From Rhodopirellula sp. (GTDB lineage Bacteria; Planctomycetota; Planctomycetia; Pirellulales; Pirellulaceae), in NCBI GenBank assembly GCA_002690925.1, contig NZGD01000103.1, positions 1 to 64,000 on the forward strand: a DNA stretch of 64,000 nt, in the 5' to 3' direction. The position numbers and the translations under genes were made by a program. Shown piece by piece: positions 1 through 64,000 of this stretch; position 1 is the first letter of the stretch; each line of letters opens with the position of its first letter. The notes beneath the pieces were generated by a model. That model did no database searches. It saw only the letters and a program-made list of their open reading frames with translations, and was not told the origin of the DNA.

Positions 1-1160
1 ACGCCGCCACCCGCCATCAACACACTGAAAACACGTGGCCAGTGGTCTCGACCACCACGGGTATTGAGTTTCGGAGTTCGCCCAAACTCTCCCATCACAA
101 CGACCAAAGTTTCGTCCAGCATTGCCCGCTGCTCCAAATCTCGAATCAATGCTGACAATGCATGATCAAGGGAAGGTACCAAACCAACACCAACCTTGGC
201 CCCCGCAAATCCATCTTTCAGTCGAACCTGCAACTTTTCGTGAGTATCCCAACCACGATCATTGACAGTTACAAACGGCACACCTCTTTCCACCAAACGG
301 CGGGCAAGAAGACAACTCTGACCGATCGCCTTACCACCATACTTTTGCCGTAAAGCTGTCGGCTCTTCTTTGAGACGAAACGCTCGCTTCGCATCCTCCG
401 AAGCAATCAGCTTGTAAGCCCGCTCCAAATCGGGGTCAGGGGAATGACTTTGGTTCTCACCTTTGCGCTCCTCAAATGCATTCAGTGCCGCTACGAATTG
501 CCTTCGACGATCAAGCCGGGTTAAATTCAAACCCTGAAAGAAATCAAGATCACGAACAGTAAAGTCTGGTTTCGACGGGTCACTACCAACAGAAAATGGG
601 CGAGTTGCAGCGGGCAAGTATCCACTGCCCGTCAGCCGACTACCACCCACATTAAAACTCGGGACCGCAATATTGGAAGGCAAAACGCCTGATCCATGAT
701 GCAACTGGGAAACAACCGCCCCGTAAGCTGGATATTCCAGCACAGGTGTGGGTTTGTACCCCGTCATCAGATAATGCGTTCCAAAGTTGTGCTCCCCTAA
801 TGGCGACGTCATCGATCGGATAATCGCAATCTGATTCATGGCTGCTGCCGTCTTGGGCAAGCACTCACTGAACCGTATCCCAGGAATCGTTGTGGGAATC
901 GTTCCCAGCGGTCCACGCACCTCCAAGGGTGCCTCAGGTTTAGGATCAAATGTCTCCAGGTGACTGGGACCGCCATCAAGCCAGATAAGAATACAGGACT
1001 TCGCTTTGGTGGCAGCATTGCCTTCAGCAGCCCAAAGTCGCTGATGCCGAAGATAGTCGCCCATCCCCAATCCCAACGCGGTCAGACCACCCACCCTGAT
1101 GAGTTCTCGCCGCCGGACTCCATCACACGTCGCTTCGTGAGTCACACGTGTTTTACTCAT
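1..1160 (-). CDS. DUF1501 family secreted protein (partial, 3' end beyond window)
   Basis: The reading frame opens at the ATG at 1158-1160 on the minus strand and runs off the window edge, so about 386 residues are visible. The N-terminus carries a twin-arginine-like signal (RRRELIRVGG followed by a hydrophobic stretch), as is usual for DUF1501 proteins. Visible DUF1501 hallmarks are LIWLDGGPSHLETFDP near residue 65, a WDTHEK motif and the late MGEFGRTPK segment, which recalls the metal site of alkaline-phosphatase/sulfatase-fold proteins. In planctomycetes DUF1501 genes usually follow a DUF1549/DUF1553 gene, and here that gene ends 109 bases upstream on the same strand. The biochemical role of the family is not established; an exported hydrolase-like protein paired with a cytochrome-motif partner is the best inference. 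Confidence 0.85.
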   Translation of the reverse strand, partial: MSKTRVTHEATCDGVRRRELIRVGGLTALGLGMGDYLRHQRLWAAEGNAATKAKSCILIWLDGGPSHLETFDPKPEAPLEVRGPLGTIPTTIPGIRFSECLPKTAAAMNQIAIIRSMTSPLGEHNFGTHYLMTGYKPTPVLEYPAYGAVVSQLHHGSGVLPSNIAVPSFNVGGSRLTGSGYLPAATRPFSVGSDPSKPDFTVRDLDFFQGLNLTRLDRRRQFVAALNAFEERKGENQSHSPDPDLERAYKLIASEDAKRAFRLKEEPTALRQKYGGKAIGQSCLLARRLVERGVPFVTVNDRGWDTHEKLQVRLKDGFAGAKVGVGLVPSLDHALSALIRDLEQRAMLDETLVVVMGEFGRTPKLNTRGGRDHWPRVFSVLMAGGG

Positions 1161-1269
1161 GATCAGTTTGCCTTTGATGAAAAATCAAGACGGGTTATCC
1201 GAGGGTATTGCTTGGCAGGAAATGGACGAAAACATTTGGGTAATCAACGACGATTACCAAGGTCATCTT

Positions 1270-3435
1270 TTAATGATTGGTTACAAACTCTTTGCAGGTC
1301 AAAAGACTCCAGACAAAATCTTCGAGTAGATTCCGCCTTTCACCATTACTCTCGTTCAATTGCCGACTCCAAAATTGCTGTTCAGTCTCCGTAACTGACC
1401 TCGACAGCGCCGCACGATAAAAATCTTCTACAATAGCCTCGTTGGTCACCCCCGCTGCGATCAGGCGTGAGAGTCGCCCATGCTCGGAAGCAATCCGCTG
1501 GTTCAGAATCGGGCCATTAAAAAGATGTAATTTCAGCGGCAGCCCGCCAGTACCTGCCGAAGATGCGGGTACCTCGCAGCTGCTCTCACGCGCACATCTG
1601 CCAAGTGCATCAAGTGTCTGAGACGCAACTTGTGGATTGGTAAGGGCCACAGCCCTTGTTCCCAGAGGCTTGCCACCATAGAGCTCTGGTATTCCCAAAA
1701 CATCAGAGATGGCATCCGCTAAGACCTCAGGTTCCATACGCTGAACGATCCGGTGAGAGTAATAGCGAACATCACTCTCGTTACCACGCACCGAAAAACG
1801 ACTCCGTGCATAGGCATCGCTAGCAGCGATCACTCGCAAGGTGTGTCGGAGATCAAATCCATATTCAACAAAATCATCTGCAAGCTTCTGTAACAGCTTC
1901 GGATGTGTCGCCGGATTGGTGGCTCTTAAATCATCCGCTGGCTCAACCAACCCCCGGCCCATCATCGCTTTCCACAAACGATTCACAATCGCTCGCGCGA
2001 AGTAGGGATTTTTATCGGCGATCAACCAGTCAGCCAAGTCATTCAGCGGTTCCTCACTATCATCAACGAACTTCGCACCAGGAATCCGCGGGATAGCGTT
2101 CTTTCCAGTTTTCGGATGAATGACCTGTCCATTATCTGAAACCTTAACGACCTGCCCCGATCGAACTTTGGCAAAGACTGCAGCCAAACCATGGTAATCG
2201 TCTTGAGTCCAACGATCCAAAGGATGGTCGTGGCAATTGGCACAGCGCAGCCGAGTTCCCATGAACAACTCACTGGTAAATTCCGCTTGTTCTCTAGGCC
2301 CACTCACCGTGCGATAAAAGTTTGCTTGGCCAACCTGATGTGTATCCCCTTTCGCCAGCAACAGTTTCTTTGCAATAACGTCGTAACCGACATTTTCAGC
2401 AACCTGTTGTTGCAACCATTGATGGTACCGCTGAGCACCGACTTCATTGCCTGACTGAACGTGAATCCTGAGCAACTTGGCCAACTGCAAAGTCCAATAT
2501 TCCGTGAATTCATCGGAATTCAATAAACGGTCAATCAAATTGGTGCGGCGATTGGATTCATCATCATCCAAAAAATCCTGTATGGTTTCCGCAATTGGCA
2601 ATCTTCCTGTCAAATCCAAGGTAACTCGCCGCAGAAACACTTCATCTGCCGCATCGTTGGACGCAGGGATTCCAAGCGTGGCGAGCAACTCGTTGACCGA
2701 CCGATCAATGAAATGATCTCGGCTGATAAATTGCTCCCGATCAATCACTTGTTTCTGATCATCAGCATCCCCATTCGCGGACGAGCGATGGAACGGCAGC
2801 ATGATTTCGATTGGCTTGACCTGACTGAGGTAGCGGGCGATGACAACATGCCGTCCCTTTCTAAGCACCTTAACTTCAGCCGTTTGGAAATCGATTTCGA
2901 CGGCGACCGGATCTTCAGGTGTAAATACTGTATGACGAGTCACATCTCGAGATGAGCCATCCGAAAAGTGGGCAACAGACTTCAATTGAAATCGTTCATC
3001 CGGATCACGTAATACGACTGAAGAAGGTGACACCACCAACCGTGAAAACTGTGGTCGCGGTTTCAATCCCTCGTACTTTGCACCGTCTCGAATCCACTGT
3101 CTCAAACGTGCTGCACCCTCTGATTCAGGATCGAGCCGAAAGCCCCCCCCATGTTCCATCGCTTCGGTAGGCTTCATCAATACCAAACTTTGTTCCGGTT
3201 CCTGCAAATTGACCCTGCGGCCTTTGAGTTCCAACGCGAGAACGCGATAGTCAGCAGCAGGATCACTGCCGTACAAAGACAATTTCAGTCCCCCGCGACC
3301 GATGGCTGCACCATGGCATGCGCCAGTATTGCATCCAGCCTTCGTCAAGACGGGGATTACATCATGGTCAAAATCAATAGCCGCGTCCGCCCCTGCGGGC
3401 AGCACAGCAAAAAGAACCATCCACCAGATGAACAC
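1270..3435 (-). CDS. DUF1549/DUF1553 protein with N-terminal cytochrome-c-like motif
   Basis: 721 residues from a GTG at 3433-3435, 3 bases after the stop of the upstream gene. A short hydrophobic leader is followed by a heme-like motif with unusual spacing (C35-N-T-G-A-C40-H41, i.e. CxxxxCH). Then come a bacterial Ig-like region (about 110-215), a DUF1549 domain (about 235-330, with FLRRVTLDLTGRLP) and DUF1553 to the C-terminus. A second motif, CANCHDHPLDRW, lies near residue 385 and fits the normal CxxCH pattern. These proteins are greatly expanded in planctomycetes; their substrates are unknown. Tight packing with the upstream thioredoxin-fold gene and the downstream DUF1501 gene suggests one transcript. 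A role as an exported redox or carbohydrate-active complex is inference. Confidence 0.88.
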   Translation of the reverse strand: MFIWWMVLFAVLPAGADAAIDFDHDVIPVLTKAGCNTGACHGAAIGRGGLKLSLYGSDPAADYRVLALELKGRRVNLQEPEQSLVLMKPTEAMEHGGGFRLDPESEGAARLRQWIRDGAKYEGLKPRPQFSRLVVSPSSVVLRDPDERFQLKSVAHFSDGSSRDVTRHTVFTPEDPVAVEIDFQTAEVKVLRKGRHVVIARYLSQVKPIEIMLPFHRSSANGDADDQKQVIDREQFISRDHFIDRSVNELLATLGIPASNDAADEVFLRRVTLDLTGRLPIAETIQDFLDDDESNRRTNLIDRLLNSDEFTEYWTLQLAKLLRIHVQSGNEVGAQRYHQWLQQQVAENVGYDVIAKKLLLAKGDTHQVGQANFYRTVSGPREQAEFTSELFMGTRLRCANCHDHPLDRWTQDDYHGLAAVFAKVRSGQVVKVSDNGQVIHPKTGKNAIPRIPGAKFVDDSEEPLNDLADWLIADKNPYFARAIVNRLWKAMMGRGLVEPADDLRATNPATHPKLLQKLADDFVEYGFDLRHTLRVIAASDAYARSRFSVRGNESDVRYYSHRIVQRMEPEVLADAISDVLGIPELYGGKPLGTRAVALTNPQVASQTLDALGRCARESSCEVPASSAGTGGLPLKLHLFNGPILNQRIASEHGRLSRLIAAGVTNEAIVEDFYRAALSRSVTETEQQFWSRQLNESNGERRNLLEDFVWSLLTCKEFVTNH

Positions 3436-3438
3436 CGC

Positions 3439-4440
3439 TCACTCCTGCTTGGACGATGATTCTGGCGTGGCATTGGGCTGCTCGCCATTAATACGAATTT
3501 CAGTTTTATATTCCTGAAACCAACTCTGTAACAGTTTTTGTGCTTCCGGATTTCCGTAATTTTTCAAACGGCCAGAATTCACCACGGTTGCTACGATGCG
3601 GGCCAATTCCTTTTTGGCATTTTCATTTTTTGCAACATACTCCTCAACCTGACTCGCGGCTTGGCGTACCTCTTCATTTGTGGCCTGTTTATTGATGACA
3701 CCTCGCAACAATGCTGTAAGTTTTGGATCTCGGTTCGTGTTTCCTGCACCACTTCGGGACCCATTCTCGGGACGGTCGTTCTGATTTCCGCGTGTCATCC
3801 GCGAACGGCCGGCATACCGCGCTTCCAACGCATCCATTGATGGCACCTTGCCTCCACCGGAAACGGCTACAACTGATTCAAGAATCGCGGGCCCATCCAC
3901 CTGCAATTGCGGCTGCACCAGCGCGAAGTTGCCGGTCACCTTTCCCTGGTTACCCACGAGCACCGTCACAATCACATTCCGGTTAAGGCCGTACGCACCG
4001 GGCCCCTCTTTGCCTTCCATGAACATCCCATATTTCACGTTGTCACTGAATAGACGTTGGACATTCTTTGACCACGTTGCTGTTGCCGTTGCATCATCTG
4101 TCAGAAACACGACACCAACATTCATTCCCTTATCTTTCCGCTCTGCTGCGAATTTCGTCACTGCTCTCATCAACCCAAACCCCGGTCTCGTCAATTCATG
4201 AATGAAGACCAGAACGATGGGCTGCCCCTTGGCATCAGCAACAGGATCAAAAACCTGTCCCTCTGATTCATCAACGAGCGAAGTGACATTAAAACCGGGC
4301 AATGCCTCTCCTACCTGCGGACCGGAAAACACTGAATCAGCTGCTTCCTTCTCAGTATCCTGAGCATGAACAGGCGGTGCTTGCGGTAAACACACGACAA
4401 CAAATGGCAATAGAAAAGAAAAACAACGAAAGTTGGTCAT
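3439..4440 (-). CDS. secreted thioredoxin-fold-like protein lacking cysteines
   Basis: 333 residues from the ATG at 4438-4440. This start is preferred over an in-frame upstream codon at 4575 because it opens a good signal peptide (hydrophobic stretch ending in a VHAQ cleavage site) and has AAGGAA 6 bases upstream. After the signal, the segment around residues 45-175 reads like a redoxin/thioredoxin fold: GEALPGFNVTSL, then a QPIVLVFIHELTRPGF strand-helix. The mature protein contains no cysteine, so it cannot be a catalytic thioredoxin or peroxiredoxin. The C-terminal third is charged and helical. It is the first gene of a three-gene minus-strand cluster with DUF1549/1553 and DUF1501 genes. 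The function is unknown; a structural or binding role in that system is inference. Confidence 0.75.
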   Translation of the reverse strand: MTNFRCFSFLLPFVVVCLPQAPPVHAQDTEKEAADSVFSGPQVGEALPGFNVTSLVDESEGQVFDPVADAKGQPIVLVFIHELTRPGFGLMRAVTKFAAERKDKGMNVGVVFLTDDATATATWSKNVQRLFSDNVKYGMFMEGKEGPGAYGLNRNVIVTVLVGNQGKVTGNFALVQPQLQVDGPAILESVVAVSGGGKVPSMDALEARYAGRSRMTRGNQNDRPENGSRSGAGNTNRDPKLTALLRGVINKQATNEEVRQAASQVEEYVAKNENAKKELARIVATVVNSGRLKNYGNPEAQKLLQSWFQEYKTEIRINGEQPNATPESSSKQE

Positions 4441-5205
4441 TCGGAATTCCTTCAAACAAGACGGGACCTCGTAAGTTTCTACATTGTGGCAGAGATAAAA
4501 ACATCTTGCTGCCCTGACGCTAAAGAAAGGTGAAATAGTTGTAACACACCGCTCGTTCCCGCAAATTTTGCTCAAATTTGAACATCAGAATTGCCCCCTC
4601 GCTTTGGGACCATTCCGAAATCCTCGGACAGCCCGAACGAGGCCAAAGCTGGGAACCGATTCACGCGGGAAAGCAACCCTGAGCACAAATCCACTCCCAG
4701 AACTCCACGTGGGATACCCTGGTTGGTCCGCGTATGTTTCCTCGAGCACCCAAGTGCCAGAAACCTTGCCACCTAGTGAACATCAGTTGACGCGGTCAGA
4801 ATTAACTCGGCCAGCGTCATATGAACCATTTAGGACCAGCTTCCCAACGATTAGGTAATTCATGAGGGGTCACCCAACGTTCAGTTACAAAAAGATACCG
4901 GAAAGCCATTTTTCACGAGGCAAATGGCTGCGATAGTGTGTTTTGATCAAGGAGGCCTGCCCTGATCGTGCTGGACGAAGTCACAAAGCCTCTCACCCCC
5001 TGCACCAAAAAATCACCAGCGGCGACCACTGCTCACTGTACGCAAAACTGTACCTAGCACTGCACAACGCAACATGAGTTCCATCGATACGGATTTATGT
5101 TCCAAGTTAAACAGATGAATTGCACTTGGTAATTACGCTTACCTGTGCACCATCTCCACAGCAAGCCAATTCACTCATACAACCTTCCGAAGAAGGCAAA
5201 AGACC
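4441..5205. other. intergenic region between divergent genes
   Basis: 765 bases separate the minus-strand secreted gene (start 4440) from the plus-strand adaptor (start 5206). Short open frames occur on both strands around 4570-4860, but they overlap one another, lack ribosome-binding sites and have no recognisable composition, so none is called. It must contain two divergent promoters; no convincing -35/-10 pair was found by eye. Confidence 0.5.
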
Positions 5206-6837
5206 ATGTGGATCAAAACAGCAATCGGCATCACGGCACTTGCGGCAATTGCGGCCGGAGCAATGCCATTTTTGCAGAAGCAGGACAGCAACACCGCTGA
5301 CAAGTCGCTCATGACCTACAAAGTCAGCCGAGGTGACCTCAGCGTGACTGTCACTGAAAACGGAATGCTGGAGAGTTCCAACAACGAGGAGATCAAATGC
5401 ATGGTCAAGGGTGGCAGCACTGTGCTTTGGGTGATTGAGACCGGCACAATTGTCGAAGCAGGAGAGGAACTGGTTCGTATGGATACATCCTTGATCGAAG
5501 ATAACATCACTCAGCAACAGATCACTTATGAACGTGCAGTAGCAAATGAAATCATTGCGCAAAGCGAAGTTGATGTTGCAAAAACCAACATCGAAGAGTA
5601 CGTCAACGGCACTTACCTTGAAGAACGCAATACCATTGAAAAATCCATTTTCGACTCTGAGGAAATGGTCAAGAAGCGTCAACTGGCATTTGAATCTTCC
5701 TTGCGGCTTGCATCGAAGGGTATGTTCGGCTCACTTCAAATGGAGAGTGAGCAATATGCAGTCGACTCAGCACGTAAAGATCTTGAATTGCAAAAGAGCA
5801 AACTTGAGACCCTTGACCGTTACAAGAAGAAAAAGACGCTTCAACAATTACAAAGTGCACTCAACGCTGCACAGGCAAGACTGGCGGCAGAAAAAGCATC
5901 TCTCAAACTAGCGAAAGACAGGCTGGACCGCGACAAAGAGCAGCTAACAAATTGCATCATCACAGCCCCAGCTGAGGGCATGGTAATTTTCCCCTCTGCC
6001 GCTGAGTGGAAAGAGACGCCCGACATCGAAGAAGGTGCGCGGGTGCGAGAGCAACAAACACTTCTCATGATTCCAGATACAAGCAAGATGCAAGTGAAGG
6101 TTGGCGTTCACGAATCGAAAGTGAGCCGTCTTAAGATTGGAATGACTGCCCAGGTTGCCTTGCAAGACTTGGAATTGACAGGCAAGGTGAACGAGATTGC
6201 GGAAGTCACCCGTCCAGCGGGTTGGTGGACGGGCAACATGGTGAAGTACGACACATTGATTCGCTTGGATCCCCAGCCTGGTCTAAAACCGGGTATGAGC
6301 GCAATCGTGGATATTGTCCTCGCAAGTTACAGCGATGTTCTCAAAGTTCCTGTGGCTGCGATCGTCGAATCAGCCGATGGATTCTTGTGCTGGATTCGCA
6401 AGGACGGCCAGATCGAAAGAAGAAATGTAACCTTGGGTGATACCAATGATGAGTACACCGTGGTTGAGTCTGGATTATCTGAGGGAGATGAGGTTGTGCT
6501 CAATCCACTTGCTCATCTGAAACAAGCCGAACAGGAAGCTTTGAAGCCGGGTAACTCCAGCGGGGCGAACAATCCGTCCATTGATACTTCGCCGAAGAAA
6601 CAGGAGCAATCAGCAACCAAGAAAAGTAGTTCGACTGACTCGACCAAAAAAATAAAGACTGAGACAGAAAGCCAGAAACTACTAAAAGCAGGGGACAAGA
6701 ACGGCGATGGGTTTTTGCAAAAGACGGAACTGCCAGCAAAAGACCAGGCAAACTTTTCCAAAATTGACGCGAACAAGGATAACAAAATCAGCAACTCTGA
6801 ACTGAGTGCTGCCCTGAAAGCGGCCAAAGGAAAATGA
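5206..6837 (+). CDS. HlyD/MacA-type membrane-fusion (adaptor) protein with C-terminal EF-hands
   Basis: 543 residues; the ATG has GAAGG 9 bases upstream. An N-terminal signal-anchor (about 1-22) is followed by a lipoyl-like half motif, a long helical hairpin (about 95-250), the second lipoyl half (TAPAEGMVIF), beta-barrel and membrane-proximal domains to about 450. This is the architecture of periplasmic adaptors of MacAB-type ABC systems. Unusually, a Ser/Lys-rich linker leads to two EF-hand calcium loops: D497-K-N-G-D-G with E508, and D521-A-N-K-D-N with E532. Family knowledge: such adaptors bridge an inner-membrane transporter to the outer membrane. The EF-hands suggest calcium-dependent folding or assembly, which is inference. 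The stop overlaps the start of the permease gene (ATGA), so the two are translationally coupled. Confidence 0.88.
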   Translation: MWIKTAIGITALAAIAAGAMPFLQKQDSNTADKSLMTYKVSRGDLSVTVTENGMLESSNNEEIKCMVKGGSTVLWVIETGTIVEAGEELVRMDTSLIEDNITQQQITYERAVANEIIAQSEVDVAKTNIEEYVNGTYLEERNTIEKSIFDSEEMVKKRQLAFESSLRLASKGMFGSLQMESEQYAVDSARKDLELQKSKLETLDRYKKKKTLQQLQSALNAAQARLAAEKASLKLAKDRLDRDKEQLTNCIITAPAEGMVIFPSAAEWKETPDIEEGARVREQQTLLMIPDTSKMQVKVGVHESKVSRLKIGMTAQVALQDLELTGKVNEIAEVTRPAGWWTGNMVKYDTLIRLDPQPGLKPGMSAIVDIVLASYSDVLKVPVAAIVESADGFLCWIRKDGQIERRNVTLGDTNDEYTVVESGLSEGDEVVLNPLAHLKQAEQEALKPGNSSGANNPSIDTSPKKQEQSATKKSSSTDSTKKIKTETESQKLLKAGDKNGDGFLQKTELPAKDQANFSKIDANKDNKISNSELSAALKAAKGK

Positions 6838-8147
6838 GCAGTCTACTGGGACAAACTCTGGTACTGGGAGTCAAAAGTCTGCTACTGCAAAAGATGCGGT
6901 CGTCTCTGGCCGCACTCGGTATCTTCATTGGTACAACAACCGTCATCTGGTTGGTAGCTATGGGTGAAGGTGTCAGCTATGACGCACAACAGCAGATCAT
7001 GGAATTGGGCGCCAACAACATCATCATTCGGAGTGTCGAACCGCAGTCGGCAGACAATGCTGCAGAAAGAGTCAAAACCTATGGGTTGCTGCGGAAGGAC
7101 TATCGACGAATTCTTGCCAATGTTCCCACCATCAGTAGTGCCGTTCCCATGCGGGAACTGAAGCGACAGTTCCTTGTTGATGGCAGAACAGCGGATGTCA
7201 ACTTGGTGGGATGCACGCGTGAGTACCTTGATCTGAATCATCTTCAGATTGCTCGTGGCCGATGGATGGCTCCACAAGATGATGGTGTCAACGTCATCAT
7301 CCTTGCGGACCAAACAGCAAAACGGCTATTTCCCCTCAGCAATCCGATCGGAAAAAAGGTCGGTGTTCAAAGTGACGTTTACACGGTCATTGGACAAACG
7401 AAACCAAGGGCAGCTGCAGCCGCGATAGGTGGAAGTCTTGAAGCACGCGACTATGCCTATGACGCCTACATTCCCCTGAAAACATTTGAGCAGCGAGTTG
7501 GTGACCAAATCATGACTCGTCAGGGGGAAGGTTTCAATTTTCGCGGCGAAATCGTTGAGCTGACTCAAATTACTTTGACCGTCGACGACATCGAAACTGT
7601 CGATGCAACCGCCGCGATTGTTGAGCTGCTGTTGAAGGAAAATCACGAGCAGGAAGACTATGCTGTGGTCGTGCCCAAGGAACTGCTGGCCCAGGCCGCG
7701 CGCACCAGGGCAATGTTCAATGTTCTGTTGGTAGTGATCGCCGGCATCTCACTTTTAGTAGGTGGCATCGGCATCATGAACATCATGCTGGCCACAGTTA
7801 CCGAACGAACACGAGAAATCGGGATTCGACGCGCTTTGGGTGCACAACGAAGTGACATCATTTCGCAATTCTTGACGGAAACCTTGGTCTTGACGGGTAG
7901 CGGAGGACTTCTGGGAGTTCTGTTTGGCTTGCTGTGCAAGCCGTTGTTCCAGTTTTTGCGGTACGTTGTGCTGCTGGTCGATCCTGACTTATTGCCGCCG
8001 ACGGTTTTAACCCTCGAGCCAAGAATCGCATTCTGGTCCATTGGGCTTTCACTCTTCATCTCATTGGGAGTCGGTTTAATCTTTGGTGTCTACCCAGCTC
8101 GCCGCGCAGCATACATGAACCCAATCGATGCCCTGAGACACGAGTAG
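6834..8147 (+). CDS. MacB/FtsX-type ABC transporter permease
   Basis: 437 residues, overlapping the adaptor stop by 4 bases. It shows the standard order: a first membrane span (about 20-45, after LRSSLAALGIFIG-like residues), a large periplasmic MacB_PCD domain (about 50-285), then three C-terminal spans in the FtsX domain, including GGIGIMNIMLATVTERTREIG and GIRRALGA, the cytoplasmic coupling motif for the ATPase. No ATP-binding gene is adjacent: the next plus-strand gene is an unrelated giant membrane protein, and the upstream gene is the adaptor. In MacB itself the ATPase is fused at the N-terminus, and it is clearly absent here, so the ATPase must be encoded elsewhere. The likely role is extrusion of a peptide, lipid or lipoprotein from the periplasm, or mechanotransmission. 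Confidence 0.9.
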   Translation: MSSLLGQTLVLGVKSLLLQKMRSSLAALGIFIGTTTVIWLVAMGEGVSYDAQQQIMELGANNIIIRSVEPQSADNAAERVKTYGLLRKDYRRILANVPTISSAVPMRELKRQFLVDGRTADVNLVGCTREYLDLNHLQIARGRWMAPQDDGVNVIILADQTAKRLFPLSNPIGKKVGVQSDVYTVIGQTKPRAAAAAIGGSLEARDYAYDAYIPLKTFEQRVGDQIMTRQGEGFNFRGEIVELTQITLTVDDIETVDATAAIVELLLKENHEQEDYAVVVPKELLAQAARTRAMFNVLLVVIAGISLLVGGIGIMNIMLATVTERTREIGIRRALGAQRSDIISQFLTETLVLTGSGGLLGVLFGLLCKPLFQFLRYVVLLVDPDLLPPTVLTLEPRIAFWSIGLSLFISLGVGLIFGVYPARRAAYMNPIDALRHE

Positions 8148-8156
8148 CGTACAGCA

Positions 8157-8178
8157 TTCTGAAAGCTCAGTTTCAGAA
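8157..8178 (+). terminator. hairpin just after the permease stop
   Basis: TTCTGAAA at 8157-8164 and its exact complement TTTCAGAA at 8171-8178 form an 8-bp stem with a 6-base loop, beginning 9 bases after the stop at 8147. There is no T-run behind it, so it is either a weak or Rho-assisted terminator or a 3'-end stabiliser. Confidence 0.35.
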
Positions 8179-8801
8179 CGGACGAATGCTTGGATCTTCT
8201 ACCGATTCCACAGGTGCTTTTCGATCACGCTATCTTCTTTGGTTTGGTTGCCGTGAAACGATAACAGCAGAAACGGGACGGGGCGTTTTGCAAAGTGTGG
8301 TCATAGTAATCAACCATTTGCTGTATTCATTTCGTTCCCCTCGGGGATACTGCCAATCGAAGGTGAGTCAGAACTCCTAAAACACCTTCCTGATGAATAC
8401 CACCGCATACTGTTTCTATTTGTTCAGATACTGTTTGCCTGAACAGTGACTTGCGACTCAACGGGACCGGTCTGTTTCCTGCTCCCCAAAGCCAAACGGA
8501 CACTGGATACATCTCAGAGTCTTCATACTGGGGCTACATGGCACCAGCGACACGGTCAACGCAATTCGTCGGGCAGATGGAACGTTAACACTCCCGTTGT
8601 TTTCCGAAGCCATCGAATCCCCCCGGGTTCAGACGCTGTGAACTACGTAAACAACGTCTTTTTCGCAGTCTTTTGGCCAAAATTTCATTTAACCACGGTC
8701 ATGGGCGCAACAAACAACAAGACTTGGACTCTTTGCATCAACTGCCGCATTCCGGTAACGCCAAAAATGTCGTACCCATTGCAAACAAGTAAGTGGTTGA
8801 A
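8179..8801. other. intergenic region upstream of the giant membrane protein gene
   Basis: About 620 bases with no convincing gene. A plus-strand open frame at 8446-8820 is Cys/Trp/His-rich and lacks a ribosome-binding site; its last part overlaps the next gene in another frame. No promoter pair or riboswitch was recognised. Confidence 0.4.
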
Positions 8802-11800
8802 ATGTTCGAAATCCTTTTAGCAGTGTTAATCGCGTGGGCAACTATCACGCTTGTTGGACATGCAACCTGGGTCATTCTTGCGGGAATTGTCAGTTTTTTC
8901 ACAGACAACACCGAATCTGACAACAGAACGCCTGAAAAACGAAACACAATCGCGAAATCGGTCATACGGGAACTTCATGCAAAGGGTCACATCGACGCTA
9001 GCACGATGAATCAGCTGTTTTCTGCCATCAGTGACCTTGGGCATCGAATACACCTGAAGCAGCAGAGCCAACAAGATGCCTCAGTGCAGGCGATGAAACG
9101 TCAAACACATTCGGTACAGACCACAGAGGAAGATTTAAGAAAAATCCAACAGACAAACACGGACCTGAGAAATGAATCTAAAGGATCAGAAGTTCTGGAG
9201 GCAATGCTGGTCGAGGAGAGCGTTCCAACAACGCTCAACCAACAAGTAAAAGAAACTCATGTTCTCGAATCTTCTGAAGCGAGGCAAAATTCAACACCTT
9301 CCCCCGAACGCCCCACTACGAGCAGCAACAAGCAGCAACTTGAGCGAACCACGACAAATCGACCACCACCGGGGGATACCGTCGCGGTTTCCAGCACCGC
9401 ATCACCCCAACCACGCACGATGTTATCCACGGGTGAGATCATTCAATCATTCCTGTCAGCACATAATATTCGCTGGGGTGAGTTGATTGCCGGAACATTG
9501 ATTGTGGCTTGCTCAATTGGCCTTGTCATCAGTTTGTGGGGACCTTTGGTTCAAACTCATCGTGCAATACCAACACTGATCTTTCTTGCTGCAAATGCCG
9601 CAATCTATAGCGTAGGGCTATACACACTCTCGCGTTGGCGACTGCGTCATACCAGTCGGGCGGTTCTTGTGATAGCTACCTTGCTCATTCCTTTGAGTGT
9701 ACTTGCTGGTATCGCGGCATCAGGAATTAATGCTACTGAGTCAATCGACCTGAGCGATCCCATCACCTTGGTCACGATTGGACTGGCCGGACTCGTTTAC
9801 TCAGTATTCCTGTACCTAGGTGGAAAAGCACTTACAAATCGCACGCATGTGTGGTCGATCTTCACATCAGTGGCAGGTTCAATCATTGCCCTTGTGTTTG
9901 CCCCTGCTGGCATCCGGGCATTCGAAAGTGACGCTGGTTGGCTAATCACGATTGCCACTTCAGCAGTGGTGTTCGCCTGTGTGGTGATTGAAAAATGGAA
10001 CCGTCGCACAACCAAGACCATTGGCCCAGCGGGTGCGAGAGTTCGTCTGCTAGTGATGGGACTAAGCAGTTACTCTTTAGCGATTGCAACCCTTTCCCTG
10101 GGGTATCACCTTCGTGACTTTGACAGACAATCCTGGCTGCCCCTCGCGATGGCATCGATCCCGGCCTGCGTTGCACTGGCTGGCGTGGCAAGTTCATTGA
10201 GAAAACGGTCTCGCAACAGCACCATTTCCATGGTGGGTGCTGTCTGCAGCATTCTGCTGTTCGCCATCACACTGACGATGTTCGCCCCCGCAATGCTATC
10301 GCCCGCTTGGCTTTGGACTTGGGCAGTACTTTTGTCAGCAAGCCTGGTTTTAGGCCGACACCTATTCCAGCAACCATCGTGGTACGCGATCTCGACGATT
10401 CCCATCGGTTTGGTCGCAACTTGTACAGCACAAATTTGGCTTGGTGGTCAGACATGGCAGATCAGTGCATTGTGGACAAGATTTATCAATGGTGAGGCGA
10501 TGGCTGCCTCACTGCTGATGTGCATTGTTGGCGGCTTCTTATGGTGGGCTTTATCAGCTCAAAACGGTGCAAAAAAGTGGTTGCGATATTCGAACATCGG
10601 CTGGTTTGGTGCAACGCTGCTGATAGCAGCCCTGCTGTCACTTGCACCTGGCTTCAGAATGGGAATTGTCCCTTCATGGGTTGTCACGGCAACGTTGTTC
10701 GCAGCAGCCCTTACCTCACTGATCATTTCACTCCGAGATTATCGAGTTTGTTATCTAACCGCGATTGCAACTGGCCTTGCCTTCAACTCAATCTACAAGA
10801 TTCCACTATCGCTCGGCCTTGAATACCTACCCGAGACCATTTATTTAACACTGAGTGTTGCCGGCCTTTTGACACTTTTCAGTGAACTCTCCTGCCGGCT
10901 TAATACGCTTACGGGCAATGACTGTTCAGAAGCGGCCCTGTTGGTGCGAAAGATACTTGCGACTCTGGGCCTTGGCACGATTGGTGCTACAGCGTTCCTG
11001 GCAGTCATCGGAGGCGGATCCCATTTTCAACTTTCCTGCACAGCACATGTGATCTCGGTGCTCAACTTGATCTGGATCGCCCTGCTATTAAGCGATCTGA
11101 ACATTTTCAAAATCGCGCAGCTCCCAAGCCTTCTGCTCACACTTTCTTTGAGCTTTCGTTATTTTGAATCTGCATTGTGGACCAAGGCTGGCTGGCTGAG
11201 TGGTAACGCAATGTGGGGATGGACTGCAGTCCTAGGAACTCTAGCGGTACTCTGGTACCTGATCCGCGAATCGATAACTTTCTGGGTGAATCGGATTACT
11301 GAACCGGTTGCACCATCCGGCAATATGCCTGACGCTGGTCGGGCTATCTCGCTGCGAAATCGACTTGTCTGTCTTTTCGGTCGGCCGATTCATCCCTTGG
11401 AGATGCCAGACAGTTGGTTTGGTTTAGCAGCAACCAGCATGACAGCTGTTGCAACAACCTACCTGTACACCTGCCTCAACCGCGCCACCGTTTCTCAAGT
11501 AGCGTTTGACTACAACACCTCATGGCTGATGCCCTTGCTGGGTTGGTTATCGGTGGGAGCATTCGCGGGGCTTATGATCCGTCAGAAGCAGCAGAAAGAA
11601 ATCACTTCAAGCATTGCTGGAATGACCCTCATCTTTGCCATCCTCTGGTTCTCATGCCAGGTGACGGTTTCGAGTTTGTCAGACGTACGAACGAGGTTGA
11701 TTGTCACCGTCAGTCTTGCCACCGTTTTGGTGTTCATGGCAAACACGATCATGCATTACCTAAAAGCATCTTTACTGAATAATCACTTTTTGAACGGATG

Positions 11801-14768
11801 CCGTACAACACAGTGCCTCGTACTTTTCACTGGATCAATTTCAATTCTTTACTCCGGTGTGATTGTCCCTATTGAGAAAGGGCAATTTGCTGAATTGGTT
11901 TCTGCGAGCAGTGTATCTGCTTGGTGGTTTATCGTATCAATCCTTGCTTTATGGCATACGAAACGTGCAGGGCCGACATGGGCCCTTACACTATCAGCCG
12001 TATTTTTCGCAGCAGCCGGTACCGTTTTTGCAACGCCATTCATCATTCAATCAACGCCTGCACAGATCCAAACAGGTTGTCTGCTGACATTTGGATGGCT
12101 TGTTCTAGCAAGCCGAGTCATCGGGCGGTTACCAGATGCAACTGACAAGCAGCATGGCAGCAACTACCTTCATGGTCTCTGGCGATTGATGGTAGTTGGC
12201 GGAATTATTACGGCAGTATTGACCACCGTCGTAATCCTCTTTCGATTCCGCGGATTTTATAACCAAATCAGCCCTGCCGGATGTGCACTTGCTTTGATTG
12301 CTGTCGCCAACCTTGCATCAGGTCGTGTGCAACGCTTCTTCTGTGGAACATCGTCTCCGAAGTGGACGACTTCCATTACTTTTGCGTCATCGCTTCTTGC
12401 TGGCCAAGTCGCGTGGATGCTTCATCAGCTGAACTTAACCACTGGTTTCCTGGGGAGTGTGCAGTCAGTTGAAATCATCAGTGGAATATGGATCCTGACG
12501 GCAGCTGTTTCGATGTTTATACCCCATTGCCGCCAACGGGGTGTTGACTTTTATCACATGGCGGCAGCCACATTTACAACACTGGTATTAGCAACCATTT
12601 ACCAAGGCAAGTCTGAAGCACTGCCTTGGCTGAGCTTGATCGCGACGGTCACTAGCGGTGCCCAGATCACTCTCATGGCGGTAGGTATCAAGAAACTCAA
12701 TGTTCCAGCGATTGCTACTCGTCTATTAGGGTGGCAGGTAGGACTTGCCGGAATTGTCCTGCCGTACCTCTTCAGGGAATTCAGCCCCAACTACACAATC
12801 CTTTGGATCTCAACCTGGATCCTGATCTGGCGATACTTGGGCAGAGACCGAGTCGATACGGATGGCAAATTGAGTTTGATGAATCAAATTCCCATTTTGG
12901 ACTTTTCGATTATCATCTTCGCCACATCCTTTGTGGATTTTACGCACAGCCTTGGTTTCATTGACAACGCCCAGTCAAACCTGAACCCATTTTTGTGGCT
13001 AAGGTTGACCTGCTACTGCTTGGTAGCAGTCTCCATTGTCATCCGTCCTCGAACCATTATTGAATGGTTAATCTCCCTCACATTGCTGTGTACGACATTT
13101 TCTCTACTGGCGATTGCAATCACCAACATGCTGGACGGATCTACCTCTCACAAATACACAGCAGCGATCATTAGTTATGCATTCCTTCTAGTTGTGATTA
13201 CATCTTCCCTTGGGAACCTTGCAAAGCTGACTGGCTGGTTAACTTCAAGTGCTTCTGTGACGCACTTCACCCGATTGGCTTCCACTGCAACGTCAATGCT
13301 CACCATTTTTGCCTGTGTAAGTGTCGCCAGTCCAATCCTGATGATGATTGCCAGAATCCCCTTGATCGAGGTGCAGATTGCGATTGCAAGTATTGCGATG
13401 ACTGCTTGGGCCTTCACCGAGATCTCAGAGCAAGCATCCGTTGCGAAACTGAGATACGTTGCAGTTTCGTTAGGCTTGGTTGCTATCGCACTATGGGCTA
13501 CTGCTAACAAGTTGGACACCGAGTATTTATTGCTTACAGGCTGTATGCGTTGGTTGGTTGCATCGGCTCTGATCATTCCCATCCTTCTCTTCGTCTTGCC
13601 CAAGTTAATCGGCGAAAACATGAGAAATCGCTGGATGGATGCGTTTCAGATGGGTGCAGTTACCACGGCGATCGCTGCCCTGTGGGCCACATTGACCATG
13701 ATCACATTTGAGTTTCTGTTGCGTGACAGCAATGGAATTTCGAATTTATCGTTGGTAGCTGTTATTGGAGCAGCATTAACCTTGGGCTCATTGAGCCTGA
13801 TGGGTGGAGCAACTGCACTGCTCACTGGCCCGAACGGCCACCTGCGTTCGATGATGACCCTTTCAGATCAAAAACGCGTTTACCTTATTTTAGCGACACA
13901 AGCGTTTGGATTCCTGACTTGGCTGCACATTTTCTTATGCAAGCCAGAATGGGCCTTCGCAGGCCTCCAAACCTACTGGCCCTACCTAGTCATGGGCCTG
14001 TCTTTTCTGAGTGTTGGAATCACAGAATTTGCACGCCGCCGAGGTGATGCTGTGATGGCTGCGACCATTCGCAAAACATCACTTTACCTGCCGTTGATTC
14101 CCCTGTTGGGGCTATGGCTAAGTGCTTCTAATCAAGGCAACACAGTCCTGACCAACATAATCAACACTCACTACGAGATCCTGCTAATCATTGCAGCCAT
14201 CTACTATTTTGCAGTAGGCACAATGTGGAAGGCAATCCTACCACGCGTGACCGGCGTGATTCTTGGAAACGCTGCATGGTGGTTTGTGTTGGTGCAATTA
14301 CCAGGCTGGGGATTTCTAGCACATCCACAGCTTTGGTTGATTCCACCCGCAGCTTGCATTCTTATCATGACCCACATTTACCGAGAGCGTCTTGAACCGC
14401 AAGTAGCATCTGGCATTCGCTATGGAGCGACCTTACTCATCTATATCAGCAGCTCCGCTGATATGCTTTTGCAGCAGATTGGCAACACACTCTTAGGACC
14501 CGTCATTTTGATCCTGCTTGCACTAGCCGGCATGTTGCTGGGAGTGGTCCTTCGAATACGTCCTTTTCTCTACTTGGGTGCAACGTTTGTGTTCATAGGT
14601 GTCACCAGCATGGTTTGGCATGCTAATCGAGCATTTGAGTCGACATGGCCTTGGTGGGTATTTGGCATCAGCATGGGGCTTATTCTTCTGGCTGGCTTGA
14701 TGATGCTGGAGAAATTCAAACCACAATTGCAAGCACATGCAAAAAAGCTGTCTACATGGGAACCGTGA
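8802..14768 (+). CDS. giant multi-span membrane protein of unknown function
   Basis: About 1,988 residues from the ATG at 8802; a GTG three codons upstream (8793) directly follows a stop and is possible too. A single hydrophobic segment (about 1-35) precedes a polar Gln/Thr/Ser/Pro-rich, partly helical stretch (about 45-205), which is likely cytoplasmic. From the IRWGELIAGTLIVACSIGLV segment near residue 220 onward the protein is an almost unbroken series of hydrophobic helices with very short loops, dozens of them by eye, rich in Trp, Leu, Ala and Thr, ending in a short charged tail. No catalytic motif, nucleotide-binding site or transporter signature was recognised. Some repeated loop-helix patterns suggest internal duplication, not demonstrated. 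It stands alone: long gap upstream, convergent gene downstream. Very large membrane proteins of this kind occur in planctomycetes, possibly linked to their unusual envelope (inference). Confidence 0.85.
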   Translation: MFEILLAVLIAWATITLVGHATWVILAGIVSFFTDNTESDNRTPEKRNTIAKSVIRELHAKGHIDASTMNQLFSAISDLGHRIHLKQQSQQDASVQAMKRQTHSVQTTEEDLRKIQQTNTDLRNESKGSEVLEAMLVEESVPTTLNQQVKETHVLESSEARQNSTPSPERPTTSSNKQQLERTTTNRPPPGDTVAVSSTASPQPRTMLSTGEIIQSFLSAHNIRWGELIAGTLIVACSIGLVISLWGPLVQTHRAIPTLIFLAANAAIYSVGLYTLSRWRLRHTSRAVLVIATLLIPLSVLAGIAASGINATESIDLSDPITLVTIGLAGLVYSVFLYLGGKALTNRTHVWSIFTSVAGSIIALVFAPAGIRAFESDAGWLITIATSAVVFACVVIEKWNRRTTKTIGPAGARVRLLVMGLSSYSLAIATLSLGYHLRDFDRQSWLPLAMASIPACVALAGVASSLRKRSRNSTISMVGAVCSILLFAITLTMFAPAMLSPAWLWTWAVLLSASLVLGRHLFQQPSWYAISTIPIGLVATCTAQIWLGGQTWQISALWTRFINGEAMAASLLMCIVGGFLWWALSAQNGAKKWLRYSNIGWFGATLLIAALLSLAPGFRMGIVPSWVVTATLFAAALTSLIISLRDYRVCYLTAIATGLAFNSIYKIPLSLGLEYLPETIYLTLSVAGLLTLFSELSCRLNTLTGNDCSEAALLVRKILATLGLGTIGATAFLAVIGGGSHFQLSCTAHVISVLNLIWIALLLSDLNIFKIAQLPSLLLTLSLSFRYFESALWTKAGWLSGNAMWGWTAVLGTLAVLWYLIRESITFWVNRITEPVAPSGNMPDAGRAISLRNRLVCLFGRPIHPLEMPDSWFGLAATSMTAVATTYLYTCLNRATVSQVAFDYNTSWLMPLLGWLSVGAFAGLMIRQKQQKEITSSIAGMTLIFAILWFSCQVTVSSLSDVRTRLIVTVSLATVLVFMANTIMHYLKASLLNNHFLNGCRTTQCLVLFTGSISILYSGVIVPIEKGQFAELVSASSVSAWWFIVSILALWHTKRAGPTWALTLSAVFFAAAGTVFATPFIIQSTPAQIQTGCLLTFGWLVLASRVIGRLPDATDKQHGSNYLHGLWRLMVVGGIITAVLTTVVILFRFRGFYNQISPAGCALALIAVANLASGRVQRFFCGTSSPKWTTSITFASSLLAGQVAWMLHQLNLTTGFLGSVQSVEIISGIWILTAAVSMFIPHCRQRGVDFYHMAAATFTTLVLATIYQGKSEALPWLSLIATVTSGAQITLMAVGIKKLNVPAIATRLLGWQVGLAGIVLPYLFREFSPNYTILWISTWILIWRYLGRDRVDTDGKLSLMNQIPILDFSIIIFATSFVDFTHSLGFIDNAQSNLNPFLWLRLTCYCLVAVSIVIRPRTIIEWLISLTLLCTTFSLLAIAITNMLDGSTSHKYTAAIISYAFLLVVITSSLGNLAKLTGWLTSSASVTHFTRLASTATSMLTIFACVSVASPILMMIARIPLIEVQIAIASIAMTAWAFTEISEQASVAKLRYVAVSLGLVAIALWATANKLDTEYLLLTGCMRWLVASALIIPILLFVLPKLIGENMRNRWMDAFQMGAVTTAIAALWATLTMITFEFLLRDSNGISNLSLVAVIGAALTLGSLSLMGGATALLTGPNGHLRSMMTLSDQKRVYLILATQAFGFLTWLHIFLCKPEWAFAGLQTYWPYLVMGLSFLSVGITEFARRRGDAVMAATIRKTSLYLPLIPLLGLWLSASNQGNTVLTNIINTHYEILLIIAAIYYFAVGTMWKAILPRVTGVILGNAAWWFVLVQLPGWGFLAHPQLWLIPPAACILIMTHIYRERLEPQVASGIRYGATLLIYISSSADMLLQQIGNTLLGPVILILLALAGMLLGVVLRIRPFLYLGATFVFIGVTSMVWHANRAFESTWPWWVFGISMGLILLAGLMMLEKFKPQLQAHAKKLSTWEP

Positions 14769-14773
14769 TCTTC

Positions 14774-14793
14774 AATTCCAATTCCAATTCCAA
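14774..14793. repeat. short tandem AATTCC repeat
   Basis: Three consecutive AATTCC units plus AA lie directly after the stop of the giant gene, in the gap between two convergent genes. No function is evident. Confidence 0.5.
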
Positions 14794-14866
14794 AGTCTCC
14801 GACCGTTACGCTATCGATCACGAACCTAAGTTCATTCCCAAATTGCAGCCCTGCGGCAGCCAGACA

Positions 14867-16297
14867 TCAGTCCACTCGTTCCGCTTTGAATTTGATGACG
14901 TAGTCACGATCAGAATCCACAACTCGCGGATTTGGCACCAAAATAAAGTCATCTGTAATCACAACTCCAAGATCATCACCCGACAACAGCGAAGCCTTTT
15001 GAATGCGATGATCAAGCAGTTGTACAATCGGTCGCCAGCCCCGTTGCGCACCATTCGTGTTGACAGGCTCGAAGGACTTGGAAGCCAAATGGGGTGTGAT
15101 GGTAAGCGTATAAGTATCGCCCTCAACTACCAGCTTCTGTCCATAAGCCTTGGGCTGGGGCGGCAACCGTGCTTCCCATGCAGGGTCACCATAAAAGGCA
15201 ACCGTATCGCGATCCCACAACAACCCTCGGCAATCTGCCGCTGACAGCCCCAGTTGCTTGCCGACCGAGTTTGGCGGCACAACCGGCAGGCGTTGCGAGC
15301 CAGGTTCCAACGACACACCAGTGACTCCATCGAAACAATGATCCAAACGGTGAATCAACGCATGCTGGTTGGCATGAAATGCTTCTGTCAGTGTGTAACG
15401 CCCGGGCTGTTCAGTAAAGTAATCCAGAACACCCCAACCGCCATAGCCATACCAAGTGACCACGGTGTAACCCACCATTTGCCGTACACCCAAACCATTC
15501 ATCCATGCCAAAGCCATCGCGTCCGGCCCATCAATGTGTCCCATAAGACAATTCCCGATTGCCATATAAATCCGCGGCTCTGATGAAGAAATCTTAAACG
15601 ACTTGCCCTCTAGCGGGAAACCAAACATCTGCCCCTGCTTGGATCGAAACGTTCCATTTTTGTATCGGAAGCCAATTTGCCAGTTACGTTCCGTGGCGTG
15701 ACCAGAGGTCACAAATAAATCTGCAGCTCCCTTAGTCAATGTGTCGGCAAGAGCTCGTGTCGTATCAGAGGGCCCTTGTTGCTCAGTCGGAACGCCACCA
15801 ATCTCCTTGGTCACTTTCTTGTTTTTTACTAACTCATCGTACCAGACGCCCTGTTCGCAGAGTTCCAAGGCTAATTCTGTTCCTGACGCAACTTTCTTCA
15901 CAGCCAACGGTTTATCTGTCTTAGCAATGGCCAGTGCGTTCTCAGCATCGTATCCAGTGAGAATACCCCAAAGAGTATCTGTGTAGGGATCGCTATCATA
16001 TTGACGCGTCAACCGATGCACCGCAGCCACAAAATCCCTTCCAGCTTCCTCGCGACGGGCGACAAAGCAGGTGTGGCGAGGATGCTGTTTTTGCAGAACG
16101 GGAAGGACTTCCGAAACGTCTTCGTGCCAAACCAGCACGACCGCTTTTGAGTGCCGTGCCAGCAGCGCATCGACGACAGCCTGCCAACCAGGCTGTTCTT
16201 TTGTTTGGCGGGATACAACGACCGAGTACTCTGATGCATCTGCACCCGCCACGAAAACGAAGCATGCAATGCATACCGCGAGAATATTTTTATTCAT
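14867..16297 (-). CDS. secreted protein with His/Cys dyad, caspase/gingipain-like (C25-like)
   Basis: 476 residues from the ATG at 16295-16297, chosen over an in-frame codon at 16393 because it begins a clear signal peptide (MNKNILAVCIACFVFVAG, cleavage near ADAS). The core reads like a clan CD cysteine-peptidase fold: the strand ADLFVTSGHA contributes H200, and the strand IYMAIGNCLMG contributes C250 about 50 residues later, the order and spacing used for the His-Cys dyad of C25/caspase-fold enzymes. Earlier, a Rossmann-like first half (AVVLVWHED, CFVARREE) is visible. The C-terminal about 130 residues look like a beta-sandwich. Substrate unknown. No partner gene on either side: convergent to the giant membrane gene and separated by about 420 bases from astA. 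Alternative: an inactive relative or another Rossmann-like protein. Confidence 0.6.
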   Translation of the reverse strand: MNKNILAVCIACFVFVAGADASEYSVVVSRQTKEQPGWQAVVDALLARHSKAVVLVWHEDVSEVLPVLQKQHPRHTCFVARREEAGRDFVAAVHRLTRQYDSDPYTDTLWGILTGYDAENALAIAKTDKPLAVKKVASGTELALELCEQGVWYDELVKNKKVTKEIGGVPTEQQGPSDTTRALADTLTKGAADLFVTSGHATERNWQIGFRYKNGTFRSKQGQMFGFPLEGKSFKISSSEPRIYMAIGNCLMGHIDGPDAMALAWMNGLGVRQMVGYTVVTWYGYGGWGVLDYFTEQPGRYTLTEAFHANQHALIHRLDHCFDGVTGVSLEPGSQRLPVVPPNSVGKQLGLSAADCRGLLWDRDTVAFYGDPAWEARLPPQPKAYGQKLVVEGDTYTLTITPHLASKSFEPVNTNGAQRGWRPIVQLLDHRIQKASLLSGDDLGVVITDDFILVPNPRVVDSDRDYVIKFKAERVD

Positions 16298-16691
16298 TAT
16301 CGATGGACTTCTAATCGAGATAACTTTTGATAGCGGGCAAGGAAGCCAATCCAAGCCAACTTTGATCGTAAAATTGGTAGGTAACACAATCATCCTGCGG
16401 TACCGTGAGAATGAATCATGCCTAACGCAACCGGACGATTCACACCAACTTGTTTATACTAACCGGGCAGACGACAGCGTGCCTCCCCGCCAACAAGAGT
16501 TTCCGAAGATACATAACCCTCACACAGTTCCGTATTTTCGACTTGGGCTTCACACTTAGGGATTGTGGAACGCAGTCATAGGTAATTTATCCCGAAGGTG
16601 CATCTCTATGCTGCCGCCGTTGGTTAGCAACAGCAAATGTGTGCAGACCTGTCGGTCAAATCACTTTTTGATCCCTGTCAGCACACCGCCT
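16298..16691. other. intergenic region upstream of the C25-like gene
   Basis: About 390 bases between the start of the C25-like gene and the 3' end of astA. Short plus-strand frames are present but lack start signals. No RNA gene or promoter pair was recognised. Confidence 0.4.
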
Positions 16692-16713
16692 GAAGACTGA
16701 TGACTCAGTCTTC
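16692..16713 (-). terminator. hairpin abutting the astA stop codon
   Basis: GAAGACTGA (16692-16700) and TCAGTCTTC (16705-16713) are perfect complements with a TGAC loop: a 9-bp stem directly touching the astA stop at 16714-16716. There is no T-run beyond it in the direction of transcription, so it is a terminator-like or mRNA-stabilising hairpin. Confidence 0.4.
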
Positions 16714-17736
16714 CTACTCAGGCTTAAGCGTCATCACAACGCAAGCTGACCCAGTCTCGACCTGTAACTGTTTGGCGTCGCTGGAAACCAAATGAATGGT
16801 ATCACCCTCGGTCTGTATTTCAGTCAAGACACTCGTGAAACCCTCTTTTGCACTTGCAACCATCACTTTTGTTGTATGCCCAACGAGCTGATTCACCACA
16901 CCACCAACGATGACAGAACGTGTCCTCTTTACAGCATGAATCGCATGCGTTTCGGCACTGATTACGGGGCCAGCATCGAAAATATCGAATAGATCTGTAC
17001 CAGTAAAACCTTCAGCCTTCAGCATAGCCACTGCCGGCTCTGTTTCTTCGTGGACCTTCCCGATACCCTCGCGAACACCCTGCTCGAGAAGCTCAAGATA
17101 GATCGGATGTTGAGGCATCATCTCTTCGATAAACTGCTTTGAGATTGTTGACATGGCATCTGCCGTAGCAAAGTCCACTGGTATGAATCTTCCCGCAACA
17201 GCATCCCAAAAGGGCACACTTCCATCCGGGTTGGCTCTCCCTCTCATCTCCGCGATTACCCGATCCGCAAATCGGTGGGGCAACATGGAAATCAAGGAAA
17301 AACGAGCAAGGGATAACCAACGCCCCCGCCCTTCGCCACGATAAATTCCTCGCAGAAACAGGCTACCAATCTCGGTTGGGCCATCATGAATTCGCTCCAA
17401 ATCCAAACGTACTCGGTGCTGGCGAACCCCAAGCAACTCACTTTCGTGCTCCGACTCAACGCGACGATAGGCATAGAGTGGTTGATATCCACCTGTCTTG
17501 GCATAAACGGTCGAAGTACCAACCAGTTCACCGGACTCAGTATTCACCAACACCAGCACATAAGGTTCTCCTCGAGGAGAAAGCCCAGTACGGCTGAAAG
17601 CAAAGGTAGATTGCTCGACACGATCGAGTAGTCGAGCTCGATCCAACTGCAGCGATGTCAGTCCCTTGGTTGCAGACTGAGCAAGCTGAAAAAGCGCATC
17701 CACGTCTTCGATGCGTACCGAGCGAACAATCCACAT
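16714..17736 (-). CDS. astA: arginine N-succinyltransferase (AstA-like)
   Basis: 340 residues, the usual length of AstA. The N-terminus (IVRSVRIEDVDALFQLAQSA) is a GNAT-like acyl-CoA transferase start; conserved family segments are seen in order: GLTSLQ near 27, SELLG near 98, LFLRGIYRGEGRGRWLSLARF, VIAEMRGRANPDG.SPFW, the FATADAM and MMPQHPIY segments, and FDIFDAGP near 250. AstA transfers succinate from succinyl-CoA to the alpha-amino group of arginine, the first step of arginine succinyltransferase catabolism, in the cytoplasm. The other Ast enzymes (AstB, AstD, AstE) are not seen nearby. It starts 11 bases after the stop of a class III aminotransferase, so the two are probably co-transcribed. 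Some family members act on ornithine, so the exact substrate is inferred. Confidence 0.88.
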   Translation of the reverse strand: MWIVRSVRIEDVDALFQLAQSATKGLTSLQLDRARLLDRVEQSTFAFSRTGLSPRGEPYVLVLVNTESGELVGTSTVYAKTGGYQPLYAYRRVESEHESELLGVRQHRVRLDLERIHDGPTEIGSLFLRGIYRGEGRGRWLSLARFSLISMLPHRFADRVIAEMRGRANPDGSVPFWDAVAGRFIPVDFATADAMSTISKQFIEEMMPQHPIYLELLEQGVREGIGKVHEETEPAVAMLKAEGFTGTDLFDIFDAGPVISAETHAIHAVKRTRSVIVGGVVNQLVGHTTKVMVASAKEGFTSVLTEIQTEGDTIHLVSSDAKQLQVETGSACVVMTLKPE

Positions 17737-17747
17737 GACTTGAATCC

Positions 17748-19178
17748 TTACCCAACCTGCTCTGAAAACTTGATCAACGACGTTTCCAGCAGCACAACGG
17801 CTGCATCAATGTGTTCGACCGTTGTCGTTGCTGGAGGAGGTAAAAACCGGATGCGTGTTGGATCCGAACCACAGACAAATCCCAGCAACCCCACTTCGTA
17901 CATCGTCATCATCAGCTCTTTTGCTTGCTCAGCACTACCATCACCAGGAGTAAAGGCAATCATCATTCCTTCACCAAAGGGACCGCGGATCAACGCAGGG
18001 TATTTTTTGGCAAGAGAGGCGAGTTTGTCAGCAAAGTACTGATGCCTGACTTCATTCTGGCCTCGACTTCCAAAACACTCACCAGAATTCAAAAGATCCA
18101 ACATTTTCAACCCGGTTGCGATCGAAGATGAGGAGCCAGTAAACGTCTGACTCAGAATCGGTCCTTTGGGTTTGAACGCGTCGCCATATAGCGTAGCGCA
18201 AACCTGTGTGATCTTCCCAACCGTGACAATATCAGCAAATTGCTCCAGACCATAATGCTGAAAGGCGTACGGTTTGGATGTGCGTGAAAATGATTGCACT
18301 TCATCAAAGATGATTGGCACGCCCGCCTCACGGAGTGGTTCACAGAGCGCCTTAAAAAAATCATGACTGCCGGGATAGTATCCACCCTCACCAGCAATTG
18401 GCTCTGCCCAGAATGCTGCATACCTACCGGGATGACGATTCAGCAATCGATGTAATTCATCGACTGCCCACCGCAAACTGCGTTCAGGATTGGCAGCATC
18501 CCTAAATGGCAGATAGTCGACATTAAGCGCCAAAGGCAATCCCATTCGATAATTGGGACGATCAGTCAATGCCGCCATCGCTAAGGAACGTCCAGCGAAA
18601 GCATTGTCAAAAGCAATGATACGATCGGCGGGAGACTTATGGTGCAGTGCTATCTTCAAAGCATTTTCATTTGCCATCGCACCGCTGGTGGACAACAGGC
18701 AATGGTCAATCTCAGCTCCCCCGACCCTCGCCATTTCGATCAAACGCTCAGCCATTTTGATACTAGGGGGATGTTGTTGCAGGTTGCCTTGCATGACCGT
18801 GTCTTCCAATGCTGCTTCAACCGCTGCATCGATCATCGCTTCGTGGCTATGACCAGCACCGTGAACACCGATTCCACCAATGAAATCAAGTTTGACGCTG
18901 CCATCGGCCAACTCAACATAGGGTCCGTTACCAAGCCCTGAGGAAAGATAGGGCCAGAACGGTGGTCCACCACGAGTATCAGACAAGCGAACCAATAATC
19001 GCTCATAGGCTTCTGACAAATCCGGTTTCGCAGCTCGAACATCTTGAATCCCGCGACTGTGGTCAGCCACAGCCTCAGCGATCAACCGGCGTGCCTCGAC
19101 GATTCGTGAATCGGCACGCAAATCTGCTGCAACCGAGGTTGGATGTGATGAACCAGATGACTCCGAAGGCTGTCCCAC
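17748..19178 (-). CDS. class III PLP aminotransferase, lysine-6-aminotransferase-like active site
   Basis: 476 residues from a GTG at 19176-19178, preceded at 9 bases by CTCCT on the plus strand (AGGAG in the gene); an in-frame TTG at 19241 is less likely. Class III features: GGIGVHGAGHSH early, the STSGAMANENALKIA segment, a PLP-ring Asp in IIFDEVQSF (D292), and the Schiff-base Lys K322 in VTVGKITQV, followed by the FTGSSSSIATGLKMLD segment. The GK-x-TQV context resembles L-lysine 6-aminotransferases more than AstC or ArgD, which usually have a KALGGG-type site. Position just before astA suggests it handles succinylornithine, ornithine or another omega-amino acid from arginine breakdown. The specificity is therefore left open. 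Confidence 0.8.
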   Translation of the reverse strand: MGQPSESSGSSHPTSVAADLRADSRIVEARRLIAEAVADHSRGIQDVRAAKPDLSEAYERLLVRLSDTRGGPPFWPYLSSGLGNGPYVELADGSVKLDFIGGIGVHGAGHSHEAMIDAAVEAALEDTVMQGNLQQHPPSIKMAERLIEMARVGGAEIDHCLLSTSGAMANENALKIALHHKSPADRIIAFDNAFAGRSLAMAALTDRPNYRMGLPLALNVDYLPFRDAANPERSLRWAVDELHRLLNRHPGRYAAFWAEPIAGEGGYYPGSHDFFKALCEPLREAGVPIIFDEVQSFSRTSKPYAFQHYGLEQFADIVTVGKITQVCATLYGDAFKPKGPILSQTFTGSSSSIATGLKMLDLLNSGECFGSRGQNEVRHQYFADKLASLAKKYPALIRGPFGEGMMIAFTPGDGSAEQAKELMMTMYEVGLLGFVCGSDPTRIRFLPPPATTTVEHIDAAVVLLETSLIKFSEQVG

Positions 19179-19795
19179 GAGATATGACTCCTGTGTAAAA
19201 AAGTTTGTTCTGCACGCCCTTATAGTAACGCTTCCTCCCAAAAAGGTTCAGCCTTAACCCCATCCCGGTGAAATCCACAAACAAAAATGACACATGGGTT
19301 GTCAAGCAGGAACGCGAATTCAAACCTGCCGCTGGCGACGAATGTGGAAGCTCAAAAGGCGACAGGAGAACTGAGATTTTTAAGGCAGCGTGATCGTTCC
19401 TGCTCGGAATCGCACCCACCAGCCCGAGTGAGAGCGGTGCTTCAGGGTGCAAAGTGAGCACCGTGATTGATCCTCAGGGGGACACACCCTCCACTCGAAG
19501 GACTGGTCGCCCAAGCACACCAAGCCCCAAAATGTACTGCTCCAAAGCGGCCAGTACGTCAGTACCTTGCAGCGGCCTGTCAGAGGCGGCAGGACTGATT
19601 GACAAACCCGACCGCCCTGCAAAGAGGATGGAATCATGCCATTTGGGCATCTATATCACCTTTTCATCGGCAAGAGACCCGTTTGACACGCTTCTCAGCC
19701 CCAATCGATTCGATATGCTGTAGGGGGAATTCTTTTCCGCACAAGCTAACGAAAGCACTTTAGTATCTGCCGACTCAGGCTCTGCTTTGATTCTC
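19179..19795. other. intergenic region with a possible small gene
   Basis: 617 bases between divergent genes. Apart from one small minus-strand frame with a good ribosome-binding site (19474-19650, listed separately), no gene or regulatory motif was recognised. Confidence 0.4.
19474..19650 (-). CDS. possible small protein, 58 residues
   Basis: ATG at 19648-19650 with AAAAGGTG about 7 bases upstream, stop at 19474-19476. The predicted peptide begins MPKWHDSILFAGRSG and ends GRPVLRVEGVSP; its mix of Leu, Val, Ala, Asp and Glu resembles a real protein more than chance translation. The same frame stays open after the stop for more than 100 codons, so it could also be the remnant of a longer gene interrupted by TGA. 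No family recognised. Confidence 0.25.
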   Translation of the reverse strand: MPKWHDSILFAGRSGLSISPAASDRPLQGTDVLAALEQYILGLGVLGRPVLRVEGVSP

Positions 19796-21394
19796 ATGGG
19801 CGAGATTCTTCTAAATTACGAGCGTCCTCAACCTGCGACTTGGGTCTACCTTTCGTCGTTCTTGACGATTGGACTGTACTTCGTCTTCCATCGGTTCTGG
19901 AGTATTCGCAATCTGGACCTCGTCCTTCTGATCCTGCTGGCGCCGGGACTGCTAGTCGTTTATGAGGGAAGACAACTCGAACAAGAAGAGCGGGCCAACC
20001 GAAGTCAACAAATTGCGCTGCAGTCCGGAACCCAGACCAAGTCACTGGTTGAAAAATTCCTGACCTTGGTCCAACCATTACCGATGTACGCACTTTCGCC
20101 CCGTGGTTCGGTACAGAGTGAATCTGTCGCGAATAGCCTGACCGTTCTTCAAAAGACACCATCTTTCGTTTCAGAAGAAGTGTCAGGCACAACGACTGAG
20201 TTGGTGGAAGCGAATTCTGGCATTCCTCCCGAAGCCATCGAGGGTGGCCCCGCTGAGCTTGACTCACCTGTGGACGAAGACTTCACCTCGGATGAACTAC
20301 AACGCATCGGTTTTCTATACCTACTAACCATTCAGGCCTTCATTCTAGTGCGAATGATGCTTGATCCGATCATGAGTCGCCGTCCTCTGCTGGATCCCAA
20401 TCTCACGGCGGGTGGTTTGATGTTCCTGGGGGTTTCCCTGTTTGTGTTTATGATGGCAAACGTTGTTCGCAGTGACCCGCAAACCCAATACACCCAAGGC
20501 CCTGAACTGGGTCCGGGGTACGCCCTGATGCGAATGCTGCCCTCGATCCCAACACTGCCAATAAACAATCAGCTGGAAGGACTCCCAGCCGACATTCGAC
20601 CAGAGCCAACCGCAGGCGAAAAGCAACTCGCAGTCGTTGCCAAAGTACTGGCGATTTTGGCACACTTGGGGATCGTGTCCGCAATCATCCTCATCAGCAA
20701 TCGACACTTTGGAAACACCCGTGCGGGAGTTGGATGCGCGACGCTGTACTTGATTCTTCCATATACGGCACAGATGACAGGACGTGTTGATCATGCGTTA
20801 CCCGCTGCATTTCTGCTTTGGGCCATCCTCACCTACCGTCGACCACTGATTGCGGGCATGTTCGTCGGCCTCGCTGGTGGTCTCGTTTACTACCCGCTTT
20901 TTCTGCTGCCGCTTTGGATCAGTTTTTATTGGAAGCGTGGGGTCAGAAAATTCATTTTAGGAACCGCCTGCATGCTGGCACTCTTGATGCTGGCCCTATG
21001 GTTTGATGACTCATCGACTTTGGCCGACCATCTGCAGCACATGTACGGTGTTCTGAGCCCCTTACGGGACGCCGAGACGCTTCAAGGACTTTGGGCTCTT
21101 GGCTGGAATCCTTTCTGGCGTCTTCCGGTCATTGTTGCGTACGTGATTCTGAGTGCATTTTTTGCAATCTGGCCCGCTCAGAAGAATCTGGGAACCATTC
21201 TAAGTGGCTCAGCTGCCTTAATGATTGCGGCTCAGTTTTGGCATGGTGAGAGTGGTGGTCTTTACATTGCCTGGTTCCTGCCGTTGTTACTGCTGACTAT
21301 CTTTCGACCCAACTTGCAGGATCGCATTGCAACCAAAGTGGTTGCTGGCCCCAACTTGGTTCGAGGATCAAAAACGGAGCTTGAAACAGTTTGA
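19796..21394 (+). CDS. polytopic membrane protein, glycosyltransferase-like in places
   Basis: 532 residues from the ATG at 19796 (a TTG three codons earlier is also in frame). Hydrophobic spans occur near 15-35 and 40-55; a polar loop of about 110 residues (about 65-165) follows; then about ten further spans. The segment with CATLYLILPYTAQMTGRVDH and AGMFVGLAGGLVYYPLFLLP is reminiscent of the membrane part of dolichyl-phosphate-mannose-type (GT-C/DUF2029) transferases, but no conserved catalytic Asp motif was identified at the first loop. It is the first gene of a four-gene plus-strand cluster; its stop TGA overlaps the TTG start of the MutS-like gene. Function unknown. Confidence 0.75.
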   Translation: MGEILLNYERPQPATWVYLSSFLTIGLYFVFHRFWSIRNLDLVLLILLAPGLLVVYEGRQLEQEERANRSQQIALQSGTQTKSLVEKFLTLVQPLPMYALSPRGSVQSESVANSLTVLQKTPSFVSEEVSGTTTELVEANSGIPPEAIEGGPAELDSPVDEDFTSDELQRIGFLYLLTIQAFILVRMMLDPIMSRRPLLDPNLTAGGLMFLGVSLFVFMMANVVRSDPQTQYTQGPELGPGYALMRMLPSIPTLPINNQLEGLPADIRPEPTAGEKQLAVVAKVLAILAHLGIVSAIILISNRHFGNTRAGVGCATLYLILPYTAQMTGRVDHALPAAFLLWAILTYRRPLIAGMFVGLAGGLVYYPLFLLPLWISFYWKRGVRKFILGTACMLALLMLALWFDDSSTLADHLQHMYGVLSPLRDAETLQGLWALGWNPFWRLPVIVAYVILSAFFAIWPAQKNLGTILSGSAALMIAAQFWHGESGGLYIAWFLPLLLLTIFRPNLQDRIATKVVAGPNLVRGSKTELETV

Positions 21395-23361
21395 ATGAAT
21401 CTGCACCGGATCAGCCCATGGAGGGTGCCTCCGCAGCCCTGGAACGCTATCAAACACAGCTGAAGTCGATTGATAATGAACGGGAAGCTTTACGAATCAA
21501 GGATCGACAATTCAGCAAAATTCGAGCGATCCTGTTTCTTGTATCCATAGCCTTCTTGGTCGTTGGCTACGGATTTGATGGACTTCCCTACGTGGGCTGG
21601 TTTGGCTGGGGTGGCATGGTGCTGTTCCTGATAGCGGTCACAGCAAATGAACCGGTGCGAGAGAAACTCGAAGAGCTGGGGCGACATCGTAGTGTTGTTC
21701 GTCGACTGGTGGCCCGACTGGAGCGTGACTGGGACCGTCTCTCCACCAAAGTACTCTCTAAAAGTCTTGCGGAGGTTGAACTACCCGGACACCGCCGCGA
21801 TGTTGCCAGTGACCTCGATTTACTGGGCCATGCGTCCCTGTTTCATCTTGTCTCAATGGCCGCAACTACGCCGGGCATTCGTACACTCGCAAATTGGCTG
21901 GCTGGTCCAGCAGAAGAAAATGACGCTAAACAGCGTTGGATTGCTGTCAACGCATTAGCACCCATGCGAGAGGAGCGACTGCGTTTCTACACTCTTGCCA
22001 AGCAGGTTGCCGATAGCAGCGGTGACCCGGAAAACTTCATCAAATGGGCAACGGGTCCCGCATGGCTCGCCAAACGAAATTGGCTAGTTGTGTGGTCCCA
22101 TGTGTCATTGGTGTTGGCGGGTATTTTCCTGCTGCTTACTGTGATCAGCGGTTTTGGCCTTTTGACTGCACAGGTTTTCATCGGAAGCCTAATCGCAATG
22201 GGTTGCTTGATCGCGATCAACATGGCTTTGACCACTTTGATGTTGGGGCCAGCACACGCGATCTTCGCTATCGCGATGTCGAATCGTCGTGCCGTGAGTG
22301 ATTACGAAGAGATTTTTTCGTCTGCGGAGTGGCTTCCCAATTCCGAACAGGATTCGTCCCAGAAGTTCCTGCATCGGATTAGTGACCGGATGCTGAACAA
22401 TGATCGATCAGCTCAAGCAGGGATGCGGGCGTTGCAAAAGGTTGCCACAGCCGGTGGCCTAAGGCAATCAGCAGGCACCTTCCTGATCTATCTGCCACTG
22501 CAAGGTCTGATACTCTGGGATGTTCGTGTTCTAAAACGACTTGAAAACTGGCAAGCTGAATACGCAAGCGAAGTCCCTGGCTGGTTTGAAGCTTTGGGTG
22601 AACTTGAATCACTGATCTCCGTTGCTGCAATGCGTGATGAGTATCCAACATGGTCACAACCCGAATGGGTGTCTGCTTCGGATTCTCCCGCCATTGCAGC
22701 CACTGCCATTGGACATCCACTGCTGGCTGATGGATCACGTGTTTACAACGACGTTCAAGTGGGCCCACCGGGAACCATCCTGCTTGTTACTGGAAGCAAC
22801 ATGTCCGGAAAGAGCACAATGCTGCGCAGTGTCGGCTTGAATGTAGCGTTGGCTGCCGTTGGGGCTCCTGTTTGCGCTGACAAGCTCTGCTTACCCTCAA
22901 CTGAGTTAGCTACAAGTATCCGCGTCAGTGACAACGTTGCTGAAGGTGTTTCATTCTACATGGCTGAACTAAAACGCTTGAAGAGCGTGGTTGATCATGC
23001 CAGGGAGATGAGTCGCACCAGCGATCGTGTTTGCCTGTTTCTGCTGGACGAAATTCTTCAAGGAACCAATAGTCGTGAACGCCAAATTGCAGTGGTGCAA
23101 GTCCTGCGTCACCTGATGGACTACCAGTCGATTGGCGCAATCAGCACGCATGACCTTGAATTAGCTGATGAACCCGAGTTGCAATCCGTAGGGCACGCGG
23201 TTCACTTCCGCGAAACTATCCGACCTGATGCATCAGGAAATGAACAAATGACGTTTGACTACAGGATGCGTGAGGGAGTTTCGCCAACCACCAACGCACT
23301 GCGCCTACTCGAAATGGTCGGGCTGGGCGAAGAGGCTGATGAAAACCATTCGCCAGGATAG
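21391..23361 (+). CDS. membrane-anchored MutS-like ATPase
   Basis: 656 residues from a TTG that overlaps the previous stop (TTGA), with GGAG 11 bases upstream; an ATG at 21418 is an alternative. The N-terminus is a charged helix followed by two membrane spans (about 48-88), and two more hydrophobic segments lie near 230-290. The C-terminal 200 residues are a MutS ATPase domain: Walker A GSNMSGKST at about 468-476, VSDNVAEGVSFYMAEL (the ABC-like signature region), Walker B CLFLLDEILQGTNS near 550 and ISTHD switch. DNA mismatch-binding and clamp domains of true MutS are missing. Such short, membrane-inserted MutS homologues exist in several phyla but their role is unknown; they are unlikely to do classical mismatch repair. 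The 3' end overlaps the next gene by 23 bases. Confidence 0.82.
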   Translation: MNESAPDQPMEGASAALERYQTQLKSIDNEREALRIKDRQFSKIRAILFLVSIAFLVVGYGFDGLPYVGWFGWGGMVLFLIAVTANEPVREKLEELGRHRSVVRRLVARLERDWDRLSTKVLSKSLAEVELPGHRRDVASDLDLLGHASLFHLVSMAATTPGIRTLANWLAGPAEENDAKQRWIAVNALAPMREERLRFYTLAKQVADSSGDPENFIKWATGPAWLAKRNWLVVWSHVSLVLAGIFLLLTVISGFGLLTAQVFIGSLIAMGCLIAINMALTTLMLGPAHAIFAIAMSNRRAVSDYEEIFSSAEWLPNSEQDSSQKFLHRISDRMLNNDRSAQAGMRALQKVATAGGLRQSAGTFLIYLPLQGLILWDVRVLKRLENWQAEYASEVPGWFEALGELESLISVAAMRDEYPTWSQPEWVSASDSPAIAATAIGHPLLADGSRVYNDVQVGPPGTILLVTGSNMSGKSTMLRSVGLNVALAAVGAPVCADKLCLPSTELATSIRVSDNVAEGVSFYMAELKRLKSVVDHAREMSRTSDRVCLFLLDEILQGTNSRERQIAVVQVLRHLMDYQSIGAISTHDLELADEPELQSVGHAVHFRETIRPDASGNEQMTFDYRMREGVSPTTNALRLLEMVGLGEEADENHSPG

Positions 23362-24436
23362 TCCATTGAATTTCGCAGATCTGGTTTCAACTGACGCCAA
23401 CAGACAGATGGTCATTTTAACGGATGGGCACTCCAATCCTTTGACTGCCAAAACTGCTTGCAGTGTGCTCCGTTACTGCCAGCATGAGGTAATCGCCGTT
23501 CTAGACACAACGGCTGCCGGACAGACAGCAGAAGAGTTACTGGGAACAGGTGGCAAAACACCTGTCATTGCTGATCTGGCCTCGGCTCCCGATGCAAAAA
23601 CCTTGCTGATTGGCATAGCCCCTCCAGGTGGAAAAATACCAGCACACTGGCGTCCCATCATCCTTGATGCGATTGCACGCGGTATGAACATTCTGTCAGG
23701 CCTACATGAGTTCCTGGCACAAGATCCTGAATTTGCTGCCGCAGCGGCGACAGCTGGAATCGAATTGATCGACGTCAGAAACAACAACGAACACGACGTC
23801 GCGAACCGGATTGGCCTGCGTCCAGACTGCCTGCGAATACTCACCATTGGCCAGGACTGCTGTGTTGGCAAGATGGTGGTTTCCATCGAATTGACACGAG
23901 ATCTGACGGCAAGACAAAACCGGGCCAAGTTCATTGCCACTGGACAAACTGGAATCATGATAGCCGGTGATGGTTGTCCCATTGATTGTGTAGTTTCAGA
24001 CTTCATCAGTGGTGCTGTGGAAAAACAGATTCTGGCAGGGCAGGATCACGATATCCTTTGCATCGAAGGCCAGGGCAGCCTGGCCCACCCACGTTACTCC
24101 GCTGTGACGTTGGGCCTGCTGCACGGTTCGATGCCCCATGGCATGGTGCTTTGCTATGAAGCAGGGCGTAAGGCGGTACACGGCATGCCAGATATAGATC
24201 TCACCAGCCTTAAGGTATTGAAAGACGCTTATGAATCGGCCGCCAACCTGATGATGCCAAGCCAGGTCATCGGTATCGCCATGAATAGTCGCCTGCTCTC
24301 TGCCCAGGCTGCCGAGGATGAACGCAATCGAGTCCGAGACGAATTTCAACTACCCGTTTGTGATGTTTTTCGTCACGGTCCCGCGGAACTAAGCGAAGCC
24401 GTTTTGCAGCTCAAACAAAAGATTCAAAATAGGTAA
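23339..24436 (+). CDS. dgcN: DUF1611 family protein, DgcN-like D-glutamate N-acetyltransferase
   Basis: 365 residues from the ATG at 23339 (GAGG just upstream), overlapping the MutS-like gene by 23 bases. The N-terminal domain starts with the family's VILTDGHSNPLTAKTA segment. The C-terminal domain has a P-loop-like motif G171-Q-D-C-C-V-G-K178, then IATGQTGIMIAGDG, CIEGQGSLAHPRYSAVTLGLLHGSMP, all typical of DUF1611. In marine bacteria DUF1611 protein DgcN acetylates D-glutamate and the neighbouring enolase-superfamily DgcA racemises N-acetyl-D-glutamate; the same two genes sit here 4 bases apart. The activity in this organism is inferred from that pairing. Other uses of DUF1611 next to dipeptide epimerases, for example in peptidoglycan recycling, remain possible. 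Confidence 0.75.
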   Translation: MKTIRQDSPLNFADLVSTDANRQMVILTDGHSNPLTAKTACSVLRYCQHEVIAVLDTTAAGQTAEELLGTGGKTPVIADLASAPDAKTLLIGIAPPGGKIPAHWRPIILDAIARGMNILSGLHEFLAQDPEFAAAAATAGIELIDVRNNNEHDVANRIGLRPDCLRILTIGQDCCVGKMVVSIELTRDLTARQNRAKFIATGQTGIMIAGDGCPIDCVVSDFISGAVEKQILAGQDHDILCIEGQGSLAHPRYSAVTLGLLHGSMPHGMVLCYEAGRKAVHGMPDIDLTSLKVLKDAYESAANLMMPSQVIGIAMNSRLLSAQAAEDERNRVRDEFQLPVCDVFRHGPAELSEAVLQLKQKIQNR

Positions 24437-24440
24437 TTCA

Positions 24441-25481
24441 GTGGCATTAAGTGCGGCATTTCGACTATCGATTCATCTACGAGATTTGCCATTGAAGCAC
24501 CCCTTCACGATCTCCCGGTCCACAATCACCACACAACCCACAGTCATTGTGGAATTAAGTGATGGCATACACTCCGGCTTTGGTGAAGCAACCACCAATG
24601 ATTACTACGGCATGACCAGCCAGCGAATTGTCGCTGCCATCGAGTCTGTACGTGACGAAATCGAATCGATGCCCTACCTCAACCCAAGCGAATTGTGGGC
24701 TCGGTTACATGACAAATTGCCCGATGAACCATTTGGATTGTGTGCCATCGATCAGGCTGCCTACGACCTGTGGGGCAAACAATTAAGCACCCCTGTTCAT
24801 CAACTGTGGGAACTCGACATCAACCATCTGCCTGTATCGAATTTCACGATTGGAATCGATACGCTTGAGAACATGATCCACAAACTTCAAGAGGTTCCTG
24901 ATTGGCCTGTTTATAAGATTAAGCTGGGAACAGCGGATGACCTAAAAATCATTACCGAATTGCGACAGCATACAACCGCAACATTTCGCGTTGACGCGAA
25001 TTGCGGTTGGACCGTCGATGAGACGTTGGTCAATGCACGACAACTCCGCGAACTCGGCGTAGAATTCATCGAACAGCCCCTTCCAGCCGAAGACCTAGAC
25101 GGTTCAGCACGCGTTTATCAGCATTCGGTCTTACCAATCATGGCGGATGAAAGCTGCATTACCGAAAGAGATGTGAAAAGCTGCAAAGACCGGTTTCACG
25201 GGGTCAACATTAAATTAGTCAAGTGTGGCGGGCTGACTCCGGCGCGTCGCATGATCCAACAGGCACGTGAACTTGGCCTGAAGGTCATGGTGGGCTGCAT
25301 GACCGAATCAACGGTTGGCATTTCAGCAATCGCACAACTGCTACCGTTACTGGACTTTGTCGACATGGACGGTGCCGAACTGCTGGCTGAAGACATCGCC
25401 AGTGGTGTACGCGTTGAAAGAGGATCCTGCCACTATTCACCACTGCCTGGTTCAGGCGTCGCACTGCTGCCACCAACTTAA
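24441..25481 (+). CDS. dgcA: enolase-superfamily epimerase/racemase, DgcA-like (dipeptide epimerase family)
   Basis: 346 residues from a GTG with AGG 7 bases upstream. All muconate-lactonizing-subgroup catalytic residues are visible: the K159-x-K161 pair in YKIKLG, metal ligands D185 (VDANCGW), E211 (EQPL) and D236 (ADES), and the opposing K261 in KLVKCGG. The N-terminal capping domain (PFTISR, SGFGEA) is complete. Classical members epimerise L-Ala-D/L-Glu during murein recycling; DgcA proteins racemise N-acetyl-D-glutamate made by DgcN. The immediately upstream DUF1611 gene favours the second role (inference). This is the last gene of the plus-strand cluster; a short stem (25503-25519) lies beyond it. 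Confidence 0.85.
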   Translation: MALSAAFRLSIHLRDLPLKHPFTISRSTITTQPTVIVELSDGIHSGFGEATTNDYYGMTSQRIVAAIESVRDEIESMPYLNPSELWARLHDKLPDEPFGLCAIDQAAYDLWGKQLSTPVHQLWELDINHLPVSNFTIGIDTLENMIHKLQEVPDWPVYKIKLGTADDLKIITELRQHTTATFRVDANCGWTVDETLVNARQLRELGVEFIEQPLPAEDLDGSARVYQHSVLPIMADESCITERDVKSCKDRFHGVNIKLVKCGGLTPARRMIQQARELGLKVMVGCMTESTVGISAIAQLLPLLDFVDMDGAELLAEDIASGVRVERGSCHYSPLPGSGVALLPPT

Positions 25482-25502
25482 CAAGCAGATCCAGAAAAGA
25501 AA

Positions 25503-25519
25503 CCAAGTCGTGTACTTGG
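25503..25519 (+). terminator. weak hairpin after dgcA
   Basis: CCAAGT at 25503-25508 pairs with ACTTGG at 25514-25519 around a 5-base loop. It lies 22 bases past the dgcA stop, with no T-run, so it is only a weak terminator candidate. Confidence 0.2.
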
Positions 25520-25577
25520 GATCCAAAAAACAACTGACTCAAAAGAGCCAGAGCAAGGCCTCGTGGTTAGGTTTTAA

Positions 25578-25647
25578 GCGGGTGAAGGGAATCGAACCCT
25601 CGTATTCAGCTTGGGAAGCTGATGTTCTACCATTGAACTACACCCGC
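25578..25647 (-). tRNA. tRNA-Gly (anticodon CCC)
   Basis: Read on the minus strand, GCGGGTG pairs with CACCCGC as the acceptor stem. The D arm contains GTTC-AATGGT-AGAAC, the anticodon arm is TCAGC-TTCCCAA-GCTGA with CCC at positions 34-36, and the T arm is GAGGG-TTCGATT-CCCTT. All four stems form. No CCA is encoded. The tRNA decodes GGG. Confidence 0.95.
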
Positions 25648-25773
25648 AAGCCAAACTGCTGGTAGGACTGAAAAGTCTGGTCCACGGTTGGGCACCTGTC
25701 AATGCAACACAAGCTGAGAATTGCAAATCAAACCGTCATCAGGAACGGTGTTCCATCTTGAACTTGTCTCTAT

Positions 25774-26391
25774 TCAGAGAACAAATCCGCCGGTTGTCAA
25801 ACAGAATGCCAGTAGCATGCACAGCCAAACAATATCAAGGAAATGCCAGTACTGGGCGGCGAAATCAACTGGCCAATGGCGTTCGTGGTCATAACGACCC
25901 AACCATGACCGGACAGACACCAATGTCAATGCAACGACTCCCCCCGCTACATGAGCCGCGTGCAGCAACGCCAAAACAACCACCATTCCCACAACCCCTT
26001 TACCAGTGCCTCCGTCCAAAGCAGGTCCGGCCAACATTTCACCCATCGCGTTGAATTGAAGCCCCATAAAAATGACGGCAGTCAGACCGCTCACAAGCAG
26101 TAACACGCTGGTGGTCAAACGCCTTTCCCGGCGAATGGCTCGCGTCGCGGCGTGGACAAGCACGCTGATCACCAACAAACAGGCAGTACTGATCAAAAAC
26201 ATTGATGGCAAAGGAGCCGCCGACTCGGGATCACCCCGGCGGGAATAGGCGTAGATCCCGTAGAGCAAAATACTACTTAGAAAGAAGATAAGCAAAGAAA
26301 CTAGGAACAGCGTACCACCAAGATGGTGCTGCTTATCGCTTGGCAAAATCGCCTTTGGTTTTTGAAGTCGCGAAGTCATGGAAAAAATCAT
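25774..26391 (-). CDS. heme-copper oxidase subunit III (cytochrome c oxidase subunit III family)
   Basis: 205 residues with five membrane spans, the length of short bacterial subunit III. Family signatures visible: FMGLQFNAM in the middle, LLHAAHVAGGVVAL, and the C-terminal DFAAQYWHFLDIVWLCML, which is the hallmark HFxD segment. The ATG at 26389-26391 is used; a second ATG at 26377-26379 is possible. Subunit III assists proton uptake and stability of cytochrome oxidase in the inner membrane. It is isolated: no subunit I, II or heme-maturation genes are seen, the neighbours being a tRNA and phosphofructokinase. It may serve an oxidase encoded elsewhere or be part of an alternative complex III-linked cluster that has dispersed. 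Confidence 0.85.
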   Translation of the reverse strand: MIFSMTSRLQKPKAILPSDKQHHLGGTLFLVSLLIFFLSSILLYGIYAYSRRGDPESAAPLPSMFLISTACLLVISVLVHAATRAIRRERRLTTSVLLLVSGLTAVIFMGLQFNAMGEMLAGPALDGGTGKGVVGMVVVLALLHAAHVAGGVVALTLVSVRSWLGRYDHERHWPVDFAAQYWHFLDIVWLCMLLAFCLTTGGFVL

Positions 26392-26473
26392 CGGTCACCC
26401 GTAGCTCGATCGAGACGTTGGCGATAACCGCAACGAGACCAGATTGGTTAACTGATGAAAATTGCCCCTCTTG

Positions 26474-27622
26474 CTAGTCGAATGGGTTCACGTAACCTGG
26501 GGTATCACCGAAGCAAATGCCCATCGCTCGTGCCGTTTTGACAGCAGAGCCATTGGGATCGACCGTACGAAGATCACCCACAGCAGCCTCAATGGAGGCA
26601 TCAAGAATATCTGGCGGGTCATAGCAGACCATCTGACCGAATTTCTTTTCGACAATCAGACGCACTGCATGAGCACCGTACTGACTTGAAAGAACCCGAT
26701 CAAACGTCGTCGGCCCCCCTCCACGCTGCAAGTGCCCCAGCACAACACATCGGACGTCTTGATCAATTCTATTTTCAAGTTCGGCAGTCACGATCTGGCC
26801 AATGCCACCCAACTTCGTTTGCAGGTTCTCTGAGTCCTGCCCAACAACAGCTCCACTGGGCAACGCGGCCCCCTCAGCAACGACCACAAGGGTGAAATTC
26901 TTTCCCATTTGGGTTCGTTCATCGATTTTCGCCAAAATATTTTCGTAAGTCCAAGCAACCTCAGGTATCAGGATCACATCACCCCCGCCCGCAATACCAC
27001 CGTGCAAGGCAATCCATCCAGTGTGTCTCCCCATCACCTCCAAAACCATGACCCTGCCATGACTAGCCGCTGTTGTGTGCAACCGATCGAGCGCCTCTGC
27101 GCAACACAGCACTGCACTGTTGAAACCGAATGTGTAGGCCGTGCATGACAAATCATTGTCAATCGTTTTGGGCACTCCAACGACAGGCAGTCCTGCTTCA
27201 TGAAACTGCAGAGCGGTAGACAGGGACCCATCGCCGCCCACAACGATCAATCCCTCAAGCGAAAATGTTTTGAATGTTTCACGTACCTGATCCAAAATTC
27301 CATCCGCAAGTTCTGCTCTGCCATCTTTTCCGACGCGTGCTCCAAAACGACCTTTGTTGGTCGAACCTAGAATAGTGCCACCTTCAACCAGAATCCCAGA
27401 AGTAATCTCCGGGGTCAGATGTTGGCACTGAATCGGATCGATCAAGCCTTCAAACCCGTTGTTGAACCCGATTACTTGGTAACCAAGCCAATGAGCAGAT
27501 TTAGTTACGCCACGAATGACCGCATTCAATCCTGGGCAATCACCACCCGAAGTCAAAATCCCAATTCGAGGCCGCTCATCAAGTTCGGCAGCAATCACAC
27601 TTGTTTTCAAATCATTGCCCAT
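26474..27622 (-). CDS. pfk: 6-phosphofructokinase, ATP-type with K124 variant
   Basis: 382 residues. Group A phosphofructokinase motifs: GILTSGGDCPGLNAVIRG near residue 21, nucleotide-site G129-G-D-G-S133, catalytic P151-K-T-I-D155-N-D157, and MEVMGRHTG-like VLEVMGRHTGW. The residue equivalent to E. coli G104 is Gly (G132), which indicates ATP rather than pyrophosphate; the residue equivalent to G124 is Lys (K152), as in PPi enzymes and in actinomycete ATP enzymes. The enzyme phosphorylates fructose 6-phosphate in glycolysis. The mixed signature resembles the so-called mixed-substrate group; the phosphoryl donor should be tested rather than assumed. Confidence 0.9.
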   Translation of the reverse strand: MGNDLKTSVIAAELDERPRIGILTSGGDCPGLNAVIRGVTKSAHWLGYQVIGFNNGFEGLIDPIQCQHLTPEITSGILVEGGTILGSTNKGRFGARVGKDGRAELADGILDQVRETFKTFSLEGLIVVGGDGSLSTALQFHEAGLPVVGVPKTIDNDLSCTAYTFGFNSAVLCCAEALDRLHTTAASHGRVMVLEVMGRHTGWIALHGGIAGGGDVILIPEVAWTYENILAKIDERTQMGKNFTLVVVAEGAALPSGAVVGQDSENLQTKLGGIGQIVTAELENRIDQDVRCVVLGHLQRGGGPTTFDRVLSSQYGAHAVRLIVEKKFGQMVCYDPPDILDASIEAAVGDLRTVDPNGSAVKTARAMGICFGDTPGYVNPFD

Positions 27623-28063
27623 GGGATCCCTGACTTGGTAGAGAAACTGTTTAAAGCTTCACGTGACTAATTGTAGCGGAACAACTTTCTTCCATTGTGA
27701 AACTCAACTCAACCCTTGACATCCGCAACGATGCCGTGCAGTGGATTGACCACCGAACAAGTTAGCCGATCTGCTCTTTATCTGGCCATGATCTTCGATG
27801 CCCCACGTCACACACTACGCTGAATCACACGATTTGACATCGTAGTTTGGTTGAGTTCTTCATCGATGGACAAGAGGGGGGACAAATGATTCAGGGAAGA
27901 GAAGCTGGCGTTTGAGCCAAACGGCATCGCAAAATCCTGGAAGAAACGAGCAAATCAGGCCAGAAACATCATCAAAACCTGCTCTGTAGCAAGTTCGTCA
28001 ACTGGATCAAAAGCTCTGGTTCATCTTGACCTTCGTCGCACAATCTGGGTACGAAATTCAATC
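27623..28063. other. intergenic region between divergent genes
   Basis: 441 bases separating pfk (minus) from the cNMP-ferredoxin gene (plus). TTGACA-like hexamers occur at 27715 and 27834 but without matching -10 boxes. No gene seen. Confidence 0.4.
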
Positions 28064-29920
28064 ATGGAGGTGAAAAAACCTATCACCGTGCGCCGTCCTC
28101 AGAGATGGCGTAAACCGATGGATGCATTGATGGACGATGCAGATGTCCTATGGCTGCGCTCTCGTGAGCCATTTGCCAGCATGGACGCCAAATCTTTTCC
28201 TCCCTCGATCCCACTGGAAGGTATCCTACGAAACGACTGTCGGATCAAACGCTGCGAGCCAGGCGAAATCATTGCTCGAGAGGGCGATTACGGCAACAGT
28301 GCTTTTTTGGTCATCGCTGGCTGCATTAACGCGATGATCGACTCGCTGACGCCCAGACAACTGGGACGAACCAGCCCCAAGAAACTCTCATGGTTTCAGG
28401 CAACTCGCCAATATCTCCGTCGCTCAGGAGTGACCGAGGCACGCTCGCCCGAGGAGGTAACGACGACCACCACCGGGTCAGAATCTTCCGGCAGTTCGAT
28501 CCGTCAGATCGACGATCGCCCCGCGATTTTCCTGCAGGATTTCAATGCCGTCCTGAGAGATCGATCGAGTGTGGAACTGGGGCCAGGCGAACTATTCGGT
28601 GAAGTTGCAGCTATGTACCGATCCCCACGTACGGCCACCGTGATCGCCACCACCGAAGCAACCCTGCTGGAGATCCGTTGGCAGGGGCTTCACGCCCTGA
28701 GGCGAGACAAGCGTTTTGCAACCAGTCTGGAAGAACATTATCGCACACATTGGCTCAATGTTCATCTGAGTGAAGTTCCGTTGCTGCGTGACCTACCGGA
28801 GGCGAGCTTACAGCGAGTCGCTAAAGCGACCCAACTGCGTTCCTTTGGGCGCTTGGAGTGGAACGCCGACTACAACCACACACGCACCCTCCCTGTTGCC
28901 CAGCAAATGGATGCGGAACAAATAGTTTGTGAAGCAGGTCGTGTTCCTACCGAATTGGTGATTGTACGCAACGGGTTTGGCAGACTGTCCCAGCAAGATG
29001 GTGCTGAACACCGCACCACAGCTTATCTCGGGAAGGGTCAAATCTTCGGCTTGGAGGAATTGTCCTACAACACTTTACGACCACCCAACACTCCCCTGGT
29101 GAGTTTACAGAACACACTACGAGCGGTTGGGCTTCTCGATACTTTATTCGTACCAGTAGAGATCTTTGCAACTGATATTTTACCCCATGCACGTCGAACA
29201 GAGTTATCCGAAAAGGCAGCCAGACTATTACTACAGCCAGTAGAACAGCGAACAGCAACGGCTTTAGATCGACTACCGAGTACGCGGAAACAAAGTACGG
29301 TCAACGTAGAAAACATCAATGCAGAAAACACTGAAACCGAGAGTAAAACGGAACCTGAGAATAAACGGAGCAAACAGGTCCAACCAACTGCATTATTGGA
29401 CTTCGTTGTTCAAAGTCGCCTGAACAATGGACGCCAAGCCATGGTAATCGACCTTCATCGCTGCACTCGCTGCGATGATTGCGTCAAGGCCTGTAGCAAT
29501 GCACATGATGGCAATCCCCGATTTGTCCGGCAGGGTTTTTCCCATGACCGATTGCAGGTTGTCGAAGCATGCATGCAGTGCAGTGATCCTGTTTGCATGA
29601 TAGGGTGCCCCACGGGATCCATCACGCGAGACGGAGCAGGAGTGGTCCAGATCCATGAAGCCATTTGCGTAGGCTGTGGCACATGCGCCGCCGCCTGCCC
29701 TTATCAAAACATTCAAATGAAAGAGGTATTTGATCACCACGGCCGTGCCTACAGGGACGCGACTACGAATTTGCCAATTGTAAAGGCAACCAAATGCGAC
29801 ATGTGCAGCAAACTTCCATCCGGACCTGCATGCGTTGCAGCCTGCCCTCACGACGCTCTTGTCCGAATTGATCTAAGTGAGTCCAAATCACTCGAAGAGT
29901 GGCTCGACCTACGGAACTAG
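28064..29920 (+). CDS. cyclic-nucleotide-binding / four-cluster ferredoxin fusion protein
   Basis: 618 residues. The N-terminal part holds a cyclic-nucleotide-binding beta-roll (EPGEIIAREGDYGNSAFLVIAG; after an insertion of about 85 residues, GPGELFGEVAAMYRSPRTATVIA, which retains the FGE...RTAT phosphate-binding cassette). A second, more diverged roll follows (about 255-400, GKGQIFGLEELSYN). After a Glu/Lys/Asn linker (about 405-435) the C-terminus is a DmsB/HybA-type ferredoxin with four cysteine groups: C467-x2-C-x2-C-x3-C, then near 504, 536 and 578, sixteen cysteines, enough for four 4Fe-4S clusters. No signal peptide, so it is cytoplasmic. The next gene, 4 bases on, encodes a bis-His membrane cytochrome, suggesting an electron-transfer complex gated or tuned by a cyclic nucleotide (inference). 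Confidence 0.85.
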   Translation: MEVKKPITVRRPQRWRKPMDALMDDADVLWLRSREPFASMDAKSFPPSIPLEGILRNDCRIKRCEPGEIIAREGDYGNSAFLVIAGCINAMIDSLTPRQLGRTSPKKLSWFQATRQYLRRSGVTEARSPEEVTTTTTGSESSGSSIRQIDDRPAIFLQDFNAVLRDRSSVELGPGELFGEVAAMYRSPRTATVIATTEATLLEIRWQGLHALRRDKRFATSLEEHYRTHWLNVHLSEVPLLRDLPEASLQRVAKATQLRSFGRLEWNADYNHTRTLPVAQQMDAEQIVCEAGRVPTELVIVRNGFGRLSQQDGAEHRTTAYLGKGQIFGLEELSYNTLRPPNTPLVSLQNTLRAVGLLDTLFVPVEIFATDILPHARRTELSEKAARLLLQPVEQRTATALDRLPSTRKQSTVNVENINAENTETESKTEPENKRSKQVQPTALLDFVVQSRLNNGRQAMVIDLHRCTRCDDCVKACSNAHDGNPRFVRQGFSHDRLQVVEACMQCSDPVCMIGCPTGSITRDGAGVVQIHEAICVGCGTCAAACPYQNIQMKEVFDHHGRAYRDATTNLPIVKATKCDMCSKLPSGPACVAACPHDALVRIDLSESKSLEEWLDLRN

Positions 29921-29924
29921 ATGC

Positions 29925-30746
29925 ATGCCAGTTTTTTCATTTCGCCAACGTCGCTGCATCGCCATCACACTGACGTTGATTGCGATCTTTGCAATGTTTG
30001 GCATTGCTCGGATCCAAACGGGTCGATTGGCAGACGTCGCCGTGTTGACCGGTGGAACACTTCTTTGCTGCATTCTTCTGCTGGCATTGTTTGGCATGCG
30101 TCGTCGCATACCGATTCTGCCGTTGGGAAGCATGAGCACATGGACCCAAGTGCATATCTACATGGGATTCTTCACGGCCGGTGTCTATTGGATGCATGTG
30201 CCCCATCTGATCGGGAGTGGCATTTTCGAGCGAGTGCTGTCAATGATTTTCTTGCTTGTTACCGGCAGCGGTTTCTATGGACTGTACGCTTCTCGCACCT
30301 TGCCAAAGCAGCTAACTGCTGTCGAGGGAAAACACCGCTTTGACCGAGTCAAGTGGCATCGCCGGGAAATTGCAGATCATGCAAGAAAGCTGCTTGAAGA
30401 CCGCAGTGTGCATGTCGGCATGCCGGTTCTCGGTAGTTTTTACACGCAACATCTGAACCCCTTTTTCAATTCACGTCCTTCCCTGGCCTACATGCTGATG
30501 CCGACCAGCGGACGACGACGCAAATTGTTAAGTGACCTGAAGGACCTAGAACCTCATCTCGAAAACGAGGTGAGAAAAACAAGTGAAAGATTCGCTGCAT
30601 TGATAAGACGTCGAGACGATTTGGATTACCTATTCGCTTTGCAGCTGCGGTTGCGACTGTGGGTTGCTTTTCACAGTATTTTGACATTGGCATTGGTCAC
30701 AGGTGGACTTATCCACAGTTTCTTAGCCTTCCGTTTGGCGGGATAG
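29925..30746 (+). CDS. membrane b-type cytochrome, partner of the cNMP-ferredoxin protein
   Basis: 273 residues from the ATG at 29925; the start lies 4 bases after the upstream stop. Hydrophobic spans occur near 12-32, 38-56, 75-95 and 100-125, then a soluble loop of about 110 residues, then a C-terminal span. Two histidine pairs with identical 14-residue spacing, H77/H91 and H250/H264, sit inside predicted helices, the arrangement used to hold two b hemes stacked across the membrane. The loop is Arg/Lys/Glu-rich. No known family name was recognised; it recalls ferric-reductase/cytochrome b561-like cores. It probably passes electrons between the ferredoxin clusters and the quinone pool or a periplasmic acceptor (inference). 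Confidence 0.72.
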   Translation: MPVFSFRQRRCIAITLTLIAIFAMFGIARIQTGRLADVAVLTGGTLLCCILLLALFGMRRRIPILPLGSMSTWTQVHIYMGFFTAGVYWMHVPHLIGSGIFERVLSMIFLLVTGSGFYGLYASRTLPKQLTAVEGKHRFDRVKWHRREIADHARKLLEDRSVHVGMPVLGSFYTQHLNPFFNSRPSLAYMLMPTSGRRRKLLSDLKDLEPHLENEVRKTSERFAALIRRRDDLDYLFALQLRLRLWVAFHSILTLALVTGGLIHSFLAFRLAG

Positions 30747-31039
30747 ACATCCAGCAGACATACCACAAAGTCTTATACGCATGACGGTAAAGAACGAGCT
30801 GGTAAACAAAGACACGACAAGAGGATCTGCTACTACGGCCATATCCCACGTACGGGCGTCCTCTTCGTTCGTCGCTGATTGCAACGATCACTTTGATTAT
30901 GATTTGCCATTCATGGTTAAATCGCTGTACCAGATGGTAATCAGTAGCCATCTGATGCCTCAACGGCGATGAAGAAACAGACGCAATTACAGTGCTCCAA
31001 CAGACCTACAATTAAGATCCCTCATCGAGCTTGCTTTTC

Positions 31040-31768
31040 ATGAGAATCCTTGTGATTCAACATAGTGCTGCGGACTCATTGGCTGCAGCGGAAAAAACGA
31101 TTTTGGAGCTAGGCCATGAGATCACGACGATACGAGTTGATCGTCAAGACCCGATTCCGAAATCCGTCGACTGCGATGTGATGATCATGCTGGGTGGTCC
31201 GTATCCACTGACGATGGAAAATCGTCCAGACTGGATTGCTGACGAACAAGAGTTGGTACGGCTTTATATGAATGGCGGCCGACGTATTCTGGGCATTTGT
31301 CTGGGAGCGCAAATTCTCGCCTCTGCATTGGGGGCACCAGTGCGTCGTAATGCACAAGCAGAACTGGGTTGGCACCAAATTCGCCGCACTTCGGTTCCAT
31401 CCTCGATGGTAGATAAAAGTCTGCCGTCACAACTAACCGTCTTCCAGTGGCATCGAGACACTTTTGAAATTCCAAACGGCGCGCAACACCTCTACGAATC
31501 TGACGGATGCCGCAATCAGGCCTTCAGCCTGGACGATCGAGTTTATGGTTTTCAGTTTCACTTGGAGGCTGACGTGCGAACCATCCGAACATTTCTCACA
31601 GTTTCGAAATACCGCAAACTGGCAGGCAAGGGAATTCAAAACGAAGCGGAAATCATGGCAGGAATCGACCGGCACCTGCCTGACCAGCAAAAGCACCTGA
31701 ATTTCTTCCTAGCACACCTGCTACCGTCCCCTGATGCCGACACGACTCGTGATCCAAATCATCTTTGA
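31040..31768 (+). CDS. class I glutamine amidotransferase domain protein
   Basis: 242 residues from the ATG at 31040 (MRILVIQHS); an upstream TTG at 31031 is less likely. The catalytic triad of class I amidotransferases is visible: nucleophile Cys in GICLGAQ near residue 88, and His in FQFHLEAD near 172, with the oxyanion strand MIMLGGPY before it. Such GMP-synthase-like stand-alone GATases hydrolyse glutamine or cleave gamma-glutamyl bonds (as in gamma-glutamyl-polyamine or carboxylate-amine hydrolases). The substrate cannot be told from sequence. It is not PurQ: the length and motifs are of the GuaA-GATase-like group and it is not next to purL. Confidence 0.82.
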   Translation: MRILVIQHSAADSLAAAEKTILELGHEITTIRVDRQDPIPKSVDCDVMIMLGGPYPLTMENRPDWIADEQELVRLYMNGGRRILGICLGAQILASALGAPVRRNAQAELGWHQIRRTSVPSSMVDKSLPSQLTVFQWHRDTFEIPNGAQHLYESDGCRNQAFSLDDRVYGFQFHLEADVRTIRTFLTVSKYRKLAGKGIQNEAEIMAGIDRHLPDQQKHLNFFLAHLLPSPDADTTRDPNHL

Positions 31769-31841
31769 ATCACTTTTGCTACGAATCGCAGATACATGAG
31801 TTTCGTCCTGACAATGAAACACAGTCTCTTGAGCCAATGAA

Positions 31842-32957
31842 TCATTTACTGGGCGAGACGACGACAGGCTTGAGGAACACTTCACGAAAAAAGCTGACCA
31901 CCGTTTGATAGGTGGTGGGGCTGATAAAAGTCAGCATGTGTCCCTGTTTGGAGATCACAACAAGGCGGCTATCGATACCAGCCTTGATTTGCGATTTGTG
32001 AAAATCTCGCGTGCCTGACAGAGGCACCAAAGCATCACCCTCTCCATGAAATAATTGGGTGACCGGGTCATCGCCCGACACATGTGCAGCAGGCGAGGCG
32101 GCAACATAGGCTTCTGGTTTTTCCCTTCGGGAGCCACCCAGAAAATACGCCATGGCGCTGTTGTCGATGGGAAGTGATCGAAAATCACAGGGAGGCCCTC
32201 CTGCACAAACAGCACAAATTTTTGGTAGCTGCTTCCACCTTGCATCTGAGACTGGCCAGTTACTTGCTTTCGCCCTGACCACCATGGTTTCATCTGCCAG
32301 AGAAGCCAGCAATGCTGACAAGTGGCCTCCAGCTGAATAACCAAATAATCCGACCTGCTTTGAGTTCAAGTTGAGTTTTGGACCATTCTGGTGTACCCAA
32401 ACCATCGCCGAGCGTACATCGTCCACCTGTGCTGGAAATTTATGAGTTGGTGCCAAACGGTAGTTGATCGTTACAGCCACGATGCCTTCTTGGGCCAATA
32501 GCCTGGAATAAGTCGCGATTGTCCACTTATCGCCAGTCGCCCAGCCACCTCCGTGAATCACGATCACGACTGGGTAACCGTTCTCTGGCGGATCTGAAGC
32601 AGGGAAATACACATCACACAGCCCTGCTTTTCCTGTCTGTTCACTGAATCGCTGATTCTGTTCCACTCGCAAAGGTTTGGCAGAGGTTGTTTTACGGCTG
32701 CTGTCAGCTCCCTCGTTTGATTCTTCTGCCACCCCTGAGACAGCCTTGGGCGGTCGTTGCGGTTTGGCTGAGATATCGCCACTTGGATTGTTGGTAGCTG
32801 TATCCTGTGTCACTGGGTTCTGTGTCACTGTTCCTTCCTGAGCTGAAAATTCCCCCCCATCGGCTGCCACAGCACCGGCTGAAACGGCCCAAGTGAAGAT
32901 CACGAGCAGCGAACTGCGGGTGAAAATTCCAGCGGAAAAGTGGGGGTCTAAGTGCAT
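31842..32957 (-). CDS. secreted alpha/beta hydrolase (esterase/acylhydrolase)
   Basis: 371 residues with an N-terminal signal region (hydrophobic to about 32) and a low-complexity Thr/Pro/Ser linker to about 90. The catalytic domain has the oxyanion-hole HGGGWATG near 136, nucleophile Ser in GYSAGGHLSAL near 201, an acid in HGEGDALVP and the His in KQGHML near 340. This is the BD-FAE/carboxylesterase-type (hormone-sensitive-lipase-like) arrangement; such enzymes act on acetylated or feruloylated sugars or small esters in the periplasm. It lies alone, convergent with the amidotransferase gene. Confidence 0.85.
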   Translation of the reverse strand: MHLDPHFSAGIFTRSSLLVIFTWAVSAGAVAADGGEFSAQEGTVTQNPVTQDTATNNPSGDISAKPQRPPKAVSGVAEESNEGADSSRKTTSAKPLRVEQNQRFSEQTGKAGLCDVYFPASDPPENGYPVVIVIHGGGWATGDKWTIATYSRLLAQEGIVAVTINYRLAPTHKFPAQVDDVRSAMVWVHQNGPKLNLNSKQVGLFGYSAGGHLSALLASLADETMVVRAKASNWPVSDARWKQLPKICAVCAGGPPCDFRSLPIDNSAMAYFLGGSRREKPEAYVAASPAAHVSGDDPVTQLFHGEGDALVPLSGTRDFHKSQIKAGIDSRLVVISKQGHMLTFISPTTYQTVVSFFREVFLKPVVVSPSK

Positions 32958-33007
32958 GACGCAATTTTTCAGGGCAAGCGGGAGGTGGGAGAAATCTAGC
33001 CTCGGCG

Positions 33008-33013
33008 TATAAT
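33008..33013 (+). promoter_or_regulatory. possible -10 box upstream of ribBA
   Basis: A perfect TATAAT lies 71 bases before the ATG of ribBA. No TTGACA-like -35 sits at 16-18 bases upstream, so this is only suggestive. No FMN-riboswitch consensus is present in the leader. Confidence 0.3.
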
Positions 33014-33083
33014 ACTCGGTTCTTTCAAATAATAGGACGGTCGCCTAGGCCAGTCACATCCCAATCCAGTGGACTCTCCATCT

Positions 33084-34295
33084 ATGTCAGTCGAACTAAA
33101 CACCGTACCTGAGGCAGTCGAGGCGATACGCCGCGGTGAGGTAGTAATCGTTGTGGATGCAGAGGATCGCGAAAACGAAGGCGACTATATCTGTGCAGCA
33201 GAGAAGGCTAGTCCCGAGGTCGTCAACTTCATGCTGGACGGGCGGGGCCAGTTGTGTGTGTCTATTCTCCCCGAAGTCGCAAAGCGGCTCGATCTGGCTC
33301 CAGTTGTGGTTCAAAATGATGCGCCTCTGAAAACAGCATTTTTGACACCAATCGACATCCGCGATGCAAAGACCGGGATCACTGCCAAAGAACGCAGCGA
33401 AACGATTCGTCGACTGGCATCGGCAGAATGTTCTACTGAAGACTTTGTTCGCCCGGGGCACGTCTACCCATTATTGGCGAAACAGGGTGGTGTGCTTCGT
33501 CGCGCCGGCCACACAGAGGCGGCTGTCGACTTGGCGCGAATGGCGGGTTTGGCACCTGCTGCTGCTCTTTGCGAAGTTTTAGACGCCAAGGGTGGACGCG
33601 CAACACGTGATGGGCTTGGTGAAATCGCGGCAGAAAAGAACCTCAAAATCATCAGCATTGAGCAATTGATTGCCCACCGCCGCGTGAGTGAGAAGCTAAT
33701 CAGTCGCGACGCGGAAGCGCAGTTGCCAACAAAATACGGCGACTTCAAAATCATCGTTTTCGGCGTTCAGTATGAAGCTCAAGAACCGATCGCACTTGTG
33801 TTTGGAGACCTAACCTCTACGGGGCCACCACCTTTGGTGCGAATGCACAGCAGTTGCTTCACTGGCGACTTGGTGGCTTCACTGCGTTGTGACTGTGGTG
33901 ATCAACTACACATGGCGTTGAAAATGATCAGTGGTGAAGGACGCGGCGCGTTAGTTTACCTTCCTCAGGAAGGGCGTGGAATTGGTTTGGCGCAAAAGAT
34001 CAGGGCTTACGGTCTGCAGGACAATGGCTTAGATACTGTCGAAGCAAATCATGCCCTGGGTTTTAAAGCTGACATGCGTGACTACGGAATCGGGCTACAA
34101 ATCCTGAAAGATCTGGGACTTAATGAAGTCCGGCTTCTGACCAACAATCCCAAAAAGACCGAGGCGTTCAATCTTCGCGGCTTCGACCTCCGGGTAGTCG
34201 ATCAAGTGCCGATTGTCCCTCCGGTGAACGAGCATAATCAGCGGTACCTTGAAACGAAACGTACGAAGATGGGTCACCAACTGCCCGACATGTAA
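33084..34295 (+). CDS. ribBA: bifunctional 3,4-dihydroxy-2-butanone-4-phosphate synthase / GTP cyclohydrolase II
   Basis: 403 residues from the ATG at 33084; a GTG five codons earlier (33069) is also possible. RibB half (about 1-200): substrate and metal motif DAEDRENEGDY, then ITAKERSETIRRLA, RPGHVYPLLAKQGGVLRRAGHTEAAVDLAR. RibA half (about 205-400): zinc site C...CDCG in SSCFTGDLVASLRCDCGDQL, catalytic EGRGIGLAQKIRAYGLQD, and TNNPKK. The enzyme makes the two starting compounds of riboflavin from ribulose 5-phosphate and GTP in the cytosol. It is a stand-alone gene here with a likely sigma70-like -10 but without an FMN riboswitch leader. Confidence 0.95.
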   Translation: MSVELNTVPEAVEAIRRGEVVIVVDAEDRENEGDYICAAEKASPEVVNFMLDGRGQLCVSILPEVAKRLDLAPVVVQNDAPLKTAFLTPIDIRDAKTGITAKERSETIRRLASAECSTEDFVRPGHVYPLLAKQGGVLRRAGHTEAAVDLARMAGLAPAAALCEVLDAKGGRATRDGLGEIAAEKNLKIISIEQLIAHRRVSEKLISRDAEAQLPTKYGDFKIIVFGVQYEAQEPIALVFGDLTSTGPPPLVRMHSSCFTGDLVASLRCDCGDQLHMALKMISGEGRGALVYLPQEGRGIGLAQKIRAYGLQDNGLDTVEANHALGFKADMRDYGIGLQILKDLGLNEVRLLTNNPKKTEAFNLRGFDLRVVDQVPIVPPVNEHNQRYLETKRTKMGHQLPDM

Positions 34296-34343
34296 GCATC
34301 GATCCACCGCTGAAGTGGAAAAAGGTCGGTACGAAGATACGCG

Positions 34344-34378
34344 TGCCGCCAGGCGTTGGTAGAACACGTTTGGCGGCA
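34344..34378 (+). terminator. inverted repeat after ribBA
   Basis: TGCCGCCA (34344-34351) and TGGCGGCA (34371-34378) are perfect complements around a 19-base loop that can add CGT/ACG pairs. It lies 48 bases after the ribBA stop, without a T-run. Confidence 0.3.
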
Positions 34379-34504
34379 AGATGCCAAATCAAAAGCCAAC
34401 GGCGACTGGGTAGAGCGGCGTGGTCGGGATAGAATGGGGCAAGTAGCAGCCGATCAATGCGGGTGCCCCCTCTCACCTCACAAAGTCTTCGGTACCACTC
34501 GTTC

Positions 34505-35365
34505 ATGTCCACAACCGCTGAAAACGAATGGCTGCGACAGGTGACTGTCCTGGGTGTGGGTCTGTTGGGTGGCAGCGTTGCCCTATCCTTGCGGCGTGCC
34601 CTGCCTCAGACGCGACTGGTCGGTTTGGCCCGAAACGCAGAAAAGCGTCGTTTCTTGGCATCCAGCGGTATCGTTGATGTAACCGCTGAAACGATCGCGG
34701 AAGCCTGCCAGCAGAGCGATGCAGTGGTTGTCGCTTCACCGGTTGATCGAATCGCAGAAATAGCCATTTTAGCGGCTGAAAGCTCACCAGCGCACTGCTT
34801 GATCACGGACGTGGGTAGTACCAAACGGCAAATCGTGGCGAGCGTGGGTGAGGAACCGGAGGCCAGCCGAAAATTCATTGCGGCGCATCCCATCGCTGGA
34901 TCTGAGAAATCGGGGCCTGAAAATGCGATAAACACATTATTTGACGAAAAACTGGTTGTCATAACGCCCACAGAAACGACCTCCCCGGAACTGCTGGAAA
35001 AAGCCCACCAATTTTGGCAGCTCACTGGTGGACAAACGTGCGAAATGACCCCTTCTGAGCATGACACCCACTTGGCAGCGATCAGCCACATGCCACACTT
35101 GGTGTCCGCACTGGTTGCGAAAATCGTGTCACCCGAGGCTCTGCCAATGGCAGGGAGTGGATGGCGGGATATCACTCGAGTGGCAGCGGGCGACCCAACA
35201 ATTTGGGCGGCTATCTGCAGCGAGAATCGAGCAGCCATCGGGAGCGAATTGAAACAAGTCGCAGAAGAATTGGAGCGGTTGCGGCAAATGCTGCAGGATA
35301 CTGATGATGCTGCCTTGTACCAATGGCTCACTGAAGCCAAAAAGATCAAAGAACAGTCTCCCTGA
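34505..35365 (+). CDS. tyrA: prephenate dehydrogenase (TyrA family)
   Basis: 286 residues from the ATG at 34505, the start that places the NAD-binding motif [11 protein letters not shown] directly at the N-terminus; an in-frame ATG at 34457 would add 16 unlikely residues. TyrA family segments: [27 protein letters not shown], the [12 protein letters not shown] active-site His region and [21 protein letters not shown]. It oxidatively decarboxylates prephenate (or dehydrogenates arogenate) in tyrosine biosynthesis. purL follows 38 bases downstream on the same strand, so co-transcription is plausible. Confidence 0.92.
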
Positions 35366-35403
35366 GACGCACTTGCATTGAATCACTGACAGGGTCTGAG
35401 AAC

Positions 35404-38346
35404 ATGCCTCTCTGGCAAATCGATATCTATCCGGCAGACGATCAAATCGACCGTGAAGCCACAAGGACAACTGAAGAAATTTCCGAACTTGGTCTTGGTG
35501 ACGAAGTGCCGGTGGCCTTTGCACGAAGTTTTCTCGTGCAAGGGGATTTCGCGATTTCAGAAGCGAATCGTCTCGCCGACAGCCTACTTTGTGATGCGGT
35601 CACCGAAAGGGCTGTTGTTGCTATCGCCGGACAGGACGCGCTCAACGAGCCTCCGGGAACACAAACCACACTTGTCAATGTGTTGCCCAAACCCGGTGTC
35701 ATGGATCCTGTTGCAGCCAGCACGATTGGTGCTGCACAAGATGCAGGCTTCGATGTCCAAGCTGTCAGAACCATGCGGAAGTATTGGCTGGGGGATGTTG
35801 CAGTTTCCGCGCTCGATCCAATCTGCCGTCGAGCATTGTCCAATGATGCTATCGAGCAAGTCATCGTCGGACCGCTGGAAATGGACCAGCTTGATATTGG
35901 AGCACCCTACGAGTTTGAACTGGTCACCATCCCGATTCGTGAACTCGATGATGAAGGGCTGGAGCGCCTTTCTCGAGAAGGGCAACTTTATCTGACTTTG
36001 GTCGAGATGCAAACAATCCGCGCCCACTTTGTTTCATTGGGTCGAGATCCAACCGACATTGAGCTGGAATCCGTGGCACAGACCTGGTCCGAGCACTGCA
36101 GTCACAAGACCCTTGCAGGACGTATCCACTATCGTGGCCCAGGCCTTGAAGAAGATAGCCCGCTGGATGAACGACAATATGACAACATGCTCAAAGAGAC
36201 AATCTTTGCTGCAACACAATCCATTCGACACTCACTCGGTGACGACGATTGGTGCGTCAGTGTATTCAAAGATAACGCAGGCGTAGTGACGTTTGATGAT
36301 CAGTATCATGCCTGTTTCAAAGTTGAAACGCATAATCATCCGTCCGCTCTGGAGCCCTATGGCGGTGCCAATACAGGGATTGGTGGAGTGATTCGCGATC
36401 CGATGGGAACAGGAATGGGGGCCAAACCTGTTTGCAATACTGACGTATTCTGCTTCGCTCCTCCAGAAACTGATGTTGAATCGCTGCCACCCGGTGTGCT
36501 GCACCCCCGAACCGTGATGAAAGGTGTGGTTTCAGGTGTCCGTGATTACGGAAACCGAATGGGCATCCCAACCGTCAACGGTGCCGTTTACTTTGACCGT
36601 CGCTATCTTGGAAATCCCTTGGTTTACTGCGGCAACGTGGGAATGATTCCCGTTGGAATGGAGGAAAAAGAAGTCAAACCCGATGACCTGATCGTGGCAC
36701 TTGGCGGCCGAACCGGTCGTGACGGAATTCACGGTGCAACATTTTCGTCAGCAGAGCTGACAAGCGAGTCCGAATCTCTTTCGGGAGGAGCGGTCCAAAT
36801 CGGAAATGCGATCACCGAAAAAATGGTGCTGGATGTATTGCTGCAGGCCCGTGATCGTGGCTTGTTCAATGCCGTGACCGACTGCGGTGCTGGAGGCTTT
36901 TCAAGCGCCGTCGGTGAGATGGGTGAAGAGGTTGGTGCGGAAGTTTGGCTTGAAAAAGCACCTCTAAAATATGAGGGTCTGAACTATACCGAGATTTGGA
37001 TCTCCGAAGCTCAAGAACGAATGGTGCTGTCAGTGCCACCTGAAAGCTGGGATGAACTCAAACAACTTTGCGAAAGCGAAGGAGTCGAGGCAGCAATTCT
37101 GGGACGCTTCGCGCCAACAGGAAGATTACAACTTACCTATCACGGTCAGGTTGTCGGTGATATCTCCATGAGCTTCTTGCATGATGGGCGGCCACCTGTG
37201 GTCCGCGATGCGATTTATTCGCCTTCACCTGTGGAACCACTAGAAATCCCCGAACTTTCGGCAGAAGGAAATCGCGAGGCTTTGCTGACGGTGATGGGCA
37301 GCCTGAACGTGGCCAGTAAGGAATGGGTCATTCGACAATATGACCACGAGGTACAGGGTGGCAGTGTTGTTAAACCGCTGGTTGGTCCTCAATGCGATGG
37401 CCCGGGTGACGCTGCGGTGATCCGACCGCTGCTGGAAAGTAAACGTGGACTGGTAATTTCCTGTGGTATGAATCCACACTACGGCGATTTTGATACCTAC
37501 CACATGGCAGCCTCCGCCATCGATGAAGCGATGAGGAATGCGGTGGCAGTGGGAGCCGACCCAACCAAGATCGCTATTCTTGACAACTTCTGCTGGGGAT
37601 ACACCGATCGGGCCGAAACTCTGGGCTCACTTGTGAGAGCAGCAATCGCTTGCCAGGACATGGCAATCACGTTGGGCACCCCCTTTGTGAGTGGCAAGGA
37701 TAGCCTGAATAACGAATTCAGTTTTGACAATGCCGATGGCCAACGTGAAACCATTTCGATTCCCCCGAGCCTGCTGATCAGTGCCATGGGACAAATCGAT
37801 GATGTTTCCAAATCCATCACCATGGATGCGAAAAATGCTGACAATGTTGTGTTTCTTGTCGGAGAAACCAACAATGAGCTTGGCGGTTCACACCTGTCAC
37901 TGGTTCGTGAACTTAAAGGCGGCGATGTACCTCAGGTGAATTCCCTGATGGCAAAACAAACCTTCCTGCAGATCCATGAGGCAATTCAGAGCCGATTGAT
38001 CCGTTCGTGCCACGACCTGAGTGAAGGTGGTCTTGCAGTAGCCGCAGCCGAAATGGCAATGGCAGGTGGCCTTGGAATGACGATTGACATTTCTCAGGTC
38101 GCCGCCGAACTCAATGCCACGCAACTGTTGTTCAGCGAATCGAATACGCGATTCCTTGTGGAAACCACTCCGGCGAACGCAGATGAATTTCAGCAATTGT
38201 TGCAATCTGCGGATGTCCCTGTTCGTCGTCTAGGTACAATTGAGAACAGCGAACAACTCATCGTGACCAGTAACGAGCGTGTCGTGATGGAAGTCAATCT
38301 GGAAGACGCAAAAGCTGCTTGGAAAAAGCCGCTTGATTGGTCCTGA
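35404..38346 (+). CDS. purL: phosphoribosylformylglycinamidine synthase, PurL with PurS-like N-terminus
   Basis: 980 residues, AGGG 9 bases before the ATG. Standard stand-alone PurL has about 730-750 residues; here about 200 extra N-terminal residues look like tandem PurS-type beta-alpha-beta units ([15 protein letters not shown], then [13 protein letters not shown]...). The PurL core follows: [44 protein letters not shown] near 309, the [15 protein letters not shown] repeat, and [16 protein letters not shown] in the second half. It makes formylglycinamidine ribonucleotide in purine synthesis using ammonia from a separate PurQ, which is not in this window. Integration of the PurS function into PurL is seen directly as a fusion; the assignment of the N-terminus as PurS is by fold-like pattern only. 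Confidence 0.93.
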
Positions 38347-38404
38347 GCCCTATCCGATATCGTGCATTAAATTTGCAAGTTCCCACCTCCCCTGAACACG
38401 AATC

Positions 38405-39433
38405 ATGATTTCAGCAGTCCAAGATGCGACCTGCACGGTCGTGATCTCGAGAGGCCAATCACGTAACCCTCAGAAGCGTGGACTTGAGCAGGGGATTGCA
38501 GACGAAATCGGTAAACTGACAGGTGTGAATGTACTAACGATTCCTCACCTCTACGACCTGCCAAAGACGAGTGATTCGTACCAAAAATTGTCTCAGATCG
38601 AAGGCGACCTGATCGTCGTTTCGTGGATCTACTCGCGGGCCGCTCACTGGGTTCTGGATCGTAATGGAATTCAAGGGCAAGTTGGAATCGTTGAACTTGG
38701 GAATTCCGACGATGATGATTTGGAGGAAGTTGGTCTGGAGCAAGCCAACGCGGGAACCGCTGATCCTAATACCGAATCTGCTGAACCTGCGATCGACCGT
38801 GTCACCGATTTGTATCCCAGACCTGATCGAAAAGTACACTGTATCGATCTGAAGGTGGAAAATGATCCCCAAGCTTTCATCTCAGAAATCAAACGCATCC
38901 TCGGTGTCGATGTCAGCTCTGCCGATACCTCACTGCCAATTGTGGGCGGGCAACTTGTCCAGGTCGAGGAACAAACCTCAAGACGCTGGTATCCAGTAAT
39001 CGACTTCAGCCGCTGCACAAACTGCATGGAGTGTGTCGACTTCTGCCTGTTTGGTGTCTACGGGGTCGATGGCACCGAGAACATCCTCGTCGAACAACCA
39101 GACAACTGCCGAAAAGGTTGTCCCGCATGCAGTCGTGTCTGCCCCGCAAATGCTATCATTTTCCCGCAGCACAAAGCCCCTGCAATTGCTGGTGCGGAAA
39201 CCGAAGGTGATGAAGGCTTCAAGATCGATTTATCACAATTGTTTGGCGCACCAAACAAAAGCGAAGATCCGATCGAGACAGCCGCGCGTGAGCGGGACGA
39301 ACAACTTTTGTTGGCGGGCCGTGACACCATTGGAATTGATGAACAGCTGAAGAAAAGACAGGCAGACCTTACTTCTTCTCCAAAAGATGGCCTCGATCGT
39401 TTGATCGATTCCCTGGATGAATTCGACCTTTAA
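38405..39433 (+). CDS. protein with C-terminal 2x[4Fe-4S] ferredoxin-type domain
   Basis: 342 residues, starting 58 bases after purL. The first about 190 residues form an alpha/beta domain of unknown family (TCTVVISRGQSRNPQKRGLEQGI, DLIVVSWIYSRAAHWVLD). Then a ferredoxin region: C-T-N-C-M-E-C-V-D-F-C and C-R-K-G-C-P-A-C-S-R-V-C, eight cysteines spaced for two 4Fe-4S clusters. The C-terminal about 80 residues are charged. No signal peptide. A cytoplasmic electron carrier or a small oxidoreductase subunit is likely; the acceptor is unknown. Confidence 0.8.
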   Translation: MISAVQDATCTVVISRGQSRNPQKRGLEQGIADEIGKLTGVNVLTIPHLYDLPKTSDSYQKLSQIEGDLIVVSWIYSRAAHWVLDRNGIQGQVGIVELGNSDDDDLEEVGLEQANAGTADPNTESAEPAIDRVTDLYPRPDRKVHCIDLKVENDPQAFISEIKRILGVDVSSADTSLPIVGGQLVQVEEQTSRRWYPVIDFSRCTNCMECVDFCLFGVYGVDGTENILVEQPDNCRKGCPACSRVCPANAIIFPQHKAPAIAGAETEGDEGFKIDLSQLFGAPNKSEDPIETAARERDEQLLLAGRDTIGIDEQLKKRQADLTSSPKDGLDRLIDSLDEFDL

Positions 39434-39546
39434 TCTATTGCTGAATTTTCCAAGCCCAGCAATCCGTGCTCTATGTTTTTTCGATGTAAACTCCAAGCCG
39501 CTGATGTCCGATAGCACATGTAGGTTTTACTACATGGGAGCTAATT

Positions 39547-41835
39547 GTGCAGCAACGTCGATCCTCACCTATCTACCGTCGCTGCTGCTTAGCGATCTTC
39601 ATTGCTTCAACGGCTACATTAGCTAGCAATGCAACGATCTCTGCTGTTGAGCCGACCGTCCCACCAATGTTACGGATTCCTGAGGAGACCTCGGGAACAA
39701 ATGTTCAACAGAACTCTACGTTGAAGCTCCGGATCGCTCGACGTCCCTGGTTGCTGGAGAAGCTCACGACACCAAGCCCGAAGCCATCGATCAAGATGAC
39801 TCCGCCAAGACCGCCGGCGGTGACATCGGACCCACCATCGATGTCATTGGTCGTTCCCGAGAGCGGAAGCGGCTGGGTGACTCGTGGTCGCGTCAAGACT
39901 CAGGTACCCAACTACGCTGACCTGAAGATCAATCCAAAGCAGACCGACGCACCATTGGTTTCGAATGAAGAAGCGGTTTCGAATGAAGATCTGGATGCTA
40001 AGCCACTGACGCCGCAAACCAAATTGCAGGGTGTCACGAACAAGCCTTCCGCTGCAACTGAGAACAGTGCTCAATTTGGGGGAGTCGAAGCAACAACACC
40101 CACGCTGCCGAGCACCGCTTCCGCGAAAGTAGAAACGGAGAATGCAGGAACGATCAGCCCGGCTGATGTGAGTGAGACGTCTCAGCAATCCGCGACCGCC
40201 AAGAAGTCCAAGCTGGAACTTAAGGCCAGCGACTCCAGCAATAGCGAGTCACAGATCGGTGAGAAGTCGACTGCAACACTCAAAGGCGGCCCGGTGATCG
40301 TCGGAGACGACGAAGCGCCAGCAGAAAACAGTGCTGCAATTCGCCCGGAACAGTCGAATGGCTCTCCCTCGAAAAATATCGTCTCCCCCGGTGAAAGCAG
40401 TGCATCAGCGGAAACAGCGGACCAACCGGTGGATGATTCGCAATCGAATGATGCAATGGTGTCTGGTAACAAAATTGCAACAAGCAACGCCAGCTCACCT
40501 GCTACTGACCAGAATCAAGCGGCTGAAACGAAGGTCGACGATGTTACCGATAGCAAGCTCGAACAGGAGAGCATCGCAGGGGCATCAGGAACGGAGATAG
40601 AAGCGTCCAAGGCGACCGGCGATACGACTTCCAAAGAAGACGACATCGTAAAGGTCCGCAAACTGCGGTTGCAGGCAGACGGGACTGTTACAGATAAGTC
40701 CGGCTTGGCAGACAGCGAGACAGCGTCACTGAAGGCAGAGGAAGAAGCGAAGAAGAAGCCGACATCACAGTTCGTGAGCAGCGATAACCCACGTGCTACG
40801 AAACTTGACTATACAGGTCGTCCTGCTGAACCAATCAAGCTGACGCGTTCTGTTTCTCGTATGCGTAATACGATCAAACAGGGATTGCTGTATCACTACG
40901 CCAGGCCAGAAGCGGCCAACGAGCGAAGCAACTGGGGTATGTTGCACTCGATCATGGTATTTGGTGCGGATACAAAGATTCGTGTTAATAATCGAAAATA
41001 CAGTGCAATCGCCTGGATTGCTGGGAACAACGCATGCCGAGGGCAGCGACTGCTGACAACTGAGAACGATGCGATCGCCGCCCGCAGCGGCGTAGGACTG
41101 CAGGGTCACCAAGCTCAGTTTTTGGCGGTAATGTCACTTTGCGATGTGCCATTGGATTACCCGGTTTATGCCTCAGACCAGAAGTTCTCACTTCGCGAGA
41201 TGGTTGAGTCCGAGATGCTGGCTTGCCGTTCCGGAGAAGAGCTGACGTTCTCACTGATTGGTCTATCTCACTATCTCGACACTGATACCATCTGGTTGAA
41301 CGCCGATGGTGAAACGTGGAGCTTCGAGCGTTTGATCAGAGAAGAGCTTTCACAGTCCATTGTGGGGGCAGCTTGTGGCGGAACCCACCGTCTGATGGGT
41401 TTTGCCCATGCTCTGCGGAAGCGACGTGCTGCCGGCAAGCCAATCACCGGTCAATGGAAACGAGCTGAAATCTTCATGAATGATTTCGAGAAATATGCCT
41501 ATCGCCTGCAGAATCGTGATGGCTCGATGAGCACAGACTGGTTTGAGGGTCGTGAGGACAACGGCGATATGGATCGCAAGATCCAGACTACGGGTCACAT
41601 GCTGGAGTGGTTACTGACAATCACACCCGACGCCAAGCTTCAGGAACCTCAACTGGTTAATGCAGTGCGTTTCTTGGCCAATACCATCTACACCGAACGC
41701 GGGCATGACTGGAAAATAGGTCCCAAGGGGCATGCACTGCGATCGCTCGCGATGTACTACGAGCGTGTTTACGGGGGTGACAGGGCATGGCAATCGAGCG
41801 CAGTGGCAAAATCGGGCAGTCAATCTCGCCGTTGA
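39547..41835 (+). CDS. secreted Ser/Ala/Glu-rich protein with C-terminal helical domain, unknown function
   Basis: 762 residues from a GTG; residues 1-35 form a signal peptide (Arg-rich n-region, hydrophobic core, cleavage near TISA). Residues about 90-430 are low-complexity Ser/Ala/Thr/Glu/Lys/Asp, with short internal duplications such as VSNEEAVSNED, and are probably disordered. The last 310 residues are an ordered, helical domain with conserved-looking Gly/Trp/His: GVGLQGHQAQFLAVMS, ACGGTHRLMGFAHAL, NRDGSMSTDWFEG, TTGHMLEWLLT. The pattern resembles an alpha/alpha-toroid (prenyltransferase/squalene-cyclase-like) fold, but no catalytic motif was identified. Probably exported and anchored or embedded in the cell envelope. 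Confidence 0.7.
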   Translation: MQQRRSSPIYRRCCLAIFIASTATLASNATISAVEPTVPPMLRIPEETSGTNVQQNSTLKLRIARRPWLLEKLTTPSPKPSIKMTPPRPPAVTSDPPSMSLVVPESGSGWVTRGRVKTQVPNYADLKINPKQTDAPLVSNEEAVSNEDLDAKPLTPQTKLQGVTNKPSAATENSAQFGGVEATTPTLPSTASAKVETENAGTISPADVSETSQQSATAKKSKLELKASDSSNSESQIGEKSTATLKGGPVIVGDDEAPAENSAAIRPEQSNGSPSKNIVSPGESSASAETADQPVDDSQSNDAMVSGNKIATSNASSPATDQNQAAETKVDDVTDSKLEQESIAGASGTEIEASKATGDTTSKEDDIVKVRKLRLQADGTVTDKSGLADSETASLKAEEEAKKKPTSQFVSSDNPRATKLDYTGRPAEPIKLTRSVSRMRNTIKQGLLYHYARPEAANERSNWGMLHSIMVFGADTKIRVNNRKYSAIAWIAGNNACRGQRLLTTENDAIAARSGVGLQGHQAQFLAVMSLCDVPLDYPVYASDQKFSLREMVESEMLACRSGEELTFSLIGLSHYLDTDTIWLNADGETWSFERLIREELSQSIVGAACGGTHRLMGFAHALRKRRAAGKPITGQWKRAEIFMNDFEKYAYRLQNRDGSMSTDWFEGREDNGDMDRKIQTTGHMLEWLLTITPDAKLQEPQLVNAVRFLANTIYTERGHDWKIGPKGHALRSLAMYYERVYGGDRAWQSSAVAKSGSQSRR

Positions 41836-41926
41836 TCATCTTTTGAGTTGTTTGCCTGTCCGCGACACGCACCATCGATTAAAATATTGACATCCTGTCC
41901 CATTTCTTCCTAGGGCTCGGCTGTCG

Positions 41927-42871
41927 ATGGCAACGCAACGACTGACCAAACACAACTCCGCCATGGTTTCCTCAGCCATAGCTTTGCTTCAGGCAAGGAA
42001 CGCGGATGCGTTGCTCATTCTTCTCGATGGATCAACTGACTGGAAGCGAATCGTTGAGCTTACCAGTGAGATAAGCAAGCCAGTCATTGTCGCTTTGGAT
42101 TCACAGGAAGATCTTGAAGGTGCCTCGGAAGCAGGTCTGAAAACGGTAGCTCTCAACAAGGAAAAAGCTCCACTTCTTGAACGCCTCCAGCATGCATTGC
42201 TGGAAGCTGCTGCTGACGAATTGATCCGCACCAACGGGGAAGTGGTAGCGGTATATCGCGGTTTCCAGCAGAATCGACTCGATTCCATCAGTCACTTGCA
42301 GCTCGATGAGCGCATGCGGCGACTGACCAGCCGTGATCTACAGATGCTTGAAAGCCGCGTGCCACTGCAGACAATCAAAGTGGTCGTTGACTTGGCGGCC
42401 CAGATTGGACGAGAGGGCCGAGAGGGCAAAGCGGTAGGCACCTTATTCGTAGTCGGTGACACCCGCAAAGTTCTGGAACATTCCAACGACAGTGGTGTCG
42501 ATCCCTTTCGTGGGTACAACAAGAAACACCGGAACCTGCTGGATGCCCGTGTTCAGGAAGATGCCAAAGAAATCGCACAGCTCGACGGTGCTTTCCTGAT
42601 TGGAAGTGACGGAATCATCGAACGCAGCCGGCAAATGCTGGAGGTCTCACATGAAGACCTGACCATGACGAAAGGCTTGGGTGCACGACACTGGGCAGCC
42701 GCAGCGATCACGCGAAAAACCAAAGCGATTTCTGTTGTTGTCAGCCAATCAACCGGAACGGTGAGACTCTATCAAGACGGCAATCTGGTGATGCGAATCG
42801 AACCAATGGATAAAGCAGTGAAGTGGCAGGAGTTCGCATTCGAACCGCCTCCCACACCGCCAGAAGCCTAA
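41927..42871 (+). CDS. diadenylate cyclase (DAC domain, c-di-AMP synthase)
   Basis: 314 residues. The N-terminal about 115 residues form an alpha/beta domain (ALLILLDGSTDW, PVIVALDSQEDL). The C-terminal DAC (DisA_N) domain has the expected motifs: TLFVVGDT, D220-G-A in QLDGAFLIGSDG, and G-A-R254-H255-W256-AAAAIT, followed by VVSQSTGTVRLYQDG. In most DAC enzymes the second motif is RHR; here the third residue is Trp. The layout, an N-terminal accessory domain with no membrane anchor, resembles the archaeal/planctomycete DacZ type rather than CdaA (membrane) or DisA (with DNA-binding HhH). It should make the second messenger c-di-AMP from two ATP. Confidence 0.88.
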   Translation: MATQRLTKHNSAMVSSAIALLQARNADALLILLDGSTDWKRIVELTSEISKPVIVALDSQEDLEGASEAGLKTVALNKEKAPLLERLQHALLEAAADELIRTNGEVVAVYRGFQQNRLDSISHLQLDERMRRLTSRDLQMLESRVPLQTIKVVVDLAAQIGREGREGKAVGTLFVVGDTRKVLEHSNDSGVDPFRGYNKKHRNLLDARVQEDAKEIAQLDGAFLIGSDGIIERSRQMLEVSHEDLTMTKGLGARHWAAAAITRKTKAISVVVSQSTGTVRLYQDGNLVMRIEPMDKAVKWQEFAFEPPPTPPEA

Positions 42872-43006
42872 GCGAGTTTCCGATCCTGCCCACTGTTGCA
42901 AACGGCTGGGCACGGCCGCCAACTCGAGGGTACTACTGCAAAGCAATCGCGTCCAGCATCGCGCCGTCTCCCAGACAAAAGACACCTGACCTACTGGGCA
43001 GCTCAC

Positions 43007-43792
43007 CTACTCGGCAGTGCCCAACAACTGCCGAGTCGCAAGACCAATGTCAGGCTGTCTCATCAGTGACTCACCCACAAGAATCCCCTTCACGCCGCCT
43101 GCACCCAAGGCTTGAACATCTTGATGAGTGCGAATTCCACTTTCACCTACTAAAAGTCGGTCCTGAGGAATTTTGGGGCGAAGTGTCAGAGTGTGATCGA
43201 GAGATGTTTCAAACGTATGCAGGTTCCGATTATTAACCCCAACAAGCCTTGTGCCCGTTGCGAGCACAGCTGGCAGATTCGCTGGATCAAACAACTCAAT
43301 CAACGTCTGCATTCCAAGCTCAACGGTCTGATCATGCAAGCTGAGAAGCTGTTCGGGCGACAAACATTCAGCAATCAGTAAAACACAGTCTGCTCCAGCA
43401 GCACGTGCCTGCAGCAATTGGTATCGATCGATAATAAAATCTTTGCGAAGAAGTGGCACTTCGACAGCCTTACGGATCTCGACGAGATAATCGAGCGATC
43501 CCTTGAAGAAGGGTGCATCGGTCAACACGCTAATACATGCGGCGCCAGATTCGGCATAACTACGCGCAATTTGAACCGGGTCAAAGTCCTCACGAATCAA
43601 TCCTGCGGAGGGACTTGCGCGTTTGACTTCAGCGATCAACTGAACGGCTGACCCCGCGTCCAGAGCCGCATGAAAGTCGCGGCATGGAGGCAAATCGCGA
43701 ACCAGCGACTCGAGTTCATCCCCAGGCTGCCGCCCGCGATCCGTCTCAATCGTCTTGCGAGTTTCTACGATAATCTGATCGAGAATCGTCAT
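43007..43792 (-). CDS. trpC: indole-3-glycerol-phosphate synthase
   Basis: 261 residues. TrpC motifs: IAEVKRASPSAG near residue 51, SVLTDAPFFKGSLDYL, PLLRKDFIIDRYQ (catalytic Lys), LIEL, GVNNRNLHTFETSLD and VGESGI near the C-terminus. The enzyme closes the indole ring in tryptophan biosynthesis. The ATG overlaps the purH stop (TAATG), so the two genes are translationally coupled, an unusual purine-tryptophan pairing. The last codons lie inside a 10-bp hairpin (43009-43036). Confidence 0.95.
   Translation of the reverse strand: MTILDQIIVETRKTIETDRGRQPGDELESLVRDLPPCRDFHAALDAGSAVQLIAEVKRASPSAGLIREDFDPVQIARSYAESGAACISVLTDAPFFKGSLDYLVEIRKAVEVPLLRKDFIIDRYQLLQARAAGADCVLLIAECLSPEQLLSLHDQTVELGMQTLIELFDPANLPAVLATGTRLVGVNNRNLHTFETSLDHTLTLRPKIPQDRLLVGESGIRTHQDVQALGAGGVKGILVGESLMRQPDIGLATRQLLGTAE
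43009..43036 (-). terminator. hairpin overlapping the end of trpC
   Basis: ACTCGGCAGT (43009-43018) and ACTGCCGAGT (43027-43036) form a perfect 10-bp stem with an 8-base loop. It covers the last nine codons and touches the stop of trpC, at the junction with the convergent cyclase gene. No T-run follows on either strand, so it may be a bidirectional transcript end or mRNA stabiliser. Confidence 0.45.
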
Positions 43793-45363
43793 TAGTGCTT
43801 AAAGTGTCGTCTTCCGGTGAACACCATTGGCATGTCATGTTGGTTACAGGCGTCAATTACTTCCTCATCTCGTCTTGACCCACCTGGTTGAATGATGGCG
43901 ACGATTCCAGCATCTGCGGCCGCCTCAATGGAATCCGGGAAGGGGAAGAATGCATCTGAAGCGAGCACTGATCCGGGCGCCCGTTCTCCTGCTTTTTCGA
44001 TAGCGATTTCAACGCTGTCGACGCGGCTCATTTGGCCAGCTCCCACACCAATCAGAGACGTGTCTTTCCCCAGCACAATGGCATTACTCTTGACGTGTCG
44101 GACCATTTCCCATGCAAAAGAAACATCATCCCAGAGATCATCTTCAATCTGTTCTTCTGTGACCGTTTTCCATTGTAGCGATGAGCTTGTCATCCGGTCA
44201 GCATCCTGCACCAACATCCCACCGCTGATGAATCGCCTTTGAATCTGCGGTGCTGGCTCGTCTAATCTTCCAGCCTGCATCAGCCGAACATTTTCTCGCC
44301 AACGAGGCCGTGTAGTCAGCAAACCCACAGCCTGTGCTTCGAAGTCCGGTGCAACAATCGCCTCAATGAACAAACCAGGCTCGCAAAGTAATTCCGCGGT
44401 TGCCGTGTCCACGGTTCGGTTGAACCCAAGAACCGAACCAAAAGCACTCAGTGGATCACCGGCAAGAGCTTTCCGGCAGGCCTCCACAAGCTTCTCGTCA
44501 GTAGCAGCTCCACACGGGTTGTTATGCTTCATTACAGAAACGGCGGGACCGCCGAAACCACGAACAATCTCCAACGCGGAATCCAGATCCAACAGATTGT
44601 TGTAGGACAAGTCCTTACCGCTAATCTGCCGGGCGGAAACGACATTGGCTGACCTGCCGTTTGGATCGCTGTACACGGCAGCGCGTTGATGTGGATTCTC
44701 ACCATAGCGCAGCTGCGTCTTGCGTTTCAACGAAATGTGCAAACTGGCTGGAAATTCACCACCAATATTTTCACCACGCATGAAATCAGCAATCGCACGA
44801 TCGTAACTGGCTGTGTGATCAAAAGCATCAGCCGCAAGTTTTTCACGCAGGGCAAAACTGGACCCACCAGCGGAATCCAATTGCTCCAGTAATTCTCCGT
44901 ATTGCTCCGGACTGGTAGCCACAGCAACGTCATTATGATTCTTGGCGGCGGCTCGGACGAGACTTGGGCCCCCGATATCAATTTGTTCCACACACTCAGC
45001 GCGAGTCGAACCAGCTCGTGAGGCGGTTGCAGCAAACGGGTACAGGTTCACTACCACGAGATCAAACGGCTCAATGTCATGATCGCTGATTGCATCCATG
45101 TGATCATCACGATCTCGAATCGCCAGAATACCGCCGAAAATCTTGGGATGAAGCGTTTTTACCCTGCCATCGAGCATTTCCGGAAATCCGGTGTACTCAG
45201 CCACGTCCAGCACATCAATGCCAGACTGTTCCAGGTGTTTACGAGTTCCGCCCGTACTGTAGATGCGGACTCCTGCTCGCTGCAAACCAGCCGCCAGATC
45301 GGCAAGGCCCATTTTGTCGCTGACGCTAATCAGAGCAGTTCGAATTGGGACGACGTCGGACAC
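43792..45363 (-). CDS. purH: bifunctional AICAR transformylase / IMP cyclohydrolase
   Basis: 523 residues from a GTG at 45361-45363, which places the conserved RTALISVSDKMGL segment at the N-terminus; the frame extends upstream to 45471 but lacks an ATG and family similarity there. IMP cyclohydrolase domain: STGGTRKHL, GRVKTLHPKIFGGIL near 75. AICARFT domain: LRYGENPHQRAAVY, VMKHNNPCGAA, SDAFFPFPDSIEAAADAGI and IIQPGGSRRDEEVIDACNQ. It carries out the last two steps of IMP synthesis. No clear ribosome-binding site precedes the GTG. The stop overlaps the trpC start. Confidence 0.93.
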   Translation of the reverse strand: MSDVVPIRTALISVSDKMGLADLAAGLQRAGVRIYSTGGTRKHLEQSGIDVLDVAEYTGFPEMLDGRVKTLHPKIFGGILAIRDRDDHMDAISDHDIEPFDLVVVNLYPFAATASRAGSTRAECVEQIDIGGPSLVRAAAKNHNDVAVATSPEQYGELLEQLDSAGGSSFALREKLAADAFDHTASYDRAIADFMRGENIGGEFPASLHISLKRKTQLRYGENPHQRAAVYSDPNGRSANVVSARQISGKDLSYNNLLDLDSALEIVRGFGGPAVSVMKHNNPCGAATDEKLVEACRKALAGDPLSAFGSVLGFNRTVDTATAELLCEPGLFIEAIVAPDFEAQAVGLLTTRPRWRENVRLMQAGRLDEPAPQIQRRFISGGMLVQDADRMTSSSLQWKTVTEEQIEDDLWDDVSFAWEMVRHVKSNAIVLGKDTSLIGVGAGQMSRVDSVEIAIEKAGERAPGSVLASDAFFPFPDSIEAAADAGIVAIIQPGGSRRDEEVIDACNQHDMPMVFTGRRHFKH

Positions 45364-45752
45364 GTTCGTAATCTGGGGTTGAAAGGAAAGATTAGCTAAA
45401 ACCGGGCAGCAAACACCACGAAATACAACTGAAACCTCCCTGCTTCCAGTTCTTGGTGCGACTCCGCTCAATCAGTGCTTTTCCCTGATAAGCTACTTCT
45501 ACATCCTTGCAGGCACTGTTTTATGAGGTGATAGATAATGGTCAAGCGGGTACAAGCCAGGAACCGATGGCTCGAGCCTTTTTCATTTGTCGCCAACCTG
45601 ATAACCGCCAAGGTAAGACTAGCTGACTTTACGGCATCTAGCGGCACAACGCCAAAATCCGGCTGAACTGAAAGCTCTGGTTTCACCAAAACACTGGCTG
45701 AAAAAAGTTAAGCTGCGACCAAATTTTTTGGCTGACCATCTCAGAGATCACC
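45364..45752. other. divergent intergenic region
   Basis: 389 bases between purH (minus) and a secreted-protein gene (plus). It carries the purH leader, including an in-frame open stretch to 45471 without similarity; no purine riboswitch or clear promoter was recognised. Confidence 0.35.
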
Positions 45753-46487
45753 ATGAAAAAACTCACCAGCACAAACAAAATGATCCTATGGGTTGGAATA
45801 CTCGTCCAACTGCTGACAATCCATTCTTCGAAAAACGCGACAGCTCAAGCTCCATTTGAATTCAAAGAGGATTTTGACAACTTCGATCCAAGCCGCTTCC
45901 GAACAAAAATTCCAAACAGCAATACCCGGATTCGAGAAGGAGTCCTTTGGACCCGTGGGAAGACTGGTGGCAAATATCCACCTATGGTTCATCTGGACCT
46001 TGCACCTCTTAAGGTTGAGACCAAAGACCCGGAAATCTCTTTTCGCTTCCGGTTCTTGCAGCCAGGCAGCTTGATCTGGTTTTTCATTGATGGCGATGAT
46101 GGTTTTGGTGGTGTCGATCATCTGCTGCGTGTCAAACTGCTGCCCACAGGCGTTCAACTTCAAATCGACAACCACTCACTGGATCCCAATCACCCCCAAC
46201 GCCTGAATAAAGATCGTGCGGCAGACAAGGTCAGTGGTGCCTATCGCCTCAGCCAAAAGCTGCCAAAAGAGCTGATCGAAATCAAACCCAATCAGTGGCA
46301 CAACGTGAAAGTGACCTTCCGAAATCGAAAGGTGACGATTTCAGTCGGTGGCAAAATGTGGACCAAAACCTTACAGCACGCCTGCTTCAACGCTGAGAAG
46401 CACAAACTGTTGTGGATGCAAAGGGGTGGAGATAACGGTATTGAGATCGATGACATCAAAATCACCAAGGCAAGTAGTCTGCGTTGA
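45753..46487 (+). CDS. secreted concanavalin-A-like (jelly-roll) protein
   Basis: 244 residues. An N-terminal signal peptide (about 1-30, hydrophobic LWVGILVQLLTIH) precedes a beta-rich domain with features of the LamG/DUF1080-like fold: the opening FKEDFDNFDPSRF, ISFRFRFLQPG, QWHNVKVTFRNRKVTISVGGK and a closing GIEIDDIKITK. Such domains in planctomycetes often bind or hydrolyse sugars; no catalytic residues could be identified. It is a single gene, convergent with hisF. Confidence 0.7.
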   Translation: MKKLTSTNKMILWVGILVQLLTIHSSKNATAQAPFEFKEDFDNFDPSRFRTKIPNSNTRIREGVLWTRGKTGGKYPPMVHLDLAPLKVETKDPEISFRFRFLQPGSLIWFFIDGDDGFGGVDHLLRVKLLPTGVQLQIDNHSLDPNHPQRLNKDRAADKVSGAYRLSQKLPKELIEIKPNQWHNVKVTFRNRKVTISVGGKMWTKTLQHACFNAEKHKLLWMQRGGDNGIEIDDIKITKASSLR

Positions 46488-46522
46488 CAACTGACTTTCA
46501 AGCTGCAGTAATGACAGGCAAC

Positions 46523-47308
46523 TTATGAGTCATGACCAGATTCCAGACGCACAGGAATTCCCGCATCCCGCATGATCTGTTTTGTTTCTGAGATTGTGAA
46601 CTGCCCAAAGTGGAAGATACTAGCTGCCAAAGCTGCGTCAGCCTTTCCTTTTTGAATCGCGTCGACGAGATGGGCAGGACTACCTGCCCCACCACTCGCC
46701 ACCACTGGAATGGAAACAGCCTCGCTGACAGCGGCTGTAACCGGCAGATCATAGCCATCGCAGGTCCCGTCAGCGTCCATACTGGTCAGCACGATTTCAC
46801 CTGCACCAAGAGCCTCGACTTCGCGAGCCCAATCCACTGCCATCAGCCCAGTGGGTTTCCGCCCACCATTGATGTGGACCTCCCATACTTCATCACTACC
46901 TTTGACAACTCGCTTGGGGTCAATATTGACCACAATGCATTGACTTCCGAATCGGTCCGCCGCTCTGCGAACAAAGTCGGGATCTTTACATGCAGCAGAA
47001 TTGATCGAAACTTTGTCGCATCCCGCAGACAACAGCGAACGCACATCATCAATGGTGCGAACCCCGCCACCAACTGTCAGTGGCATGAAAACCTGTTCGG
47101 CCGTGCGTCGCACAACATCAAGAATAATATCACGTTTTTCATGACTCGCAGTGATATCCAGAAAGACCAACTCATCGGCACCCTCATCTTCGTATCTACG
47201 TGCGACTTGAACAGGGTCACCGGCATCTCTCAAATTGACAAAATTTGTACCTTTGACAACCCGGCCATCATGAACATCAAGACAGGGAATGACACGTGCA
47301 GCAAGCAT
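46523..47308 (-). CDS. hisF: imidazole glycerol phosphate synthase subunit HisF
   Basis: 261 residues from the ATG at 47306-47308 ([20 protein letters not shown], the family's N-terminus); a longer frame to 47461 is not supported. TIM-barrel motifs: catalytic Asp in [36 protein letters not shown] (second catalytic Asp) and [13 protein letters not shown]. It condenses PRFAR with ammonia from HisH in histidine biosynthesis. HisH is not in the window. It is the last gene of a minus-strand run with the FN3K-like and ThuA-like genes. Confidence 0.96.
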
Positions 47309-47402
47309 GATTCTGATCTGGCTTTGGGGTGAATTCGATTTGCAAAAGTAGCGGTAGTGAAGACCTCTGTGGCTGCGTGCAAGTTCAGACGCAACCTTCG
47401 AT

Positions 47403-48293
47403 TCAGAAGCGAAGAATCTGTTCAGCCATCTGCTGGCACTGCCCATGATAACCACTACCAAACAGATTCAGATGGTTCAGCAAGTGGTACAGAACATAAA
47501 CATTGACGCGACGTTGCCAACCGGAGTTCATCGGAAAGACTTGCTGATAACTGTCATAAAACGAGTTGGGGCACGCCCCAAATAGCAGCAGCATGCCGAA
47601 TTCCGCCTCCCGGCATCCGTAATAAACTGCTGGATCAATCAGCACGGGCCGGCCTTCGACATCACAGAGATAGTTTCCACTCCACAAGTCACCGTGCAAC
47701 AGTGAAGTCTTGTCCGAGCGTCCATCGAGCCATTGATCCAAGCCAGCAATGACTCTCTCGCAATCTCGACGCAGTGACTCGTCAATCAATTCCTGATCGA
47801 GTCCCCATCGAAGCTGAAAACCAAGCCGGTTCTCAGCCACAAAATCAATCCATCGATCTCCGGAACCATTGACCTGCTTCGCTGCCCCTAAAAAATTATC
47901 ACGATCCAGACCAATGCGAGTCCCTGAGGTGCAGCGATGCATTTCCGCCAAGCCGGCTCCAAAAACACTGAAAAAGTCTGGTCCTGAGGGTTTTTGATCG
48001 ACCCAGTCCATGATTAACCAAGCTTGATCACATGAGACGCCCACAGTCTTGGGGCGAGGTATTGCGATGGCAGGCACCGCTGCCAAACGCGTCAGCCCAT
48101 CAGACTCGGCCTGAAAATTCTCCAGAAAAGATTGATGGTTCGTTTTGGCAAACCAGATCTGCTGGCGTCCTTGAGCATCCTCAGTCACAACGCGACAACC
48201 TTTACTGATACACCCACCCGTCACCCGCTGCTGATCAACGACAGTCAAATCATTCGACACCAGCGCTGAGAAAGCTCTCTGCAAATCATCCAT
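47403..48293 (-). CDS. fructosamine kinase family protein
   Basis: 296 residues from the ATG at 48291-48293; a GTG at 48323 is possible. Protein-kinase-like fold of the fructosamine-3-kinase family: early [11 protein letters not shown] nucleotide-loop equivalent, IWFAKTN with the Lys, catalytic [13 protein letters not shown] and metal-binding [12 protein letters not shown], then [11 protein letters not shown]. Such kinases phosphorylate ketosamines (fructoselysine, ribuloselysine) on proteins or small molecules, promoting their breakdown. The gene lies between thuA-like (8 bases upstream if the GTG is used) and hisF. Confidence 0.85.
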
Positions 48294-48331
48294 CAGCTTC
48301 AGTGGGTTAACGGGACAGAACACAAAGGTGA

Positions 48332-49321
48332 TTACTTCATGTCATAGTCAGCGGGTTTTTTTCCTTTGATGTATTTTCCAAAACCGAACTTGGTAGGAAC
48401 GTACTTACCGACCAGATCGACATTCAAATCTGGCTTTATTTCGCTCTCCATCCCAATACACCAGTACGCGGCATTAACCAACATTCGTCGAACCCCTTCA
48501 CTAGGAAGATCATCTGCGGACCCCATCGTTGTTGTGAAGGTACGCCCATTTTTGTAGGACCTGGTCCAACCGATAGGCATCATGGGATCGTTTTTCTTAC
48601 CTTCGAGAGGCTTATCGTCAGGGCTCATTCCAACGAGCACTTGCCCTTGAATGATTGTTTGTGCATCACCACTGAGTGGTAAGCGAATACCGTAAACATC
48701 TGTTGGTCCCCAAACATCACCGTCCTTGATCCCGATCGAAATCGGATGCGTCTTGTCAGCAACAATGCCCCGCGTCGATTGTCGACCGTGCTTACCATGA
48801 TGCGATACCCATGTTTCACCAAAAATCTGTTTTCCAAAACCACCTTTGTACTCTGGGTTACCGTAGTTCCAACTATATTTCGCGAACTTACGATTACCGG
48901 GAATATTGAAAGAATGTGTTGATGTGCGTAAAGCCATCATGGGGCGTCCAGCCTCGGCATAGTCAACAATCCGCTTCATTTGGTCATCCTCAAGATTTCG
49001 GAACCTGAGCCCGAAAATCACCAAGTCAGCATCGGCCAGTGCTTCCAAACCTGGAATATTGCTCACGTTCTCAGGGTTGATCTCACCAGTTTCAGGATCG
49101 ATCGCAAACAGCACAGTGCACTTAAAACCGTGATGCTTGGAGAGGATTTTTCCAAGCTGAGGGAAAGCTTCTTCACTTCGATACTCATGATCGCCTGATA
49201 CAAGCACAATATGTTTTCCGGCCCCCGGTCCCTCGCCGCCCGGAAACTCCAGCCAACGCTCATCAGCGAGAGCCACGGCTGCGAACAAAGACACCAAAAA
49301 GGGCACGCAAAGACGAATCAT
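48332..49321 (-). CDS. secreted ThuA-like domain protein
   Basis: 329 residues with a signal peptide (1-19). The mature protein starts with GKHIVLVSGDHEYRSEEAFPQL and continues with ADLVIFGLRFRNLEDDQMKRI and RPMMALRTSTHSF, the trehalose-utilisation (ThuA) type of class I amidotransferase-like fold; a catalytic Cys is absent. In planctomycetes ThuA-like exported proteins are abundant and probably act in sugar metabolism. It is the first of three minus-strand genes (ThuA-like, FN3K-like, hisF). Confidence 0.85.
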   Translation of the reverse strand: MIRLCVPFLVSLFAAVALADERWLEFPGGEGPGAGKHIVLVSGDHEYRSEEAFPQLGKILSKHHGFKCTVLFAIDPETGEINPENVSNIPGLEALADADLVIFGLRFRNLEDDQMKRIVDYAEAGRPMMALRTSTHSFNIPGNRKFAKYSWNYGNPEYKGGFGKQIFGETWVSHHGKHGRQSTRGIVADKTHPISIGIKDGDVWGPTDVYGIRLPLSGDAQTIIQGQVLVGMSPDDKPLEGKKNDPMMPIGWTRSYKNGRTFTTTMGSADDLPSEGVRRMLVNAAYWCIGMESEIKPDLNVDLVGKYVPTKFGFGKYIKGKKPADYDMK

Positions 49322-49680
49322 GTGAGTTTCACTCAGAAAGGAAGGAAATTCGGGACAACAAAACCAACGGTGCTGACGAAAGGTTGGGTAAATCTCACCA
49401 CCCGATCACACACCTCTGTCGACAACGGACTCTTATGTCATTGTCTGCAAGTTCAGCAATTTACGGGTCGACCTACCAATAAACAGCGAACTTGAGAACC
49501 ATATGATAGCTGCGCAATGCGGTTTACTCCAACGTTCCAATGGTTTGAACGCTGAACAGCAGGACCTTGCGGCTTCCGACTCCTGCACGACCTTACAGCA
49601 CTGAATCGCAAATCGCGACAATTTGTTATCTTGTGGGGCATAAATGAACCTGGCAACCATCCATCGAGGAGCCTACCCAC
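49322..49680. other. divergent intergenic region
   Basis: 359 bases between ThuA-like (minus) and the PPi-PEPCK-like gene (plus). The ribosome-binding site of the latter, GAGGAG at 49666-49671, is clear; no promoter pair was recognised. Confidence 0.4.
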
Positions 49681-52600
49681 GTGTCGACCATGATCACCGA
49701 AGCAGCCCAGTTACAACGCGCAACCGGGTGGGACCGAAAACTGGCAAGAAGTCCTCAAGAGCGTGATCGACTCCGTAATTACATCGCTTTCCAGATGGCA
49801 TCTGCGGGTCTCTCGACCCCAGACGAAGCCAACAATTCGGACTCGATGGCAAGTTTCTCAACGGGCATTCTCAACAGCCTTCGAGAAAAGAATCGCCTGC
49901 TATCTGAACATCGTGCACCCATCGACTCGCGAATCGAAACTTTTTTGCAGGAGTACTTCCGGGGCTGCACCATGGACAGCCCCCTTCGACTGCCCAGCCG
50001 CTCATTGACCCTCGATCGGCACGGCATGGCAAGGGAACTGAGCCTGCCTGTGAATGGACATTCGTTCCAGAACGACCTGGTCAACTCATACCGCTGTTTG
50101 AATGGCGTCCTGAATAACCCACGTGCCGATCGACGCACGACTGCAGGCACCTTTCACATTACAGAGGATGGGCTTTCGATTCCGCGGGACAAGCGAGCAG
50201 TACCACGGAATGCATTCGTAAAACTGTTCCATGCGGCGATGCGGCCTCCGAAGGAAATGATGCTATTGCCTTATACATCGGAGTCTTCGAGTCCTGCAGA
50301 GTCATGGGTTTCGCTGTTGCTCCGGCCTGCGGTATGCCCCGAAGTGCCAGGCTACTGCGAAGCACAGTTCATGGAAACACGCTTCTTCGCACCAGGAAGT
50401 CTTGTCAGTAATTTGGATTTTGTGGAGTCAATTTTCGGAAATGCGGGTGATCCGCTAACTGCAGCCAACGACGCTGCACTGGATGTAAAATCGTGGAGTG
50501 GACACACGGGTTGCGTTATTCTCGCCCCACATCTCGTGCACTTGCGTAAAAAAGATCTTGGTCTACCACACTGGGATGACGCAACAGAGCGTCAACGTAC
50601 GGACTCGATGTGCTGGAAAGACGAGTCAGAGTGCTACAACGATGGCAGTGCTTTCAAACTGTCTTGCCGTGATGCTTCCGGTGTAATGGTCACTCTGATT
50701 GCCGACAACTACTACGGCTATTGCAAAAAGGAAGTCAAAACACAAATCAGTTTTGCAGCGAATCTGATGGGCAACACGGAAGAAGAGCACGCGGGTGGCG
50801 CGTTGGCTTTTGCGTCGTATTCATTGGGCAGTGACTTCCTGGTCAACAGCAGACGCTACAACGGAAGAGCATTCAAAACCATCGCGAGGGAGTATGAATC
50901 ATTCATTGATGTTCATCCCGAAGGCTACGGGGTTGATCGCAAAGACCCCAGCGTGATCTACATACCAGAGGATGCCTACGCCACGTTGGAAGAACGCTGC
51001 GTTCGGTGGACCCTGAACGGTGAGGAACAACGCATTCCTTTAACACCCAAGAACATTTACATCGCTCCCAGTGGATACAAGATTCGTCTTGAAAAGCATC
51101 CAGCAGCTCCATCATGGCGTTTGATTGGTACTGCGGCCGAAGGAATCTTCTGCCACAAACCATGCACGGTCAGCGGCGGTGGCAAGAGCGAAATCAGCAA
51201 GAGTCTTCGCGACTATATGCTCTACGGTCCAATTTTTGTCGCGGATATCGATCGTGACTTTGAAAAGCTGGATGAGATTTTCAGTCGTTCTTACGAGGAC
51301 CGCTGGCGGGATGACATGCCCGACAAACCGGATTACACCGAACGGCCAAGCCGTGGAGTTCTTGACTCAACACGTAGTCTGGGCAGCATGATTCAATTGC
51401 TGACGCCGCAGCCAAATTACAGCAGTGAATACACTGCATGGCTGGAAACCATTCCAGAACACGTCTATGCCCTCGCACTGATCATCAAAAGATTTGTGCA
51501 ACCGGGGATGGAAAAGGACTGGAAACAGTACTTCGGCGTAGACATTGTCAATGGATCACCGGGCCACGAACTGAAAATCGGTGATCGAGCACTGGTTGGC
51601 ACGTATTTGCGAGTTGGCCTCGACGATCGCAGTTGGCGAACATTCAAGCTGCGGCAGGACTTCATCGCAGCTGCCAAAGTTCAACGGGAAGACGATATCA
51701 GCTGTAGCGTCGTCGTGCCGGCCGACAACGTAGCCGAGCTTGGTCCCGCCGTAGCACCAGCATTCAGCTACAAATTTGTCGAGAATTGTGAATATCGCTT
51801 ATTCCAACGTCCCGATGATGCTGTCCACCGCGGACTGGACAAGCAGACAGAACTGGACCTGTCCCAACCAGGCAATTTCATTAGCAACTTCGAACCGCTT
51901 TCCACTCAGAAAGCGAGGGACATCGTCGATGATGCCGTTGAATTTGACAAATTCAGTGGTCCCATGGAATCGCTTCTCGAAGAAGCCGCGCAACAAGCGG
52001 AAGGCTTTGTGGTAAGCACAGCTGAACCCAGGATTGTAAACGGATCCCGAACCAAGAACCCCCGATATCTGCAAGATCGGCCGGACATGGTGAACTCCCG
52101 CGATACTTACGTAGCAATGCGGGGTATGCAACTCAGCCGCTGCCTTCCCGCAGACTCACCTGTGCTCGCTCCAGTGGGTGCCATTCTCAGTGGCCGACGA
52201 AATAATCCGCCAGATACGAAAACTGGAATCCGCTCACTTGCTGTCTACTCTCCGTTGCACTTTCAGGAACTCCCTGAATTGGTGATGGATTATGTCTGCT
52301 CATTGACCGGCAAAAGTCCCAGCACCACAGGTGCCGGCAGCGAAGGCGCACTGACCAAAGGTCCCTTCAACGCCCTGCTGCCCTCAATCGACCTGAATGC
52401 TATTGTCACGTCGATGATTTTGACTGAGTTGGGTGGTTTCAGCACACCCGCCGGCCACATCGGTCCCCGCTTTGAGGTTGGGCATGATATTTCCCTGCTG
52501 ATCCCCGAAGTCTGGTGCCGTATGGGGCCGGAGGAAAGGGACCCCGAGACCCTGATCAAGACCGGAATGCTGGAGCCAATCAAGGACTTTGAATTTGAGG

Positions 52601-53184
52601 GCAAACAGATTCCCGCCAGTCGTCTCGGCTACCGCATCACACGCAAATTTGTGCGGCAGTATCTTGGTCGTGTTTTCGACAACCCGTCCAAGGTATTTAC
52701 GGAAGATATTCTCAAGCCAGAACTACAGGACCTTCCCTCCTTTGCAGATGGAATTCTCCATATCGCGGAAGCGCAAAAGCGGGTTTCCATGAACTACATG
52801 CAGGATGGGGGCTATGAAAATGCATGCCCACCACTGAAAGCAGTGCTCGATATCATGGCCTACGGCAATCATGAAGGAAAACAAATCACCGACCCAGAGA
52901 TACGGCGGCTTTTCTCGAGAGAAGAATTACTGAAGAGTGAATGGTATCGTCGCCGATTGGTCGCAAAACAGTTGCGCGACATCGAACACTGGAAAACCAT
53001 GGAACGAAAGGTTCGCAACTATCTGGATGATCCTACCGAACAGGATATCGTTCGTGATTTAAACATCGAGGAACGACTTAACTATGTTCAGGATCAACTG
53101 TCAAAAACCCAATCACCAGACTATCAGGAAGCACTGATAGGAACGCTGGGGGTCGATCCCATGCAACCTACTAACAGGGAATAG
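49681..53184 (+). CDS. probable PPi-type phosphoenolpyruvate carboxykinase
   Basis: 1,167 residues from a GTG with GAGGAG 9 bases upstream. No signal peptide or membrane span. The length, and a P-loop-like CTVSGGGKSEISKS segment near residue 500 followed by FVADIDRDF, match my memory of the pyrophosphate-dependent PEP carboxykinases of Propionibacterium and Entamoeba, which are about 1,100-1,200 residues and unrelated in length to the ATP and GTP enzymes. Other ordered segments: ESWVSLLLRPAVCPEVPGYCEAQFMETRFFAPGSLVSN near 240, IYIAPSGYKIRLEKHP near 465, HIGPRFEVGHDISLLIPEVWCRMGPEERDPETL near 930. The enzyme would interconvert oxaloacetate and PEP with pyrophosphate/phosphate in the cytosol. 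The assignment rests on recall of family features; without a search it is moderately secure. Confidence 0.65.
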   Translation: MSTMITEAAQLQRATGWDRKLARSPQERDRLRNYIAFQMASAGLSTPDEANNSDSMASFSTGILNSLREKNRLLSEHRAPIDSRIETFLQEYFRGCTMDSPLRLPSRSLTLDRHGMARELSLPVNGHSFQNDLVNSYRCLNGVLNNPRADRRTTAGTFHITEDGLSIPRDKRAVPRNAFVKLFHAAMRPPKEMMLLPYTSESSSPAESWVSLLLRPAVCPEVPGYCEAQFMETRFFAPGSLVSNLDFVESIFGNAGDPLTAANDAALDVKSWSGHTGCVILAPHLVHLRKKDLGLPHWDDATERQRTDSMCWKDESECYNDGSAFKLSCRDASGVMVTLIADNYYGYCKKEVKTQISFAANLMGNTEEEHAGGALAFASYSLGSDFLVNSRRYNGRAFKTIAREYESFIDVHPEGYGVDRKDPSVIYIPEDAYATLEERCVRWTLNGEEQRIPLTPKNIYIAPSGYKIRLEKHPAAPSWRLIGTAAEGIFCHKPCTVSGGGKSEISKSLRDYMLYGPIFVADIDRDFEKLDEIFSRSYEDRWRDDMPDKPDYTERPSRGVLDSTRSLGSMIQLLTPQPNYSSEYTAWLETIPEHVYALALIIKRFVQPGMEKDWKQYFGVDIVNGSPGHELKIGDRALVGTYLRVGLDDRSWRTFKLRQDFIAAAKVQREDDISCSVVVPADNVAELGPAVAPAFSYKFVENCEYRLFQRPDDAVHRGLDKQTELDLSQPGNFISNFEPLSTQKARDIVDDAVEFDKFSGPMESLLEEAAQQAEGFVVSTAEPRIVNGSRTKNPRYLQDRPDMVNSRDTYVAMRGMQLSRCLPADSPVLAPVGAILSGRRNNPPDTKTGIRSLAVYSPLHFQELPELVMDYVCSLTGKSPSTTGAGSEGALTKGPFNALLPSIDLNAIVTSMILTELGGFSTPAGHIGPRFEVGHDISLLIPEVWCRMGPEERDPETLIKTGMLEPIKDFEFEGKQIPASRLGYRITRKFVRQYLGRVFDNPSKVFTEDILKPELQDLPSFADGILHIAEAQKRVSMNYMQDGGYENACPPLKAVLDIMAYGNHEGKQITDPEIRRLFSREELLKSEWYRRRLVAKQLRDIEHWKTMERKVRNYLDDPTEQDIVRDLNIEERLNYVQDQLSKTQSPDYQEALIGTLGVDPMQPTNRE

Positions 53185-53223
53185 TCACTGACCTCTGGTG
53201 TTCTGTGGTTCAAGTAGCGACTC

Positions 53224-53243
53224 GTGCATCATCAGTGCATCAT
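53224..53243. repeat. short direct repeat between convergent genes
   Basis: GTGCATCAT occurs at 53224-53232 and again at 53235-53243, framed by ACTCG (53220-53224) and CGAGT (53249-53253). It lies between the stop of the PEPCK-like gene and the convergent hydrolase; no function known. Confidence 0.4.
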
Positions 53244-53256
53244 GCTTCCGAGTGAA

Positions 53257-54459
53257 TCATTCTTGATCAGCCAACCCGTTGCTTCCATCAAAGACTGGCC
53301 GGCAACGGGTGACTCGATCGACCACGATTTGCCAAACCGGATGACCAGTCTTTTCACTTGCAGGCAGCCAAGTCAACGGACGAACCAGCTCGAAATGGGA
53401 AAGGTCAACGCGTACCAAATCGCTGGTTGATGCCATGGCAGCGCTTTCTGCCGCGACAATACCATCACCACGACCGTGAACCAATTCATCAAATCCACTA
53501 AGCAGTGGCTTGATACGCGGACGAATCAACCGAATAAAACCATCACCACTTTCGAGTTCGCGGAATGTGCGTTGAATTCTTGCTACCGTTGTGGCATTTA
53601 CCGGACTCCCAACACCAATCACTGACGTGTATCGAACCGTGGGTCGATTGTCTCGTGCATTAAGTTCTTCGAGGAATGCTGATCCCGGCGCAATGTCCCG
53701 TAACTCCGGACTCGTAGGGGCATGCAGGATCACGTCATTCACGTCTGCCACCCCAAACTCGCCCTTTGCGAATAGATTCATCAGTGGAGGTAATGTTGCC
53801 CATGCGGATCCTTGATGCGGGGTTCCAATGGTTATCAAACCGGTGATCGCCTCGTTTTCCAAGGTGGCATTATTGGTCCATTCGCGGGCAATCAGACCAC
53901 CCATTGAATGTCCCACAAGCACTAATTCGTGCTTTTGAGGTGAAGACGCCAGGCAAGTGGCTATCTTTTTGGATACCTCACGCGCTAGCGTCGCTAGCGA
54001 GCGTTGCGGCTCGTAGGACATCGCGGCTGTACGGTAACCGTGGGAACGAAGTTCCTCTCGTAGACCATCAAAGGTTTCATGCGTGCCATTCAAACCATGT
54101 AAGCACAAGACCACAGGTCGTCCGTCATCACTCTCAAGCCAATCTTCATCGCAATGAACCATGACATTACTGCCTCGAGCATCATGATGCTCAAGCCGCA
54201 ACAACGATGGATCACAGCGTATCAGCAACGCAGGTTGCTGACCCACCTCACACGTCACAGAAAAATTCAGCCGATTCCCGGCAGCCAAGTTAATCGCCAG
54301 CAATGAAAGTGAAACCGCTGGTGAATCCAACTTGATCTCCCCCCTCGGCAACATTTCCTCAATGGATACTTCGTCAAGCTGCAAAGCTTGACCAAGAGAA
54401 GCCGCAACATGCTTCCAGCCAATTCGTCCATTCGTTGCCGGAATGATCAATTCAATCAT
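53257..54459 (-). CDS. alpha/beta hydrolase, lipase/PGAP1-like
   Basis: 400 residues. About 110 N-terminal residues of beta-rich, non-catalytic sequence precede the hydrolase: oxyanion strand VVLCLHGLNGTHETF near 115, nucleophile in LVGHSMGGLIAREW near 182, ITIGTPHQGSAWA directly after, then a late Asp (ELVHGRGDGIV) and His (VDLSHFELV). The GHSMGGLIAR...GTPHQGS pair is typical of triacylglycerol-lipase/PGAP1-type enzymes. No signal peptide. Acts on an ester or amide of unknown identity. Isolated gene. Confidence 0.85.
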   Translation of the reverse strand: MIELIIPATNGRIGWKHVAASLGQALQLDEVSIEEMLPRGEIKLDSPAVSLSLLAINLAAGNRLNFSVTCEVGQQPALLIRCDPSLLRLEHHDARGSNVMVHCDEDWLESDDGRPVVLCLHGLNGTHETFDGLREELRSHGYRTAAMSYEPQRSLATLAREVSKKIATCLASSPQKHELVLVGHSMGGLIAREWTNNATLENEAITGLITIGTPHQGSAWATLPPLMNLFAKGEFGVADVNDVILHAPTSPELRDIAPGSAFLEELNARDNRPTVRYTSVIGVGSPVNATTVARIQRTFRELESGDGFIRLIRPRIKPLLSGFDELVHGRGDGIVAAESAAMASTSDLVRVDLSHFELVRPLTWLPASEKTGHPVWQIVVDRVTRCRPVFDGSNGLADQE

Positions 54460-54936
54460 GATGAAGTTTGAAATCCAGAAGTGTTAGAACGGTAAAACAG
54501 ACGCGATTGATTTCAACCACTTGGATGACAGACACCTGTGGCACGATGCGAAACAACAATCCGCCATACTCCATCTTCACTTAATTTAACTGGTGCTGAT
54601 TCAGCTACCCAATCAAGCCCCACCATCGACAGGCCCCATAGTTGTCATCCGTATTCAAGGCGTCTGAGTGGTAACACAACTAACCATCTGGGCCAGTCGT
54701 CTGGAACATGGCATTTTTCACGCACACTACAAAGGCACAAAACTTTCAAACTCGGGTCGGAATTAGCAAAATTCACCGTAAATCACGAGAATGCGCACAC
54801 ATAGGAACTGGGATTCAACGATTCCCAAATCTCGCCTCTGATCTATAATGAGGCATATGAGTGGTCGACGCTCAGTTTGCCTGTCTAGCAGGTCCCGCCA
54901 TTTCACATAGCCTGAACAAAAAGTGTTCTCTGGTCG
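54460..54936. other. divergent intergenic region with a possible -10 box
   Basis: 477 bases without a convincing gene. TATAAT at 54844-54849, with TTCCCA at 54822-54827 (16-base spacer, 4 of 6 matches to TTGACA), could drive the DUF1592-type gene 87 bases downstream. Confidence 0.3.
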
Positions 54937-57303
54937 ATGTTATTTCGTCTTGTACCCATCTGTCTAGTTCTTTGTCTTTCGTTTCGCGCGATAGCTGCGT
55001 CACCATTGCCCGAGGATGCAAGGAATTTTCTTGAGAGCCACTGCATCGATTGCCATGATGGACCTGATGGGGAAGGCGGTTTTGACTTGAAATCGCTAAG
55101 GCAGGACCTGGACAGTTCGGCATCGTTGGCAAAGTGGTCGCGAGTGCTCGACCGAATCACCAATCAGGAAATGCCTCCTGCCGACGCCGATCAGCCAGAC
55201 CGCGCAGCAGCACAACATTTCGCACAAGTCGCAACTGACTGGATCACCGATTTCCAAAAGGAAACCTTCTCTAAATTTGGACGGGTCCGCTCTCGACGTC
55301 TGACCAATTTACAGTTGGAGCGAACACTTCACGATCTTCTCGGAATTGACCTGCCACTCGCAGAACAACTGACAGACGAATTACGTTCATCCGGCTTCAA
55401 CAACCTTGCTGATGCTCAATCGATGTCGCACTTTCATCTTCAGTCACACTTGGCAGTAATCGACACGGCTTTGGAATATGCAACTGCAAAGGTGATCGGC
55501 CGGTCTACCCCGAAACCTCAAAACCTGAATGCCCAAAAACTGTGCCGAGTCAATCCAAGACGTCGCTGCCGCGAGCCTGAAATGTTGGATGGCAAAGCAG
55601 TGGTATGGTCCAGCGGGGTGACGTTCCATGGTCGACTTCCGTCAACCACAGTCAATGAAAGTGGTTGGTATCGTTTTACGATTACGGCATCTTCCTTGAA
55701 CGAACCGGAAACCCATGGCGTCTGGTGCTCCGTACGAAGCGGGCGCTGCACGTCCGGTGCACCGCTCCTATCGTGGATCGGTGCATTTGAGGCGACGTCA
55801 GCAGCACAGGAACGAGTGTTCGAAGCGTGGATTCCCAAGGGCCACATGCTTGAGATTCGTCCTGCTGATGCAACCATCAAACGTGGCCGTTTTCAGGGAG
55901 GACAAATCGGGACAGGCGAGGGTACACCACAAAATGTTCCCGGCTTGGCGATGCACTCCATCGTGATGCAAAGGATCTATCCAGCTGGAACCGCAGCGGT
56001 AACTCAACAATATCTACTTGGCGAACTCAAGGCTGAAGCTGATCTACAGGAAATTCGCCTCAGTCAAAGAACCACCCAAAAGGATCTGGAAAAACAGATC
56101 ATGAAGTTCGCGAACCGAGCATTTCGCCGACCTGCGACGACGGCACAAATCCAACCATTCCTAAATTTGGCCCGGACAGGCTTGGAAGCTGGAGAAACGC
56201 CATTTGAAGTGCTCATCACCTGCTATCGTGCCATTCTGTGCTCACCAAGATTCCTGTACTTCATCGAACCCGTTGGAAAACTTGATGACTTTGCAGTCGC
56301 CAATCGTCTCAGTTACATGCTTACGAACAGCATGCCTGACGACGAGTTGATGGAACTGGCCCGCAAGAAAAAACTCCACCAAAAATCTGTTTTGCACGAA
56401 CAGACGGAGCGGATCCTGCAGGAGCACGGTGAATTGGAATTCCTTTCTCGCTTTGCCGACCAATGGTTAGATTTGGTGGACATCGGCTTTACGGAACCGG
56501 ATCGAAAAACGCATCGTGACTTTGACCCCATCGTTCAGAATTCAATGTTGGATGAGACGAGGTACTTTTTGCATGACCTGCTGAAACATGACGCGAGTGT
56601 TTCACGCCTCATCAATGCAAATCACACTTTCGCAAACAGTCGCCTTGCTCGCTACTACGGAATCGATGGTGTTGCGGGAGAACAGATCCAACGAATCGAT
56701 CTGGAACGCAGTTCGAATCGTGGTGGCTTACTCGCGCAGGGTGCCATTCTGAAAGTGACTGCGAATGGTACCAACACCTCCCCCGTCTTACGTGGAGTCT
56801 GGGTTTCCGAACGCATTCTAGGGAAACCGATTCCACCCCCGCCTGAAAATGTACCCGCGGTCGAACCTGACATCCGCGGTGCAAAAAGCATCAGGGAACA
56901 ACTTCAAAAGCATGTGTCCGATACATCCTGTGCCGCCTGCCACGCCCACATCGACCCACCGGGTTACGCACTTGAAAACTTCGATGCTGCTGGTAGATGG
57001 CGTACTGTCTATGCAACTTCGAGGCAGAAAAGAAAACCTGTGGAGGTCGATGCAAGCTTCACCCTGCCAGACGGCCAGAAATTCAGCGACTTCGGACAAT
57101 TTCGACGGTTGATCGCTGATAATCCTAAACCCCTTGCCCGAAATTTTTGCGAGAAATTAATGATCTACGGGACAGGATCAGACATTCAATTCTCTGACCG
57201 GTGGGAAATCAACAAGATCGTGGAGCAAACCGCCGATTCCGACTATGGGATGCGTTCACTTTTACATGCAACCATTGCCAGCGATATCTTTCTTTCGAAG
57301 TAG
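54937..57303 (+). CDS. secreted multidomain cytochrome-c-motif protein (DUF1587/1595/1592/1588/1585)
   Basis: 788 residues with a signal peptide (1-21). Order of domains by pattern: PSCyt1-like heme motif C36-I-D-C39-H40; DUF1587 (LTNLQLERTLHDLLGI near 130); an inserted beta domain (about 215-330); DUF1595 (MKFANRAFRRPATTAQI near 390); DUF1592 (FLYFIEPVG, LSYMLTNSMPDDELM); DUF1588 (RGGLLAQGAILKVTANGTNTSPVLRGVW, second heme motif C665-A-A-C668-H669); and DUF1585 at the end (DFGQFRRLIADNPKPLARNFCEKLMIYGTG). This is a hallmark planctomycete protein, paired as usual with a DUF1552 gene, 42 bases downstream. The role is unknown; a periplasmic redox enzyme on carbohydrates is commonly inferred. Confidence 0.9.
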   Translation: MLFRLVPICLVLCLSFRAIAASPLPEDARNFLESHCIDCHDGPDGEGGFDLKSLRQDLDSSASLAKWSRVLDRITNQEMPPADADQPDRAAAQHFAQVATDWITDFQKETFSKFGRVRSRRLTNLQLERTLHDLLGIDLPLAEQLTDELRSSGFNNLADAQSMSHFHLQSHLAVIDTALEYATAKVIGRSTPKPQNLNAQKLCRVNPRRRCREPEMLDGKAVVWSSGVTFHGRLPSTTVNESGWYRFTITASSLNEPETHGVWCSVRSGRCTSGAPLLSWIGAFEATSAAQERVFEAWIPKGHMLEIRPADATIKRGRFQGGQIGTGEGTPQNVPGLAMHSIVMQRIYPAGTAAVTQQYLLGELKAEADLQEIRLSQRTTQKDLEKQIMKFANRAFRRPATTAQIQPFLNLARTGLEAGETPFEVLITCYRAILCSPRFLYFIEPVGKLDDFAVANRLSYMLTNSMPDDELMELARKKKLHQKSVLHEQTERILQEHGELEFLSRFADQWLDLVDIGFTEPDRKTHRDFDPIVQNSMLDETRYFLHDLLKHDASVSRLINANHTFANSRLARYYGIDGVAGEQIQRIDLERSSNRGGLLAQGAILKVTANGTNTSPVLRGVWVSERILGKPIPPPPENVPAVEPDIRGAKSIREQLQKHVSDTSCAACHAHIDPPGYALENFDAAGRWRTVYATSRQKRKPVEVDASFTLPDGQKFSDFGQFRRLIADNPKPLARNFCEKLMIYGTGSDIQFSDRWEINKIVEQTADSDYGMRSLLHATIASDIFLSK

Positions 57304-57345
57304 TCCCCCAATCCACCCAACAGCTAATATTTTCGTGTGTGTGAA

Positions 57346-58659
57346 ATGAAATCCAACACAAACAGAACATCCTCACCCCCACCTGCTGCTGTAGGTCGCT
57401 ACCTGAAGCGTCGGGTGATGCTTCGAGGCACGGGAGTTGCCATGAGCTTGCCATGGTTATCTGCCATGCAGCCGGCTGTTGCCCAGACAGAGCCGTCGAG
57501 CAGACCAAAACGTTTTGTGGCCATGACACTTGGCCTGGGTCTGGTGGGTGAGAACCTATTTCCATCCAATAGCGGTTTCGATTACCAACCCTCCCGCTAC
57601 CTGAAAGGACTGCAGAATCTGCGAGACAAAATCACGGTCGTTTCTGGAACATCGCACCCTGGTGTTACTGGAGGACACCGTGCAGAAGCAAGTATTCTTA
57701 CCGCTTCGCCAATGGGATCCTCTGGACGTGCGAAGAATACGATTTCCGTTGATCAGATGATGGCACGTCATCTCGGTGATGCAACACGATTTCGATCTTT
57801 GGTTCTCAGCACAAACGGCAGCACCAGCCCCTGCTACACCGAAAATGGCTCCATGATCCCGCCCGAGGATCGCCCGTCTCGCCTGTTCAGTCGACTCTTC
57901 ATTGACGATTCCAAACGCGAACGCGAAAAGCAAGCAGCACGCGTTCGCCAGGGTCGTAGCATCATGGACATCGTGAGTGATGATGCAAAATCGTTGAGTC
58001 GTGAACTGGGTTCTGGTGATCGAGACAAGTTGGACGCTTATTTCACGAGTGTTCGTGACCTTGAAAAACGGATGGCAGAAGCCGAGCAATGGGCAAAACG
58101 TCCCAAACCCTTGGTCACGCAGCGGGCCCCCCGCGACATCAATGACCCAGGTGACCTGGTTGGTCGCCAGAAAACGATGTGTGATGTCATTAAATTGGCA
58201 TTGCAAACTGATTCAACACGTTTCATCTCGCTCCATATCCCAGGAGCAAGTGGGTCGATACCAATCGCAGGAGTCGATGATAGCCACCACTCCCTGAGCC
58301 ATCACGGCCGCGACGAAGAAAAACTCGACCAACTTGCGTTGTTAGAAACGGCCGTGATCAATCAATGGGGTGGATTCCTGAAGGATCTACAGAGCGTCGA
58401 AGAATCCGAGGCAAGCCTTTTGGACCAGACGTCTGTACTACTAACGAGTAATTTGGGAAATGCTTCCAACCACGACAATCGCAACATGCCAGTGCTACTA
58501 GCGGGAGGAGGATTCCGACACGGTCAGCACCTGGCGTTTGACCAACGAAAAAACTATCCGCTTCCGAATCTTTACGTCTCACTATTGCAACAAGTCGGGC
58601 TGGAAACAGACAGATTTGCAAGCAGCACTGGAACCATGGCCGGACTGCAAGCAAGCTAA
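57346..58659 (+). CDS. DUF1552 family secreted protein
   Basis: 437 residues from the ATG at 57346; a GTG at 57337 is also in frame. The N-terminus holds a Tat-like signal ([18 protein letters not shown]). DUF1552 segments: [18 protein letters not shown], the [21 protein letters not shown] motif, [26 protein letters not shown] near 315 and [14 protein letters not shown]. This is the usual partner of the DUF1592-type protein immediately upstream; both are likely exported and act together. Function unknown. Confidence 0.9.
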
Positions 58660-58676
58660 TCTGCGAAACACTGAGC

Positions 58677-59345
58677 TCAGTCAGCCAATTCGGGAAAAAC
58701 ACCTTCATCGAGTTCCATTCGCTGCACGATGGCCCGCAGTCGAATCTGAAAATCACTCTTATAGTTTGCGACTTGCTGTTCAGAGATATCCAGCTGTTCG
58801 GCAACATCCTTATTTGTTCTTCCCAATACGAAGAGCAACTCGATGACCTGCAACTTTAACCAAGCGCCAGTTTTTTTCCAACGATCGACCTGCTCAGCAA
58901 TAGCATCGCGAACGGCTTGTTCTTCAATGGCCTTCCGTTCCACGCTTCGTGCAATCGAACTGGCAACCCGATCCACACCGAGTGGCTCGATCTGTCCAGC
59001 CGAACTGCTTCGACCATGCATTTGGAGGGCAGGCCGGCGTCCCTCACGTCTCAAATGATCTGTTAGCTTATAAGCGCAAATGGAAAACAGATAGCTTTCC
59101 AGTGGTCGACTACCGTCATAGTTTGGAAGGCTGACCAAAAACCCTACAAATGCTTCCTGAACAATATCCTCACTACTGGCTCGATTTCGAATCCGGCTAT
59201 TCGTAAACGCCATAAGACGTCCTTCGTAGCGGTCAATAAGATTTTGCCACGCGTCGGAATCTCCCTCTCGAATCCGTTCGATGAGGTATCGGTCAGCTTC
59301 CTGTTCCATGGAGCGATCAGTATCAGATTTATTGGTGTCGGCCAT
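58677..59345 (-). CDS. ECF-like sigma-70 family RNA polymerase sigma factor
   Basis: 222 residues. Sigma region 2 (about 20-95): DAWQNLIDRYEGRLMAFTNSRIRNRASSEDIVQEAFVGFL, then SYLFSICAYKLTDHLRR. Region 4 (about 160-210): LKLQVIELLFVLGRTNKDVAEQLDISEQQVANYKSDF, a helix-turn-helix for the -35 element. No anti-sigma gene is adjacent. It converges on the DUF1552 gene, with only 17 bases between the stops, so its own targets cannot be inferred from context beyond that proximity. Confidence 0.9.
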   Translation of the reverse strand: MADTNKSDTDRSMEQEADRYLIERIREGDSDAWQNLIDRYEGRLMAFTNSRIRNRASSEDIVQEAFVGFLVSLPNYDGSRPLESYLFSICAYKLTDHLRREGRRPALQMHGRSSSAGQIEPLGVDRVASSIARSVERKAIEEQAVRDAIAEQVDRWKKTGAWLKLQVIELLFVLGRTNKDVAEQLDISEQQVANYKSDFQIRLRAIVQRMELDEGVFPELAD

Positions 59346-59907
59346 ATGTTCAAGCTAGCCAGCATGGAGACAACTTCCCAGACCCATTCACAGAATTCTC
59401 GGCTCTACCCGCAAACAAGCATTGGAAAACTCGATAATCGTCCGAAAACGACGCGAAATCGAACGAATGCGAAAAAACCATGCGAAAAACACCGGGCTGC
59501 ACGTTTCTTCTCACCCACAGGCTGGGTTGCCAAACAATTAGGGCGCCGCCACCCCGTCTGGCTCACAGCTTCACCTTCGGTACAGGCTGAGCTCATCGGT
59601 CTTCTCGCCAAACCAGCCACGATAACCAGTTTTTGCCAAAACGGCTTGCTAGGCTCAGCTTGCAAACCACCAATTGCTACTTATCAGGTGAAGACGATTC
59701 CGAAAATTGATCTCACACTTGCTTTTCACTAGCCAAGAAGGTGGACGCCCGCAAAGCCCTCATGAATGAATCAAAGTCGGTTTCTGGAAATTGCATCTGA
59801 AATTGCTTCCGTAAACCTGTCTAACGGAACCCTGTCGCTACCTGATACAATCCTGCTTTCTATTGCCGCCCCTTCAATAACCGCCCATAAGCGAAGCCTC
59901 TCGCTCG
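59346..59907. other. divergent intergenic region
   Basis: 562 bases between the sigma factor (minus) and a membrane-protein gene (plus). A plus-strand open frame at 59244-59732 and its minus-strand mirror have atypical composition and no ribosome-binding site; not called. No regulatory motif recognised. Confidence 0.4.
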
Positions 59908-61008
59908 ATGACCCCCGAAGATTCTTCAGCGACAAACGCAACTCAGGTGCATGATGGGTATGACTTGGAGACAGGTCTGTTAGCCCGACTGCGTGAATGG
60001 ATTGATGTTTTCCCGTGGCTACGTCTCATCAGAATCCTACGCGTGGTGGGATCACCTCCATTGCTGGGGCTTGTCGCGTTGACGCTTGCTGCCTGGAAAA
60101 TTGGCATCACATTGTTGACACTGGATCAAATCACCTCCGACGTTCCGGCAATGGCATCCACTGCAAATCAACAGGTCAATTTTTTCATCGAATATGTTCA
60201 GCATCTTAATCCTGCATCCGTCTTCCGTCATGATTCGGGAATCGTGTGGTGGAAAACACTGTTGGGAATTTGCTGGTCTGTTTTTATCTGGACACCGGTG
60301 GTAATCCTGCTTTTGCGACAAGGCGGACTCCTCACAGCGGGACGCCCACTGATGCCTCTGTCAGCGGCTCTTTCTCTTTCCATGTCGCGCACACCTGCTG
60401 GCTGGCTGGTCGCTGTTGTTCCTCTGGGATGCGTGAGTGTTTTTTCGGTACTCATCATGACTATCGGATGGGTCTCAGGTTTGGCTGGTGAAATCATCTG
60501 GCTCAATGTTCTCTTAGCAATCGCAACACTCCTATTCGCTATCCCTTGTGGCTTACTGGCCTTTGGCGCGAATGTGGCAATCCCATTGGGCTGGGGAGCC
60601 TTGGCTAACGAACGTGAGCCAGATGCCATGGACTCCTTGAGCCGCGGCTACGAATATCTTTTTCGTCGACCACTTCACCTGGCTGTTTACTTAGTCTTTG
60701 GTGCAATCATCGCAAGCGTCGTTTCCGTCTTGGCCATTGGTGTTACAAAAACTACTATCGAGATTAACAGCCAGCTTCTGAAATTTGTTGAGGCCACCGA
60801 TGGCATGGTTATCACAAGTACCTACTTGCTTGACCACCTTCCGGTTGTCGTTTTACTGACCGCAATCTGGAGCCTGCTCGGTGGTATCTACCTGCTGCTG
60901 CGTTACGATGCAGGCGGACAGGAAGTTGAAGACTTGTGGCAAGCCGATGCTTGCCCTGAGCTTCCCCTCCCAAGTATTCCGGGGCAGGCCACCGATTCGA
61001 AAAGCTGA
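59908..61008 (+). CDS. polytopic membrane protein, unknown function
   Basis: 366 residues from the ATG at 59908. A polar N-terminus (about 1-45) is followed by about six hydrophobic spans (about 50-75, 110-135, 150-175, 180-205, 245-275, 300-330) and a short acidic tail. No family motif recognised. The frame overlaps a possible minus-strand gene (60853-61173). Confidence 0.7.
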   Translation: MTPEDSSATNATQVHDGYDLETGLLARLREWIDVFPWLRLIRILRVVGSPPLLGLVALTLAAWKIGITLLTLDQITSDVPAMASTANQQVNFFIEYVQHLNPASVFRHDSGIVWWKTLLGICWSVFIWTPVVILLLRQGGLLTAGRPLMPLSAALSLSMSRTPAGWLVAVVPLGCVSVFSVLIMTIGWVSGLAGEIIWLNVLLAIATLLFAIPCGLLAFGANVAIPLGWGALANEREPDAMDSLSRGYEYLFRRPLHLAVYLVFGAIIASVVSVLAIGVTKTTIEINSQLLKFVEATDGMVITSTYLLDHLPVVVLLTAIWSLLGGIYLLLRYDAGGQEVEDLWQADACPELPLPSIPGQATDSKS

Positions 61009-61173
61009 GTTGCGCAACTCTGGATTGAGAATCAGGTTTTCTAGCATTTCATTGAATTCTTCAGATGGTGACAGCAGGAATTTCGATTTGAAATCCCCCT
61101 GCTGCATCAGTCGCTCCGCATTCGGCATTATGACCTGAGTGTTGTCGGAGCCGGTCTTCTTGTCTGTCTTCAT
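60853..61173 (-). CDS. doubtful small protein, antisense over the end of the membrane-protein gene
   Basis: 106 codons from the ATG at 61171-61173. The part outside the opposing gene (residues 1-55) has a plausible, charged helical composition (MQQGDFKSKFLLSPSEEFNEM), but about half of the frame lies antisense to a better-supported gene and no ribosome-binding site is seen. Listed because the 343-base gap has no other content. Confidence 0.2.
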   Translation of the reverse strand: MKTDKKTGSDNTQVIMPNAERLMQQGDFKSKFLLSPSEEFNEMLENLILNPELRNSAFRIGGLPRNTWEGKLRASIGLPQVFNFLSACIVTQQQVDTTEQAPDCGQ

Positions 61174-61351
61174 TTTCGTGTAATCCAGTATTCCTGCAAG
61201 ATAAACCGTGTTTTGCCGAACCCTCGTTCCCCCATCACTGCTTCATCGCAGGTATTCTAATAGAGCGCTGCTGGCACGCCTGATGTCCCGCGTACTCCAT
61301 TTGACTCGCTCAGACAAAACCAACAGCTCACTTTGAACAGGTTCCGCCACG

Positions 61352-61507
61352 ATGATGACCATGCTTTTCGTTCTGGCTTTTCTCACAATGTTGGCCATCT
61401 GGTTTGGCAACAGAAAAGTGGTCTTCGCGCTGGCGCTGGCGACTCTCATGGCAAGCATTTTCTGGTTCAACCATCACATCACCGATCCACTGAAGCTCAA
61501 CTTTTGA
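61352..61507 (+). CDS. small membrane protein, DUF5993 family
   Basis: 51 residues. Two hydrophobic helices (about 4-18, 23-38) surround GNRKVV, and the C-terminus is FWFNHHITDPLKLNF, the family's HHxTDPLxLNF hallmark. The start may be either of two adjacent ATGs (61352, 61355). DUF5993 proteins are known from genomes next to DsbB-type genes; here its stop TGA overlaps the TTG of the DsbB-like gene, so the pair is translationally coupled. Function unknown; a small partner of the disulfide oxidase is likely. Confidence 0.75.
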   Translation: MMTMLFVLAFLTMLAIWFGNRKVVFALALATLMASIFWFNHHITDPLKLNF

Positions 61508-62076
61508 CAGCCATAAAAAACACAACCGGCGAGTGGATACTGATGCTCTTGACCACCGGAATTTGCATTCCGTTGATCGGGGCCTATTGGATTCAATTTA
61601 TTGAGGGCGAGTTTCCCTGCCCCCTTTGTCTTTTGCAGCGACTGGCGATGCTTGGCGTCGCGGTTGGCGCAATGATGAATCTTCGATTCGGAGTACGCAC
61701 ATCGCATTACGCAATTACGGTCTTCAGTGCCATTTTCGGCGCTGCCGTCTCAGCACGTCAGATTTTACTGCACATCGTTCCGGGCAATCCGAATGGACCT
61801 GGTTATGGATCCCCAGTACTCGGATTGCACTTGTACACCTGGGGATTGATTATTTTCATGGCGACAATCGGCGTTGTAGGTCTGTTGATGCTTTATGAAA
61901 AACACTTTGACCTCAGCACACCGGCATCACCGCGCCCGATGAGCAAACCAGTCATGGCAGTGTGTGCATTAGTCATCTTTCTTGCCGCCGCAAATATCTT
62001 CACGACTTTTTTGATGTGCGGGCTGGCGCCTTGCCCCGATAGTCCGGAACAGTATCTCTTGCTGAGCAGTGTTTAA
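61504..62076 (+). CDS. DsbB-like disulfide bond formation protein
   Basis: 190 residues from a TTG overlapping the DUF5993 stop (TTGA); an ATG at 61543 is an alternative, while the longer frame back to 61333 would run across the DUF5993 gene. Four spans are visible. The first periplasmic pair is C39-P-L-C42 in EFPCPLCLLQRLAMLGVAVG, a strong DsbB signature; the second pair, C172/C177 in LMCGLAPCP, is close to the C-terminus. DsbB reoxidises the periplasmic dithiol oxidase and passes electrons to quinone. This shorter DsbB form with the C-terminal Cys pair is characteristic of the DUF5993-associated type. Confidence 0.85.
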   Translation: MTAIKNTTGEWILMLLTTGICIPLIGAYWIQFIEGEFPCPLCLLQRLAMLGVAVGAMMNLRFGVRTSHYAITVFSAIFGAAVSARQILLHIVPGNPNGPGYGSPVLGLHLYTWGLIIFMATIGVVGLLMLYEKHFDLSTPASPRPMSKPVMAVCALVIFLAAANIFTTFLMCGLAPCPDSPEQYLLLSSV

Positions 62077-62238
62077 ACGAGTTCGCTTGCTAACCCCCAC
62101 GCTTTTCCAGCTACAGGAATGCAGATTACTGCCAAAACGCGTGGACCCGGATAAAATGCAATCGGCTAAGAACATGACCTTGGACGACTGATCGACAACC
62201 TCGGCAACCATGACAAGCACCAACGATGAGGACCAATC

Positions 62239-62571
62239 ATGAGAAATGAAACACACGATATGGACGACGCAAAACTGGTAACGGTAGCCGAACGGGAGCT
62301 GGAGAGTACCGCCTTGATTCTTGTCTCCGTTCTCAAGGACGCGGGGATCCGGGCGATTGCAACGGGAGGCTTTACCGCCGGTTTCCAAGCGGAAGCCCCC
62401 GGCGTGGTCAAAGTGCAAACCTTTGAAATAGATGCCGAGCGTGCGCGACAAGTGATCTCGGAGATCAGGGAACTGCCTGACGATATCATTGCAACCGGCG
62501 AACCCACTGTGGAAAATATCGACGAGGCCGCCAACGTCGACAACCCTGCTGGCGGTGACCAACAGACTTGA
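62239..62571 (+). CDS. DUF2007-like small protein
   Basis: 110 residues; GAGGA 6 bases before the ATG. The segment LVTVAERELESTALILVSVLKDAGIRAIATG with VVKVQTFEIDAERARQVISEI has the alpha-beta plan of DUF2007 (putative signal-transducing) domains. The C-terminus is acidic and probably disordered. Cytoplasmic. Exact role unknown. Confidence 0.7.
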   Translation: MRNETHDMDDAKLVTVAERELESTALILVSVLKDAGIRAIATGGFTAGFQAEAPGVVKVQTFEIDAERARQVISEIRELPDDIIATGEPTVENIDEAANVDNPAGGDQQT

Positions 62572-62675
62572 ATCATCGGGAACCAACCCGATGGTACTCC
62601 GTCAACATTCCCGAAAGGTGGACTCAAAGATCCTGACGCCCATGTTCCACTTCAAGACTATCCGGGGCTCTTAAA

Positions 62676-63002
62676 ATGAGCGCAATCAACAAGCAATCTG
62701 TAGTATGGGCTCTGGAAGAACTTGCAAGTCGTGAAGAGCAGGAAAGGCTCTGGCTTTCCGATGGATCGTCGGGCCAAGTGTCCTCGTTTATCGAAGCAAT
62801 TTGTGGGGTTTATGATGATGGTGGCGTTTCAAGAGCACTGAATTCAAACGGGCTTCCAATCGAACTTGCAACACGTTTCAAAGATTTGTCGATGTCTATT
62901 GACAAAGTACCTCAAGAGGTACCTCCTCAAGAACAAATTGATCATCCTGCGATGATAGAAATAATCCGACTTTCTAAGGAGTTGATTGCAAAAAAACAGT
63001 GA
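62676..63002 (+). CDS. hypothetical protein
   Basis: 108 residues; GGGG lies 8-11 bases before the ATG. Mostly helical and acidic (SVVWALEELASREEQERLWLS, ELATRFKDLSMSIDKV). No family recognised, no signal peptide. The stop touches the stop of the convergent isomerase gene. Confidence 0.6.
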   Translation: MSAINKQSVVWALEELASREEQERLWLSDGSSGQVSSFIEAICGVYDDGGVSRALNSNGLPIELATRFKDLSMSIDKVPQEVPPQEQIDHPAMIEIIRLSKELIAKKQ

Positions 63003-63818
63003 TTAGTTGCCTGTCCAGTAGCGGTAAGCTCTCATCGTTTGCCGAGCCGCCTCATGCTGATCGGGATACGGAAACGCCTCGGCGCAAAGATATCCCTCAT
63101 AGTTGATCTGCTTTAAGGCATCAATGATTGGGCCGTACTGCATATGTCCGAGTCCCACAGGCCGACGATTACTATCAACAAAGTGAACGTGCCCGACCCA
63201 TTTCCCACCTTGCAATAACGCTGCGGCTATATCGGCCTCCTCGATATTCATGTGGAAAAGATCGCATAGCAGACGCACATTGTTGGTCGAGAGTGACTCA
63301 AGCATGCCAACGCCATCTTCGACGGTGCAGCATTGGCGTGTTTCATAGCGGTTCAAAGGCTCATAGATAAGCGGCACATCATATTGGGCTGCATGAGCAC
63401 CGCCATCTTCCAATGCTTCGCACAAATAGCCTCTCGCAGTATCGGGGTCGCCAGTGTGGCCGCTTGGGCCCTGCATCGAGCCGATGATTGCGGCAGCGTT
63501 AAATTGACCAGCACAATCAATAATACTTCGTACAAAGGCGCGAGCTTGCTCTCTTTTCCCGGCATCAGGGTCAGCCAACTGCAATCGGTGCTTCACCCAG
63601 CCAGCACCAGTGCCAAGAGCGGCCAACTTCAAATTGGCTGAATCCAGCATCGAACGCAACGCGTCTACATCGATCACCTCCGGCCCCGGCGCAAATATTT
63701 CAACAGCGTCGTAACCCAGTTCCGCTGCAAAAGCAATCGATTGCTCGAGCCCATCCCAAAGTACGAATGGACCGCCACGCGCTTCCTCAACGAGACTGAT
63801 AGTGATGCAAGATTTCAT
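63003..63818 (-). CDS. sugar phosphate isomerase/epimerase (TIM barrel, hydroxypyruvate isomerase-like)
   Basis: 271 residues from the ATG at 63816-63818, with GGGA just upstream; longer in-frame extensions are not similar to the family. Xylose-isomerase-like barrel: GYDAVEIFAPGPE early, AAIIGSMQGPSGHTGD, LIYEPLNRYET with the metal-binding Glu, LLCDLFHMNIEEAD, GHVHFVDSNRRPVGLGHMQYGPI and CAEAFPYPD (last metal Glu). Acts on a ketose, hydroxypyruvate or similar; the substrate is not determinable. Confidence 0.85.
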   Translation of the reverse strand: MKSCITISLVEEARGGPFVLWDGLEQSIAFAAELGYDAVEIFAPGPEVIDVDALRSMLDSANLKLAALGTGAGWVKHRLQLADPDAGKREQARAFVRSIIDCAGQFNAAAIIGSMQGPSGHTGDPDTARGYLCEALEDGGAHAAQYDVPLIYEPLNRYETRQCCTVEDGVGMLESLSTNNVRLLCDLFHMNIEEADIAAALLQGGKWVGHVHFVDSNRRPVGLGHMQYGPIIDALKQINYEGYLCAEAFPYPDQHEAARQTMRAYRYWTGN

Positions 63819-63950
63819 GATGATTCCCGGTATCTGGAAAGTAAATCGAACTGAAAGGATTACCTGCCGACATCGTTTCGATTTCCAACGAGTCAGACAT
63901 TGAAAATGAGCTGGTTTCAGGCTTAACCACTGAACCCCGTCAAGCATTTC

Positions 63951-63986
63951 GCTGTCGAGAGCGACCTAATGACATCACTCGACAGC
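63951..63986. repeat. 9-bp inverted repeat at the window end
   Basis: GCTGTCGAG (63951-63959) and CTCGACAGC (63978-63986) are perfect complements separated by 18 bases. It could be an operator or part of a structure upstream of the isomerase gene. Confidence 0.4.
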
Positions 63987-64000
63987 AATATTTTGAATGC

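Follow-up and report, generated by a model that had tools for sequence, protein, structure and literature searches.

What does a cyclic-nucleotide-binding (CNB) domain do when it is fused to a ferredoxin and encoded directly upstream of a membrane protein with paired histidines? Two adjacent genes in a 64,000-nucleotide stretch of Rhodopirellula sp. DNA (contig NZGD01000103.1, positions 1 to 64,000; hereafter the window) raise this question. The answer that we favor, and hold to be probable, is that the pair encodes two subunits of a transmembrane electron conduit with CNB sensing, one cytoplasmic and one in the membrane, that the usual third subunit is a periplasmic decaheme cytochrome, and that the window retains a remnant of that third gene. 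Composition, conservation, gene order, and the decaheme remnant are read from the sequences themselves. The features of the locus are as follows:

28064..29920, + strand: CNB-ferredoxin ORF, 618 aa
28595..28639, + strand: phosphate-binding cassette (PBC) FGEVAAMYRSPRTAT of CNB roll 1, residues 178-192
29462..29845, + strand: 16 Cys, four putative [4Fe-4S] clusters, residues 467-594
29925..30746, + strand: candidate diheme b-type membrane cytochrome, 273 aa from ATG, ~5 membrane helices
30850..30943, + strand: remnant of a decaheme cytochrome c gene (membrane-anchor region), from nucleotide alignment

The first gene encodes two CNB rolls followed by a ferredoxin. Specifically, roll 1 spans residues ~50-230, with an inserted stretch, and roll 2 residues ~245-390 (bounds by eye); a low-confidence linker (residues ~394-455) leads to the four-cluster ferredoxin part (residues ~460-600), in which the 16 cysteines form the quartets 467/470/473/477, 503/506/511/515, 535/538/541/545, and 578/581/590/594. 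Pfam matches comprise cNMP_binding (PF00027) in three stretches (E 7.2e-21) and several Fer4 dicluster models. A sequence-only reading of this DNA had described the two ORFs, 4 bases apart, a roll with an FGE/RTAT cassette, a second, diverged roll, and 16 ferredoxin-type cysteines, and each of these is borne out by the ORF coordinates, the cassette, and the comparisons below.

The PBC of roll 1 is canonical and kept across the family. In 75 proteins (window included), ranging from near relatives through proteins with other N-terminal parts in very divergent lineages and chosen in part by a CxxCxxC pattern, a choice that favors some conserved columns, G179 is present in 75/75, E180 in 75/75, and R189 in 71/75 (His in the other 4), and all 16 Cys columns are kept in the 74/74 with letters there. 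On the conserved cassette, the sequence-only reading is supported. To our knowledge, the Thr or Ser following the PBC Arg does not discriminate between cAMP and cGMP. In the diverged roll 2, the window protein has Leu at the PBC Glu position, where 21/75 proteins keep Glu, and PBC residues are gone in many members. In roll 1, G74 and D75 are invariant in 21 proteins and G77 is variable; either Gly may be the beta2-beta3 loop Gly, which one survey describes as having co-evolved with the PBC Arg in CNB domains (PMC2246266).

The structural model of the CNB-ferredoxin has a mean pLDDT of 62.8, with the ferredoxin part mostly <60. The best 50 Foldseek matches are mainly tandem-CNB PKA and PKG chains (best E 6.6e-15), with TM-scores by target of 0.13-0.44, indicating that the two rolls are right and that their relative placement is poorly modelled. 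A profile of 21 CNB-ferredoxin relatives likewise matched PKG and PKA chains and HydN-like ferredoxins among solved structures.

The NCBIfam best matches of the ferredoxin part are HydN (7.5e-18), DsrO (1e-16), and DmsB (1.2e-12), all of them far below the equivalog cut-offs (HydN 64.7 vs 260, DsrO 61.1 vs 200, DmsB 48.1 vs 214.1, and NrfC 48.4 vs 377.6 bits). The 16-Cys pattern is common to HydN/DsrO/DmsB-type subunits and the window protein, whereas the window protein has a CNB N-terminus and the scans made showed no catalytic Mo subunit. A DmsB-like link to a catalytic molybdoenzyme was not kept as the default, because none appeared in 29 scans of ~20 cluster proteins, a subset of the locus genes.

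The second gene begins 4 bases past the TAG of the first. H77 and H91 share one helix and H250 and H264 another, with a spacing of 14 residues in both pairs; the sequence-only reading had recognized the pairs and their equal spacing. All four His at 14/14 spacing are found in 89/93 membrane-protein sequences (window included), the exceptions being three without letters at the second His pair and one with Gln at the first His, and the four are invariant in a 12-row alignment with identity down to 17%. Two-heme b cytochromes, which include b561, formate dehydrogenase/hydrogenase gamma subunits, and CbcL-like proteins, carry His pairs 14 residues apart on two of their helices, as does the window protein; unlike in them, a loop of ~120 residues precedes the last helix, and the partner is a decaheme c cytochrome.

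The membrane protein of the window has no Pfam match below 0.01 and no NCBIfam match. Across 23 family members, Pfam gives weak matches (best E 3.4e-4) to DUF4405 (8), Ferric_reduct (5), and Ni_hydr_CYTB (2), which we take to be two-heme b cytochromes; OprB, matched by 2/23 members, is chance-like and as strong as these. The structural model (pLDDT 72) contains helices at 72-91 and 214-272, and a fold search with it gave 0 matches at E <=0.001 (best E 0.42). The three matches of the family profile to solved structures (two c-Fos chains and one enzyme, E 0.083-0.88) were taken as chance. Under the positive-inside rule, positively charged loops lie on the cytoplasmic side; the K/R-rich stretches 58-71 and 126-244 would thus be cytoplasmic, placing H77/H250 at the inner face and H91/H264 at the outer face.

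Relatives show what usually accompanies the pair. The membrane protein is present in 19/40 genomes (its own, 15/21 same-genus genomes, and 3 more distantly related ones), and in the same genus its gene lies 3' of the CNB-ferredoxin gene (at L057 and L070 the contig ends inside the CNB-ferredoxin gene, and at L058 and L064 that gene is split). At eight same-genus loci there follows a gene with 10 CXXCH motifs, ~690-740 aa, and one membrane anchor (at L064 the contig ends within it); its profile gave one weak match to solved structures, a putative multiheme cytochrome c (E 5.8e-4). Across the phylum, the membrane-protein profile has matches in 92/392 genomes (own included). The 92 loci were surveyed with six-frame profiles within 7 kb of the membrane protein: a c cytochrome carrying 6 or more CXXCH motifs (mostly 10) is present at 83/92, a CNB-ferredoxin in one ORF at 76/92, a FAD/[2Fe-2S] (flavin) reductase homologue at 21/92, and NuoEF at 6/92, the last two being NAD(P)H modules.

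The pair is not a free-standing system, as relatives usually add a multiheme c cytochrome. The earlier statement that no catalytic oxidoreductase subunit lies nearby applies only to this decayed copy; a multiheme cytochrome accompanies the pair in most relatives examined, and an NADH or NAD(P)H-flavin module does so in some. No multiheme gene remains at the window locus, and the only loci without any ORF of at least 4 CXXCH are L053, L055, L057, and L070, which are closely related to the window. The proposed pairing of the two proteins holds at most loci and breaks down at ~10/92, which have membrane and multiheme cytochromes and no CNB-ferredoxin within 7 kb (L136, L144, L149, L154, where the contig ends on that side, L189-L191, and L193-L195). 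The CNB part is thus the usual, not an obligatory, partner of the membrane cytochrome.

The richest clusters (e.g. L188) encode, in order, a 5-heme cytochrome, a possible outer-membrane barrel, an NAD-FAD-[2Fe-2S] reductase, a 4-heme cytochrome, the CNB-ferredoxin, the membrane cytochrome, and the decaheme cytochrome; the L188 barrel candidate (460 aa) has a signal peptide and a C-terminal Phe by eye and no Pfam match. At L071-L073, L076, and L077, a NuoE-NuoF fusion adjoins, and the CNB-ferredoxin carries extra N-terminal Fe-S motifs, which in L071, the one scanned, are NuoG/HoxU-like. The L162 CNB-ferredoxin starts with an FHA domain, and L159 is similar by eye. Relatives with the pair include Rhodopirellula, Rubripirellula, Stieleria, Neorhodopirellula, and Roseimaritima species as well as MAGs; the family is spread over Planctomycetota and also occurs in Opitutales and Rhodospirillaceae MAGs.

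Cyclases bear on the proposed cyclic-nucleotide control. Class III cyclase profile matches occur at 12/92 loci, in six families, with 7/12 from one family; one of these loci, L136, has no CNB-ferredoxin within 7 kb, and at L163 a divergent neighbor one gene away carries FHA and class III cyclase domains. Cyclase-bearing genomes mostly have 1-8 cyclases (phylum-wide counts are lower bounds, that search having given 0 for the window genome despite a known match), so that about one match would be expected in 92 stretches of 14 kb, a rough hand estimate that treats genomes separately even though related genomes are not independent. The one cyclase match of the window genome is unlinked to the pair and shares 34.5% identity with the L163 cyclase over 608 aa. 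Its homologues occur with or without the pair (cyclase in 36/40 genomes, membrane cytochrome in 19/40, own genome included in both), indicating that this cyclase is not tied to the pair in the window's group; cyclase presence was accordingly rejected as a marker of the pair, being not specific. Among genus g27 genomes, the 7 that carry the cytochrome show 2 cyclase matches each and the 2 that lack it show 1 (G423 being counted as negative because it is absent from the membrane-protein profile matches).

From the PBC and the neighboring cyclases, we infer gating by a cyclic nucleotide. A different role for the rolls, as a structural or docking scaffold or as a receptor for some other ligand with no cyclic-nucleotide control, would fit the loss of roll 2 PBC residues in many members and the ~10/92 loci that have the cytochrome without the CNB part. 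Some CNB domains are reported to bind other ligands (PMC2246266), among them nucleosides in trypanosomatid PKA (PMC10959531). The near-invariance of the roll 1 Gly, Glu, and Arg over very divergent lineages and the class III cyclases near 12/92 loci argue against such a role, and we consider it unlikely.

With cyclic-nucleotide sensing as the preferred reading, the parts suggest the following path. Electrons from a cytosolic donor would enter the four [4Fe-4S] clusters of the CNB-ferredoxin; in some relatives, the donor would be the NADH-FMN NuoEF module or the NAD(P)H-FAD-[2Fe-2S] reductase of the same cluster. Docked on the long loop of the membrane protein, the CNB-ferredoxin would pass electrons to two stacked b hemes, an inner one at H77/H250 and an outer one at H91/H264, as in known two-heme cytochromes, and the b hemes would in turn reduce a periplasmic multiheme c cytochrome, usually the membrane-anchored decaheme subunit. 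The CNB rolls would sense the cyclic nucleotide and adjust docking or flow. We propose this sequence of carriers (NAD(P)H module, Fe-S clusters, b hemes, decaheme) from the gene content of relatives, and the heme and cluster loading, the donor, the direction, and the cyclic-nucleotide binding are predictions.

Both multiheme c cytochromes and modules of the NuoEF or flavin type are able to run in either direction. The same parts list would also suit inward flow, in which periplasmic or extracellular donors (e.g. Fe(II)) would reduce NAD(P)+ or ferredoxin; nothing in the data is decisive for either direction, and we rate inward flow as rather improbable. Taking the outward path as preferred, a broader proposal, which we advance tentatively, is that a Planctomycetota-wide conduit family has a cyclic-nucleotide receptor as its electron-carrying subunit, with the second messenger, produced by a cyclase that some loci encode nearby, directly opening or closing flow from NAD(P)H to multiheme cytochromes in the periplasm or outside the cell.

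Known systems share parts of this design. Tandem rolls and the canonical PBC FGE...PR[TS]AT are common to the window protein and to PKA R, PKG, and other CNB-effector fusions. Among the bacterial CNB fusions classed in PMC2246266, Bact_Pyrredox joins a tandem CNB to a pyridine nucleotide-disulphide oxidoreductase and, like the window protein, fuses a sensor to a redox protein; the terms 'ferredoxin' and '4Fe-4S' are absent from the main text of that paper. Unlike in Bact_Pyrredox, PKA, or PKG, the effector of the window protein is a ferredoxin with four clusters, encoded within an electron-transfer operon. Porin-cytochrome clusters, also reported from Planctomycetota (PMC13264449, PMC5615132, PMC10732223) and some of them carrying ferredoxin-NADP reductase genes (PMC13264449), resemble L188-type loci, as far as the available descriptions go, in bringing together multiheme cytochromes, outer-membrane barrel candidates, and flavin reductases. 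Those descriptions mention no CNB-ferredoxin, and 'cyclic nucleotide' is absent from PMC10732223 and PMC13264449; among the matches listed from the open-licence PMC literature, no paper names a CNB-ferredoxin with a multiheme cytochrome.

Relative to known conduits, the new element would be a CNB receptor built into a transmembrane electron conduit. If the proposal is true, respiratory or extracellular electron transfer would be under post-translational control by cAMP or cGMP, with the receptor inside the wire, and not under transcriptional control; Planctomycetota would gain a cyclic-nucleotide effector in energy metabolism; and a membrane cytochrome family that leaves its window member without a Pfam or NCBIfam match would have a name. 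The three-gene version is present in the isolates Rubripirellula obstinata (L097), Stieleria tagensis (L090), and Rhodopirellula sp. SM50 (L093), which makes the proposal directly testable.

The window itself appears to be a stripped-down copy of this widespread electron-transfer machine, with a decayed decaheme gene. The membrane protein gene is separated from the next window gene by 284 bases, 94 of which (30850-30943) can be aligned to the part of the L054 decaheme gene that encodes the anchor (score 29, against at most 15 in 200 shuffles); the whole spacer 3' of the membrane protein gene aligns with the L053 spacer. The sequence-only reading had missed this remnant, directly downstream of the membrane protein gene. 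The remnant rests on nucleotide alignments: with two decaheme proteins as queries, tblastn at E 1 gave nothing in the window, though it did recover short fragments at L053, L055, L057, and L070 and larger, broken copies at L058 and L065. A search of the window genome with one decaheme protein was empty, and the decaheme profile has no match in the window genome or in G006, G008, and G009; it has matches in 16/40 genomes, 8 of them full-length genes in the same genus and the remainder partial, broken, or more distant genes. Because the window and L053 share the remnant, loss of the decaheme gene probably predates their split; the membrane-protein tree is compatible with more than one order of losses within the window clade.

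Selection on the two remaining genes bears on whether they still function. Between the window and L053, both without the decaheme gene, omega is 0.161 for the CNB-ferredoxin and 0.177 for the membrane protein (dS ~0.5), whereas the comparison of L054 with L056, both of which retain that gene, gives 0.030 and 0.029; these are NG86 values, and dS of 1.3-2.2 in L054-L056 makes the ratios rough. In the same two comparisons (window-L053 vs L054-L056), the flanking genes give 0.044 vs 0.026 (phosphofructokinase-like), 0.047 vs 0.036 (RibBA-like), 0.051 vs 0.037 (COX3-like), and 0.147 vs 0.083 (GATase). Omega is thus raised about five to six times in the window pair, as opposed to 1.3 to 1.8 times in the four flanking genes, indicating that the pair is relaxed, yet not neutral.

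The raised omega and the reduction of the decaheme gene to a remnant could mean that the window pair is a relic of the three-gene complex without function, its reading frames intact only because decay set in recently. The sister copy L058, in which a stop interrupts the cytochrome gene and the CNB-ferredoxin gene is split, points the same way and suggests that the window pair may be on its way out. Both ORFs, however, are open across 891 codons with the His, Cys, and PBC residues kept, omega stays well below 1 in a comparison (dS ~0.5) of two lineages with the loss in common, and at L055, too, both genes are open with only a decaheme piece left; a relic therefore seems to us an improbable account of the window pair. 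On the conduit reading, the window lineage would have lost the decaheme subunit, and the pair, if active, would pass electrons to another periplasmic acceptor.

The three-gene module, comprising genes for the CNB-ferredoxin, the membrane cytochrome, and a decaheme c cytochrome, has homologous loci in MAGs of Opitutales/Opitutus and Rhodospirillaceae (L102-L105; membrane protein identity of 26-28%) and is therefore not restricted to Planctomycetota. Inside one genus, the decaheme gene has been lost repeatedly (L058, L065). Both loci are decaying copies: in L058, the membrane cytochrome gene contains a stop, the CNB-ferredoxin gene is split, and part of the decaheme gene is left; in L065, the decaheme gene contains several stops, and the partner genes are still open. 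In the decaheme protein of L054:11492-13657 and its relatives, a Cys-containing segment, presumably cytoplasmic, precedes the membrane anchor and could bind metal.

Relatives also contain a sister cluster of NADH type, which appears to be an NADH:multiheme cytochrome c oxidoreductase:

L071:771-9242, L072, L073, L076, L077: membrane cytochrome, 10-heme protein, 4-heme protein, NuoE-NuoF fusion, and Fe-S/CNB/ferredoxin protein of 836-841 aa

In all five loci, the last protein combines a ferredoxin, two CNB rolls, and additional Fe-S motifs.

FHA domains are fused to a CNB-ferredoxin (L162:8786-10816) and apparently to a FAD/2Fe-2S reductase (L159:4299-5912), which suggests a phospho-dependent docking layer on their shared electron path. 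The sole class III cyclase match in the window genome (L196, G000:C238:67206-69029) is homologous over its length to the FHA-cyclase adjoining the L163 cluster of a relative, and has homologues in 36 of the 40 genomes searched (window genome counted).

Upstream of the pair in the window, a COX3-like gene adjoins a phosphofructokinase-like gene, an order shared by several loci of the genus:

25774-26391, minus strand: COX3-like membrane protein (PF00510, 1.4e-6)
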